From the NCBI GenBank assembly GCA_030062745.1, contig CP099848.1:22570378-22634377 (forward strand): DNA of 64,000 bases. The letters run 5' to 3'. Shown here one piece after another: positions 1 through 64,000 of the stretch. The notes beneath the pieces were generated by a model. The model saw nothing but the letters and a program-made list of their open reading frames with translations. It made no database searches and was not told the DNA's origin. How positions within the stretch are numbered: position 1 is the stretch's first letter; every line of letters starts with the position of its first letter. This stretch comes from Capitulum mitella (taxonomy: Eukaryota; Arthropoda; Thecostraca; Pollicipedomorpha; Pollicipedidae). Made by a program: the position numbers and the translations under genes.

Positions 1-240
1 CACAAGCAGCAAGTCGCCCTTTCAGCCTGGCCCTGTGCCACTTCATTTTCAGGGTCAAAATCAAGGTCGAACGACGGGGAACCTTATAATTCAAAAATTT
101 ACAAGAGCACGCCTTTGAAAATTACATCATATTAAAGAACATGTCCATATGCAGGTGACGTTTCCATTCTGGCGCTTCGACACTGCACCTTTAAGGTCAA
201 ACTTGAGGTCGGTATATTGAAGCTGTTTGCATGATCGTTG

Positions 241-365
241 TATGTTCGAAGGTCAGCAGTTCGAGTCCAGGCACTGTCACTGCGCTGTCCACCGCGGCAT
301 TCGGCGCGAGAGTCCGCGACGCGATATGACCCGGGGAGCTGACAGCGTCGATAAATAATCGCCAC
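241..365 (+). mobile_element. tRNA-related SINE copy (hairpin tail)
   Basis: A pol III B-box-like sequence, AGTTCGAGTCC, lies at 258-268. A hairpin follows, with CGACGC at 317-322 pairing with GCGTCG at 345-350 around a loop containing ATGACCC, then an A/T-rich TAAATAAT stretch. The same hairpin-plus-tail layout recurs at 9857-9921. A B box followed by a stem-loop tail is typical of tRNA-derived SINEs. No convincing A box or target duplication was found, so the 5' limit is approximate. Confidence 0.45.
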
Positions 366-539
366 GGTTTGCATACAAGGAAATGTATAAAACTCGTTCT
401 GTTCAATGCCATTTACTTTCCGTGGCAACATTCCACAAGTCTTGTACTTTCTGATTCTGACATTTGCTATGTTTTGTTCCTGTATCGTTCAAAGATGCAG
501 TGTGAAATGTAACAGACGTTGCATTATCCGTTTCATTCT

Positions 540-850
540 AAGAAAAAACGTTGGGTAAGACACGTCCACACAGAAAATGAATACGAGCTACATGTTCTGT
601 ATGTTCAGTTACATTCAGTTGCATTTTCTGTGCATTCATCAATTTCAGTCTTGCGTTTGCTGCAGGTTTAGCTTTAGGGAGATCGCCGGGATCCTTCTTG
701 CATGGGTAGTGAACAGTCCACTTCCTTTTCGTTGCATCATATGCTAGCCTCTCTTTGATAAGAAGTAGTATTTTTCTTCTTGGATGCCACAGCCGTTGCT
801 TCCAGCTGCGCATTTCCCACATTTGCACCCAGCGCACTTGGATATGCAAC
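540..850 (-). pseudogene. BEL/Pao-type retrotransposon pol fragment, frameshifted
   Basis: On the minus strand a Cys-rich stretch (CKCGKC, about 780-836) is followed, in a different frame, by LLLIKERLAYD and KWTVHYPCKKDPGDLP (about 765-650). BEL/Pao polyproteins have this order just before the reverse transcriptase: a CKCGKC-like motif, an acidic/basic helix, then a W-x-x-x-Y-P...DP-x-x-L-P segment. The two parts are in different frames, so the copy is broken. No LTR, reverse transcriptase or integrase was seen nearby. It is an old fragment with no predicted product. Family assignment rests on motif memory, not a search. Confidence 0.5.
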
Positions 851-879
851 GCGTAAGTACATAGATTTTCCACCATGAA

Positions 880-1391
880 AAGTCATTGAGACTCTTCTTA
901 ATGCTATGAGTGGAGTCAATGACATATTGTTAATATCAGATGTGACTGCTACATATTTATCCTACATGTTCACCCGCGCTTTGAATTGGTCCTTTTGAAC
1001 ATTGAATGTGAGCCGCGAAGACACTGGACCAAACTGGTTTTTCATCACTTGTAAAGTGGCCCTCAGTTTTAACGACAGTGGGCAGCAGAACTTAGCAGTC
1101 AATTTTAATCGACGTATCCGCTCCACCATGGAGCCTTTCAACACCTCGAGCCTCTGCTGCTTTGCACCGTGCGCAGTGTTTTGCCCGTCGGAGTCTGGCA
1201 TTGTCGCCTCATATGGTCTCAGAGGTGTCGCGGCGCGTCCCCGACGCCACTCTGGCTCTTGTTAGCGACCACGGTGGACACGTACACACGAACGACGTGG
1301 CTGGCCAGTAAGGTCAACTCGCCACACGGGCACGGCTCAGCCACGTAATGTAGGAGGAAGCGGCTACAATCTCCGTGTGACGTTGTTGCGA
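880..1391. other. no recognised gene
   Basis: Overlapping open frames occur on both strands at 962-1265 (79 and 87 codons). Neither has a domain I recognise, and each is probably the shadow of the other or chance. The minus-strand frame lies just upstream of the BEL/Pao fragment, so it could be decayed retroelement sequence. Confidence 0.3.
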
Positions 1392-1769
1392 CCACCGCTC
1401 ACCATACATTTGGCGCACGTTACATCAGCCGCAGGTTCTTATCACAGCGCGATGGCTGTTCATTCGCGGAGTGGATCAGACCACAATGGAGCGGTGGAGT
1501 GGCAGAGGTGGCGGTGGCAGTGGTGGCCGGGTTGACTGCATCGACTGGCGGTTGTGGGAGTGTTCGCAGTGGCGGCACTGGAGCTGGCGGTGTCCTCTGT
1601 GGCGGCGGCAGCAGTGGTTTTGCCTCCGATGTCAGCACGGGTTCGCCGCAGTTCCCGCCGCCTCCACCGATCAGTTGTGGCCTGATCCATTCCGCGCAGT
1701 ATATGGCCGTCGCGCTGTAGCAAGGACCTGCGGCTGCTGTACCGATGCGTCAAGTGTGGTGAGCAGTGG
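1392..1769. mobile_element. inverted-repeat (MITE/foldback-like) element
   Basis: The left arm (about 1392-1512) and right arm (about 1655-1769) are imperfect reverse complements over roughly 110 bp. Shared blocks include CCAC(C/T)GCTCACCA at the outer ends, CAGCCGCAGG, CAGCGCGA(T/C)GGC and TGGATCA(G/A)(A/G)CCACAA. The 140-bp centre is rich in GGTGGC and GGCGGC triplets. This is the shape of a non-autonomous DNA element or a hairpin-forming repeat. No target duplication was identified, so the exact ends are uncertain. Confidence 0.55.
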
Positions 1770-1779
1770 AATGAAATAG

Positions 1780-2010
1780 GTATTGAAGGAACTGAATCGT
1801 TTCGGAATGATTCCGCCATTCTGGTTAAATGAACTGAACTGGAAGTAACTCCTTGCGGGTCGAAAGGGAATTTGAATGGTCCTTTTGTTTTTAGGTGGAA
1901 TTGGAATAAAAGTGGTTTCAACGGGGTTTAATTCATTTCCCAGGAGGTGCATACTGTTTTGCATCTACTCGTTGAAACGCTACTGACAGATCCGTTTTGT
2001 CTGAAACGAT
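1780..2010. repeat. dispersed GGAAT-rich repeat, copy 1
   Basis: Degenerate GGAAT, GGAATTGGAAT and their complement ATTCC recur every 10-20 bp. Similar stretches lie at 7085-7225 and 49970-50130, so this looks like a dispersed low-complexity repeat family. No coding function is inferred. The 2010-2280 stretch after it shows nothing recognisable. Confidence 0.4.
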
Positions 2011-3081
2011 TGAAACGTTTCATTCACTATCTGTGTTTAAACGTGATTTCGTTGTTCTCGCTCTCTCTGGCGGAGCGCGGCTCTATCACTGTTGCTATGC
2101 AACGGCGAGACGCTGGTGAGGGCGACGGGCGCCGTTTCTCGCGACGGCCGGCGTTGACAGTCAGAGCGGGAAGTGAACTGTGGGTGTGAAAGTGTTCGGG
2201 AAACGGGAAGAATATTGTCACGTACAAAGCTGTGCGATGGCTTGTGTTGATAGACAGGTGGTAACAAAGCGGGTGTCCGGACAAAATGGCGAAACGTAAG
2301 AATTCGTCAAAAAGGCGAATGCCTTTTTGACGAATGCCAGATGGCGAATGCTCAATGGCGACACGTAAAAATGGTGACTGGCCAAATGGCGAACAGCAAA
2401 ATGGTGGCGTGTAAAAATGGCGACATGCAAAAATGGTGACTAACCAAATGGCGAACGGCAGAATGGCGACGTGTCAAAATGGCGACACGCTAAAATGCCA
2501 CTGGCAAAATGGCGAACGGTAAAATGGCAACATGTTAAAAAGGCGACATGCCAAGATCGCGAATGGCCAAATGGCGAATGCAAAATGGCGGCGTGTAAAA
2601 AAGGCGGCGTGCCAAAATGGCGAACGGCTAAATGGCAACCTAAAAAAGGCGACATGCCAAGATGGCGAATGGCTAAATAGCAAACACAAACACAGGCCAT
2701 ATATACATATAACACGTATGCTCTGAAGCACCTTCTTGTTTTGGAAGTCTGATTGAATATGACAGCGAAGTTAGTTTTTATTATTTTCTTCCTTAAACCT
2801 TCGGTTCCTCGTGCAAACTTCCTCTACTTCTTTTTGGGGAAAAAGTGGAGACCTCCAGTCATACAGCATTTCGTTAATTTCCATGAACATCACCAGGGAA
2901 ACATTCAAGCACGTTACACATCCATGACATTGTTAGCTAACATAAGGCGTACGTGGTGAAGTTTCGTCACCAGATGGGCAGGAGACCGACCTGGGAAAGC
3001 ATGCCTTTCGATCACACCGGGGCCCGGCAAACTAGCCGGCCATCTCATCCAACTCCAGCTCCGGACGTGACGTGAAAAAAC

Positions 3082-3082
<1 letters not shown>

Positions 3083-3132
<50 letters not shown>

Positions 3133-3164
3133 AGAGAAAGGGGGAGGGAGACGGACGGACGGAC
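3083..3164 (+). repeat. (GA)n microsatellite with ACGG tail
   Basis: About 24 GA units run uninterrupted from 3083, followed by a purine stretch and ACGGACGG repeats to about 3164. It lies in the interior of the foldback-like element. Confidence 0.9.
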
Positions 3165-3361
3165 ATTGTTGAAGATTTTCCATGCTTCGCTACGTATGCG
3201 TCACGTTCCATGGGTCAACATCCATTTTTTTGTAGGGGGAGGTGGATAATGACAAGGGCCACCGATTGCCGTGTGGTTTGGTTTCTGGCCGCATTGCTAG
3301 ATTCTCCTGAGATTGCAAAAGGGGATGTCGGAAGCAGCATCAAACCACCCGTAACTACCCC

Positions 3362-3480
3362 ATGGCCGAGGGATGAGATCAAACACTTGGATTCCGTGGC
3401 ACCGGGTTCGGGTCCCAGAGGAGATTAACTCTTATCAAGAGGCCAGCTGGCAACGGACTAAAGAGGTCTGACCTGGCACG
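3362..3480 (+). mobile_element. tRNA-like SINE fragment
   Basis: An A-box-like TGGCCGAGGGA (about 3363) and a B-box-like GGTTCGGGTCC (about 3404-3414) are spaced as in a tRNA gene. The arms do not fold into a complete cloverleaf, so this is a tRNA-derived retroposon head rather than a tRNA gene. It lies within the foldback-like element. Confidence 0.4.
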
Positions 3481-3904
3481 AGGTGTATCCATTTGTCCTT
3501 TTATGGGCCGTTTCGCAATTTATTCGTTTGGCACTCTTACATGTCTACACGTTGCCATCTTGCCGTTCGCCATTGTCACATGTCGCCTATTTTACACGTC
3601 GCCATTTAACCATTCGCCATTAAGGCTGTCGCCATTTTGGCATGTCGCCTTTTTTGCACGTCGCCACTTGGCCATTCGCCATTTAGCCGTTCGCCATTTT
3701 GGCACGTCACCTTCTTCACATGTCGCCATTTGGCCATTCGCCATCTAGCAGTCCGACATTTTGGCATGCCGCCATTTTTACATGTCATTTGGCCATTCGC
3801 CATTTAGTCGTTCGTCATTTTAGCATGTCGCCATTTTTACATGTCGCCATGCAGCGTTCGCCACCTGGCATTCGTCATTTTTACATTCGCCATTTTACCC
3901 TAGT

Positions 3905-4370
3905 ACCAAGAAAGCGCGACGGCCCTTTGGATGCCCCTTTTAAGGGTGGTGAAGGGTGAGTGCAAGACCGCATAACGATGAGGGCAGTGTCATAGCTGAT
4001 TATATCTACCGTCATCCATCAACCAAGGGCGGCACCATAGGCAAATGATAAGCAAGGCAGGACTTTTGGACGTGTATAGGGCTTTTGAGTCCACCCTTTT
4101 CATGCGACTCTCATTAGCATAATGTCGAATTATTTAATGATTGCAGGTACTGAGTCTGATACCCACATAGTGAAATAGTTACCCTGCTGTATCGCCGACG
4201 TGGTTTTTTGGGCAACAGTTATGAGCAGTAACTAACCCGCAATCTAATGACTGGGGCAGAGGGGCAGCGGGGTTTAACTTACCGTGGTTGCGCCAATGCC
4301 GTCAATGGCTTTGTTAAAAGATACAATGCAGTTCGCTTATTACGACTTTGTGGGGGCGTTTGTGAAAATT
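3905..4370. other. no recognised gene
   Basis: Unique-looking sequence with no coding, RNA or repeat signal that I can support. Confidence 0.4.
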
Positions 4371-4372
4371 GA

Positions 4373-4654
4373 TTATAAGTAAACTTCGTTATAGCCGAAG
4401 CCATAAAAAAGATACATTTTTATTAGGATCAAACGAAAGGGATTGCCAAAAGACAGAAGAAAAACACACAACAACAAGAGGTCTCTTTTGATGTCATCCT
4501 TGCTCATACGAATCGCTGACAATTTTGAGGTCGGAATCTTGGACTCTCCAACAATTTTGCTTTTTTTGGCCGCAGGACACGCTTTCTCAGCTATCTGTAA
4601 CATCTTATCCTTCTCTTCTCTTGCCTTACATCGTTTGTTGCTCGGTACAGTCAC
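4373..4654 (-). pseudogene. pogo/Tigger-like transposase relic (CENP-B N-type HTH)
   Basis: The minus-strand frame has a basic start (KRCKAREEK) followed by a helix-turn-helix-like stretch, with SKIVGESKIPTSKLSAI and then SKDDI. This is the pattern of the CENP-B N-terminal HTH of pogo/Tigger transposases, where an E-x-G-I-P-x-S-T-L-S-x-I helix precedes a basic K-x-K-x-x-I. The frame then loses similarity and stops near 4373, and no DDE catalytic region was found. TTCGTTATAGCCGAAG (4386-4401) and an inverted-repeat-like stretch at 6066-6186 fit Tigger-type termini. The relic is inactive; the assignment is by eye. Confidence 0.4.
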
Positions 4655-6065
4655 CGTGGAAAGAACACATCCTCAGAAAAAAATTATGATTGCGTTCCGC
4701 CCGGCCTTTCGTCATCCCCATGCCGTACCGAGCATTCTGCCCTGGCTGCCGACCGCACTGCCGACCCTGCTAATCCAGTGATTCAACTTCACATTGGCAG
4801 GTGCAAAAAATACAAACTTCCCATGTTTGTCTGCGCACAACATCCGCGGCAATGACGCTTGGGCGAGGAAAATCGATCTGCTGAATTTCTAATTTTTTGC
4901 TCTTTTGAATTTCAACATTGTTCGGCAACTTTTGCCACTAAAGCCCAGCGAAGGCGAGAGGTCGTTCTCGCGGCCGATCTTTCTTCTGCGGCGATCGCAG
5001 GTGTGTCATACCGAAGTAAGGGTATTATTTTGCGTATGAAATAGGTTCTGCCGGACAGCCAGCTGCAAAACATTGTGAGAAGGTAGCCTGTGCGATAAAT
5101 TTACAATGCAAAGGTACATGTAACCGGAGTTAGGTCAATCGAGGCCAACCAGAATCATGTGTAAAAAAATACAGTATTCTGTAAGTTGGCCACATGAGAA
5201 AGTGGTGGGAACCTTGAACCAATTATAACTGTAGTTACCTCATGGCATGCAGAAGATGAGCGAGGTTAGCTGAGACATCCAAAGCCAATTAATGCGAAAG
5301 AAAAAGAAAATTTTCCCTGGATACATTTTTCTCTGGATGCATTTTGTGAGGATGTGTTTTGTTGATCTCAGGTGACCTCGGATAACCTCAGATGACCTAA
5401 GCTAGTCAACTAATGCACCTAATACATATAACTGCTAACAATCCACCACATTGTATTATGATCGATTTCGACGAAGTGCAGCATTTTCAAATGATGATTT
5501 GGGGTGACTCGTTTGGCCTGACCTAGACCAACTTTGCTTCGCAGGATGTAAGGCCATGATATGGACTAAGACTCCACAAAATTTTGTTGTCATCGGTTCA
5601 GTAGTTCTGGAGAAATTAGGGTCGCACTAATTCGACAATTGATTCGTTTGAACTGGGTAGATGCGACCTCTCTCATTCGTTTTATGAAGGATGTCAGATC
5701 ACCATCTAAACTTCCGCTTCATTAAGTTTTATTGCAATCAGTGGAATAGATCAGAACCTAGGGAGGCGGGGAAATATGCCACCACCCCATCAGTGCGAGT
5801 TATTCAAATGTCCACCGGCGCGGGTGCTAATGACGAACTTTCTGCAGGCCAGAATCGAATACGCTGTCATAAAAAAAAACTTCCTTTGGTTACTTAGAAA
5901 AGTACACTCATCTTTGGTGAGGGTGCATCCGGTTCAAAGATTTTGGGTAATAAGCACGAGTGTATTGAATAATTCTTGCTCTGCTTCATGCATTCCAAAA
6001 GATCGGAAGTTTCCAGCTAAAAATTGCCCTACATCTCGCAAAACCCGAACTGAGATCAAAAATGG
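4655..6065. other. no recognised gene; short TGACCT repeats
   Basis: No gene is seen. Around 5365-5400 there are four spaced GATGACCT/GGTGACCT/GATAACCT words, a small instance of the TGACCT-rich repeats found elsewhere in the window. Open frames at 5691-6186 cross this stretch with no recognisable domain. Confidence 0.35.
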
Positions 6066-6186
6066 GGCTTCATTATATCGAATTCGCTATATCCGTTTTT
6101 TTTGTACTGAATTTCGAGGGGACCAGACAAATTTCTTCGCTATGGCCGAACTTCGTTGCATGCGTATTCGTTATAAGAGGACTTAA
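6066..6186 (+). repeat. Tigger-type terminal-repeat-like sequence
   Basis: TATATCGAATTCGCTATAT, a polyT run, GAATTTCGAGGGGACCAGA, then GAACTTCGTTGCATGCG and TTCGTTATAAGAGGACT resemble the ends of pogo/Tigger elements, which are built of TTCG(T/C)TATA-type words. It may be the terminus of the relic at 4373-4654 or a solo end. Confidence 0.4.
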
Positions 6187-7080
6187 CTGAACATTCTTAA
6201 GAAGATGTTGCGTATGACGGCCGCGAGTAACTAAAGCAAAGGGCTTCACCGACGAAATAAGTGATGCTGTCGGTCCACTGAGTATTTCAGTGTGAATCAG
6301 AGACTCGTCTAAGAAATTTTTACTGGAAAGGATGGACAGGCGTGAGATAATTTATTTATTTTTTAATCTGCCTGCTCACGAACAGCTACACTTTTCCCGC
6401 ATTTAGCCCAAAATATTACTTCCAGAGGACTTCGCGGATCATAGACATTTGGCAAAAAGGTGGACGACGTAATTCTATTAACTGGCTGTATGCCCTGCGA
6501 CTTGATCTGGACAGGGCAGTTACAATGCGGACCTAGCAGTTTTGCCACCTGCAGTTGCAAAAGGTGGCATAACCGCGGTCATGCTTGCCCTCAGTGGCGA
6601 GTTTTTTACCTCGTCTGGGGAGGGGACAGGAGCGGTGATTGGGAGGTTTTGCCCTCCTCCCCCAGTTGACGTTTCAGACGAGTCCCTGGTGTTTGTAAAT
6701 GTAAGTATGACGTCAGCGCCATTTTGTATTTTCGGTCTGACTGCGCAAGGCGGGCGCAGACTTCATCCGCCTATCATGGGAAATCAGCTGTTCCGGGGAC
6801 AGAAGCTCCCCCTTTTTGGCCAGGAGCCAATTTTCGTTTTTTTTGCAGCGATGCCGTCTCGCCGCGGGATCTGCTGGCGACCCTGAGCGGGTTGAATGTA
6901 GTGAAGCTATGCCCGCTATCGCATATTGCACGGCATTGTATTTGTCTAAAGACGACTTTTCTTAACAGCCCAGTAACAAGTGCGGCAAGCGCAAAATTTC
7001 AAGAGCTTACAAACGTACTTAGAAATGCAACTGTTTGCCTTCCTGAGTAATGGAATCGTCATCTGTCAAATGATCGTTTG
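6187..7080. other. no recognised gene
   Basis: Several overlapping open frames (6460-7050) lie here in all three + frames, with no recognised domain and no clear splice context. A C-rich patch (GCCCTCCTCCCCCAG, about 6651) is noted. Confidence 0.35.
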
Positions 7081-7084
7081 CCTG

Positions 7085-7225
7085 GAATGAGGAACTGAAT
7101 TTCAGCTCTTTTTATTAAATGAATCGGAACTGGAATCATTTCTTTTCGGAAGACAGTGCATCGGAATTGGATTCATTCCGTTTCAGAAGCAGAAGAATCG
7201 CAACTGAAATCATTCCTTCATTTTG
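7085..7225. repeat. dispersed GGAAT-rich repeat, copy 2
   Basis: Alternating GGAAT, ATTCC and GAATC words resemble those at 1780-2010 and 49970-50130. Confidence 0.4.
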
Positions 7226-7328
7226 GCAAACTCCAAAACACTGGCATATGTATACCTATACGGATGCTTGCGTAGTCCATACAGATACATACGCAGATAC
7301 CAAAGCGTTCGCGTCCAAGGCGTTCGTA

Positions 7329-7406
7329 TATGTACACACACGCACAAACACACACACACACGCGCGCGCGCACACACACACACGTACGCACGCATGCGCA
7401 CACGCA
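7329..7406 (+). repeat. CA/CG alternating microsatellite
   Basis: A 78-bp run of nearly perfect purine-pyrimidine alternation: (CA)n, an internal (CG)5, (CA)n, then CGTACGCACGCATGCGCACACGC-type steps. The only clear break is an AAA in ACGCACAAACAC. Long CA/CG alternation favours left-handed Z-DNA. Confidence 0.9.
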
Positions 7407-7409
7407 AAG

Positions 7410-8400
7410 GCTATTTCAAATATTTTCATGTTTGAGCCTTTCTTGCATACTATACATTTTCTAGTGATCGGGGCCCATTACCGCCAGAGGGGCCGCTTAA
7501 GGGGTCCCTAAAAAGCCGCTTGCCCTCCCCCCATCAGGAAATACGATCCGCCGCCACTGATGTTAACCCAAACCCAAGAGGACGACAAAGACTAGATGTG
7601 TTCGAAAACTGAGCCACGAGAAAAATAGTACAATTACAGGGAGTATTGCTGGCATGAAATAACAGAGGAGATAACGGGTTGGACCTACAAGGTCTAAAGG
7701 TTTTTTTCGAGGTGGGAACTAAAAAGACTATGAATAGTCATACAGCTGGGGGTCTGAGAGAGAAACATTGGTGCTGGGAAAAGAGATTAATCACCGAATT
7801 CTGGAGTACAGAGAGAGTCAGACGGTGATGGGAAACGAAAGAAATTACGGAGTTCTGGAATACTGAGATAGTCAGACAAGCGCGTAGACGTCGTCATCGA
7901 GTGAATAGTGGATATTCTGGCAGTAGGGACGGCGGGCAAATAAACAACTCCCTCACACTCCTAACCCTCGCCCGAAGGAGCCATTTTTACCCCCTCGCCC
8001 GTCTGGCAGAGGTCTTAAAACTACTCCCTTACTAACTTTTGGAGAAGGAGATAGAGCAACGCGGCAAAAAACGATGTGTTGCTCGTCATGCGGGCTACTC
8101 AATAATACCCAAGTCTTTGGTTTCAGGTCAACAGGTGGCCCCAGGTCGCGGTAATGACCTCAACGAGACCACGTCAAAATATGTCGAAGTTTTCTTAACA
8201 AAATGGTTTTCCAAACCAATGAAAATAAATCGATTTCGTAAGCACCAGCATATTAGTCGATGTCTTGGCTATCGGAAAATGTATTGGTTTTTGAGTCTAG
8301 GTTAATGGGTGACCTTTCAGGTCATGAAAATGTCACCATGGCTGAAATTTGCAGTGGGAGGCATGATAGTCCCACCACACTTTTGCCGAGCCACAGCTCA
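7410..8400. other. no recognised gene
   Basis: No coding gene is supported. A C-rich patch (CCCTCACACTCCTAACCCTC, about 7952) may be part of a dispersed repeat. Confidence 0.35.
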
Positions 8401-8404
8401 AATA

Positions 8405-8760
8405 AGTCACGACACGCGTACCAAACTTGGCACACCGGTTCTCCTCGAGCTGGGAGGGGGTCGTCTATTTTGGCGGCCACCTTAGTTCCCAAGGCCAACG
8501 CCAGGAGCGCGCATAATGTTTTACGGAAATCGTTCCTTGTCGAAAACCACTCGAACTAGAGCCACCAAATTTGGTTGGCAGGTAGGCGAGCACACGGTCT
8601 GTCTTAGCACATCATTGTGGCGGCGGCAAAAGTTGCTCAAGGTCACCGTCAGGGGTGTGCATGTATTCGTGCGGAAAATGGCGTGAGCTGAGAACTAGAA
8701 CTAGAGCCAGTAAAAGTACTGTGTGGGTAGTCGGGCACAAAAACAATAGTTGTCTGAGCA
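8405..8760 (+). repeat. diverged ~144-bp tandem repeat
   Basis: ACCAAACTTGG at 8420, ACCAAATTTGG at 8564 and a weaker CCAGTAAAAGTA at about 8707 are spaced about 144 bp. Each is preceded by an ACTAGAGCC/GACACGCGT-like lead-in, and the first two are followed by TTGGCGGC/GTGGCGGCGG. This is a decayed tandem repeat of about 2.5 units. 'ACTTGG(C/T)ACAC' also occurs in the TGACCT-rich repeat near 33.3 kb, suggesting a related family. Confidence 0.45.
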
Positions 8761-9690
8761 TACAACTTTACCACTTGTTTTAATCTATGGTCAAATTCCT
8801 TCAATGTTTGATAAACGCGTTTTACCTAGCTTGAACTCTGATGATCTCATCCTTCCGATGCACTAAAAACAGGCCATTGACGTTTGAATCGAATACAAGC
8901 ATGAAAGAGGCCTGTAACTCAACAATTGTAAAATCCAGTTTCCAACAAATGAAATGTATTGTTCGATTTAATTAAAAGCACGATTGGCAAAAAGGTTACA
9001 GGTTACGACCTGTACGATGAAAAATTCTATAAAAAGGGTGCAAGCTCAGCTACAGGAAAATCAGTGCTCTATCTCCCGTCAGCAAAACTTTACTAAAAAA
9101 AAAAATCAGAAGAGTCCTAACACGACCCTTACCCGCCGGGCGAGGGTTAAAGGATCAAAATTATTATTCATTGTATCTATTGAATGAAAACCTTTACACT
9201 TTTGCACTCTCGCACCTCCCGATCGTTAGGTGTCATGGCAACAGTGCACGTGAAGCACGTCCTTGGACCTCCTCCATCAGCAAACCCTTTTGTGTGACTC
9301 CTTTTATTTCCTGGAATAAGCCGTTTGTTTCATATGTATGAGACCTACGTTTAACGTCTGTATGCTGCTAGACGAAAACTTGACACCGATCCACACTTAT
9401 TGTTGACAGATGTGACAAAGCCAGCACGATACGTATTCGTCTGCATCGTATGATAGACCCCTCTAGCATGCACTCAACAGGACGACTTCTCCAAGAGACC
9501 TTATCCGAGATCTGCTCATGGTTTACCCATGGCTGCAGGGCCACGTTGTCCACGGTCTGCAGCAAACTAGCGCCTTAAGATAGCGCGTGTTAACATCCTG
9601 ATGCGCGGGCTCTTCGTTGCCGGACCTAAGACCGAGGTCCGCTGCAGAAATCGGCGCAGATCTCTGAAGTATCGGCGCCGCGTGCCGGCT
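8761..9690. other. no recognised gene
   Basis: No coding or RNA gene could be supported. Confidence 0.35.
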
Positions 9691-9849
9691 GATGACACCG
9701 GCGACTCTCGGGCACACCTGCAACCGGATCTCGTCAGTCGTAAAGCGACCGGGGCGCGCGCCTCCCGTCCGCGTCGGCCCCATTTGCATGAGCGGCGCGT
9801 CCCGAGATCTGGAGATCGCGGGGCGGCCCTGCCAGCCGGGCCGGCGCCG

Positions 9850-9921
9850 GAGATCGCGACGCGAAATGACCCTGGCAACCGAGAACGTCGTTAAATAACG
9901 CAATAACAAACCAACCAACCG
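9850..9921 (+). mobile_element. SINE 3' end (hairpin and AACC tail)
   Basis: CGACG (9857-9861) pairs with CGTCG (9886-9890) around a loop with AAATGACCC, followed by TTAAATAACGCAATAAC and an AACCAACCAACC tail. The layout matches 317-365 and the ultrashort retroposons at 12511-12569 and 22044-22106. The upstream GC-rich stretch (9600-9850) may be the SINE body, but no pol III promoter box could be assigned. Confidence 0.5.
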
Positions 9922-9924
9922 GCC

Positions 9925-10040
9925 GACAACCCGCCAATACTCAGCCGATACCCGGCCAATACTCGGCCAACACCCGGCCAACACCTGGCCGACACCCAGC
10001 CAAAAATCAGCTGACACCCGCCCAACGCCCAGCCTACAAC
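9925..10040 (+). repeat. ~11-bp minisatellite (CGGCCAACACC)
   Basis: Around ten degenerate copies of CGGCCAACACC/CGGCCAATACT follow the AACC tail of the SINE end. The array may have grown from that tail, an inference from shared AACC and GGCC words. Confidence 0.6.
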
Positions 10041-10064
10041 TGGCTGGCGCTTGCCCGACACTCG

Positions 10065-10215
10065 TTGACCTCGGTCGTCAGTAAGGTCCGGACGCTGACC
10101 TCGGTAGTCATTAAGGCCTGGATGCTGACCTCGGTCATCACTAAGGTCCGGACGCTGACCTCGGTCGTCAGTAAGGTCTGGACGCTGGCCTCGGTTGTGA
10201 GTAATGCCCGGACTC
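10065..10215 (+). repeat. 30-bp minisatellite
   Basis: Five units with exact 30-bp spacing start at TCGGT (10071, 10101, 10131, 10161, 10191); the core is GTCAGTAAGGTCCGGACG. Because 30 is a multiple of three, the minus strand stays open and would encode a GQRPDLTDDR-like decapeptide repeat inside a 123-codon frame (9891-10262). I see no sign that this frame is a gene. Confidence 0.8.
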
Positions 10216-11300
10216 GTGTCTAGCGTAGGCCACCCTGGTCCATTTCGAGAGACTCTTTGCAAAACTGTATGTATCCAGTATCTGGGCCGTTTATTTTATT
10301 GTAACTGATACGATGCCATCCTCCAGACGGAATTGCAAAAGATCCCCAGCATAGTTCGGATCCCGGTTCGGTTTAGACTATCCGGTCCTTTCTACAAGGC
10401 TCCTTGACGGACTGCATGGTCCCTGGTCCTCGGGTCACTTTTGGACGTAATACGGCGAACTCCTCTCGGGGACAGAAGCTAAGGCGCTCCACCAGGTCCA
10501 GGCTTTGGTTCAGCACACCACTAAGCACTCAAGTTCATATAGCGACGCCCTTTGAAAAAATACCGTAAGCCACCACTTTTCGATGTAACAGGTGAGAGGC
10601 CGTCATGTAAACGGAACTGCAGACGCCCCCAGCAAGGTTTGGACTCCGGTCTGGTGCAAACCTCCACGTCTTTTCCGTAGGCTCCTTGCAAATTGCAGGC
10701 TTCCCGGACTTTGGGTAGCTGCTGAGGTCCCCTAGCGGATCCGGACTAATGTCTAGCGCAGCCAGTCCAGGTCCAGTCCCTGAGACCCCTTGCAAAGCCA
10801 TAGTACTCGGCCTCGGGGTTGCGTGTGAGTGTAATCGGCAAGAAACTGTCCCCCAGAAGTTCCCGTGGCCTGCTTAAAAAGCCAGGACTTCAATTCTGCG
10901 CAGACCACCCCGTCCTCTGTATGGGAACCTTGGCAAATTGTTGATCATCGATCGTTGGTTCGATTTTGGGTGTAATTGGCATGATTGACTGATTGGTCGA
11001 TATTTTACTTGTAATTACACATATACAAACTGAAAAAAACGCGCAGACGCGCTAAACGTTTATGACTGGGCGCCTCCACCTACTCCTCATAAGCCTGGGC
11101 ACGGACAGCGCCTCATCAACCGCCCAGCTGGTCGGAGGCACGAGGCCCTCTCCGGGACCGAAGCCGAGGCTCCCTAACGGTCGAGACTCCGCTCCAGCGT
11201 AGTCCGTTCAGATCCGTTCCCTGAGGCCCTTTGAAGGACTCCTTTGGGGTGTCATCTTTTCGAGGCACTCTCCCGGAAGTCCCCGAAGGGAGTAGGTTTG
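10200..11300 (+). repeat. degenerate repeat tract
   Basis: A block like GGACTAATGTCTAGCGCAGCC, then a CCAGGTCCAGTCCCTGAG-like part and CCTTGCAAA, recurs at about 10209, 10650, 10742, 10885 and 11183, with weaker copies between (for example 10367). Spacing is irregular. It looks like an old, decayed long-unit repeat. No gene is recognised here. Confidence 0.5.
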
Positions 11301-12025
11301 AAGGCGAATGTCCTCTATGCGCATATTCGCACATTTGCTCCGTAGTATTTTAATTTCGTACTGCACACTTTTTTCGCGTATTAGTTATTTTAACCCGGAC
11401 CTTTGCATAGTTTTGTACCAGGCCCCTGGAGCTCCTACAAGGGAGGGGACAAAACAAAAATCTTCCCCGCACCCATTGCGGGTGGGGGCCAATCCCCCCG
11501 TTTCGCCTCCTTTGGGATTTCACCCATCCCCTCTATGACGTAATCGGGTAAATTACATTTACCGACGGGTCCTAGTCTGCGGATGAACGGCCCCCTCCCC
11601 TCGTGACGTCACCCGTCCCAGGCGAGGCGGCGGCGGCGGCAGCTGGCTGCCGCTGCGCCGGCCCAGACGGACACAGGCACGTAGCCAGGCAAAACATCCC
11701 AGAAAGCGCAGGGGCACAGAGACAAACATTTGCTTCAAAAGTAAGGCTGAAGTTGTTGGCCCTGCTCAATACCACCGCGGCACACAATCGCTGTAGTGAG
11801 ATACACTGATTACTGAGGGAAAAAGGCACGTGCCCGTAGTCCCCTCGTGGTAGCTACGGGCTTGGTGGGCAGCGGGATGCATGTGATGGAAGGTTGCCGT
11901 TTTCGTCTTTTTGTGAACGGACGTGGTTGCCACCTCAGAGAGGGTGCTCAAAGCCGGCGTGCAATTTGGACTGCACTGTTACTGAAATGACATGCTGTTG
12001 TTGTTGTTCTTGATCATGATAATGA
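11301..12025. other. no recognised gene
   Basis: A short GGCGGCGGCGGC run at about 11626 is the only feature of note. Confidence 0.35.
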
Positions 12026-12126
12026 TGTTTAGTATTATCAGTATTATTATTATCATTATTATTGTTATTATCATTATTCGTATCCTTATTTTTATCATTG
12101 TTATTAATATCATTATTATTATCACT
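12026..12126 (+). repeat. TTATTA/TATCAT A+T-rich simple repeat
   Basis: About 100 bp of interrupted TTATTATTATCATTATTA-type trinucleotides. The open frames across it are Asn- or Ile-rich artefacts. Confidence 0.85.
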
Positions 12127-12498
12127 ATTGTGTGATGACAAAATGGGACCAACAGGAACAAGTAAAAGAACAAAGCAATGAGGACAGGAAGAAAAGAACG
12201 GAAAACTTCAGTGTATGCCCTACATTCTGCAAATGAAATTTAGACCTTCTTGAGTCTTTGCGTTTTGTTTTATCAACATCTAAGATCAACCGAATCCTTC
12301 ATGTACCATTCTCCTTTTCGATTTTTCATTAGTGGCGAATACCTATTCTCGATATGTGTAGGACATAATATATGAGCCCCTAATTCTGTGAAGCTGTAGT
12401 TAAGTTCCAAAGAAGCAGTGGAATTACCGCAAAAAATGGAAACAAGCGCCCAGAGATACCCGAGATATCCCATCACAGCCGCGCCACGTTCAACCTGT

Positions 12499-12581
12499 GC
12501 CACTTTCAGGTTGGTTGGTTGGTTATTGGGGCTTAGGGGCGCACCGACTGCAAGGTCATTCGGCGCCCAGCCACTTTCAGG
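12499..12581 (-). mobile_element. ultrashort retroposon with 12-bp target duplication
   Basis: A 59-bp insert (12511-12569) is flanked by a perfect direct repeat GCCACTTTCAGG (12499-12510 and 12570-12581). On the minus strand it starts TGGGCGCCGAATGACC and ends CCCCAATAACCAACCAACCAA. It differs from the copy at 22044-22106 by one substitution and one AACC tail unit. The target duplication plus a variable tandem tail indicates target-primed retroposition. GGGCGC can pair with GCGCCC to form a hairpin ahead of the tail. There is no pol III promoter box in the 59 bp, so how it is transcribed is unknown. Confidence 0.8.
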
Positions 12582-15500
12582 CAATTGTTCTAAGACCTCT
12601 ACTGCTACTTCCCCTGGTAGAGTGCAAACTAACCTCCACCAGCTCAGTAAAGCATAGGTGTAGCAATGGTTCAGATATATGGGGGGCAAGCCGACTCCAA
12701 TCCAATAGGGATAGGGAGGACAGGGGTAAAAATCACTTTTACGGACGTTTTATGACAAACTGCGGTTGAAATCTTTGTTCGACTTCAGAAATCAAGACAT
12801 TCTACCGCAAATGGGGAATGCCTATCCGATACCTTAAAAATTATGGTGGACAAATCACCACCTCGAAAACTGCGGGGATATGTCCCCCGCAGCCCCGGCA
12901 GACATTACATCATTGCAGTAAAGCCAGGGGAACAGGCTTCAACAACTCTACTTTTGTGACAGGAGCAAAGTGGTTCCTGGTCTTAAAATGGACGTGGCTG
13001 CTCGGCTGATATCATGCCATGATTTAAGGACCCGTAATAGAGAAAAGTCTCGTTTAGTATAGGGGAAATTGCCCAATGGGTGTCATCTTGCTTAATCGCG
13101 CCACTCCCATTATCTTCTAATTGAGATAGCTGATTACCAGAGAAAGCATATTTTCTGAGGGAGACGGTATGGCTGCAAATTTGATCCCTATCTCTTTCTC
13201 CCTGACAGCAGAAGGGACGTATGCTGAGTCCATGAAGTTTCAGTGTAACTCTGAAGTATTTTTTTGGTTGTGCTACCCGTGTATAACTGCGTTGTAAATA
13301 CCGTGAAGCAGAATTGATCTCATATAGTGCATCCGTTGTAGAATCATGCCTCCTATTTGACCCAAATAGTGCGTGATACGTGAATAACGACCAGATATGA
13401 GCATACATTGTTCATCCAGGCTAGTTTTGCTATTGTAGGGTCATTACCCTTTTTTGCAACTCATTTGCTGCGCCTTATTGCACCGATGGTACAATCAGGA
13501 CAGGACTATGTAACAGTGTGCTGATGGTAACTCCAATGTTTTCCTGGCAGTGTGCGTGTGTGGGACCCCTTCAACCCGCCACTGACGGGCGGGGGCGGCG
13601 TTTAACGTTCCCCCTGTGGCATTTCTGGGATGTCTCCAGAAAGAACAACCAGGGCGTCCTGAAACTTTCAGCGCCTTTTCTTACATCAGTTCTGCATATA
13701 GTGACAAAAATCTAGAAAAGAGGTCGTCTTAGGTCACGTCTTAAGGACGTCGTAAAGATGACCATGTGTTGACTGTGATTAAACGTTCGATTTTACTTCA
13801 CTTCCGTATTGTCGTGATGTGTGATGATGTGATGCAACGTTCGATTTTACTTCACCTCCGTATTGTCGGTGCTTTTATAATGCATGGTGGTTGTGGCTCA
13901 CGTTGCTCATCAGCATGATCTAAGAGTTCAATATGGAGTTCCTCTGACCTCATGCTAAATCATCCTAGGCTAAATATGTTTTTCATTTTCCTGGTCGAGA
14001 GGATGCATTTTTGGAAAGTGAGTTAAACAGACTGATTTTTTATTACGGCCTGATAGCTTATCAAATTTTCGTGCAATAATCTGCATGAGCAACTTACACA
14101 GCAGTTTCTTGCCACATTGCAGTATTTTTTCGCAGTCTGACCTTTCGTGTTTTTAACGCAGATTTCAATTTATCGTATTAACTGATGGCGTCTATTCCAC
14201 GTCACGGGATAGAGATAACAGCCTTTGCAACGTTGCGCAGCACTGCGGATGGACAAATTGACTTGTAGGATCAGTCAGAGTTGTCTGATGGAGGTCACTA
14301 ACGTCCTCATGATGCAGATATATGAGGTCTGATATTTTTTTTAGATTATTTATGAAGTATACCACAAAATATTAAACATGACGATAAAGTATTGGTTAAA
14401 ATATAGTTCGAAACCACGGAATGTTACATTGTTGCATGTGCACAATAATTAAGGATATTTCAAGTTATTTGTACCTAAGGTTCTTTGAAAATGTCTTTTT
14501 CAAAAGTCTCCGTGCCAAATGGGCCAGGAAACATGCGTCACATAACACGTTATAACGAAAGTCAGATTTGACCAGAACCATGACCTTGGCCCTGAATATT
14601 CTTTGGTCAGGTGACACTTGGAATACGAGATTAGGCTGCCAGAAGGATACTAGCAAGCCTCAGTTTGCTTTTTCTTTTTATTATAATTAAGCGATTTTGA
14701 AGAAAATGACCGTTTTTCGTGTTTGGTCTCTTCTTTATTTGAAATGAATGTTTATTATAGGTACTATGTCTGAAAAGAATACGACGGGCAGCAATGTGCT
14801 CGTATTCATTTTTAAGCGACGCGCCCATTTTGATTCAAATAATTTCTTACATTTGTCATAACAGATGCAGTGAACAACAGAAATGCTACCACAGGGCTCC
14901 GGGTCGTGGGAAAAGGGGGGCAATCAGAGGTTGAAAAAGTGTCAACTCGCCAACGTGCGACGGTGGAGATTTACGCCCCCTGGTCATTTTCCGTGGTGGA
15001 AATATCCCCGGGAGCTCGGAAGACACCAGCTGGCTGTTGGGATCCAGCTTCGAGGAAGCATTATTCGCGAACTTCCCGCAAGAGTAATTAAGTTTTTGAA
15101 ACTCAATGAAATTAGATGAATGGACACAAAAACCAAAGAAATCTGCCTTTGATGAGTTTTTAAGGACTTCGATTTTTCGACGGTGGAAATTTCGTATAAG
15201 GCCGGAAAATGTCAAAAATCGCCTGTGTCAGTGCCCCAAAAGTCGCCAATGCCCTGACAACACCTCCGGGGATCGCGAGAAAACGAGAAATAGTGCTAAG
15301 AAATATGCAGAGCGCTTGTTTGTAGTTCAAGTTAAGAGAGATTACGTCTTCTCGAGTAAATTCCGTATCAGTCCGTGTATGGGTAGTTCGGAGAATCATG
15401 CTGTCCAAATGCACTTCTCGTCTGCCGGTCGAGCTTCTGATGGACGTGGATGCCCTGTTACCGACCGATGTACAATTGGAATGCTCTGCTCTCACTGCTG

Positions 15501-15699
15501 CCAAGCTAAAAAGCTCACCGCTGCATGGGCTAATGGTACTTGAGCTGCAACTGGTTATTATGGGCTGAAGCTAGCGTAGCAGCAGGTGCTCATGCGACAG
15601 ACTGCGGCAGACGTCCCCGGACAGTAACGTGACGGCGATCATAGCAGAACAAGAACTGCACTTAGTAGACGAAGAAAGACCTGGAAAAGGAGCGCGTGG
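12582..15699. other. no recognised gene (3.1 kb)
   Basis: Several open frames of 60-145 codons exist (for example 12983-13408 minus and 15106-15543 plus). None has a recognisable domain, a convincing splice context or a partner exon. A doublet of TTCGATTTTACTTCAC(T/C)TCC at 13790 and 13840 is a local 50-bp duplication. Confidence 0.35.
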
Positions 15700-15707
15700 C
15701 CGTTCGA

Positions 15708-15757
15708 TTATTGGGGCTTAGTTGCGTACCGACTTCGAGGTCATTCAGCACCCATCA
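15708..15757 (-). mobile_element. diverged copy of the ultrashort retroposon
   Basis: The minus strand reads TGGGTGCTGAATGACC, then GTCGGTACGC and CTAAGCCCCAATAAT, clearly related to the elements at 12511-12569 and 22044-22106 but with several changes and no AACC tail left. No target duplication could be recognised, consistent with greater age. Confidence 0.6.
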
Positions 15758-16829
15758 CAAGCGCGTTGTCCTTTTCTTGCAACGCTTCGCATTACCGGCA
15801 AGTAGCTAAAATACTTCCTGTACCAGCTTGTTGCGATTCTCTGTGCTAAACGCCATACATATTGGCGGCTCAGGAATGCCGTGTTTAGAAGAACACTAAC
15901 AGCAAACGGCAAGGAAGAGCATTCAGGACACTTTTAAAACTTTGTGCCAGGAGGTACCCATATTCCGTTTACATTTGCTTGCAGCGGTGGTATATTACCC
16001 CAGGACTTCCGTGTGGAGACACTTGAGCATACCGCAAATACGGAAATTTGCGCCTGCGGCGCAGCTTTTTATTAGGAAATCATTCAGTGCGCCGGCGACC
16101 GCAAGCATGGTATGCATTAAATTGTTACGTATTTTTATTGTTGCCCTCACATGCTACACATGGAGAGCTAACCCAGATTGCCTCCTGACCGGTTTTATAA
16201 AGTTTCACCCCCTGCCTTACCTGCTGGACTCTAATTTACCTTTCTTTGCATAACCTGTCAGAAAGACTGTTATTTACATCAAACATCATCTCGCCTTAGA
16301 ACCCATGCTTTAGCATTTACTAATTACCTGATCACATCACATCTTTCATGGCTACATGACAAAAGAAAAATCGCAGCTGAAATGATCCAACTGGACCTAA
16401 ATACCCAAACGAACAGAAACAAAGGAAAGCATCATACACAGGCAACGTTCCCAACCCATTTCATTCGATCTAAACATTCCGTTTGGCGGCGGCATGGACT
16501 TCAGTGCCTTATTTCCATTGTTCGGCTATTCGATGGGACATCGAATGCTACCAGGGAATGGCCATTTTAAAAATGCGTCGCTAGCTATGCCCCCATTCTG
16601 CCGATTTTGTTAGTTCTGCAAGCTCTACTCTACGAAACGTGTTCAGCGTGAAATAGTACCATCTCGCAAGCATTCGGATCGCATGATCGGGCAAGCAAAA
16701 GACACAGGGAGGTATCAGCGCAAGCAAAATGAGATTCCAGCTGCTGTCGCCCGATTGCAGATTGGCGCACTATACCCGGCGGCACTTGGATACGCTGGCT
16801 GTAACCTGATCGGGCCACGATGACAGGTG
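15758..16829. other. no recognised gene
   Basis: Open frames at 15942-16253 and 16382-16570 have no recognisable domain. Nothing else is supported. Confidence 0.35.
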
Positions 16830-17009
16830 TCGGGGCAGATTGAACTCGCTGTCGACCAAGGTCTCCGCTGGCCGGCGGAGGCCGCGTCGGCGCTTCACCG
16901 GGGCCCGGTAAACACCATCAATTGTCGCCGCCGCACTGACAGAGTGACGGCGTCACAACAGCTCAACAAATGTCGACGGAGGCGTCCAAGCGGCGGCGGT
17001 CCGGCCTCC

Positions 17010-18690
17010 GCGGAGAGACGGGACCGCGCTGTGGAGCGAGAGACGGGACCGCGCTGTGGGGCGAGAGACGGGACGGACCGCGCTGTGGAGCGAGAGACGG
17101 GACGGTCTGCGCTGTGGGGCGAGAGACGGGACGGACCGCGCTGTGGAGCGAGAGACGGGACCGCGCTGTGGGGCAAGAGACGGGACGGACCGCGCTGTGG
17201 AGCGAGAGACGGGACGGACCGCGCTGTGGGGCGAGAGACGGGACGGACCGCGCTGTGGAGCGAGAGACGGGACGGATCGGCTGTGAGCGAGAGAGGGACG
17301 GACTGCGCTGTGGGGCGAGAGACGGGACGGACCGCGCTGTGGGGCGAGAGACGGGACGGACCGTGCTGTGGAGCGAGAGACGGGACCGCGCTGTGAGCGA
17401 GAGACGGGACGGACCGCGCTGTGGAGCGAGAGACGGGACGGACCGCGCTGTGGAGCGAGAGACGGGACGGACCGCGCTGTGGGGCGAGAGACGGGACGGA
17501 CTGCGCTGTGGAGCGAGAGACGGGACGGACCGCGCTGTGGAGCGAGAGACGGGACGGACCACACTGTGGAGCGAGAGACGGGACGGACCACGCTGTGGGG
17601 CGAGAGACGGGACTGCGCTGTGGGGCGAGAGACGGGACGGACCGCGCTGTGGAGCGAGAGACGGGACGGACCGCGCTGTGGGGCGAGAGACGGGACGGAC
17701 CGCGCTGTGGAGCGAGAGACGGGACCGCGCTGTGGAGCGAGAGACGGGACGGACCGCGCTGTGGAGCGAGAGACGGGACGGACCACACTGTGGAGCGAGA
17801 GACGGGACGGACCACGCTGTGGGGCGAGAGACGGGACTGCGCTGTGGGGCGAGAGACGGGACGGACCGCGCTGTGGAGCGAGAGACGGGACGGACCACGC
17901 TGTGGGGCGAGAGACGGGACGGACCACACTGTGGAGCGAGAGACGGGACGGACCACGCTGTGGGGCGAGGGAGGTCCGCGCTGTGGGGCGAGAGACGGGA
18001 CGGACTGCGCTGTGGAGCGAGAGACGGGACGGACCGCGCTGTGGAGCGAGAGACGGGACGGACCACACTGTGGAGCGAGAGAGGACTGCGCTGTGGAGCG
18101 AGACGGGACGGACCGCGCTGTGGAGCGAGAGACGGGACGGACCGCGCTGTGGGGCGAGAGACGGGACGGACCGCGCTGTGGAGCGAGAGACGGGACGGAC
18201 CACACTGTGGAGCGAGAGACGGGACTGCGCTGTGGGGCGAGAGACGGGACGGACCGCGCTGTGGAGCGAGAGACGGGACGGACCACACTGTGGAGCGAGA
18301 GACGGGACTGCGCTGTGGAGCGAGAGACGGGACGGACCGCGCTGTGGAGCGAGAGACGGGACGGACTGCGCTGTGGAGCGAGAGACGGGACGGACCGCGC
18401 TGTGGAGCGAGAGACGGGACGGACCGCGCTGTGGAGCGAGAGACGGGACGGACCACGCTGTGGGGCGAGAGACGGGACTGCGCTGTGGAGCGAGAGACGG
18501 GACGGACCGCGCTGTGGAGCGAGAGACGGGACGGACTGCGCTGTGGAGCGAGAGACGGGACGGACCACACTGTGGAGCGAGAGACGGGACGGACTGCGCT
18601 GTGGAGCGAGAGACGGGACGGACTGCGCTGTGGAGCGAGAGACGGGACGGACCGCGCTGTGGGCCGAGAGACGGGACGGACCACACTGTC
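17010..18690 (+). repeat. 29-bp GC-rich minisatellite, ~58 units
   Basis: The unit is GGAGCGAGAGACGGGACGGA followed by CCGCGCTGT (29 bp), with 25-bp variants lacking one 4-bp step (ACGGGACCGCG or ACGGGACTGCG). Units vary mainly at GGAGCG/GGGGCG and at CCGCGCTG/CTGCGCTG/CCACGCTG/CCACACTG. Because 29 is not a multiple of three and the unit rarely has a stop, long stretches of all six frames are open (up to about 660 codons). These frames are by-products of the repeat, not genes. Flanking sequence is also GC-rich. Confidence 0.95.
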
Positions 18691-21533
18691 GTGCGTCCCG
18701 ACAGCACGGCTCCGGACCGCGACCGGCGGCCGGCGCTGGCTGCGGCCGCCGCCACGGTCCCGCAGCCAGCCGCCACTTCCAGCGCGCTCACATGCCCAGA
18801 ACAGCTCATTTTGCGTCTGGCTCCACAATTCCAAGCACCCGACTAGGCTGGCACGACGCTCTGTGACAATGTGGGAATGCCAGTGTGTTTTCTGCATGCA
18901 GTGTGCATGTTTTGACTCCGTTTGCTCTGATACCTGTGGCACAATTGACTCGAGGCATAATAGCCACTAATGACCGTGGACCACCTAACGGATGTGAATA
19001 CAGAATATAATAAATAAAAAATAACTTCGCCGGTTTTTGGACCAGGATTTGAAGTTCAAATGCAGCTGGAACGATCTCCCACGAGTTGCCGGTGGTGCAG
19101 CGGATTGATCAGACTTCCTGAGCCCACTCGTGATGGCCCACCATGAAGCTCTGCCCTGCTGCGGTTAAGTGGCCATCTCCATCAACACGAGCAGTTAAAG
19201 CAGACAGAAGCACCAATATTTCTGAAAGCCATTATCTGCAACTTGCTAACGATCCGCAGTAGATTGAGCATAGGTTTGATTTTTACTGGCCTCTTGGTAG
19301 ATTTTCATTACTCATCCAATGCTCTAAATATATGATTACTTAATCGTGGTCTGTTTTGAAGCATTTAAGCAGTAGAAGGCAAATAGCATCACGACCCTGT
19401 AGTCTGAGGTTAGTAAAAAGCGCCGGAGATGCCAGTTCTATTGTTTTTGCAGGAAGCACGGCAGATGGCGTTTTGCGCTCCAGAGTGGATGGCCAACTGC
19501 GAGCTCTTCGTTCAGGTGACGCGAAGAGGGCACGAAGTGCTGACTAGCTTTCTCCTTCACTGCTGTAACGAAGGCCAGTTGAACAGCATAACGTAAAAGG
19601 ACTTCAAGAACGCCCAGCAAGCAACCCGTTGGGAATACAAATCAAACGCCACTGCTGTCTGCGCCACTGTAAAGAAGTTAGACAAAGAAATATCGACCAT
19701 AAGCTGACTTGCTCGCATCCCTGGGCAACCTTAAACTTCATGACAGCTTACCGAGATTTCCATGGGGAGTCATTTTTCTTTACTTATTGGGACAGAGCAT
19801 TTGTTTCTGGTCTCGGTTGCCATGTTTTCTCATTGTGATTCAAGCAAACATGTATGCAGATGCTAATAAAGACGGATAGTCAATAAGCTAATTTCATAAG
19901 AAATCGTTACTTCCAGTCCAAGTCTTGTCGCTAAGCCAGACCGTCCGTTCTTCTCACATTGTAAGGGAGATCGCTGGCCAGACGCCAAAGCTCAATCTGC
20001 TCACAGAGACAACATTCCTGTTTATCTATTCGGCCTTTTGTTTTGTCTCTTGTCATATCAAACAGTATTCCCAGTAAACGCCATCCCCATATTTCTGCCC
20101 ATAATTGTCTGTTGGTTTTCCTTGTAAACGCCAGTATCTCTCAACTCCCAGCAACTCAAACTTAAACAAGGTACAGCCATAAGCTATAACCTAACCAGGT
20201 TCGACCCACCGGGTGTTGCACGAGACATGCCATCAAATTTCTCTCTAATGCGTCGAGAACTACGGGAAGTTAATGCTTCATGTGGTATAAAAATAAAAAT
20301 TAGCGAGGCTTACAAGAACATGCAAGGCAAGCTTGGAAGTTCCTGTTATTACAGCTGAAAATTTTGTTTTGTCCTGTTCCATGGTAGTAAGCACGCCTTT
20401 TGCCGAAAAATTCCACTAAATTTAAAGCCATTACTCACGGAGCAAAAAACATTATTGTGGGTGTCAGACGGTAGGTAAAACCGCGGTCACTGAAGACAGA
20501 AGTTTAAATGCATAAGTAAGCTAGTTACGTAAGACGGTCCAAAAAAATGTTGCTATCTCTTTGTTGAATGATACCATATACACCAATCTGGAGAAAAAAT
20601 GCCGCAATTTTACTTTAATTAAAACACATGGAGATATTTTGGAAAGTTTTAGAAACATCTCACTTAGTCTTTTAACCATTTCTAACATGAGGTTTACTAC
20701 TTCCATTTTGCTTTAACATTTAGGGCATGTCTTGGACTTCGTATGCTACAAATTCTTCCAGATTTGTGTATTACAACAGGTAAAATTCATTCTTTATTTC
20801 CGTGAACAAATGAACATCCTTGGTTGTTCACATTAAGTGTCCGAAAAACATTGTTGCCATGGTTACAGAAGAGCCAGCCGCGGTCCGCTCCTGTTACAGT
20901 TACGTCATTGTGGTTGTTTAACATTCACATTGAAGCCAATATTGCGAAAGGCAAGCTCTCTTTTCAGGCTATACTCCAAACTGGACGAGAAACGAGTCTT
21001 TCTTTTGAACTCTTTCTAGATGTCGCTACTATCTTCAAAGTTACGTTGGATGAAATGTCAAATGATCGAAAATCGCACCGCTCAATATAACATTTAACGA
21101 CGAAGTCAAGAAAAAGCATTGTGGAGCCCTGTAAAATCTTCTTTTTTGAATTGCAGGTGGTTTTAAAAGCTGTGTGAAACGGACTTTTACGCTGTTGATC
21201 TAGCACACAGTATAGCTCAAAACATGTCCTGATTACGTCGCAGTTCTGCGGCGCATTATCGGTATTGGCGACTTACAGACAGGGATGTAACTTTATATCT
21301 CTGTGGGCGCGCATGCACCCACAAAACAGACCTGTGCACCCACAAACACGGACAGTGCGCCTACAAAGCAGAAAACAGTTTAGGACCTCAAAAGCAATAC
21401 CTGGACTCTTTCAGGACACAAAGGGCCCGTCTGTGTACAAAAACGCAAACATGCATGTATGCATCCACCACATAACTAAAAAACGTGCCACAGAAATGTA
21501 ACCGTAGGCTCACCCAAAAAAGGTGCCACATTT
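18691..21533. other. no recognised gene; possible tRNA-like fragment
   Basis: After a GC-rich shoulder (to about 18790) the sequence is ordinary. GCCGGTGGTGCAGCGGATTG at about 19089 resembles a tRNA 5' half with an A box, but no B box follows, so it is at most a degraded SINE head. Open frames at 20824-21206 on both strands have no recognised domain. Confidence 0.3.
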
Positions 21534-22031
21534 GGAAAGTGTGTGAAATGAGCTTCCCATTCATGTAAGTTTTTTCTTATATATCTGGAAATGGCCGCAA
21601 TGAGCAATGAATACAATCGCTTTGTACACACTTGTCCGTTGGCACGAGAATTGGTGGTCCAGTGGCGTCAAGAATTCCAAGTCTGTTCCAAGTGCGCGTA
21701 CCTGTAGGGTCTATGGCCTTGACTGAACTCCAGAATTACACACCGCGACTCCGCTGCTGCTGCGTCGACCAATCACGTCTTGTTTTTACACGTAACCAAC
21801 CAACCGCGTGTCAGAATGACTGCTGCAGACACGCTCACATCAGACAGAATCAAACATGTGTGATTTTAGGGCTTGCGAACTTTTTGATCGTTTACCTTTG
21901 TTTCCGTTACCGGCGAGCAGGCGTTAGCAGGCGTTAGCTTTAAGCGTTAGCAGGCTTAAAGTCAGCAACATTAAATTTAGCGGAAGCTAGCTGGTCTGCT
22001 AACGGTTTTCAGAGTTAGCCAAAACGCTAGT

Positions 22032-22118
22032 CCGCCAACGAAATGGGCGCCGAATGACCCTGCAGTCGGTGCGCCCCTAAGCCCCAATAACCAACCAACC
22101 AACCAACCGCCAACGAAA
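22032..22118 (+). mobile_element. ultrashort retroposon with 12-bp target duplication
   Basis: The 63-bp insert (22044-22106) starts TGGGCGCCGAATGACC and ends CCCCAATAACC plus AACC repeats. A perfect CCGCCAACGAAA duplication flanks it (22032-22043 and 22107-22118). The opposite arm of the long inverted repeat keeps the unoccupied site (TTTCGTTGGCGG, near 22943-22954), which independently defines both ends. The element is near-identical to the one at 12511-12569. Confidence 0.85.
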
Positions 22119-22284
22119 AAGTAAACTTCACTAATTAGCGGTTAGTGGACCAGCGGAACCGCGTCACCACTGTCATTCTTCATATTTTCTCCGCGCAAGG
22201 TTTCACCGGCAGGGTAGGTAAAAGTCAAGAATATCCCTAAATTGTATGTCATAGGCTATTCAGAGGTCCCAGTGTCACGCACGA

Positions 22285-22346
22285 CTAAATCTGGACTGGA
22301 CTTTCAGACTGGAAACTTTCTGACTGGACTGGACTGGACTGGACGT
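22285..22346 (+). repeat. (TGGAC)n short tandem repeat
   Basis: CTGGACTGGAC at 22291 and a run of four to five TGGAC/GGACT units at 22323-22344 lie at the inner end of the left arm of the long inverted repeat. Confidence 0.7.
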
Positions 22347-23430
22347 TCAGTGTCGTTCAGTATTTTTTTGTCCTATCGCGTCGTGTTTCAACGTGCTGTG
22401 TCAAATGTTTCAAAAAAGACATAGCACGTTGAAAAGCACCAGCGTAGCATATCAATGCACAGGCCCACTCGAAGACTGCAGAGTTCGTAGCTCGCACTAC
22501 ATTGGTGCTTTAACAACTCCTCCGTCTCGGCGACTCACCATGCACCTTCGTGATGGTGCTCCTGCCGAGCACTCAAAACAGGTGAGTGACGAGACTCTGA
22601 TCAGACAGACACCGACGGGCAGCACCAAGATACTCGTGTATTGACCACGGACGTCTTCACGTATACTTTTTCTATACAGAAGTATACTTATATATAAAAT
22701 ATACATAAAATACATGCTGTCTGTACAAAAACGTAAACCGACACCGAACGCGTCCAGATTAAGTCGTGCATGACACTGGGACTTAAGAATAGCCAGTGAC
22801 GTACAATTTCTGAATAGCCTTAACTTTTACCTAGCCTGCCGGTGAAGCCTTGTACTGGATTTTCACTATGAGGAAACATGAAGAATGATAGTGGTGACAC
22901 GGTTCTGCTAATCCTCTAAACGCTAATTAGCGAAGTTTACTTTTTCGTTGGCGGATTAGCATTTTGGCTAACTTCCAAAACCTTTAGCGGACCAACTACC
23001 TTTCGCTAGATTAAGTTTCGCTAACTCTAAGCCCGCTAACACCTTTTTCGCCGGGAAAGTAAACAACGGTCCAAGCTAAACGGTAAAAAAGTCTGCAAGC
23101 CCTAAAATCACACATGTTTGTTTCTGTCTGACGTGAGTGTGACTGCAACAGTCAGTCTGACACGCTGTTGGCTGGCTGCGCGTAAAAACAAGACGTGGTT
23201 GGTCGACGCAGCAGCAGCTGAATCGCATTGTGTAATTCTGGAGTTCAATTTAAGGTCGTAGAATCTACAGGTACACGTACTTGGAACAGACTTGGAATCC
23301 ATGATGTCACTGGACCATCCCGAGCCAACGGACAAGTGCCTACAAAACTGTCGCATTCATTGCTCATTGCGGCCATTTCCAGATATACAAAAAACCTGCA
23401 TTAATGGACAGCTCGTTTGATGCACTTTCC

Positions 23431-24190
23431 AGCTATGGCCTCTTTAAGTCCCAGAAAACTCTAGTATTTGGCCAAAACAACGTTATACAATGTCTTGCGT
23501 CCGACAGGGCTAGGCGGCGCACCGATTAACTTTGAAGAACTGATATGATCGACCTATTAATTTGCCAAAGTTAAAATGTCAGATAACTTTAGAAATTTAG
23601 CAGGATTGACAAGAACTTTGTTGTTATTTGTCAGTGATGTATGTACTGAATGACAATGGCCTTGCACTCCACGAAAACTCTTCCGTTCCTGCCGTAGACA
23701 AAGGAGCTTTTTCTAGAAACGCATTTCAGTTCATTTAGTTAATTCTTTATCACTTTTAAGCATGACCAAAACCTGTGTTATCCACAGACGGAATTCTTAT
23801 GTGCCCCAGGTATGCTTGCCCAAGCACCAGCTCAGGGCTGTCACGTCAGATTCCCAGCTGCGGAGGTCATTTGATGCAGTAGATATCTGTCAGGAAAAAT
23901 GTGCGAAAGCCTGATATGTGTTGGCTGCCGTGTCAGTTTTTATTGCACGTCTTGTCAGATGCGATAAAATCGGACGGGTAGTTGTCTAGATCTCTGGGGG
24001 CCGAATATGTTTTCTCATACGTGAATACGCCCCAGCATGACAGGTACGGGAATAAAGTTAAGGGAAGACGCAGTCACTTTCGTGGATGACTGTTGGCTCG
24101 ATGAGGGCGACAGTGACATGCTACAGCTTTCTGCTTCTGATGCACAAGCCCCTTTCTGGCAAATTTCCTGACTTTCTCCGACTTACGTTC
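23431..24190. other. no recognised gene
   Basis: Between the long inverted repeat and the putative Wnt5 promoter nothing coding or repetitive is evident. Confidence 0.35.
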
Positions 24191-24470
24191 TTGTCAGCCA
24201 ATAGGGTCGCCAGCCGGTGCTGGCCGCACCAATGGGAGGCCGCGGCGGGGTGCCGTTCCTGATGGCAGCTGTGGCTCACTTCAGTACGGCCGCACCGGCT
24301 GCCCGAGCCTGGCTAGCGGTGTCCGCTGCCCCGTCCGGGCCGCTCTGGCGGTGAAGGGTGGCGGTAAGCAGTGCTGAATCCACTGCCGTGACTGCTTGAA
24401 GGCCACAGTGGTCGGCGGAATGAGGTGATCCAGCGTCGTCCGTGCCACGTGCAGAAGGATCGGAGAACCG
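24191..24470 (+). promoter_or_regulatory. Wnt5: putative Wnt5 promoter and 5' UTR
   Basis: The stretch just ahead of exon 1 is GC- and CpG-rich, with two CCAAT words (about 24199 and 24230) and an initiator-like TCAGTA at 24281. No TATA box is evident. In-frame stop TGA at 24426 closes the reading frame upstream of the exon 1 ATG. The start site is inferred only; no transcript evidence is available. Confidence 0.35.
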
Positions 24471-24538
24471 ATGGAGCGGTTTCTCGCGTGCCTCGCCCTG
24501 CTAGTGTCCGTGGTGTGCGCCAACTACGGCTCGTGGAT
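24471..24538 (+). CDS. Wnt5: Wnt5 exon 1 (signal peptide)
   Basis: Encodes residues 1-22 plus two bases of codon 23. The N terminus is a classic signal peptide: a short MERF start, a hydrophobic core (residues 5-15) and a likely cut after VVCA, leaving NYGSW. A consensus donor GTGAGT follows at 24539. The two-base overhang (AT) joins the first G of exon 2 to make Met, giving NYGSW-M-SLG, which matches the position of the ANSWWSLG stretch of vertebrate Wnt5. This ATG is the first in frame after the stop at 24426. Wnt proteins are secreted lipid-modified ligands; Wnt5 usually signals through Frizzled/Ror/Ryk. Intron 1 is about 24.6 kb, so the assignment rests on the phase match and the SW/SLG continuity. 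Confidence 0.7.
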
Positions 24539-24998
24539 GTGAGTAACTTTTAGCGGTCCCTGCCATTCGCCAACCATCGGTTACTGATTAACCACTGGAT
24601 CGTAGTTTAAAGTGTATTTTGACCATAATCACAATCAGATCAATAGTAACTGAGAAACAAACTCATCTTTAGCACATCAGACTTCAAAGTATGTTTCACA
24701 ACCATATCACGAGCAGTCATTGTCTTTCCGCTCGAGTTTTGTTTGTTTTTGCCGACAGGTTATGAATGGAGTCCGACAGTGGGACTGCCTTGAGACACTG
24801 CCATTTTAAAACGCCTTTTGTTGCCATGTATCTTGAAATCGAATATTAGACAGCGCTAATTGAATGAACAGCATTATCACAGTTGAAAATATAAATAAAA
24901 ATAACCCAATGCTCGCAATAAAAGAAATAGTCGAAGAAACAAATGTACATTTATTCCGGCCGTGGGCCTTCCTCAGTACATACACCTGATACATATAT

Positions 24999-25035
<37 letters not shown>

Positions 25036-26000
25036 TTTCTCGACCACTCCTTTTATAATGGGCATTAATGTACTTACACTTCTATTTTCTATTTTATTTG
25101 TTGCCTGTGCCCTAACTGCCTGTGTCCTTACTGTGCCTACTTGCTGCCTACCGCCTCTTGTCACCCGACATGTTTCCCGGAAGTACTGATTTAGCATGAG
25201 GTACACAGTTCGTCGTGTATAGTCGCATTCGGGCTTGCTGGAACTTTACCTTGTGATAAGTTTGTCACACACTTTCCGGTTTTCGGCAGATGCTAAGAAC
25301 GTTAAAGATCAGAAGAACGGTAACATTTTTTACGACTTGAAAGTTCGTCGTGCCACCATTACATCTTTGAACAAGGTTGCCATATTTAACATGTGTTCTT
25401 GATCTCAGACATCGAAGTTGAGCGATATTTCCAGCATATTTCCTTTATAGCTGTTAATTCTGGACGAAGCCTGCAGCTATTTGAGTTTGGATAGGACTTT
25501 TACGTGACGTAATGCAATGGCTGTAAAAGCAAACATGACAAAAAGCAAATCACCACCTTGAAACTATTTAGTGCCTTTTGTCCATATAAGCTTCGATGAT
25601 CGGAATATTCCTGAAATGGCATGTTCTTTGCGATGCTCCTTGGGAAATTGCATATCATAAAGTCGTCGCTAATCACGCCATTGTACATGTCTCATGGTAG
25701 TTTATTTCTTTGCTCCCAAAGTTTTTTCGGACAGTCTGATAGGTACCGCACAATCAAAGTTTATTGTTTAATTAACCTGAAATTTATAAGTTTGCGGGGT
25801 AAAGATAGAGTTTTTCTCGATCGGAAGACTGACAGCACAGCAACCCAGTGTTAGCCCATATTGGCATATTGGCATATGACCATATTCGCACAATAAAACT
25901 AGTGAAACGAAACCGAAAAGAGAACTCTCGAACAACGTAACTGGGCACAAAGAAACAATAAGATGTAATTTCTAGTAATAACACAAAAGCCCACGAACAG
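24539..26000 (+). other. Wnt5 intron 1, 5' part
   Basis: An (AT)n microsatellite occupies about 25003-25032. Otherwise no feature can be supported; open frames at 24962-25950 are short and unlike any known protein. Confidence 0.4.
25003..25032 (+). repeat. (AT)n microsatellite
   Basis: About 14 AT units in a row within Wnt5 intron 1. Confidence 0.9.
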
Positions 26001-26010
26001 GGCAAAACAT

Positions 26011-26640
26011 TTGTTAGAAAGGGTGCGACAGAACAATAGAACGCCTAAAAGAACCCCTCGTGTCATGGCAATTATCAAACGTCACCGGACGGTCCCCAGT
26101 TCGACTGACGTCCGAAGCGTGGCATGTGGGCACAGCGAGCAATTGGCCCCATCAGCTGTGGTTGACCACAACGTATACGTACCTCCTCACATCGGCCATT
26201 TGACAGACGGTTTATCGTGCTCACAAAGATTTCACCCCACTGGGTTACCTGCGGACAGACCGGAGGCGGGAATTCGGTGGCGGTTACCGCGGGGCAGGCT
26301 TACCTCTGGGCGGCCGCGTGCGCCGGCCGCCGCTCCTGTCGTGACGGACAGGCCGTGGCTCTGCCATCAGTCATTCACAGTTTGTTTCCAGGGCGCGAGC
26401 CACAAACGGGCCGGCCGACGCCCGCTGAATGTCGCCGACAAGGCCGGCGGCTGTCGTTGCGTTTCGCGGCAGTGTTTCGACGTACCGTGGCAGATTCGCC
26501 GCCCCGCCGGCGGCAGATTCGCCGCGCTCCCTCACGTCACAAAAATAGGGTCCGAAGCACGGTCAAACCGGTCGATCTTTCACAGCCCAGAAGTGAGGGC
26601 CGTGAATTGATGTTTGAGCGTTTGCTCGATCACGATTAAT
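26011..26640 (+). other. GC/CpG-rich block in intron 1 with open frames
   Basis: A CpG-rich stretch carries two overlapping + frames (199 and 140 codons). Their peptides are Arg/Pro/Ala-rich, as expected of translated GC-rich DNA, and show no domain I recognise. It could be an internal promoter or an unrelated first exon, but there is no direct evidence. Confidence 0.3.
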
Positions 26641-26779
26641 GTTCAACCCTACCTCCTTCGTGGGAGGGCGGATTCTGCCCTCTCCGGTGTGTTTTTATTT
26701 GTCATTCCTAAACCGCTGGCCGTAGCGTCACGAAATTTTATGATTATTCATAGAATTAATATATACGTGTTGCGTCAAA

Positions 26780-27270
26780 ACTCGAAAAAATCGGTGGCGC
26801 AGAGGCGGTTCCAGGCCCTTGTTTTTGGGAGGCAATCTGCTGTGTGTGAAGGGTAACCAACGCAGGGTTGTCCATCACATTTCCGTTGTATTTTAGGGTA
26901 AAACAAAGATTGCATACTCATTAATATAGTCATATACATCATAAGTACTGGTTATGTGCACAAATGTTGTTGCAGAGGCGCACGCAGGTGTTTCAAAATG
27001 GGGTATTATGCACATTGGTGTATTATTCGCAGTTTTTGGCAAGTACTACCGGAATGTACCGAAATCGTTACCATAATGCGTGTATTGTGTGAGACTTTCA
27101 AGAAAAAAAGCTTCACCATATGCGGCTCAAAGCTCTCGTTTTTTCCGGGAGCCATCTGCAGTGTATGAGGCCAAATGAAAGCGAAGGTGTACAGTATGCT
27201 TTCGTCATATTTTGGGATAAAATGAATACGGGGAATGCATTTATACAGCCGTTTGCACACATCACGCCGA
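26780..27270 (+). repeat. diverged ~320-bp direct repeat
   Basis: GGGAGGCAATCTGCTGTGTG (about 26829) followed by TATTTTAGGGTAAAACAAA recurs about 320 bp later as GGGAGCCATCTGCAGTGTAT and TATTTTGGGATAAAATGAA (about 27147-27225). This is an old tandem duplication or two adjacent copies of a dispersed repeat. Confidence 0.45.
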
Positions 27271-27419
27271 ATACGCTCAATAAAGTTTGGCAGAAACGCA
27301 CTGAGGTACTCAGAGATGGAGGGTGCTTAACATGCTATTTTTTTTATACGCACCTCCGAAATTCATTTGAATTATCCTCCGTAAAACGTTAATGTGTGTG
27401 ACAGAAAAAGTTAATTTGT

Positions 27420-28139
27420 TGTTATACAATAAACATAATGGGATAATTTTTCAGCCCGCCAAATGGCAAGCTGACGAAGAAAAGTGACGCTGATGTCCCT
27501 CCGTGTTGTTTACCTGGATCCAGCCCTGCGCAATATATGAAACTTTACAAATTAGCTTACAAAGTATATATCTGACGTTTCTATCATCCGAAAAAGGAAA
27601 AAACAGCGTAAATTGGCTGCCTAAAAATCACTCCTCTTGTCTTCCCGGGAACCGACTATGATTATGAAGTTCGGATTTCAGCTTGAAATAAATAAAAGGC
27701 CCTTGCGTTCCAAGCTGAACCGCATTTGTCCCATGAAAATTGGTGACCAAACATGGACACAGTGACCCAGGGGCGGGTCCAGGATTTCTCCAGGGGGAGC
27801 AAGGTCAGCACGGCCCTCCTCCCGGCCGGAGCCCCCATTTTTTTATTGCTCTTCAGTTACAAAGAAATCGTCGATCTGCTCGGGTGCGGGAAAAATATTC
27901 AGTGTAGTTTTGCGTCTCTTAGCATGTAAAGTAACCCCAAAAATGCAAGCGCGTCATCTTACTTGAGAAAATTTTTGTTCTGCTCTCCTGTAAAGCGGCC
28001 GAAATATGGTAACAGCGGCGGGGTTTCCGGCGGCCGCGTCCCCCCTCTGTTTGAAATATCGCGTCCGGATCTGATCCAGGAGCCACTCTGCGCCCTCGTC
28101 GTTTCTGGAGTCTTTTTTGCTACCTTAAGTTAGGTTCCC
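27420..28139. other. no recognised gene; G-rich dispersed-repeat patch
   Basis: AGGGGCGGGTCCAGGATTTC (27772) and adjacent C-rich words look like the edge of a dispersed repeat, but no copy elsewhere in the window is long enough to define it. Confidence 0.3.
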
Positions 28140-29165
28140 TCTGCATTTACACAGGCGCTTTTGGTGGTCTCGGTCCTTTGGCCGTGTCAGGGCCATCTAG
28201 TGGCCTTAGGTTCTTTTTACAGTTTCAGGTGTCCCTCGGGGCATCTCAGACGCTCCTTTGGCAATTTCAGGGGCACCCGGGCAGTTTCATGGACCATCTG
28301 GCAATTTCACGGACACTTAAGCCACCTCGGGCCACCTCCTGTCGTCCGTGGGGAATTTTTGCTGTCCAAGGAGCCCCTCAGGCAGTAACAAGGGCCTTCT
28401 ATGAATCGCTCACTGCCGTGGCAGAAGCGCCTTTGGCGGTCCTCTACGTCCTTCGGCCGTCCAAAGAGCTGCCTGGACGTTTCAAGGTTAAGTAGTTTCA
28501 GGGACCCTTCTGGTCCTTTCAGGAGTCCCTTTTGCTAGAGGTTGCTAGTTTGCAGCCCCAAAGACCCCTTTCTAGGAGTCCCAGTGCACCCCCTGTTGTC
28601 GTAGGTGCCCCTCTTGTCGTTTCTGGGGAACAATGTTGCTGCCTCAAGGGCCCTGTGGTAGTTACAGAAGACCTTTTGGCGATTTCAGGGCCCCGTGCTG
28701 TATCATGGGCCATGTGAATGTCTCTGGTGGTCTCTATGGCTGTGTAAGAAGCCGTCTGCTACATGGGGTATATCTGGCAGTTTTAGGGCCCATCTAGCCG
28801 TATCAGGAGCCTTTGTTGGCGCCTAGGGGTCTCACTGGCAATCTCAGGGGACCTTTTCTGTGCCAGGAGCCCGCCTAACACATTCCAGGGCCCTCTGGTC
28901 ATCCAGGGTCCCCATACCGATTTAGAAGCCCTGTTATCGCCTTTGCCTCGCAGGGACCCTCCGATCTTTTTGGCGGTCTCAGGGGCCATCTGCCGTATAG
29001 GGACCCATCATGCCGTCTCAGGACCCACCTGACCTTCCCGAGGCCCTCTTGACTGCATCAAGAACCCCTCAGGTTTTCAAAAAGACCAGCGTAACTCATT
29101 TGGGGCTCCTCTCGATGTTGCGGTCACTGATGCATCTCTGTCTCTCAGGGGCCCCTCTGGCTGGC
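28140..29165 (+). repeat. degenerate ~30-bp minisatellite, ~1 kb
   Basis: Words such as GGCAATTTCAGGGGC, GGCAGTTTTAGGGCCCATCT and GGCGGTCTCAGGGGCCATCT recur roughly every 30 bp with heavy divergence. The open frames across it come from its low stop content. Confidence 0.6.
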
Positions 29166-30333
29166 TGGAGACTAGAACTAAAGTAATGTTTACTTTCATA
29201 TGCCAGCATTGAGAACAACGTTCACTGGATGCATATTCAGATTTATTTGGACAACTGCAATCACTACTGACGTTTAAGAAACATTGCATTGCTTCTCCGG
29301 AATGGCCAGTATATCTTGTATGATAAACCATGCAAATCTCCAACAAACATTATCGTAATGGGGGAATTGGATAAGTGTGCTGGGCAGGACTTTTTACAAA
29401 AGGTTGATTTCATCCAGTCCAACAACAGTTGGAACAAAATGTATAAAGTCTAAAAACTCTGAAAAGTACTCGAAGGTGCGACCTTATGCGCTAGGCAGTG
29501 GGAGAGTTATCTGGCAAGTAGAAAAAGGAAGACTGAGGTGTGAGTGCTTTTGTTCCCTAATCTGGGAAATTTAACATTGGCCGTATTTACACTGCACGAA
29601 ATTAAGTACACTGAAAACTACTTTTGAGCTTCTCTCGTAACGTTTTAAGATATGTCGGCTCTTGTTCTAGAATTCATTTATATTTGTTTTATGTGGTCCC
29701 ACTATAAATTAATTTTCAACGATTTCTTTTATAGGTATCACAGATACAGTCACCGCACGATATCGCTTAACACTGGCAATGATAAAGACATTGTCACTGA
29801 CCGCAGTTAGCGCTTCAGTCCTTATAATCAAGTACAACAGTGGTATGGAAAGTGTTTTGTAATAGCCTACATGGACTTAGCAGGGATGCTAATCCCAACG
29901 CCACCCACTCGAACACGATGAGGCTAAATAAAGAAGTAATGGTAAAATAAACAGAGCAACAAAGTTGTCCACCTTAACATACAAGGGGCTCATCAAGGCT
30001 TTACAAGTAGAAGACGGGTGAAGTCAAACTCATGTATCTCGGAAACGCCTAAAGTTCCAACGTTCGTTCTTTTGGCGCGTTTGTTAAACGTCACCGAAGC
30101 GGATCAGCGCATCGCGATGGCTTTGTGCCGTTGTACCCGACGAGCCCTACAACACCGGAACCCCATTCCAGCCACCACTCGCTGTCGTCAACCGCACTGC
30201 ACCGTTTCTTCTCTCCACACCGAAATAAACTGTGACCCGAGGCGTCAAACGGAATCTTGCATGCGCCACCCGCAGTCCATGTCGCCCATGGAAAGCGAGC
30301 CGTGTGTATCTGTCGCTCCGTTAGCATTGCACG
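29166..30333. other. no recognised gene
   Basis: Mostly A/T-rich to 30.0 kb, then becoming GC-rich. Open frames at 30018-30443 show no domain. Confidence 0.35.
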
Positions 30334-30525
30334 GCCGGAGTAGCCGGGCTTGGGGCCGGTGTTTTTGTCAGCCTGGGTACCCGGCCAGGAAAACCACCGG
30401 CAGATGGTTTTATTGGGCGGGGAACCCGCCATGGAACCGATGATTTCATTAGCTGGGGTACCCGGGCTTGAGGCCGGTGGTTTTACCGGCCGGAGTACCC
30501 GGTCCTGGGGCCGGTGGTTCCTTGT
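30334..30525 (+). repeat. 37-bp minisatellite
   Basis: Five units start near 30334, 30371, 30415, 30452 and 30489 (37-bp steps, one of 44). The core is GCCGGAGTACCCGG, then GGGGCCGGTGGTTTT. It lies in a GC-rich block extending to about 30870. Confidence 0.8.
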
Positions 30526-33060
30526 TTACTGGTATATCTCACGTGCCCGTCGTCAGCCAGCCGTCCGCGTGTTGAGTCTGGCCGGCTCGGGCCGCGTGCG
30601 GCGTGTCACGACAAGAGTCCTCTGTCGCCACACTCGGCGACGGCCCGTCACGCTCCGTGACGAGGAGGGGAGTCGCGGGACGACGGCAGCGGCCTCGCCC
30701 GGACGGAGGCGACGGAAAACATTACCACCGGGCGGGAGTGTGATACTGGTTGTCGCACCCTGTGGGCCTGGTGATTCATGGTGTGCTGTCTGCGATTTAG
30801 GCTCGGCAGCGCCAGAGAGCGGCGTAAAACGTGTTGATCGCCGCGACTTTGGTGCGCTCTGACAAAGACTGGCCAACACTACGGGGTTTGGTGTACCCAT
30901 CGGATGCGCTAGGATGAGAATTTGAGCCCCATGAACGTTGCTCGAGTTGTCTTGAGGTCCGATGAGATCCTACAACGAAGTCAATATTGTTCCATGCACA
31001 GTCTTTTCTGCGTTTGCCTCATGCAATGTGAGAATGGCGCCGTCAAGGGCGATGGCGGATTGGTCGGCGGGATGTGAGGCGAATCCAGCCTTGCGCCACA
31101 GTAAGGTGTCTGTTGACTTATTTATCCCGCACCGAGTCGGGACACGGCGTCATGGATTTTTGATCGCCTGACATCCTTTTCGCTGCATATGTACAATAAT
31201 TTGTGCATTCTGGTTATCGCCGGGTTGGCATTCCTCAGGCATCTGCAATATTTGCAATTGAAAACGACGAAAGGAGTGATACGAAAGCAACATACATACA
31301 TATCGCAAGTTCAGAAGGTCTAGGCGGGCCTCAGGGACCAAATTTCTCAGAAGTAAAGCCAACGTTTTAGCGAGAGACAATTCTTATTTATCTGCACGTG
31401 GTATGGCATTTTATGACATGCGAACGGAGAGGGGTCCCCGCAGACAGCCGCAGAATCCCCCCCCCCCCAGTGAGGGCGACATTGTCCCCGTGGGAACCGC
31501 AGAATACAGTTCAAGTTTGGGACATGCGCGACATTATTTTTCATAAATGTGAAAGACAAATAGCTTTTGCAGTGGCCTATTTGGGTAAAATTTACGTCGC
31601 TTTAGTTGTAGCAGTTACGTTGCTTATCACGTAAGAGCATACATGGCATGACGCGGACGTGAGCAAATTGTTGGTCACGGCCCCATTACGCATAACTGGC
31701 CAGTCAGCTCAGATTACTGGCGTTGCCGTAACTGGTAAATGCTTTCCAAATTATGCGTTTTTTTGTTGTGGGACTGATTCGGCGGTCCTGAAGCTTGGAG
31801 GTGCACTTTGGGACTTCTCACGTCATTTGCACAAGTAAATGTACCCCTTTAGTTGGGGTCAGATCACGTCCCACACCGAGTTTTCAGACCTGTATTGAGT
31901 ATAATTCTTTGATTTACGGTCTTGGAAGTAATATTGGTAATCACATGTTCTTCGGAAACTAAAGTATATGATAAGAACGTGTTTGCCAAGGGTGACCCAA
32001 TTCCATTTGACCCAGACTGACGTAATGTGACCTTTTCAAATACAAGGTTTTTTGAATGCGAACACACTTTGCATGGCCACAAGTGATGAGAACTACATCC
32101 GTGCGTCCCTTTTATACAGTTTGTACTGCCCCAAAGGCTCATTTCTTGCCGCCAAAATAGAAGCCCTTGACGTCGCAAAAAAATAGCTCCCGCCAAATAT
32201 TAGGCTTTTGCATCGCGGCCGTGCCCATCGCCCCGGTACCTGAGAGACTTTTGTGAAAAAATGCTTTGAGGCACGAGTTTCTTGATCTAGGAGGGATATT
32301 ATATGATCCGACTTTATATAATTCTATGCTGTATCGAGCCCGATCAGTGGTAATGTTGCAGATGATATGACTTGACATCAGGGACACACAACACATAGGT
32401 ATCGATACCTTGGCCTACGCTGACCTTGTTTCACTGTAGCGCCTTAAAGCACGGGTAAATACGATAGCTGCAGTCATATGCGTGCCAGACACATTGGGGA
32501 CTTATTCCAGCCAAGACACATGCTTATACATCCAGAAAAAAACAGGCTTCTGTCCTTACAAAAAAGTGACTTTTCCTTCATTTTCCGCTTTTTTTAAATG
32601 GCCAAACTTAGCCTGAAGTCCAAGTTTTTCCGCACCACAGAGGTACATCAGGCATTCCTTTTACTGTTGAAGCCCTTTTGAGCCACGCAGAAGCCTTAGT
32701 TATCAACTTTTCTGGCAGGAGTGTCCAGAGGGTAATTTGATCTAAGATGATCTCTGGTGACCTAAATATAGACCTTATTCGAAAAGGCTAGGCACTTTCT
32801 CTTAGTTTCGCTACGGGCTTTCCAACGGCGTTTTTTGCTTTTTTCCATGAAATTCATAGCCCTAGAGACTGGGGACGTGGTTGTTAAGAACCCCCGAGGG
32901 TTAAAGGGGAACTGTCCACTGGAGCGCAGAATGCTTTCTTGAAAAAGCTTGGCAGGGCCGATGCAGGACGACAGAGTCGTACAGTAACCGTGGCGGACAC
33001 CCTTTTTTGGATAGGCGGTGCCAGGGATATGAAAAAGGGGGAACTGTCACGGTCACACGT
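30526..33060. other. no recognised gene
   Basis: A GC-rich shoulder to about 30870, a C9 run near 31459, and ordinary sequence. Minus-strand frames at 31864-32396 contain several Cys and His residues but no pattern I can name. Confidence 0.3.
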
Positions 33061-33061
33061 T

Positions 33062-33480
33062 TCTCAGATCAACTTGTGACCTTTGACCTTAAATGACCCC
33101 AGTGACCTTGGGGTCACTTGGAATGATCTCGTGCACATTTAATATTATCTGTAAACGTTTTCAATCATTTGAATTCACTCTATTTCAAAAACTTCATTTT
33201 ATGGCTATTGCGATATAGGGTACGCGCACTGACATTTTAGGTCATATCTCCGTGACCTGACCTGATATCAGGCTGAAACTTGGTACACAAGTACAGGACA
33301 CCCTTCTACGTGATATATATTCCGGGTTTGGCATTTGAAAAATGGCGCCGAAATAATATCGAAAAAACAAATTTTGACTTTTGACCTTGACCTGACCTTG
33401 TAAAATGACCCCAGATAAACAAAATTATATCCGCACATTGCCCAACTGTTTAGCTATACATCCATGTAAAGTTTTAAGTT
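33062..33480 (+). repeat. TGACCT-rich dispersed repeat
   Basis: TGTGACCTTTGACCTTAAAT at 33073, CCGTGACCTGACCTGATATC at 33251 and a TTGACCTTGACCTGACCTTG run near 33380 are spaced in a block that also holds GAAACTTGGTACACAAGTAC. TGACCT is the complement of AGGTCA, the nuclear-receptor half site; TGACCTTTGACCT is a DR1 arrangement. Related stretches occur near 48.5 kb and 60.9 kb. Confidence 0.6.
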
Positions 33481-33699
33481 CTATCTTAAGAACTCTGTTT
33501 TTGGCAGACATTTTTCTTTTACCCTGAACATGGCCAAAAATAACATGAGGTGCCTTCCAAAAACGTTACCTGGCTCCGCCCCTGAGCAAAATGGAATTTT
33601 GAAATTTTGTCACAGCACGTAGAAAGAATAGCTTAGAAAAGTGACCAAGTTTTGTGAAGCTGCGTTAAAAAGCCTGGAATTGGCAAGCAAAAAACCGGA

Positions 33700-33720
33700 G
33701 GGGGGCGGATTCCGCCCCCC
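33700..33720. repeat. perfect GC-rich hairpin
   Basis: Ten-base arms, GGGGGGCGGA and TCCGCCCCCC, flank a single T. A related imperfect palindrome (GAGGGCGGATTCTGCCCTC) lies at 26664-26682. Confidence 0.8.
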
Positions 33721-34852
33721 CTGCCGGGAATAGGGTTAAAAGGCTGGTGCAAGACCTTGTTGTATGCTGCAATGCTGTGCTCGTCTGCGTTAAGTTTGCC
33801 TGTGCCACCCTAGTCAAGAGTAAACAATGTCTTTTTATAACTGCTGTCTTTAGACTTAGCTTGTCATAGCTTGGTGCATGAATGATGGAGCACATCGGAA
33901 ATCTCAGGAGAGAAGACCGAACGATGTTTCAGTGGAACGAATATTTGCAGTCCGCTCCCATGTATAGGGTCAACCTTGAATTTCAGCCATACCTTGAAAG
34001 CACCTGAGAGTGATCGGAGAAACCATGTGCACAGACAGGACACGTGAAACGATGACCGCGTGTGGTGTGCTGACTACAGAAACAAGCCGTTACTGTCCTT
34101 TTCGGGGGTAGGGGTCGGTTGCTATGAAATACTCAGATTTTACCACGTTTCCCTGACATCTTACGGTATCATTGATTTCATTGCACATTAGCCCTCTGAT
34201 AGGGAAAACATCGAGCAGTACCATAAGAACAGATGTGTAACATTAAGCTGCCTAAATGCATGAAATTTCCCTTTTTAAACCAAAGATGCATTTATGCTAA
34301 GGTCCCTTTACAAATAAGAGAGTACCTCTTCCACGTTTCTGAGGTGCTGAAGTACCTACCAGTGGAAAATTGCAAAAATGTAAGATGGTGCCTATTAATT
34401 GCAGAACAGAAATAGTGCCCGGGCGCCAGGTGCGGCTAAGTTTTAAGTTTTACCACTGTCAGTTGCAGGAGAGGTATCATCACATGTCACTGTGTCATCG
34501 ACGGCTGCGTTTTTAGGCATTGCCCAATGAAATGCATTGCAGCCCATGTGCTATAATGTATTTATACCATAGAAGAATTGAATAATTTTCATGAAATATA
34601 GAACCTAAGTAAATTAAAATATCAATTATAACATGACCAAATTTATGACTGGAGCTGCCATATTCAGCAGAGAGCGACCGTTACGCAGAAAAAGAAACAT
34701 TTGTGTGCGTTGGCGATGACCTTGTTGAGCTCAGTTTACATAGGCGGAATTTCAGCGTATTCCGGTTCCGAACGACTTGGACTTGACGAAATGTAATGGC
34801 ATCGCCTAAGTATTAATGACGTCACGATAGCTCCGTCAATGATTGCTCATTA
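33721..34852. other. no recognised gene
   Basis: No coding, RNA or repeat signal could be supported. Confidence 0.35.
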
Positions 34853-35095
34853 TTAGCGCGCGGCGGCGCGTGTAATTTGTCTTTTCCACCACTTCAACAT
34901 TAGAATGCTCCTTATAAACTGTAAAATGACACTGTTTGCTGATTCTGCGCTTTGACTTTTATCTATGGGCAACTTTTGATTCAGAATGATATCGGACGCT
35001 TCCGTCGTCATGCGAAAATGCCTGGCATGATCTTTCGGATTATTTCTTAGATCTCTCACTATGCCAGTGCTCCTGTCCTCTTTCCGGTGTGCGAG
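34853..35095 (-). pseudogene. PIF/Harbinger-like transposase relic
   Basis: The minus-strand frame contains RKEDRSTGIVRDLRNNPKDH followed by ARHFRMTTEASD (about 35090-34985). Harbinger/HARBI1 transposases carry a very similar N-terminal segment, with a basic lead, then L-R-N-D-P...H...(Y/H)-F-R-M-(S/T)...F-D. Downstream residues (QFIRSILML) weakly resemble the family's RLA-x-x-LRFL helix. No DDE catalytic domain or terminal repeats were found, so it is a fragment in Wnt5 intron 1. Assignment is from motif recognition only. Confidence 0.4.
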
Positions 35096-35239
35096 AACGG
35101 CCTCTTTGACGCCACAAGACCAATGCCATGAGGTGGAGATATCCAGCATACAGATTCCAGTATATATATCCAGCCCTTTGTACTTCTTTAGGACGTTCGC
35201 GCTGCATTCATTACGAGAAGTGAACTGCACACTCCTAGG

Positions 35240-37615
35240 TACTAGAGCAGTTCGTAATTCGTCTGTGCGCAGATCCAGTGTTTGTTAGGTCTCAGCTTCA
35301 CGAACCAGCCCGCCGAAGTCCGGGCCCGGGTGGCCACGTGGAGCCACCACTGATCGCAGTCGAGCTGAGACGCGCCAGGTCACCTGGACCGGCGCAGGCG
35401 CTACGGGAAAACGTCATCCCATTCGCAGACTGGCGTGGGGCTACTAACAGGCAACGTGTCCGTGAGTCTGCCATGGGCTTCGGACATATTCGGCTGCAGG
35501 TGTGACCTGGTCTTGTGTGTGACGCGAAAGAAGAGCTCTGTGGCATTGCTTGTGACCGTCACCTCTGTGCTTCTTCCATCTTAACAATATGTAGCTTACA
35601 GATGTCGGTGAACGTCTTTTCCGGTGAAACAGACGGCATGTGGTTGTCTCTGGTTATCAGAATTTTGAAGTCCACAGCGAGATGCCCATTTATGACAAAG
35701 TTTGTTGTTACGCCCAACCACTCAAACATGTTGGCATTTCGAGAAACGACGCTGGATAAGGGCTGGAACTGATAACGGAATGTTGTGGAAACTCGTGCTA
35801 GAAATGTAAATTACACCTTGTCCGTGAGGAAACTTCTGGTGTCTGGCAAATGTGGTTCAAAAACCGGATTTGAAACAGGAACCGTGTATCCCTAACTTCG
35901 TGCCCGTTGTTTCCAAAGGTTCCTTCATGGGTTATTGCCAACATCGGTATTTAAAAACAGCTAAAACACAAAGCATAGCACTTTTTCAGTTCGCAAACGT
36001 GCCTAATAACCGTCCGTTGTTTTGCAAGGCACCAATTCCACGTGAGGATCACTTTCAAAAGTCCTTCGTCTGCCATCTTTACAAGACTGCGGACCCCACC
36101 GGCGGTCCGTGAGCACGAGACGAGACCGCGACACGTGTGCAAGTGCATGACCACCACATGCTGGAGGGTGCGCCAAATCAGACGCTGCGGTTTCCTGAAT
36201 GGGCGGGTGTATCGGATGTCATGTCTGCTGAGCGTCACGGGTGGTCTTGCGTCAGGCGTCACGGTACGCCGCTGAGGGCGTCTGATTGGACCGCGACCCG
36301 GGGCTTCAGCATAACGTGCCGACCGTCGACCGTTTACGGCCGTGAAGGGTAGAAAACCTAAGGTCAGAGACAGAAGATCTGGAAAAGGACCGCAACCATC
36401 TCTCCCAGAGCTACGTTCGAAACGATCCGAAACGTAATATCTTAGGGAGTCCTTTTGGCATGTGGTGACCTTGCGCGGCCAGGATCAGCGGCCTCTTTTT
36501 CAGCGGCGAAGATAGCAAGGTACACGCACTGTCAACGGAAACTTTGCGAGAGAGGACAGACATTCGTGTGAGCGGTTGTACTGTCCAGGGTGATTCGACT
36601 AAACGCGCTGTGCCATTAACGTTTTAAGCGGCTCAGCTTACGCGCCAAAATTGGTCTTTAATGCCTAATTTAATGGCTCCTGCTCACATGGCTGTGTGAG
36701 TGGATGCCCTTGTGCAAATCAAAAATAGCTTGCCAGTTGGAGATGTGTATTATTCCTGTTTGCTTATTACGTTTGGAAAAGGCTGCACAAATGCCCACGA
36801 GCGCTCACGCAAGAAGTGAAGATAAACTTAAAGGAAGTGATCACGAGTATACGTGAGAAGTTTTCAGGGTCTCGGGACGCCGAATAAAATTCCTCAACAT
36901 CAGACAGGTACAAAGAATTACGAGAACAGTGGATCAAATTCACTGTACAGATAGATTCATAAATAACTGACGATGATATCCGTTCAATTCCATCACCATT
37001 TGTTCTTTGACGTTCATTTGCACTTAAACTCGAGAAAGTATCACTTTCTGTCAATTTCTGTCATTTGTTCAGATCTGGGAGGTCATCCGTTGACTTGAAA
37101 TACCAGTCTCGAGATCTCGTCGCGCGTTTTTTTTTTCACAAGCTGTTTTTTTTCCGCGACGCTCTAGGCCGCACAGTGTGGAAATGGCCGGAGGTCGTAC
37201 CGCCTGCCGCTTTACGTCCGCATGATGCAGAAAAAGTTAAACATAGTTACTGTTATAATCAACGAAGTAAACAGCGCGCTAAAACGCATTCTCTTATTAT
37301 ATCGGGTCCATGTTGGAAAAACGCACACGAAAAGAAAGATGAAGAAATTTAATTCGGCATTCTGCGAGACTCGTTTTTCAATAGCATCATATTTACAGTC
37401 CCAAAATCATAGTATCCAAAACCATGGCCTTTCAGAAAATATACAATGTTTATATGGCGTACCCCTGAAAGTGCCTCTTGCACGCGCCACATTAAACAAA
37501 AACATTGAATAACGAAGAAAACATTGAACGAAACAAACGTTACACTCGTGATATCACCGACGCGGATATCACAGGCGACGACATAAAGGTTGACCACACC
37601 GTCCACCCATAATAG
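35240..37615. other. no recognised gene
   Basis: Open frames exist (for example 35278-35546, 36042-36352, 37222-37512) but none shows a known domain or matches the Wnt family. Confidence 0.3.
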
Positions 37616-38830
37616 GATTGAGTTGCTCGTGTTTCGAACGTTTCTCTGGTCCGCACGCCAGCCGCCATGTGATGTCAGCGCCGGTTAGCCAATAGGTTTC
37701 ACACCTGGTGTTCTGCGTCCATTGGCGCTGGCTTTCAGTGGGGCTTTTCTAGGACGGAGCCTTTTTTATTCTCAGACATGAAAGGAGCTCGACAGGTGGA
37801 AAGCGGACCGTTGGAACTAACGCACGTGCGCTACCCGTGGATGACAGCGCACCCCTGTCAGAGGAGGAACGCTCGCTCGTGGCCAGGAGTCGGAAGCTCC
37901 TCTTCAGACGACAGAGCACAGCCGGCTCCGCAGCTTGTACCGAACAGCACGCGGCGAGTCAGCTCGCCGACGCCTTCGAATGATTAACTTTCAGGTTCTG
38001 GAGCCAGATATGGTTCGAGATTGAGGCGAGGCGGCGTAGTTCCTAGTTGTCCGTGTACAGCGCCGAGCCGTGCCGCCCGTGACAGGGCTGCACCCATATG
38101 TAACCGAACTCAACTGTCTAACGTCTCGCAGCACCGAGCTGAACCGGCCAGGATTTTCTCGCGATTCGAAAAAGAGCGATAACTGATTCAGCTCGTGCCC
38201 CAGGTCCGGCCCCTGCCTTACGTTTCCCGGCGAAGAGCCGGGCTCGTAATGAGAGACCGAGGTGGAAATGATCAGCAACGGCTCATTCCCACCCGGGCCG
38301 AACGTGCTCACCGTCTGCACGTCCCTTCATCAGGGGGATTAATGACGGCACGCTCTGGCAGCAGCCGGTCAGAACGACTCCGGTCATTTCACATCGCCAC
38401 AAGGCCGCGCCGGTTTGCAGGGCGCTGCATTGAAAACTGGTGGCCGAGATGAGAGTCTGAAAGAAACTGGTGGCTGAAATGAGTGTTTGAATGAAGAGAG
38501 CTGCCCTTCATCGTTAAGTAATGGTACATTTCATTTTCGCCCGAATTCAGCCGCATACACGCACAACAGATTTCCTCGCTCGCACCTGCAGGCGGCGAAT
38601 GATCGCATGGCTGAGTGCCGGCGGGATATGTCAGATCGGTGACGGCTCAGTGCGCCCTCAGCCGGACCGGTGCCGGGACAGGCCTGGTGACCGTTCACGG
38701 CGGGCGTCTGGCGTCTGGGGGCCACCTGTATCGCCGTGTTATGACAATCGGAGTGTCGGCTCCCCGGTCGTCAGGTGACTGTGGGGAGGCATGCTTCCGG
38801 TTTCGCCCGTACCGAGAAGACGGCTGAGTG
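37616..38830. other. GC-rich block in intron 1
   Basis: Two CpG-rich patches (about 37640-37990 and 38170-38830). A local duplication of GAAA(A/C)TGGTGGC(C/T)GA(G/A)ATGAG is seen at 38432 and 38463. No exon is recognised. Confidence 0.35.
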
Positions 38831-40370
38831 CAAAGCAGAGGCTAGATAATGAGTGCCAGTGGCGGTCTGCAACGCCCCTCTTCATGGATCTTCCGAACCG
38901 GGCAGGAGTTCCAACGAAACTTCATTTTACGCATCATCAGCGAGAATCAAGCCGCCTTTGACGGCAACAGAGGCGGGGACGGCGTGTTGACCGTCTGAGA
39001 CCGGAGCCCGGACAACACGATCGCGGTCCTAGTCGGCCAACCACGACGGGTTCGTCAGCTTTTCGCATGGTGACTTGTTGACCATTTTACCGACGCATCC
39101 AATGCTGCGCAATCAGAGGTCAAGAAACTGTTTGGTGCGCTGCCTTTCGCGAACCAAAACCAATTTTTTGCTACCTAGGCCCGCTTTCGATGTATAAGGG
39201 CAGTACACTTCTCCAGTAGCGTGCATGCGGCCGATAGAATTCAAGTAAGTACTTGCCAGCTGCCAGCCCCTAGCAAGCACCTCGCCATTTTTTCTACAGC
39301 AATAAGCATGCAGCCACCTGGTAGCGCCAGACAATGTGTCATGTCCCGTCACCTGGGAGCAGGGGCTTTTCTAGCTTGAAACCCAACACTGTACTACTTT
39401 TTTGTACTTATCACAATTTGCACCATTGTAGGGACGATGGTTAACAATTAAATAACAAAACGATGATGTGCAAAATGTGTCAACGAAGATAGCGCGATAG
39501 GAATGCAAAATTCGGACTGAGTGATAGGTTGCCACGGTTTTATTAAACATTATCCTTAGCGCAACACGAAGCAGCCAGTACGATATGCTCAGTAAACACA
39601 GAGTTGGAGTTATACGATTTTGTCCATGTCAATAATGGAGGTGGTAAGGAGGTGTGAGCAGAGACCTGGCGGGAAAGACAGAAAGTATAGGTACCCAAGC
39701 ACAGGACTAAATATTGGTTTGCCACGGAAACCGGGTTAAGCGGCGTTAATGTCACGAGGTGAAGACGATTCATCGCAGTTTTTTAAATGAACGACCTGTT
39801 TTTTTTGCATTATTGACTGATGTTTGCTGAATGGCTAAATTGACTGAATCGCTATCCTAGTCCACACATTCCAGACTACCATGGGAACGAGCAGGCAACT
39901 TTCTTGACCTCTGGGCGTAATATTACGCGTGTGATTTACGTCGTACCAGCGTAGCAATGTCATGCACCGGGTAAAACAGATTTTGCATTTTCAGATACGT
40001 GCATACGGTCGCAAAAGAAGCCGCAACAACTAAATATCAACTCATTCCAAATGACCTACATTCACCAACCGTTCCTCGGCTTCTGAGAGCAATGGCAAAT
40101 GGCTACATTTAGCTTCTTTAAAGAAATGGTCGACTTGGTCGCAAACGAGGTAGGCTGCATTCTGTCGACATATAGGCACAAGTCTGGTCACAGGGATAAA
40201 AATTTTTGGAGAAAAATTGTCCAGAGACGTGCGCGGAACATAAAATGAACACCCATGAATTACTGTAGTTTTGTGCGCTTATTGCCCTTAGTTAAAATCT
40301 GGGCTAAATGTTTTACGCAGCCCGTCAAGAGGACTCAGGTACTGTTTTGAGATCAGCTGCTGCCGCACTT
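38831..40370. other. no recognised gene
   Basis: Nothing could be supported here. Confidence 0.35.
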
Positions 40371-40375
40371 GATAT

Positions 40376-40655
40376 GCGTGGTAGTCAGTAGGTTGGGCAC
40401 CTCAGTCCGGTACCCAGCAGGCCCCGGGTTCGAGCCCCGGAAACGGCGTCTGTATTTGGCCCAAGACGACCAAAGGAGTCGGCTTTTCATGGGAAAGCCA
40501 TGTCGTGAAACTGCGCTCCGTGACAGAGATCCTCAAGCGACGCCTGGTTTGGTACCTAGAGCAGAAATACTCCGTAAGCCTGGATAGCGGGCCAAGGCTG
40601 CCGCAACAAGCTCGGCCTAGCGTGGACTCGAGTCGCAGCGCTACCCAGTTCAACA
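40376..40655 (+). mobile_element. tRNA-derived SINE or tRNA pseudogene
   Basis: A perfect T-arm, CCGGG-TTCGAGC-CCCGG (about 40427-40443, the B box), is preceded by an A-box-like TGGTAGTCAGTAGG at about 40379. The acceptor and anticodon arms do not close, so it is not a functional tRNA gene. About 200 bp of unrelated sequence follows, as in a SINE body; its 3' end and target duplication were not found. Confidence 0.55.
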
Positions 40656-40659
40656 CGTG

Positions 40660-42235
40660 CGAGCTAAATCTGTGAACATAACAAGTCCACTAGATGGATG
40701 TTTTAACTGTTATCTTTCTGGCTGCCCGTTATCACTGAACGCACCTCCTGCGTCAGGAGAGATGGGACAACGTAGGGACATTTCAGACTCATCCAGTTTT
40801 TTCACGCACTGCACCCTGCAATTATCGTCCATGTCTTTGTGGGAATGCAGTACAAAGAAGCCCGTTGCTAATCTGATCCCAGTTTAGATAGAGCAGCTAT
40901 TTTCTCACATTAGGGAACAGTTTTTGTCAGTTAAGCAATATATGAGATGAATAAATCTTCTTTACTCATAACCCGACCTACCAAGGTACGTCATAAGGGT
41001 GAAAATACTGGGCGATGCAAAATAACTACCGCATTATGCCATTACTGTCGAATATCTGGATCTGATTACCCGAAACGACGTGGTTCATGCCTTAATTTTA
41101 TCACAGGTAATTTGTTGCTTGCAGGCTCAATGGATTAATGCCGGGCCAGGTGTGCATTTTACCTCGTGAATATGAGCGATATCAGGCATCTACGCGTTAT
41201 TAATATTGTCTGTTGTGGCTACTTAAACCGAACCTCATGATCTTACATTAATCAGCCTGAGACTTCCACAGGGGTGGTTACCTTTTTTTCAGGTCTCTGC
41301 ATTTGCTGTTGAGCGCTAAAAATCTGTCAAGCTTCCAAGATGTTTGTGAGCCGATCTGGTGTGTCGCGATATTTGACAAACCAGAAATGGCGTTTCTTTC
41401 ATTGGCAATTATTTTTCGTTGAAAGCTTCAGACGCGCAGTGCCGATCTTCCGGCGTCACAGGTGCGGGAACGGCGCGTGCCAGTGGGTAATTACAATCCA
41501 CGTTCTTGTTGTCCACATTAAGTCTGTTACGTTCCATGGGAAGGATCGCCTCAGAATAACCCATGACCCTCTCCCCACACAATACTTTTTAGCGTTCCTG
41601 TGATTGCGTTCAGCATTGTAGAATAACAGATATGATCACTTTTACTTTCTCTAAGTTTTGTACGTCCCAAATCATTTTTGGGCTTAACGTCTATTTTACT
41701 TTATCAGGCCCATCTAATGGTTTCTGCTTCCGGCGTAATCTAGCTTCATGATACATAGAGCATACACATCTTGGGTATGTAAATGTGTAAATCATTTCGC
41801 GTCGATTACAGATGAAAGTCTAATCCTCAGTCCCACAGACAATTCGTCCAGGGTTCTACAGAAGCATACACATAATTTTCGACACCCTCACCCAACAGCA
41901 TTCCTTACATATCCATGATATGTGTAAACATGTAGGTACCTTCACCCAGACCGGCAGGATGAATCAGGCCTAGCAGAAGAAACGACGCTTTCAAAGACAG
42001 TCATCGTCTGTACCTGTTTTTGAACAGTTCCTTCAGCCATCCAGTCCAAGAAACGAGCATTTCCCATGTAACCAATAAAATGTTCATGACGGCTGTTGTA
42101 CCAGCCTGCATCCGTTGCCAGACGGGCCAATTTTGGATGGTGTCAGTACAACAGGGATGAACTGAAGCGTGACCATTTACGGCAATTAAAATCAAATCAG
42201 GTCGTATAAGACCAATTCGTGCTGGAATTTCCGCC
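40660..42235. other. no recognised gene
   Basis: Overlapping minus-strand frames at 41942-42237 might be a frameshifted transposase remnant, but I could not name a family. Confidence 0.3.
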
Positions 42236-42239
42236 ATTC

Positions 42240-43655
42240 GTCGTTTGATGAGTTTTCCAAGGCACGGACAGCCGGAGCCGATTCGTAATGGGTTCCTCTT
42301 TTTGTGGAAGTTCGGAGCCAGTGTGTGCCGGTGCCGTGCTGTCCAAGCGAGCCGCCCGCCGGCCAGCTGGCCTGAGCCGCCGCCGCCGCCGCCGCCGCCG
42401 CCGCCCGCCGCCCCTCCCGCCTCGGAACGTTCCGCTCCGGCTCCACGACTTCAGCGGCGGCGGCTGGTTAACGAGGCCCTTTAAAATTCGATCAGACGTC
42501 GCAGAGCGCGCGTACGGATGGATGGCGACTAATGACGGCCTGTTCCGGGGGCCGGCCGGCGCACACCTTCACAGGGGTTCGGTGCAGCCTCACGCGGCCA
42601 GAGCCCGGCGTTTCCTGTTGACGTCGAGACACTGTTGTTCGACGAAAGTTTCCGCGTGCCTGACGACCTGAAGTCCCTTCAAAAAGCAAAGGAGAAAATT
42701 TCGCGGCGAGCGACGGCGCGGTTCGCTTAGCTCAGACAGCGTGGAAGCATTTAATTGGACTCCATTTTGCGTCCGAAAGGGAGCTCTGCACCTGATCAAA
42801 GCTCCACGCTCGCGAGCTTCTGCGTCGTCCGGCACGGTGCGCAGTCGGCTGTCCGACCGTCGGCAGCGGTGGCCGGCGCTGTCTGCCGGCCACCGACTCG
42901 ACGGCTCTGCGGTGACTGACACCGGCTCGTTATGTTAATGAGTGTCCGTCGCCGGCGGCGGTCGTCACGCGCCACCGTCACGGCGGCGGCAGCCGGGTCC
43001 ACCGGAGGCAGCCAGGTCCACTGGAGGTAGACGGGTCCAGCATAGGCAGCCGGGTTCAGTGGAGGCAGCCGGATGTCAGGGAGAACACGCGGCAACTGAG
43101 ACTAAGCTCTTGCGAGGAGAGGCACCTGGCCATTAGCAGCTGAACCCGTGTCCAGACTGGTGGAGCCGGTGTCCGGATCCCGCCGTGTCCAGACCGCTGG
43201 TATCCCGCAGCTCTGGCGGCGGCGTCCGGAGGCGGACCGGTGGCGCCCGCCGGCTCCGCCAACGGCCGCCCGGCACGGCATTTGCGGTGCGGAGACGACT
43301 GCGGCGCGTTTTTAATCAGTTCGCATCAGCTCACCGGCGGCATTATTCATGAGACCTGCGGCGACGCTAATGGCGCGCGTCCGAAGCATGGCGGCGATAA
43401 TGGCGCGCGCGTCCAGAGCACGGCACATTTGTCTGCCGCCCATCCTGGCTCGTTAATCGCTCCGTTTACGATCTGTAGTCACGCGAGCGTCGGCCGCGGA
43501 CCGCCACCGGACCGGCTCTGTACCGGCACCGGACTTCCACCGGACCGTCACCGGACCGCCGCTGGGCCGCCGTTGGATCGCCGCTGGCGCTCCAACGCCG
43601 CTGGAGTCCCAACGCCGCTGGAACTCGGCACAGTTGAAGCGAAGCCAGCAGCAGC
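42240..43655. other. CpG-rich block with short minisatellites, intron 1
   Basis: Very GC-rich, with a (GCC)n run at 42376-42404, a 19-bp minisatellite (42988-43082) and degenerate CCACCGGACCG units at about 43495-43630. It has the composition of a CpG island and could be an internal promoter of Wnt5 or of another transcript. No exon with a recognisable product was found. Confidence 0.4.
42988..43082 (+). repeat. 19-bp minisatellite
   Basis: Five units with exact 19-bp steps (42988, 43007, 43026, 43045, 43064), consensus GGCAGCCGGGTCCACTGGA. Confidence 0.85.
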
Positions 43656-43944
43656 GACGCGGGGTCAGCGCCTCTGACACCGAGCTGACACGGAGCCAGT
43701 AGCGCTGGCACAGGGTCGGTAACGGTGACACGGGGTCAGTAACGGCGACAGGGAGTCGTCAGTGTTGACACGAGGTGAACAGCGCTGATATAAGGTCAGC
43801 ATCGATGACACGCGGTCAGCAGCGCTGACGTGGGTCGGTAACGATGACACGTGGTCGGCAGTGGTGGCACGGTTTAGCAGCGATGACACGAGGTCTGCAG
43901 CTTTGACACGGGGCCGGTCACGGCGACATGAGGTCAGATGTGGT
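43656..43944 (+). repeat. 20-bp minisatellite
   Basis: About 14 units of consensus GACACGGGGTCAGCAGCGCT with 19-20-bp spacing and marked divergence; a weaker tail runs to about 44000. Confidence 0.8.
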
Positions 43945-44367
43945 AATGTGTTAGCAGTGACACGTGCTCGCCGGCAGCGGTGTAGGTTTAGCAATGGCCA
44001 AACGTCCATGCTCGTAACAGTGCATAGGGCAGGTACGACGTCTCTGCCACCGTGGATGCGGCCGTCACCAACTTTCAATAATTGTGACATCAGTCCTACA
44101 GCGTTGCAAAAAAGTTATTGCCGAAAAATGTCTGACCACATACATTTTGAAAGCGCTCATTCAGGAAGCTCAGAGCGGATTTGAAAGTGATGCTCTGGAC
44201 ACAGTAGTGTGGAAATGATGCCACTAGCTCAGGATCGGCGTCCTGAGTGTAGCGATATGCTTCCGAGTTTTTGACAACTGGCCTGGCCGCTGGCGAGATG
44301 CTGCCCCAGAAGCTGTTGCCGGCTCTGACAGTTAGGGAAGTGGTGTCCGGTGGAGGGTTTGGAGGGT

Positions 44368-44575
44368 TCTAACAAAGAGTGTTGTTCAGTGGGAAGTTCT
44401 GACCGTGAGGAGAGTGTTGTCCAGTGGAGGGTTCTGACTGTGAGAAGAATGTTGTCCGGTGGAGAGCAGCAGGCGGCTCTGACAGTGAGGAGACTGTTGT
44501 CCGGGGGAGAGCGGCAGGCGGCTCTGACAGTGAGGAGACTGCTGTCCGGTGGAGAGCGGCAGGCGGCTCTGACCC
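44368..44575 (+). repeat. 35/45-bp minisatellite
   Basis: Five units of TTCTGACAGTGAGGAGACTG plus TTGTCCGGTGGAG. The last three (44433, 44478, 44523) have gained a 10-bp step (AGCGGCAGGC-like), giving 45 bp. Open frames here come from the repeat. Confidence 0.8.
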
Positions 44576-44913
44576 AGATGGTCCGGATGCAGCGGCTCCC
44601 GAATCCGGCAGCCAGCTGGCGGCCCGTATTCAGGTTAAATGGCTCGCCTGTGGACATCAGTGCTCAGCCTGGCGGTCCGTCTCGTTACACCGTGTCGCCG
44701 CAGGGTCGGTGCACGGCTCTGTGCTCGGACCGGGTCAGTCGCCTAAAGACCAAAAAGAGGTATCTTCTTTGCCTTACACTGTGTGCGAAAGTTATCAATT
44801 GCTGTTTCTGTGAATGTTAAATCACTTGTTTCAGCTTCTCCGGAGACTTGCACGATTTCTACATTCAGGCAACCCTAGCAGAAAGGCCCTACAGAAGTCG
44901 ACGAAAGTCATAT

Positions 44914-45255
44914 GGGTCCTACAGGACTCCTATAGGAGTTCTGTAGGACAAAAGTCCTATATTATTAGCCCTGTAAGACTTCTGTAGGAGTCTTATAGGA
45001 TAAAGTCCTACATGAGTTATCCTTTAGGACTCCTGTAAGACAGAAGTCCATACGAGAAGTCCTATAGGACTCCTGGAAGAACCCTATAGGACTTAAATGT
45101 TAAAGGACTACGGGTCGTATAGGACAAAAGTCCTACACCAGTCGTCTTACGACTTCTAAGAGTCATATAGGACGACGAATCCTATAGTACTTCTATAGGG
45201 CAAAGGTCCCATAGGAGCCGTATAGAAGTCCTGAAGGCTTCTATAAAAGTCCTAT
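44914..45255. repeat. TCCTATAGGA-type palindromic repeat tract
   Basis: Dense, irregular repeats of AGTCCTATAGGACT, TCCTACAGGACTCC and CTTCTGTAGGA, each near-palindromic, cover about 340 bp. A second tract of the same word family is at 47398-47545. Confidence 0.75.
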
Positions 45256-45479
45256 AGGGTTGCTCACATAGGGTCTGGTTTATATTCAGCAGTGCAGGTA
45301 AATCTGCAGTTCAAACACTTGCATTGCGGTTAATTTAAGCACACGAGAATAGAAAACCCGCAAGATCATCTCTGATGGCTGTATCATTGTCACCGTCTGA
45401 GTTCTGATATCACGACTGCGGTTCCCGCTTGCTAGAGACGACGAAGCTGCCGCCGGTAGCGCCGCGAAGACCACTTGGT

Positions 45480-45860
45480 CTTCTTTTGGTCCGCTGTCTG
45501 TCCCATGATGCGATCCTTGTCCCCATCCCTGGCCCCTGTCGCGGTCCCCTGTCCGAATCCTGTTTCCATCCCTGCTTTCCAGTCCCCTTCCGTGATCCCG
45601 TTCCCCGGTCCTCTGTCCCTGTCTCGGGCTGGGCCCATGTCCCCGCACCCTCTAAATGTTTTTTTTTGTAGCCTTTCCCGACTTCGTTTTGTTTCCACTG
45701 TCTCTTGTTACGCCCCTGGTTCCTGTCACGGTTCGCTGCTCCGTGCCCCAATCATGTCTCCTGTCCAGTTCCTGGTCCACTGTTTTGGTCGGCTGTCTTG
45801 GTCCCCTGACACGGTCCCTCTCCCCATCCTTGGTCCCCGGTTGCGGTCCCTTATCCATGG
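45480..45860 (+). repeat. degenerate C/T-rich minisatellite
   Basis: GGTCCCCTGTCC, GGTCCTCTGTCCCTG and related words recur every 15-25 bp. The overlapping long open frames on both strands reflect this composition. Confidence 0.5.
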
Positions 45861-47300
45861 GTGGAGAATGCGCGGGCGCGGGTGTGGTCTCTGCAACACC
45901 AACTGCAAACGCTGGTGTGACATGTCACACCAACTTTGAGCAGTGATTGTTTCCAAAGCCAGGTGTAGCATGGAACCATCCACACCCCAATTTTATTCAC
46001 ACAGCAGGAACATGCAGATTATGGAACAGTGCCATCATGGAACACTGAAGTCGAGTGGGCGTGCATTGCGTATCGTTTAGCTCGCTGCTCTCTTTAATGC
46101 TGGTTTACACAGTGCTGCGGTGTAAATTTGCAACTGGCGGGGAAACAAACGTTTTTTTCTAAGTGGTTTTCGTTAAAACAGAACACGGAGTAGTTGAAAT
46201 CCGGCGAGGAAATAATGGGTAGGAGGGCAAAAACCGAGTATACGGGACTGACCGGGCTGATCTTTGCCACATCAACTCTCAACGCAATGCTCCTCGCCGG
46301 GGGAAGGGGAGGGGGGTACGCTCGCCTCCTTTATCATGGGACGGAAAGTGTGACAAATCGAGGTTCCCCTATAATAGAAGAACTATGGTGATGACGCGAC
46401 TGAGAATCACATAGATATAGAATCTATATGATCTTTAGCCCGTGGAGGATAGCTCCTTCGGTACCTATATCTACCTTCCATACCAACTGAGGATCAAGCC
46501 ATCAGCTGCTCACACGCTGTAGTATATTCGCAATAGTTAAATTGCATGTGCTGCGTATCGCTGCCTGCTTTGTAGTCTGTGAGAAAAAAACTGCCTAAAG
46601 CAGGATCGAGGTGTATTTAAAGGAAATGACGAACTATTCTGAGTAGAGTAGCTTCATCAGAATTCCTAAAAAGTGGTCGGAAATGCCAAAAATAAAGTTA
46701 GTGATTACTAATTTGGGCGACAAGAACGTCGACCACGGCTGCCAACACCGCAGTCGGCTTCCTTCCATCTGTTCCTGCATCGGCGATTGGGTATATACAA
46801 CACGATAATGATTTTCTTAGGTGGAAAATACATCATAAATCAATTTGGGACCTTACGGTCAGAATTAGTCTCTTATGTTCCAGTTACTGCGGCACTTCAG
46901 CGTGAGCTGCACGACCGCCGACCAATCGATGGGCAGCCACTGCTACCCGCCTTGTACCGGGCATTGGCTATGTAGCTACGTTTTTATGGGCATATTATAT
47001 AGCGACAGCAGCATGCATCAGCTTGAGACCCACACCATCTATATCGGACCGATAATTTGCGATGTTTAGCACCGTCTTCCTGTGTGTTTTACGGCGGCCG
47101 ACCGGCCGCCAAATCCTTGGACGCGTCCCGGCTGTCCAATTGCCGTTGTCACACCTTTTCGGACCGGAGCGTTCTACCTGGTTTAGATAGCTTACGCTCC
47201 ACCCATGTCGCTATCACTGATTCCATAGGCCCCCATCCATGCTTCTCGGTCACCGCCCGCGGTTGGTATACACCTCTGTTTGCCATGCACGCGAACGGCG
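45861..47300. other. no recognised gene
   Basis: No coding or repeat feature could be supported apart from short open frames. Confidence 0.35.
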
Positions 47301-47302
47301 CA

Positions 47303-47372
47303 GGTGTGGCGGAGTGACAGAATGTCTGCCTGTAGAATGTAGATGCTGGGGTGGCGGGTTCGAATTCAGCTC
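47303..47372 (+). mobile_element. tRNA-like SINE head
   Basis: GTGTGGCGGAGTGAC (A-box-like) and GGGTTCGAATTC (B-box-like, about 47356) are spaced as in a tRNA with a long variable arm. The T-arm pairs imperfectly. It directly precedes the CCTATAGG tract, so the two may belong to one retroposon. Confidence 0.45.
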
Positions 47373-47397
47373 TCAGTTTCCGATTTCGCTGTCGGGA

Positions 47398-47545
47398 TTT
47401 CCTATAGGACTGTCCTATAGATTTCCTGCATGTTTCCTATAGGCGGCCTATGGGTTTCCTATAGGCTTGCTATAGGCGTCCTATGGGATTGTTACACATT
47501 GTCCCATACAAATGACACAGGCTGTCCTACTGGATCCCATAGGAC
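47398..47545. repeat. CCTATAGG-type palindromic repeat tract, copy 2
   Basis: TTTCCTATAGGACTGTCCTA, TTTCCTATAGGCGGCCTATG and TGGATCCCATAGGACTTC repeat the same palindromic word as 44914-45255. Confidence 0.7.
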
Positions 47546-48440
47546 TTCTTTGTTAGGGAGACTGTCATTTGCAACTGAATTCTCCTTGCGTTACGGTACT
47601 AGGAATGAGCTTCAGTACTTTCTCAAGAAAAATGTTAACACGGCCTTGGCATAAGCTGAACTTCTCCCGAGAAAAGGACGACACTCACACTTCGCTTGGC
47701 ATGGATATTTTACCATTGACTAACGTAGTAATATGGAAGCTTCATTTGAAATTTAGGCATCTTATTTGTAGTATCTCTATTTTTCCTCCCTGCACGATTT
47801 TTTTCTAAACTTTTTCTGGGCGTTTTCAATAAAATGTCTTATCTTAACACGCGCAGTGGAAGGGGGTTTCGCGCTAACGCGCACTGGAAGGGGGGCACAA
47901 AAGTGCTCCCCTCCGGTTTGCACGACCCGAAGTCAATATCTTCAAGGTTAAATGGGGTCAAGAATGGAAGGAGGGTGTTTGTTTGAGCGTCAAAACGTGG
48001 AAAGCTACAATTTCCATGCGTTTGGCGTCTTGACTAGGGATTAAGGGTCGAGGTCATGTCAGGCCTTTGACCTATGACGCTATTCTTTCATTTTTTGCAG
48101 ATCAAATTTCGAGCAACACGATAGAGTTGAGTATAAATAAAGGCACCACACGCATCTTTTGGCGTATTTCCAGTAAGCATAGCTAATATCGGTACATTTA
48201 AACACTTCTAGTGTCTAGTAGCCTCCGCAAGGTCAAAAAAAGTAAAGCGAGGTCATTGATCTTGGATGAAGTGTTATACCCAAATTAAGTGTTATGTCAA
48301 CTGTCTGCGCCCAAGTTGTTTCGTTATGATGAGCCATTTGCACGGTTTGAGGGCTGTAAAACCTAAATGTATGTTTATATTCATACATATTTATGGATGT
48401 ATGAATAGGTATATATGTAAATACATTTGAGAATCAATGT
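47546..48440. other. no recognised gene
   Basis: A hairpin-like GAAGGGGGGCACAAAAGTGC (about 47887) is present; nothing coding was found. Confidence 0.35.
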
Positions 48441-48446
48441 GCCGAA

Positions 48447-48715
48447 CGTTTTTTTAGTAGGGTCTCTGAATGCATATTTCATTCAAATCGACATATTGCA
48501 AAGCAAATCCGGATCAGGCCGTGAAAGTAATCCTTGACCTTTGATGGCCTTGACCCGCGCTAACCCGAGTATATATAAGCGTATCCATGTGTGCACACGT
48601 GTTTTTATCAGGGTCTTTGAATGCATGTTTCATACAAACCGACATGTGATAAGGCAAATCTGGACCAGGTAACAAACTGGTTGGCCTTGGCCTTTGATGA
48701 CCTTGACCCTTATTG
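48447..48715 (+). repeat. 151-bp tandem repeat with TGACCT words
   Basis: GGGTCTCTGAATGCATATTT at 48460 recurs as GGGTCTTTGAATGCATGTTT at 48611. The units continue in parallel (CGACAT...GCAAATC(C/T)GGA(T/C)CAGG) and end in CCTTTGATG(G/A)CCTTGACCC. Period is 151 bp. Confidence 0.75.
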
Positions 48716-49170
48716 GCCCTGGCATTGGTCTTGGTACATCCATCACATATGCCCGTATGACGTCGCCTGATTGTGTTCAAATGGTAATCTTAGGTAGAAC
48801 GCTAATCCTTTCACAAAGTTCCCATTTGTCAGCGGCAACCGTTGCTTTCGTTACCTTTGTTTAACTTCAAATACCTGAAACATAAAAATACCTATACCTG
48901 AAATATAAAAAATTTCAGCCAATTTTCGATTTTCCTGCGTCCATCGACGACTTATTCAACTGCCATAAATGTCACAAAGTAGCAGCAACCAGTTCAGATC
49001 CGTTCTCGAGTTTTTCAGGAAAAACAGGTGAAGGGGCACGAAAAGACCCCCTTTCAATGCGCGTACGAACATTTGTTCCACTTCATTCCAGCTAAAGCAT
49101 ACGCGGCTGACAACACCTGTAGTGATTTCGGGCAGCGTTTGACCGCAGGGATGTTCGCCCTTCGTTGCAG

Positions 49171-49297
49171 GAGCCTTGGACTGCAAGCAGTCGACGTCTG
49201 GAGAAGTCCGCAGCTGTATGTGGTCGGCACATCACCCCTGTGTGTCCGGATACCGGGTCTCAGTCCCGGCCAGCGGCGGCTCTGTCAGCTGCGACAG
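49171..49297 (+). CDS. Wnt5: Wnt5 exon 2
   Basis: Acceptor TTCGTTGCAG precedes 49171; the first base completes Met23, then residues 24-65 follow in phase, ending CQLRQ at donor GTCAGT (49298). The peptide has SLG near the start and YVVGTSPLC...PGLSPGQRRLC, matching the Wnt5 segment in which YIIGAQPLC is followed by AGLSQGQKKLC. The two cysteines (C47, C61) are conserved Wnt positions. Exon 3 follows in phase 0 with DHM, as vertebrate Wnt5 has at the same junction. The last 56 bases of the exon plus the donor start a 77-bp unit repeated downstream; only the first copy keeps the Wnt5 codons, so it is taken as the real exon end. Confidence 0.88.
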
Positions 49298-49445
49298 GTC
49301 AGTGGACATGGTCTCTCTGTGTCCGGATACCGGGCCTCAGTCTCCGCCAGCGGCGGCTCTGTCAGCTGCGACAGGTCAGTGGACATGGTCCCTCTGTGTC
49401 CGGATACCGGACCTCAGTCTCCGCCAGCGGCGGCTCTGTCATACG
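49242..49445 (+). repeat. 77-bp triplication of exon 2 end and donor
   Basis: GTGTCCGGATACCGG starts at 49242, 49319 and 49396, exactly 77 bp apart. Copies 1 and 2 both contain CTGCGACAG|GTCAGTGGAC, so the splice donor is duplicated intact (49298 and 49375). Copy 3 breaks before the donor. Copies 2 and 3 have changed Wnt5 codons (SPG to SLR/SPP-like), consistent with lost coding constraint. Splicing at copy 2 would add 77 nt and shift the frame. Confidence 0.9.
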
Positions 49446-49969
49446 GTCAGCGATGTGAATGGGCTTGACTGACGGCATCTGATGTGAACCCTGAATGCAA
49501 GGAACTTTGCATTTGCAGTTCGGCATTTAATTTAACTTAAATTGCTGGAGCACACGTCAAAAGCGATGCTGTTTCACTGCAGGCCACCTGGTTTTTGTTT
49601 TCAGACATTTTTATCGACAATTTTTTTCATTGCAAATGTATCTTGTTTCTTCGTTGCGATGTAGACAAACGAATGGAAGCCATCAGCAGTTGTTACGCCG
49701 AGGCTTTTACGCCCGCTAAGTAATTTGTAGCAACCCTTGCGTTGTCAGTCATCTTTGCAGCTGTCGTTGCTGGGTATCTGTGTTGCCGTTGGTAGGTAAT
49801 TGACGTTGTTGGATAAATTAATAACTCTTTTTACTGAAGTCACAAATCTGCACGGGGTAGGCCGGTCGTGTTCACGGTCGGTGGACGTTCAAAATGGCAT
49901 CATCAAATGAATTACTTTCGACCATTGTGGTTCAGACTTGCCTGGCAAACGTTTGTGCGTAGCAAACTT

Positions 49970-50130
49970 GTTCAATTCCTTCGAAATCGGAATCAACCCC
50001 GAAATTGATTCTGTGCAAGCCTGAGTCAAACTCGGAATCGTTTCCATTGATAAATGCCGCAAGAATCGGAACTGAATGAAATGGTTATCTACAGAATCGG
50101 AATTAAAATTGATTCCACCGCTAAAGGGTT
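49970..50130. repeat. dispersed GGAAT-rich repeat, copy 3
   Basis: Words such as CGGAATC and GAATCGGAA recur in intron 2, similar to 1780-2010 and 7085-7225. Confidence 0.4.
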
Positions 50131-50463
50131 ATTCCAAAGTCGCAATCTATTGAGCATGGAAGTGGAACAGGGTTTTTTTTGCCAAAAATGGTCCCAATCT
50201 TCTCTCGAGGCTTGCTGACAGCAGTGCGTCGGTGCCCTGTGGCGCGGACTGTCCGCTCTCCTCTCGCTCCTCTCGGTCACTGTGGTGCTCACAGCCATTC
50301 GGACGAATCCATTCGGACTCGGAACGGATCCCCCCGAAACGCGGGATCAAGCACAAGTCTGCTGCATAGACGTCTGGTCCATGTGAGGGCCCGGAAATAG
50401 GAGCCGAGGCAGGGCCTCCTCTGACGTCACTGTCCACCCTGATACGCTTTTGACCGTCGACAG

Positions 50464-50593
50464 GACCACATGAGCAGCGTGGGCCGGGGAGCGCGGGCCG
50501 GTATTGCCGAGTGCCAGTACCAGTTCAGGAACAGCCGCTGGAACTGCTCCACCGTGGACGACGCCTCCGTGTTCGGACCCGTCCTGCGCATCC
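50464..50593 (+). CDS. Wnt5: Wnt5 exon 3
   Basis: Acceptor GTCGACAG ends at 50463; residues 66-108 plus one base of codon 109 follow, then donor GTGAGT at 50594. The peptide begins DHM and contains [18 protein letters not shown] followed by SVFGPVLRI, the highly conserved Wnt block with cysteines C82 and C93 and an N-glycosylation site (N92-C-S). STVD..SVFG is typical of the Wnt5 subfamily. The one-base overhang (C) joins exon 4 to give Pro109 and then SREAAF, parallel to SRETAF in vertebrate Wnt5. The donor is also the first unit of a 38-bp tandem array. Confidence 0.95.
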
Positions 50594-51245
50594 GTGAGTG
50601 TGATACCTCTGCTGCTCCTCCTCCTGTGTCCGTGAGTGTAACACCTCTGCTGCTGTTCCTCCTGTGTCTGTGAGTGTAACATCTGCTGTTGCTGTTCTTC
50701 CTGTGTCCGTGAGTGTAACACCTCTGCTGCTGCTCCTCCTGTGTCCGTGAGTGTGACACCTCTGCTGCTCCTCCTCCTGTGTCCGTGAGTGTAACACCTC
50801 TGCTGCTGTTCCTCCTGTGTCTGTGAGTGTAACATCTGCTGTTGCTGTATTTTCCTGTGTCCGTGAGTGTGACGCCTCTGCCGCTGCTCCTCCTGTGTCC
50901 GTGAATGCAATACCTCTGCCGCTGCTCCTTCTGTGTCCGTGAGTGTGACACCTCTGCTGCTGCTCCTCCTGTGTCCGTGAGTGTAACACCTCTGCTGCTC
51001 CTCCTCCTGTGTCCGTGAGTGTAACACCTCTGCTGCTGCTCCTCCTGCGTCCGTGAGTGTAACATCTGCTGTTGCTGTTCTTCCTGTGTCCATGAGTGTA
51101 ACACCTCTGCCGCTGCTCCTCCTGTGTCCGTGAGTGTGACACCTCTGCTGCTGCTCCTCCTGTGTCCGTGGGTGCAACACCTCTTCTGCTCCTCGTACGT
51201 GTACGTGAGTGTAACATGCTCATCTGTGAGAGGCAGTGTTCGTTA
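50594..51245 (+). repeat. 38-bp minisatellite of splice-donor-like units
   Basis: Starting exactly at the exon 3 donor, about 18 units follow with 37-40-bp spacing, mostly 38. The consensus is TGTCCGTGAGTGTAACACC, then TCTGCTGCTGCTCCTCC. GTGAGT is intact at 14 positions: 50594, 50632, 50670, 50709, 50747, 50785, 50823, 50863, 50939, 50977, 51015, 51053, 51130 and 51205. It is altered at 50901, 51092, 51168 and 51243. Each unit therefore has a good U1 site followed by a pyrimidine-rich stretch. The minus-strand open frames of 225-277 codons across the array are artefacts. Confidence 0.93.
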
Positions 51246-51299
51246 GTGTAACATCTCTGCTGCTCCTCTGTGGGAGGCCGTGTTCATGGGCTTAACACC

Positions 51300-53707
51300 T
51301 CTGTCGATGCGTCCATGAATGCAACACCTGTGCTGCTTGCTGAGGGCAGAGGAGACGGCTGCTAATCAGTGGTTTCAGTAGTTAAACAAGGATGGTTTCA
51401 ACCTGTGGTGAAATGGATGCTTCCAGTCCACTTGCATCTGGCTGGCAGGGGCCTAAGTATACGGATGTACGGAAGCCGTCGGTGGCAGAAATGACTTAGA
51501 AAAGAATTATTTGGTGGCAGATCGTTTGCCAGTTACCGAAAAAAAAAATATTTGGCTCACAGCGCTCGAAGGACTTTTGCTAGCGTCATCATTGAAGCAT
51601 TTCTTCTGCCTTGATGGTGTCAGTTATTCGCAGTGGCCCCGGGATATCATAATGTAGCGTTTGCTTCTCCTAGCGAAGGATCCGGCCGTGATGCAAAACT
51701 AACTAGCCTTGGCAGAAACTATGTTCTACTGCCATCAGTAATATCTGAGTTGTCCGTAATCGCCTGGTGACAGTTCGTGGTGGCACCACACATTTCAAAG
51801 GGCAAAACCAAGTCCGTAGTTCCGTACATCAGCCAGTTTTAAGCGCCAGAAACCCAGCTCGAGCCTATAAATATCCATATTGTCGTGGACTTCTTATGGA
51901 ACAGACATTTTGTCGATGTGGCGATCTGGTGTATTGCTGATGCAAGAAACGGAACTTGTGGTGTATCAGGGACAGCCAATGTATTTTTAGCTGAATGATA
52001 GCGTTCTTGCCTCTTCATTACACTGCTTAGAAATTATTTGGTCCCCTTTGGATGGATAATTTTAGCAGAACATTGGTAATGAGTTGACCTCAATTTGTTC
52101 GGTTGTATTGCAAACAGGCGGCGGAGCCCGGCAGCCGAAGTGGTTCGGTGCCTGTGACGCCGGAGAGCTGGTCAAGTTCCGGTTCTGCTCCGGGGGCTCA
52201 AATCCATGTGGCGCGGCTGTTCAAACGTCGGGTGTTCAAACGTCGCCTGCTCCGTTCCCCATGCTTATGAAGTTTTTTCTATGATCCCGAAAGTAAATTG
52301 TCATCGTGATGTGTTTCACGAACCAGGTTAATCCACAATGCACCTCTATTATGGGAAAAGCGCGTCTGGCTCCCATATGCATTCACCCGGATTCCAGCGG
52401 GCGACCCCCTATCTCGCCACTCTGTGTAGGACTGGGGTTGCGTTGGTGACCAGTTGGGCCCGCCATCCCAGGTCGGTAACAAAGTAATGTCTTATAACCT
52501 CTGCAGTGGCTTGGCGTGGCTTAACAAAACACAAACGACGTCCGTACTACAAGGCTGAACTTTTTTGTTAGCATTCTTGGTAGTCGGTACGCATGACCCG
52601 GGAAGGCAAGTGCAGACAACTGCTTGAGATAGCGCTTAATCAGCTAGAATTGTATCCCTATAACCATCGATAAAAACCAGAACGCTGTTTGTTGCCTTGA
52701 CGATCCGACAAGAGGTGACGTTTCACTTCTTTTCAATGCGCGTACAAGATGCATTTGTTTTGTCTGGCTTTCGAAATATGCTCGGGTCATTACGACCGCC
52801 AATTAGAGAGAATGACTTGACAACTAGCGGCACTAGCAAAAAGGCGGCAGTCGTTCTATACTCGCTGCTGAATTGCGGAGCGGTGATGGAAAAACAGCTA
52901 AAGAGGCCGGTAAAAGTGCCGACTCTTTGCTCCGCCCAGCGTAACAGCCGTGCCCGGCGTGCCAGGCATGCGACAGCGGTGATGGCGTCACATTTGGCCG
53001 GACAGTCAACAGCAGGCCCTGGACTCACATCCTCCGCTCGGCGAGGCAGCTTCGAAAAACCCGTCTCCCTTACACTATGGATTAACAAGTAAATGACGCC
53101 GGTTAACCGAGCCGTTCCACAGTCGTTTGACGTCATTCAGCGACAAGCGACTTCCCTGGGTTTTACGCCGGTCTTATGACCTCCTTGGCTGTGCCAGAAA
53201 GTGCCTGCCTTTCGCTGATGGATGGCCCATTGGTCTCAATTAATAAGTGCTTGCCGTAACGATAATGGTGACGGATGGCAATGCACGTCGGGCTTGCCGG
53301 CAACCTAACCTATTCAGTGGTGATGCATAAATCAACGCCGAAACGAGGCATTATTTGCGGTGGAGAAGCGGTTATTTGCGGAACTCACCATCCGTTTTCT
53401 GGAACGTCATACGGGTTTCGTTGTATTCATCTCCGAACACGGAAGTTGGCACACTCTATTGCAGCCGTTTAGGTACATGAGCAGACTGATCTGACTCGAC
53501 TGGTATCACGCCACTGTTAACTGTCAAATCTCTCCCCTAGCACAGCAGCGAACTTGACCCGGACTGACGCCAAGTCAGGTATCGAAACGAGAAAACACGC
53601 GCTCTTTCGCTTGGTCTTCTTTGCCGGAACTGAAGATCACTGGAGCCGAGCTGACTGAGGCAGAGGTCGGTGTCTGAACTGGGCTGACCCGGCCTGATTC
53701 CCGACAG
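51300..53707. other. Wnt5 intron 3, remainder
   Basis: Mostly featureless. A GC-rich, exon-like stretch (52118 to about 52260) follows a pyrimidine-rich acceptor-like sequence ending TTGCAAACAG, but its product matches no Wnt segment. An open frame at 52697-53092 has no known domain. Confidence 0.35.
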
Positions 53708-53888
53708 CGTCCCGGGAGGCAGCGTTCGCTCACTCGATTGCCGCCGCCGGCGTGGTGATGTCCGTGGCCAGGGCCTGTCGCGACGGCCAGCTGGCCTCCT
53801 GCGGCTGCTCGAGGTCACCGAGACCGGACCATCTCGACCCGGAGTGGGCCTGGGGCGGATGCGGCGACAACATCGAGTACGGCTACAG
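53708..53888 (+). CDS. Wnt5: Wnt5 exon 4
   Basis: Acceptor CCCGACAG ends at 53707; two bases complete codon 109, residues 110-168 follow, and AG of codon 169 precedes donor GTGGGC (53889). The peptide has [16 protein letters not shown], then [16 protein letters not shown] and [16 protein letters not shown], all hallmark Wnt blocks; C132, C140, C142 and C160 sit at conserved places. The RP-x-x-L-x-x-(E/D)W-x-WGGCGDNI stretch is closest to Wnt5. The overhang AG joins the G of exon 5 to give Arg169 followed by FAKNFV. Confidence 0.95.
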
Positions 53889-54667
53889 GTGGGCACCTCC
53901 CGCCGCCTCCGAGGCGCCGACGTCGAGATCACTGCCTGGCGGTCAGAGGTCAGAGGTCAGCATAGTCCGGGTCACTGGGTCACTTGTCGGCGCTGGGGAG
54001 GTCCAGTCGGCTTGGCTGGATGTTTCGGAGATGTTGTAATTAATGGCCATTGGTCGGCGCCCTGTTATAGATACCGTGTTGGGAATGATTTATGTACAGC
54101 TCTGGAGGACAGCTGTGGCCGACCTGAAGCTGGTAATGCCATGCTACGTAAGCACTATATCTTGAACTGACACGTGTTCCTGCACCATTTGCTTCGTGGA
54201 ATGGCTTAGGTTATATCAGACTCAGCTCTGCCCGCCATAAACGGGCTATGTTATTTCACAGTCATCGAACCGGCTAATAATTCTGTTAATTCGGCCGTTA
54301 ATTCTCTTTGTGGATAGGTGTTTCAGAAACACAGTTAACTTCGACGTAAAATAGTGGCATGCGGATTTTCACTCAAATATATCCTTAGACGGTCATGGGT
54401 AATATCTTCTGTGAAGAACAAGTAGAGCGTAACGACTAAAAGCTACTGTCGTTTGGTCAGGGAGCGATCTGAGGTACAGCTGGACCGCCGTTGAGCTTGA
54501 CGGTCATCTCCTTGGTCGTAGCCGGCGTAAGACGAACTTCACCGAAACAAAAGATACGTCCACGTGGGGGGGGGGAGGCTTGATATCATGTTACTTAACA
54601 TGACGTCTGGTGGAAGACATCTGTCAGCCGCAGCAGACGTCTGCCAACCAATGTCCTTACCTGGCAG

Positions 54668-54779
54668 GTTCGCGAAGAACTTTGTGAACATCCGTGAGAA
54701 GGAGAGGCATTATCGACCCGGCTCGGCCCGCCACGGCAGGGCGCTGATGAACCTGCACAACAACAAGGCCGGCGCCAAG
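54668..54779 (+). CDS. Wnt5: Wnt5 exon 5 (last exon seen)
   Basis: Acceptor TACCTGGCAG ends at 54667; one base completes Arg169 and residues 170-206 follow, with FAKNFVNIREKER, then GRALMNLHNNKAGAK. This is the Wnt helix that normally reads LMNLHNNEAGR; Glu is replaced by Lys here. The junction after AGAK is at the conserved phase-0 position of Wnt5 genes, but the donor GTGCAT is weak and the frame stays open to 55010, so the exon may end later. The expected continuation (C-K-C-H-G-V-S-G-S-C with the acylated serine, then the C-terminal cysteine-rich domain) was not found up to 64000. Confidence 0.9.
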
Positions 54780-54800
54780 GTGCATCTAACCACGGTGGTG

Positions 54801-54920
54801 ACTGTCGGCTGCAGGGTCGGCCGTCCGTGCTGGCGACTGTCGGCTGCACTGTCAGCCGTCCGTGCTGGCGACTGTCGGCTGCACGGTCAGCTGTCCTTGC
54901 CGATGACTATCGGCTGCAGG
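54801..54920 (+). repeat. 35-bp minisatellite after exon 5
   Basis: ACTGTCGGCTGC recurs at 54801, 54836, 54871 and (as ACTATCGGCTGC) 54906, an exact 35-bp period, starting about 21 bp after the exon 5 donor. Confidence 0.9.
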
Positions 54921-57917
54921 TCACGAGGCCAGCTGTTGGGGCGCTACGTCACAACTGTTGAATCAAGTGGCCAGCTGTTGTTAGGGGGGCTAGTCGCTGA
55001 GTGCGGTTAGCTGCCGACTCAATGACGCGAGGTCAGCGGTAGGGTCAGGAAATCACTGGCTGACTCAGATCGGCAATGGTTTCGCCAAACCTGCCGCTGG
55101 GTCAGGGCAGGTTTGGGTACCAAGATCACGTGTGGGATTGGGAGATCAGGTGCCGACGGGTGAGATTCACGTCAGTCAGATGGTGGGGTTTTCAAGCTGG
55201 CCGACGGTTCGCTGGTCGTCCGTTAGGCCAGGGTACTGGGACCAGGTCAGAGAGCCATGTGGCGCTTTTCAGAAGCCCTGCGTGTCAGGTAGGTCATAGT
55301 GAGTGAGGCGCTACCGCAGCCCGGACCCCAGTCCTGGGGTCGCAGCTTCGGGGACACTCGGGCGTCGTGCGACCCGTTTCGGGGAGATATGCCGGATTGG
55401 TCAGGCTACATGGTATGTCATCCCTACGAAATGGGCATCTGCAAGGTGGATGTGATGTTGATGCATATGAAGCATATCAAAGACTGAAAAAAGTTAATAG
55501 CCGTTTTCACAACGCGAAAATTCCACTGCTTAAATTTCTAATAAGGAAGTGGAAATTTCGGTCCAAATGTAAAAAATAAGGTATTTTGCAGACAAGTCCT
55601 CAATAGAATAAGAGAAAAACGGTTTCGTGCATAAATGAAAATCATTGTCATTTCGGAACGAGAACATTACTTACTTTACCCACAAAACAACTCATTGCCA
55701 GATCCAGAATTAACAGCTGACTTTCAGATCTGGCATCATATCCGCATCGCTAAGCCTGGCTGCTTTTACGGGTGTTTGTGCTCGAACATTTGTGCGTACT
55801 TGAGACCAGTTTGTTCTGTTAAAGAGTTGCTTCGGAATATACGTGAACATAAGGTTGGATGTTATCAACAGCCCAAATATTTCGGCACGACTGCATATTC
55901 TTTTGTAAGTGACTGTAAGTGTAAGTCAATCAGTCACTGACTCATTGACGAAGGCATATCAAGTCGTGCCCAAAACATTTTAGACTTTTATCTTATCAAA
56001 CCTTTCTACTTATGCATACTTTGGAACAACTGAATCACCTGCGCCTGGGTAACATTGCCATTACAGACCCATTCATGTTTTCTTTGTGTTGAACTTGTTT
56101 TGAACTGATGCTACAGGTATTCATTTTACTGAAATCACTTTGGACATTTATCCTGTTTCTGTCTCTTTTAAATTGCGGTTGTTATACAATAACTACTGGT
56201 TTATGCATTCACCATTGCACTGCCGCTTGTACTGTTGTGCATTTTCTTACAAACATTCTTGGTGGATTTCTTCCAACCATCTACAATGTTGAATTCCATC
56301 CCCAAGTTCAGGGAAGTGCATAGCTTCTTGAGATTACTTGAGCTTACCTGTGCAAGTACACAAATGTCAGTTTTTAGTGATAAAAATTTGGGAAGCATGG
56401 CTCAAGTATATGCAGCAATCTCAAACTGATGGTGTTCCCTGTTCCCTCTCTAACCCTAGGATCCCACAAATAAATGCTAACGTAAGAACACAGTTAACAT
56501 GTCTTGTTTCAAACCAGTTCTGGAGCAAGCAAGTTGGAGGGACGCACTATGAATTCGTACCATTGCAACAATGCACATTTGAAAGCAAATACGGTTTTCA
56601 TTTTAAAGATAAGATACCAAAAGCAAGCGAGGTGACATGATTTGTATCCTGACCAGGTGATTGTCGCTGTTCCCCTCACAGTCCTATTGCTCCATGAGGT
56701 TTTCCAGACCAGACAAGCTCATCCAAGGCGAGGGATTGGCTCTTTGCGCTTATGGTTGAGACATGGATGAAAAAATATAATTGTGACGTACAGATAGCCC
56801 TTTATCATGTCTGTATGTCGTCATGATCTGGGTGATGATCATGATTTGCTACCACCAAAACAGGAACGTTATCAAAGTTGGCATGACCAAAGCCATTTTT
56901 GGACTGCTTCTGACGGTGTTGAGCATATAAGGGATAATTGCGGGTAAGGCCGAAGGCCGAGTGAGGTCTCATTTCAATTAGCAGAAAAAGAAATCAAATG
57001 GACTAGCGCGGCCCGTGCTGGCCACACGGGCATTTTCCGGTAGCTTAGAATTTTGCAACCATTGTGCACCAAATCATGAGGTTTTCAAAAGAAGATAGCT
57101 CATTTCGCGAAGTTTTATCTATTTTCATTTGCACTGGGTCAGCCTGTAAGCTGTTTCTGTCACGTGACTATTTCAGGAGTAATGTTTTCACTTTTGGCCA
57201 ATTTTCCTGGGGCGTTTTTGAACCGCATAGTAATGACAGCAAACATCAGCATGGTCACCGTGACGTTAAAACTTATAATTATTCGGACTCAAAGTACTGA
57301 AATAGATCGATGAATATCTTTCTCTATTGTAAAATAAATCAAGATAAAGAAATGATGCAAACAGTCACAAAGTAAGCCTTGCTCGTCTTGCACCCCGCAG
57401 AGCGTCTGGCTGGCGCTATAATGATTCCATAACTCATAGAACGGGCACGCTGCCTGCATTATGGCTGATGGGGCCATGGTAGGTCCCATGCATTTCCTGA
57501 TGTCAGTAACCTTGAGCTTCTTTCGTGTACGAAGTCGACACGTGCTGACCTCATGCTTTCATCTTGTGTGTGGGAAGGATAACTGTTCTCTCTAGACGTA
57601 AAGATTGCTCGAGTTCGCCTTGATAGGGGAAATTGGCCCACATGGATCGCAACATTTTCAATGCTACCATATAATGTTGTTTACGAAGACCTGAACTTAC
57701 CTCGTGGAAGCCTAGTGAACCCGTCCTGTTGAGGCAAGTTAAGATCGCCAAAGCCGCCATTTATGTATCATCGTTCCCTCTCACGGAAATAATAGGCGTC
57801 AGCAGGAAGCAGATGCAATTTGCGCAGTCCCAGACACTATGCGATGTTCGAATCTAAATCAAACCGATATCTGCATCAGTAAACCCATCCAAATATCCGT
57901 TAATACTACATTTTTAT

Positions 57918-58027
57918 CTTCAGAATATGAAGAATATTATTAAGAATATTATTAAGAGATTAAGAATATAAGAATATTATTAAGAGAAGAGATTCTTAAT
58001 AATATTATCAGAATATTATTAAGAATA
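57918..58027 (+). repeat. A/T-rich AGAATATTATTA minisatellite
   Basis: AGAATATTATTA recurs about six times, with an inverted stretch (TTCTTAATAATATTATC) in the middle, so the tract can fold on itself. Confidence 0.8.
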
Positions 58028-58810
58028 TGCTTAGATCGGGAATTTAAACGTCTGCCAGTCGAAAATGGTCAAAGTTGCTGTATTGTCAATATTTCTGACG
58101 GAAAATTGCATGTCGTTGAATTAAAACCTTTTGTACGCCTTTAAGCACCGGAGAACGTGTCAGCTAAGAACGAATGGCGTCTTCAGACAGGGGCTTCCCA
58201 ATATTCCCTCCCTCCCCCGATTATGAAATGCTATCTTCCACCACCGCTACACTCCCTGGCATATGGTGGCGTGGAAATGTAGTGAGTTCAGTTGAGCCGC
58301 CTTTACACCATCTGTTTCATCATTCAGCAAATGATAGAATTTTAGGCACAAAACTTTGTGCTTTTTTTCAGCCCATATGTTTCTCCACCGTATGAAAATC
58401 CTGGCTACGTTACTGCCGTACAGCTGGCGGAAGTAGATGCCCTTCTGACATCCATTCCGTTTCGCAACGACATTAAATCTACTAATGACATGATGGATCC
58501 TCTGCACGTGAACAAATAGCCTGTCGACTTGCGAAAGAGAGCCTGGAAAATTTTTACAAAAGTCCGAAGTGCCGAGTCCTTTACGCTGGCATGATTTTGC
58601 TCCCTTTCAAACGTGAGGCCTCCAATGAGTTGAGAGCAGACCACTCTGGACGGTACTCCAGGCACAGCACAATATGCATGTTTTGAAACCTCTCTCTCCT
58701 GGGGGCAGTGCTATTACAGTCAGTTTGATCGACATGAATCGGACGTTAACACCCTCCTCAGCCCGGTTAAAAGAGCACCCATCACGGGGTCGTCGGCTCA
58801 CTGGGATCAG

Positions 58811-58961
58811 GCGAGAGAGGGAGGGAGGGAGAGGGAGAGCGAGAAAGAGAGAGTGGGAGGAGGAGGAAGAGGAGGAGCAGAAAAAATCGGGAGAAGGAGA
58901 AGGGGAAGGAGAAGGAGGAGGAGTAGGAGGAGGAGGAAGAGGAGGAGGAGGAGGAGGACGG
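58811..58961 (+). repeat. 150-bp polypurine (GGA/GA) tract
   Basis: Almost uninterrupted purines, mainly GGA and GA steps, with only a few pyrimidines (for example GAGCGAG, GAGTGGG, GAGCAG, ATCGGG). Such mirror-rich homopurine DNA can form triplex (H-DNA). Confidence 0.9.
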
Positions 58962-59169
58962 TAATGCGCCAAAAGTTTAAACGAGGGCGATTTAATCCAG
59001 GCACCGGATGGCTCTGAGTGCCAAAACCTCCAAATACCATGCACTTGAAGATGTTCTGAGGCATTTGAGGCCTCACCGTTATCATCATAGTTGTTTGCAG
59101 TATTCCAGCTGGCAAACCATGATTCTATACCGACCTGGCTTTCAAATATAGCATTCGTCGTAGTCAGTA

Positions 59170-59876
59170 GGCGCATTTATACGGGCATTTGAAAGGTTGC
59201 CAGATTCCCGGCCAAATTGGCCAGGGTGCACCTTTCTGGCCAGTTTAAGCATCCGCGTGGTTCTGGGTTTCCTTCACGCTCCCTTCACTTGTTGTTAGAC
59301 ATGGCAGTGTAAACACCACTTTGACTTATGCTGGTTTGCATGAAATTACAACTAACTAGATCCGTATACCAACCCACTTATCTTCTTTAGGTTTTTTAAA
59401 ATCACAAATCGCTTCAAACACAGACGCTACGACCTTAAACAGGGACCACGTGCACAACGAGTGAAGGAATTTTCCGCTGCCTCGCCACTCTTCCTGCACT
59501 ACCAGCTTATCAGTCTTTCACCAATCAGCGCCTACGCTGTAAAACCTTTCAGCCTTGTCAAAGTACATAACCTTTGTGAACCACTGGATTTGGCGAGCAC
59601 TGGCGAGATGCGGACAGGCTGGCCAGAAACTACCAAATAAACCGCAGAACGCGCGAGGAAATTACTACGCACGGCACGTAGTACAGAAAGCCAAGGTTTC
59701 TTATCCTTTTGTTTCAAACTTGTTCGCATTGCAATCCATGCATTCTGTCTCACAATGTTAAAACACGCCTTTCCAGAATCAACTGTAGTTTAAATCAGCA
59801 TTTATTTTAAAGCTGGTCAATCCTGCCAACTTGGCGGGGAATCTGGCAGCTTTCCAAATGCCCGTATAAACGCGCC
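59170..59876. mobile_element. MITE-like element with TA duplication
   Basis: Terminal inverted repeats of about 55 bp: the left end begins GGCGCATTTATACGGGCATT and the right end, inverted, begins GGCGCGTTTATACGGGCATT. Both continue through TGCCAGATTCCC(C/G)GCCAA. A TA flanks each side (59168-59169 and 59877-59878), the target duplication of Tc1/mariner-type and some other DNA elements. The 600-bp interior has no transposase, so it is non-autonomous. It lies in Wnt5 intron 5. Confidence 0.75.
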
Positions 59877-59879
59877 TAG

Positions 59880-61540
59880 TGATTTTTGTTTTTTATGTCA
59901 AGTTTATATAAATAAAAAATCAAATGCCATCGGCAAGTTCTGTTACGCTGCTTGTGCCCGATCATCACAGGGTGTAGTTCTGAGTCCGATGACTAAGAAG
60001 AACAAAATCGTTGTCATCGTTGACATTAACGACCATAATCGCCCCTAGACCGGTTTAAGGTTACTTTTAGATAGTAGTAGATCATCGACACGAGACCTTG
60101 GAGAGGTTAAATATCTTTAAGAATAGCTGTCGAATACTTCAAATCCCCGAGAGAATAACGTCATGACTTCGTCACCTGACATGACATTGCAAAATTTATT
60201 CTTTTTAAAATATGCGTAAAGGAGGCAAGACCATCCATAGCAAACTGCGGGCTCTCGGCACAGGCTGTTAACCGGTAGCCTAAGACTAGCTACATGCCGG
60301 TAAGGGCCAGTTCCCTCGTCCGGTGAAGGTGAATCTTTGCAAAAAAGAAAGGCAATTCCTGTTTCCCCAGTCACCCGTTTCGGGCGTCACAAATGTGTTT
60401 TTGGTTCGTTTGACGGAGGTCTGTTATTCCCTGACCAGTGCAAGCTGCTGCGCAGTTGGTGCAGGTGTTCGTGCAAACGATGCGTCCCCGCCCTGAGGGT
60501 TTTCTTAAGTTGTCCCAGAACCACTTAGGGCATGCCATGGAGAAATCACGATCCGGCGACGGCCGTCTTGAACAACAAACGTTATTTTACGGTACTCATT
60601 GTTACTTAACTTCATGCATGGCTGACAACCCATTATGTCAGTGACCTCTGCATTTTAGTTCTTATTTGAGTAAGGGTCAGGTTAAGTCAAAATGATGAGT
60701 TGGGCTCACTAAACTGTTTGACCTTTTATTTATCTCAAAGGGCCATGTCAATGGGAAGGTCAATGATTCATAGCATAACAACAACTGTCTGAGTCCTTAT
60801 TTACTGTCAGAAGCGGTTTTGAGCCCCTCAAAAGCACACGTTAGATACCGACCTATAGGTCCCACAAAAAACAGAATCCACCAACGTGACCTTCTTTAAG
60901 GTCACCTAGAATATCATTTTGTGACCTAAAACGATCAGAATTTTTATCCCTGTATAGCCAAAAGACCAAAATACACATTCATCTTTATTGCGTCACTCTA
61001 TCCTGCCAGGTTTGGAAATTGGTAGTTTGTCGTATTAACCAGCCTCTACAGTGTCCAATATATCCAAATGGCGAATATTGTCTAGGGTTAAATGTGAAAG
61101 TAACTGTTTGGACCAATAGATAATTAAAATGGTCCTCACGGATAAAAGGAGCAAAAGGCTGACCGGGCGCGACTTTGTTACTTGGAGTCAGGTGTTCATA
61201 TCAGACGGTCAGGGACAGAACTGTGGATGCTTCCGCTACAACATCCCGACTTGGTCTCATTTCATGTGGCATTACAGTGCCTGGTGCCGAGCGGGTGCTT
61301 TCAATTGGCAGTGGTATTTTCGGTGCACCATGAGTTGCCATTCCCAATTAAATGAGTCATTTGCATGCGTCGTTGTGCACGGAAGTGGTGGGCACCTTCA
61401 CTGCCTGAGGGAAGTGAACCAACCAGCCAGCTTTCCCACAATTGCAGTCATCCCAGGCTCTCTCTTTGGACCGAGTGTGGTAAGCTGAGGAAGTCGTCAT
61501 CAGGAATCGTTTGATTAGTGCAGGGCAGGTAAAGGCGGCC
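59880..61540. other. no recognised gene; small TGACCT repeat patch
   Basis: CGTGACCTTC near 60894, AAGGTCACCTAG and TTTGTGACCT recall the TGACCT-rich repeats. A 119-codon frame at 61129-61488 is Cys/Trp-rich but matches no Wnt block or family that I recognise. Confidence 0.35.
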
Positions 61541-61930
61541 GACCTAACTCACCGTCTACATTTACCCTGCGCCTCCGTGACGGCGGTCAGCCTCTGAAAA
61601 AGTGTCGAGCCGCCTGTTATTTTCACCTGCTCGTAATACGCTGTCGACGTCGCAGCCATGGTTTCGGATGTCAACTCCGCCTGCCGACGGCTGGACCCAC
61701 GCGGGCCGATGGAAATGGCTGCGAAAAGCCGCCGGAAGAGCGGCCGTCTGCCGGCACGCTGTGAATCAGGGGCCACTCTCCGACGGTCCCGCGCTGTCCG
61801 GGCCGCACGCCCCGCGGCCGGTCGACGCCGCCGGACGCCAGGCCTTGTCGGTGCCAGGCAGCGCGCGAGCGCAGAGGAAAGGTCTCTGAGCGGCATACCG
61901 CTGCCGGATTCCGCCAGTTTGTAACCATCC
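61541..61930. other. CpG-rich block in intron 5
   Basis: GC- and CpG-dense, with overlapping Arg/Ala-rich open frames on both strands. There is no recognised exon. It could be an internal regulatory island. Confidence 0.3.
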
Positions 61931-61949
61931 AGGGCGTCCCCGGCCTGTG

Positions 61950-62075
61950 GTGGGATGGAGGACGGGGAGAGGGGGTGTGTGGCCTGTGGCTTGTGGCCTG
62001 AGAAGGGGCATGCGGGATGGAGGAGGGGAGAGAGGGTGTGCGGGATGGAGGACGGAGAGAGAGGAGGTGTGTCCC
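61950..62075 (+). repeat. GGGATGGAGGACGGAGAGAG-type minisatellite
   Basis: About three units of GGGATGGAGGA(C/G)GG, each followed by a GAGAGGGTGTG-like end, at about 61953, 62010 and 62042. Confidence 0.7.
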
Positions 62076-64000
62076 AGACTCCGCTCAGATCAGATGTCTC
62101 TGCGAACTGGGTGCAGGTTATCGCCGGCTGCGTTATCGGAAGGGTTCTTCTGCTACGAGCTAATGGCGCTGAACGGACGTACGTGGATCAAGAAAACCCA
62201 TTCTAGTAAAACGGCTTGAATTACACCATGCTGAAGCACGATGTTATTGGTATATTATAAGAGGAGTAATTCGCTGAGGACCCCCGTATGCAATGCACTG
62301 TGTTTCACTTGACTGTCGTATTATGGCGAAGTAGATACAGACGGAAAGCAGAGATGAAAAGACGGACCTCCGGAGAAGATCTGTCGGAGTCTGCCGTTAC
62401 CTGGACCTACCTACCTTTATCATACCTATCTTTGACACCTGAAAATGGCTTAAGACCGAAAACTGAGTGTGAATGTCTTCACTTCGTAATCTTTTTTGTG
62501 CAAGCTACACTGCACCGAAGTCTATCTTTTCACATTCGTCTCCTCGACTGTGATTTCCTGGGCCTTATTTGACCATAGCGGAACAACTGAGAGTGACGGT
62601 AGCGCCGAACGACTGCCAAATAGAAAACTGTGCACCGCCATCGGCATAATACCGTCAGTTGCGACAGCAGTACTGCAGTGGAATCTCCATAGGAGCAGTT
62701 TGAAAATGATGCGGTTGTTCAACTTGAATGCTAGGTAGCCAATACAAGATTCAACCGCACAGCAGAAGCGAGATGAAAGTTGCGAAGAAAGCCGGTGTCC
62801 GGTAAAGCCCTGCACGTAACGACGTTTGACGTCCAGTCACCTCCTGTACCAAGGCCGGTACCACGTCAGAGTTCCGGTTGTAATGAGCGTGACAATCGAA
62901 TACATCGTGGATACCTAGGAGCTTCTCATGTGTCGTGCATTCTGCTGTGTGGAGGAAACCATATGTCTTGACCACGAATAGCGGGCTTGTGATTTCGTCG
63001 CCGAACAGATTTATTCGTCCTTTTTATTTATTGACAGTTAAATTCATCATTTCTTTGCAAAACTATGCTTTTACGGGTATCGTACCGTACAGTTAATAGA
63101 AGTGCATTAATACTAGTTATATGCCTAATATGCCTATGCCTAATATACCAGTTATACATTCATCAGGTGCGTTGTTACCAAAGGGAGAGCATAGAAGAGC
63201 ATATGAGTCATTTGAGCCCATTGCTCCATTTATTATTTTTCGCATCAGTTGTAGTGGAGCGGCCCGACTTTTCTGCATTTTCCCAGCCTCCAGACTTCTT
63301 TCCTTATGAAATATCTGGATAATGCCACTGCTCGCCAGTCATGACATGCGTCACATATGTATATACGAATACTAGTAACAGAAATTTGTGAGTGAATCCA
63401 ATCATAGTTGCGCTTTCTGGAATTATTGGCTAACCATAGATCGACTGGGACTCAACACCCTCGTCGCTTAGATTCTGTTTTAAACTAGTCTATGGGCTTA
63501 TCTGACACTCCGAACCGAGTTGTGCAGTTTTCAGGTCGATCCACCCTGCCGTTTTTGAGTGGAATCTTAGTGCATTGTTGAGAGGTCACGACAAAGGTTG
63601 GTCTTTAATGTCTTTTATCTCCTATAATAATAATAATAATAATAATAATAGGAGTATGGTAAAACTGCATATTGTTAGACCACCAGCGAAGGAGGGAAAA
63701 GGTTTGGTAAAGGTACTTTTTCTCCTTTGGTTTGGGAAAAGGTTTGGCAAAGGTATTTTTCCTCTTTTGGCGCAGATTTTTACCTGACCACGTGACCTTA
63801 AGTCACTTGACGTCGTTTGACGCTAGTACAGTGAAAAATGTAACTTTTTCTTGCCGAAATGAGACAAGGTGAGACGTCTTTAAACTGCCGGAGTGTAGGG
63901 GATATCACTTGTCACATGTGTCTGACTTCAAAATGACGCCGTTGGAAAAGAAAATCAATTTGGCTCAGGATAGCTTTCACTTCCAGGACATGCAGTGCTG
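62076..64000. other. no recognised gene to window end
   Basis: Presumed Wnt5 intron 5. Only an (AAT)n microsatellite at 63624-63651 and short TGACCT words near 63788 are noted. Confidence 0.35.
63624..63651 (+). repeat. (AAT)n microsatellite
   Basis: Nine ATA/AAT units in a row. Confidence 0.9.

Follow-up and report, generated by a model that had tools for sequence, protein, structure and literature searches.

The plus strand of the 64,000-nt stretch of DNA analysed here (the window) holds part of a Wnt5 gene, in which we placed four consecutive exons. Compared with solved structures, exon 3 had its best matches in Wnt-5a (E about 2e-16), and against Pfam it matched the wnt family (E 1.6e-12). 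The other three exons were located by tblastn with a human WNT5A query; exon 2 by itself had no Pfam match. The exons and the donor on which this work centres are as follows.

49172 to 49297, plus strand: Wnt5 exon 2, with an inferred 5' end; found by tblastn with human WNT5A; joins in frame
50464 to 50593, plus strand: Wnt5 exon 3, 130 nt, ending in phase 1; Wnt-5a structure match, Pfam wnt match and in-frame joins to exons 2 and 4
50594 to 50599, plus strand: GTGAGT of the first array unit, the true exon 3 donor, from frame continuity with exon 4
53708 to 53888, plus strand: Wnt5 exon 4, located by tblastn; joins in frame; Pfam wnt match (E 8.6e-19)
54668 to 54779, plus strand: Wnt5 exon 5, located by tblastn; joins in frame; Pfam wnt match of 16.8 bits, under the curated cutoff of 20.3 bits

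Spliced at the inferred borders, exons 2 to 5 encode a single continuous Wnt5-like protein, and the junction between exons 3 and 4 is in phase, with exon 4 completing the split codon (C/CG). Because the four exons join into one continuous frame, 50594 is a sound exon 3 donor. The intron at 53889-54667 separates GYR and FAK of Wnt5; we take it to be missing from human WNT5A, and it could help to place the organism, whose Wnt5 protein presumably resembles that of arthropods. With E 0.1 as the limit, Pfam returned nothing for seven further long open reading frames, picked from 80 listed in the window.

A 38-bp minisatellite runs from this donor into intron 3. Tandem Repeats Finder places it at 50591-51216 (period 38 bp, 16.4 copies, 86% matches), and our segmentation resolves 16 full units, followed by a 17th at 51205 that is truncated and by four decayed units, the last of which starts at 51315. 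Units were located by their likeness to GTGAGTGTAAC, a procedure that biases the tail in favour of GTGAGT.

50591 to 51216, plus strand: 38-bp minisatellite of 16 full units and a truncated one, with 14 exact GTGAGT
50594 to 50862, plus strand: probable block duplication in which units 1-3 (50594-50708) recur as units 5-7 (50747-50862), from identities and alignment
50671 to 50673, plus strand: first in-frame stop when exon 3 is read on into the array, from the unit segmentation
51217 to 51350, plus strand: decayed array tail, units 18-21, with GTGAGA, GTTAGT, ATGGGC and ATGAAT; right end set by eye

The first-pass annotation had the array opening exactly at the Wnt5 exon 3 donor and carrying 14 intact donor hexamers in 50594-51245. 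Both statements held: the donor is confirmed by the reading frame, the repeat finder starts the array at 50591, and we counted exactly 14 exact GTGAGT, the first being the exon 3 donor itself and the other 13 extra copies. They are carried by 13 of the 16 full units and by the truncated unit, the remaining three full units having GTGAAT, ATGAGT and GTGGGT instead. The repeat match opens three bases into exon 3, the exon/intron border lying at 50593/50594; a three-base exonic match could be due to chance, and it is fair to say that the array begins at the donor.

The sequence around the copies is less uniform than had been described. The TCC context holds in its shorter form, with TCC/GTGAGTGT at 11 of the 14 donors; the full TCC/GTGAGTGTAAC was overstated, occurring at only 6, beside 5 with TCC/GTGAGTGTGA, 2 with TCT/GTGAGTGTAAC and 1 with TAC/GTGAGTGTAAC. 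Allowing at most one mismatch, the window has 16 occurrences of TCCGTGAGTGT, all but one inside the array, against a mean of 0.99 and a maximum of 4 in 100 shuffles. TCC precedes 15 of the 21 units, unit 1 included, the exceptions being units 3, 7 and 17-20. Exon 3 itself ends in TCC rather than the usual AG before its donor (50591-50593), and the split codon encodes Pro; it is conceivable that this exon end was converted from the array. Likeness between the unit and the exon 3 end beyond TCC was considered and dropped, 160 of 882 TCC-ending control sequences scoring as high. On the minus strand, three frames of 252-290 aa in 50347-51283 stay open across the array; presumably the 38-bp unit contains no stop on that strand, and the frames are most likely meaningless.

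Splicing from any downstream copy would be costly to the protein. It had been proposed that most downstream donors would shift the frame, and the outcome is stronger than that: 10 of the 13 exact downstream donors shift it, the other three (units 5, 10 and 13) read through the in-frame stop at 50671, and none retains an intact reading frame, all 13 reaching a premature stop. From donor 50632 the stop falls 130 nt before the exon 4/5 junction, from donor 50670 it falls near the start of exon 5, with about 80 nt left to the donor of that exon, and from the remaining 11 it is the one at 50671, at least 216 nt before the exon 4/5 junction. Under the usual 50-nt rule, all 13 downstream-donor products would be NMD targets if the organism follows it.

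We compared the copies with the true donor by their calculated pairing energy to the 5' end of U1. Twelve of the 14 array sites, including the true donor, came out at -7.7 kcal/mol and the other two at -7.4. Because the copies pair equally or nearly so, the first donor has no U1-pairing edge; if it wins, its position beside the exon is probably why. The same calculation gave -9.1 for the exon 2 donor, -10.3 for exon 4 and -5.3 for exon 5, placing the exon 3 donor below exons 2 and 4 and above exon 5 in strength. Calculated folding of the array region is weaker than that of its shuffles (z +2.4), of which 19 in 20 fold at least as well, and we rejected a structured RNA at the array on this result. 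Nowhere in the window did an Rfam family attain its gathering score, and a bacterial promoter and terminator scan, of little relevance here, returned nothing.

These values bear on a reading in which the array is a reservoir of usable donors: some transcripts would splice from downstream copies, the premature stops would lower the yield of productive Wnt5 mRNA, and repeat number would tune the extent. The equal or nearly equal pairing of the 14 sites speaks for this reading, as do the pairing of the exon 3 donor, weaker than two of its three neighbours, and the weak folding, which may leave the sites accessible. There is also a precedent in the human IFI6 minisatellite, which supplies extra donors, two downstream units being used (PMC4526556). 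We nevertheless consider such a reservoir distinctly improbable. GTGAGT is no better conserved than its neighbours in the 16 full units, and comparable amphioxus arrays are suggested, from Adh3 data and globin RT-PCR, to leave splicing undisturbed, with cryptic use allowed (PMC3087553), a view repeated for Adh and troponin C in a second paper (PMC3902484).

The 14 potential U1 sites in about 620 bp suggest another role, in which the array loads many U1 snRNPs and thereby defines exon 3, whose own donor is modest, or silences premature polyadenylation in intron 3. Such binding is possible on paper, and a review describes suppression of intronic polyadenylation by U1 (PMC3826338). The proposal that the array suppresses premature polyadenylation found no target in the one signal form tested, A[AT]TAAA being absent from the 3114 nt of intron 3. 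It is likewise absent from intron 4 (779 nt), occurs once in intron 2 (1166 nt) and eight times in the part of intron 5 within the window (9221 nt); the apparent deficit in intron 3 is small. Judged by A[AT]TAAA only, U1 silencing has no obvious target after the array. The array sites also lack pairing at positions -1 to -3 in the usual register, and the full units show no conservation signal. A U1-loading function is, in our judgement, very unlikely.

Retention of GTGAGT in most units had been taken as a hint of either selection or recent spread. The 16 full units lend no support to selection on the hexamer, though they give little power to exclude it. Three of the six GTGAGT columns vary among these units, as do 16 of the other 32 (Fisher P=1.0). 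As a proxy for independent changes we took variants present in a single unit, which account for 3 of 96 GTGAGT cells and 8 of 512 others (P=0.39); all minority cells amount to 3 of 96 and 40 of 512 (P=0.13), a count by which the hexamer varies less. Many of the minority cells outside GTGAGT are common to units 3, 7 and 13 and are not independent; variants common to several units number none in the GTGAGT columns and 10 in the other 32. The intact hexamer is seen in 13 of the 16 full units against 9.8 predicted from the rate elsewhere, a rate that is inflated because variants are linked in units 3, 7 and 13.

We also ranked GTGAGT against all 38 six-base circular windows of the unit. In units 1-16, seven of the 38 equal or exceed it in the number of units that keep them intact; 14 do so among the 13 distinct units, and 5 among units 1-17 or all 21. 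Summed minority cells place GTGAGT among the lowest windows in units 1-16, where 4 of 38 are as low; 10 are as low among the distinct units, and 2 among units 1-17 or the whole set of 21. Counts that add the tail units favour GTGAGT somewhat, but those units were chosen by that very motif.

Recent spread, the other alternative, fared better. Units 1-3 and 5-7 are 97, 100 and 95% identical unit by unit, whereas units 4 and 8 are merely 92% identical, and the likely block 1-3 takes in the unit of the true donor. Three pairs match exactly (2 with 6, 3 with 13, 10 with 15), and the 16 full units comprise 13 distinct sequences. Mean unit identity peaks at a distance of ten units (0.958, 5 pairs), with all other distances between 0.845 and 0.900, and the array decays at its right edge. 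Block structure was judged from unit identities and alignment; the block-like similarity, true-donor unit included, fits recent spread. Growth by slippage or unequal exchange would explain the intact GTGAGT copies without function. The same features bear on the assembly itself, in which the number or order of units might be wrong, as in the aberrant assembly of one amphioxus array in a draft genome (PMC3087553). The 13 distinct sequences and the decay towards one end are unlike simple assembly stutter, and we regard an artefact as very unlikely.

Two further arrays lie at or near donors of the same gene, and Tandem Repeats Finder reported none at the exon 4 donor.

49236 to 49441, plus strand: second donor-straddling array, 77-bp unit of 62 nt exon and 15 nt intron, 2.7 copies
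54796 to 54923, plus strand: 35-bp array, 3.7 copies, opening 16 nt past the exon 5 donor, which is not copied

The exon 2 array contains one extra intact CGACAG/GTCAGT, in copy 2, with its donor at 49375; use of this donor would bring in a premature stop. Between copies 1 and 2 there are 5 differences over 77 positions, every one of them exonic.

The window is rich in repeats: merged arrays with a period of at least 9 number 32 and cover 8.8% of it. The exon 3 array could be a commonplace intronic minisatellite that adjoins a donor by accident. This view is compatible with our preferred explanation and disputes just one thing, a role of the border in promoting arrays. Two of the four Wnt5 donors lie inside an array (P=0.041), and three of four lie within 16 nt of one (P=0.004; sliding the four positions jointly gives 0.0085). 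The 16-nt limit was set after the data were seen, and these P values are suggestive only. Nor is GTGAGT enriched in the window's other arrays, where its density is 0.20 per kb on the plus strand against 0.21 outside, and 0 against 0.10 on the minus strand; by this measure we rejected a general enrichment of donors in arrays. Against mere coincidence, the donor belongs to the repeated unit in two consecutive exons, and we hold chance contact to be unlikely.

Other repeats in the window include a 29-bp minisatellite at 17021-18689 of about 59 copies, GC-rich, purine-skewed and open in several frames on both strands. Two more minisatellites, about 860 bp apart at 2354-2683 and 3546-3896, have the units AATGGCGA and TCGCCATT, which by eye look reverse-complementary to each other.

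Splice donors within minisatellites have been recognised before. The IFI6 gene (also 6-16 or G1P3) reportedly contains one with multiple donors, a finding credited to Turri in 1995, and its unit is said to be 12 bp. The Wnt5 array is alike in having minisatellite units that carry donors and unlike in that downstream donor use is reported for IFI6 (PMC4526556), whereas the Wnt5 array is known from DNA alone. TERT intron 6 holds VNTR6-1, an intronic minisatellite linked to splicing, which shares the 38-bp unit length and, by its title and the opening of its abstract, is not described as a donor array (PMC11830802); the equal unit length looks like a coincidence.

The closest class comprises the mirages of amphioxus genes, defined as tandem repeats over exon-intron borders (PMC3087553). 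Among them, the globin gene BflGb6 has an array at an acceptor border with 6 and 3 units in two haplotypes, BflGb9 has one at a donor border, and Adh3 is an earlier case with somatic instability, unit lengths spanning 10-72 bp (PMC3087553). Amphioxus PGBD5 has two arrays that coincide with or overlap splice sites, the first repeat abutting the 5' splice site (PMC3902484). The Wnt5 exon 3 array is alike in abutting its border (50591 versus 50593/50594) and in bearing 13 extra exact GTGAGT, much as many units of the amphioxus arrays retain the splice signal (PMC3087553, PMC3902484). It differs in that its unit holds at most three exonic bases (TCC), in its 16 copies, where 2-7 are given for the arrays of the globin genes and PGBD5 (PMC3087553, PMC3902484), and from BflGb6 in lying at a donor rather than an acceptor border. 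The exon 2 array, with both exonic and intronic sequence in its unit, fits the description of a mirage in full. We file the exon 3 array as a mirage-like splice-border minisatellite. No Wnt5 splice-border array appeared among the matches listed in the open-licence literature, and no relatives among bacterial and archaeal contigs or viral contigs.

Overall, we think it probable that the array is a near-neutral splice-border minisatellite derived from the Wnt5 exon 3 donor, with 50594 as the main donor. A 38-bp stretch with the donor, and perhaps the last three exon bases, would have been duplicated in tandem and then have grown by slippage or unequal exchange, sometimes in blocks that included the donor. 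The exon would set the left limit, where growth would disrupt coding sequence, while copies decay at the right. The copies would then be intronic passengers, the exon-adjacent 50594 most likely serving as main donor, and a transcript spliced from a downstream copy would be non-productive and probably NMD-prone. The growth mechanism, the main use of 50594 and near-neutrality are all inferred. The second array of the gene, which plainly straddles the exon 2 donor, supports this reading, as do the published amphioxus parallels. Against it, GTGAGT has no variant common to several units, fewer minority cells and more intact copies than the rate elsewhere predicts, and U1 pairing does not set the true donor apart from its copies, which leaves no obvious reason for the first to be preferred. 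The array is a real case of a known kind, most likely near-neutral, and its regulatory use is possible but unsupported.

The array alone reveals no new mechanism. It does offer a natural test of how the spliceosome chooses among fourteen donors that are nearly identical, and an example of the splice-border duplication that has been proposed as a route to new introns (PMC3087553). If the host is not a cephalochordate, it would also extend a phenomenon reported from amphioxus, with IFI6 as a human parallel (PMC3087553, PMC4526556).

Base composition bears on the identity of the host: CpG observed/expected in the window is 0.965 at about 49% GC, which together are not, we assume, what amphioxus would show, and a ratio of 0.965 is unlike that of a typical vertebrate. 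A more far-reaching possibility, which we rate as a long shot, is a length-tunable splicing rheostat in which unit number would set how large a share of Wnt5 transcripts is lost to premature stops; it is raised because U1 pairing is equal or nearly so across the 14 donors and all but the first are non-productive. If true, it would imply heritable and somatic variation in Wnt5 dose, and the arrays at or near three donors of this gene would exemplify a habit of the whole genome, perhaps in a lineage other than amphioxus.
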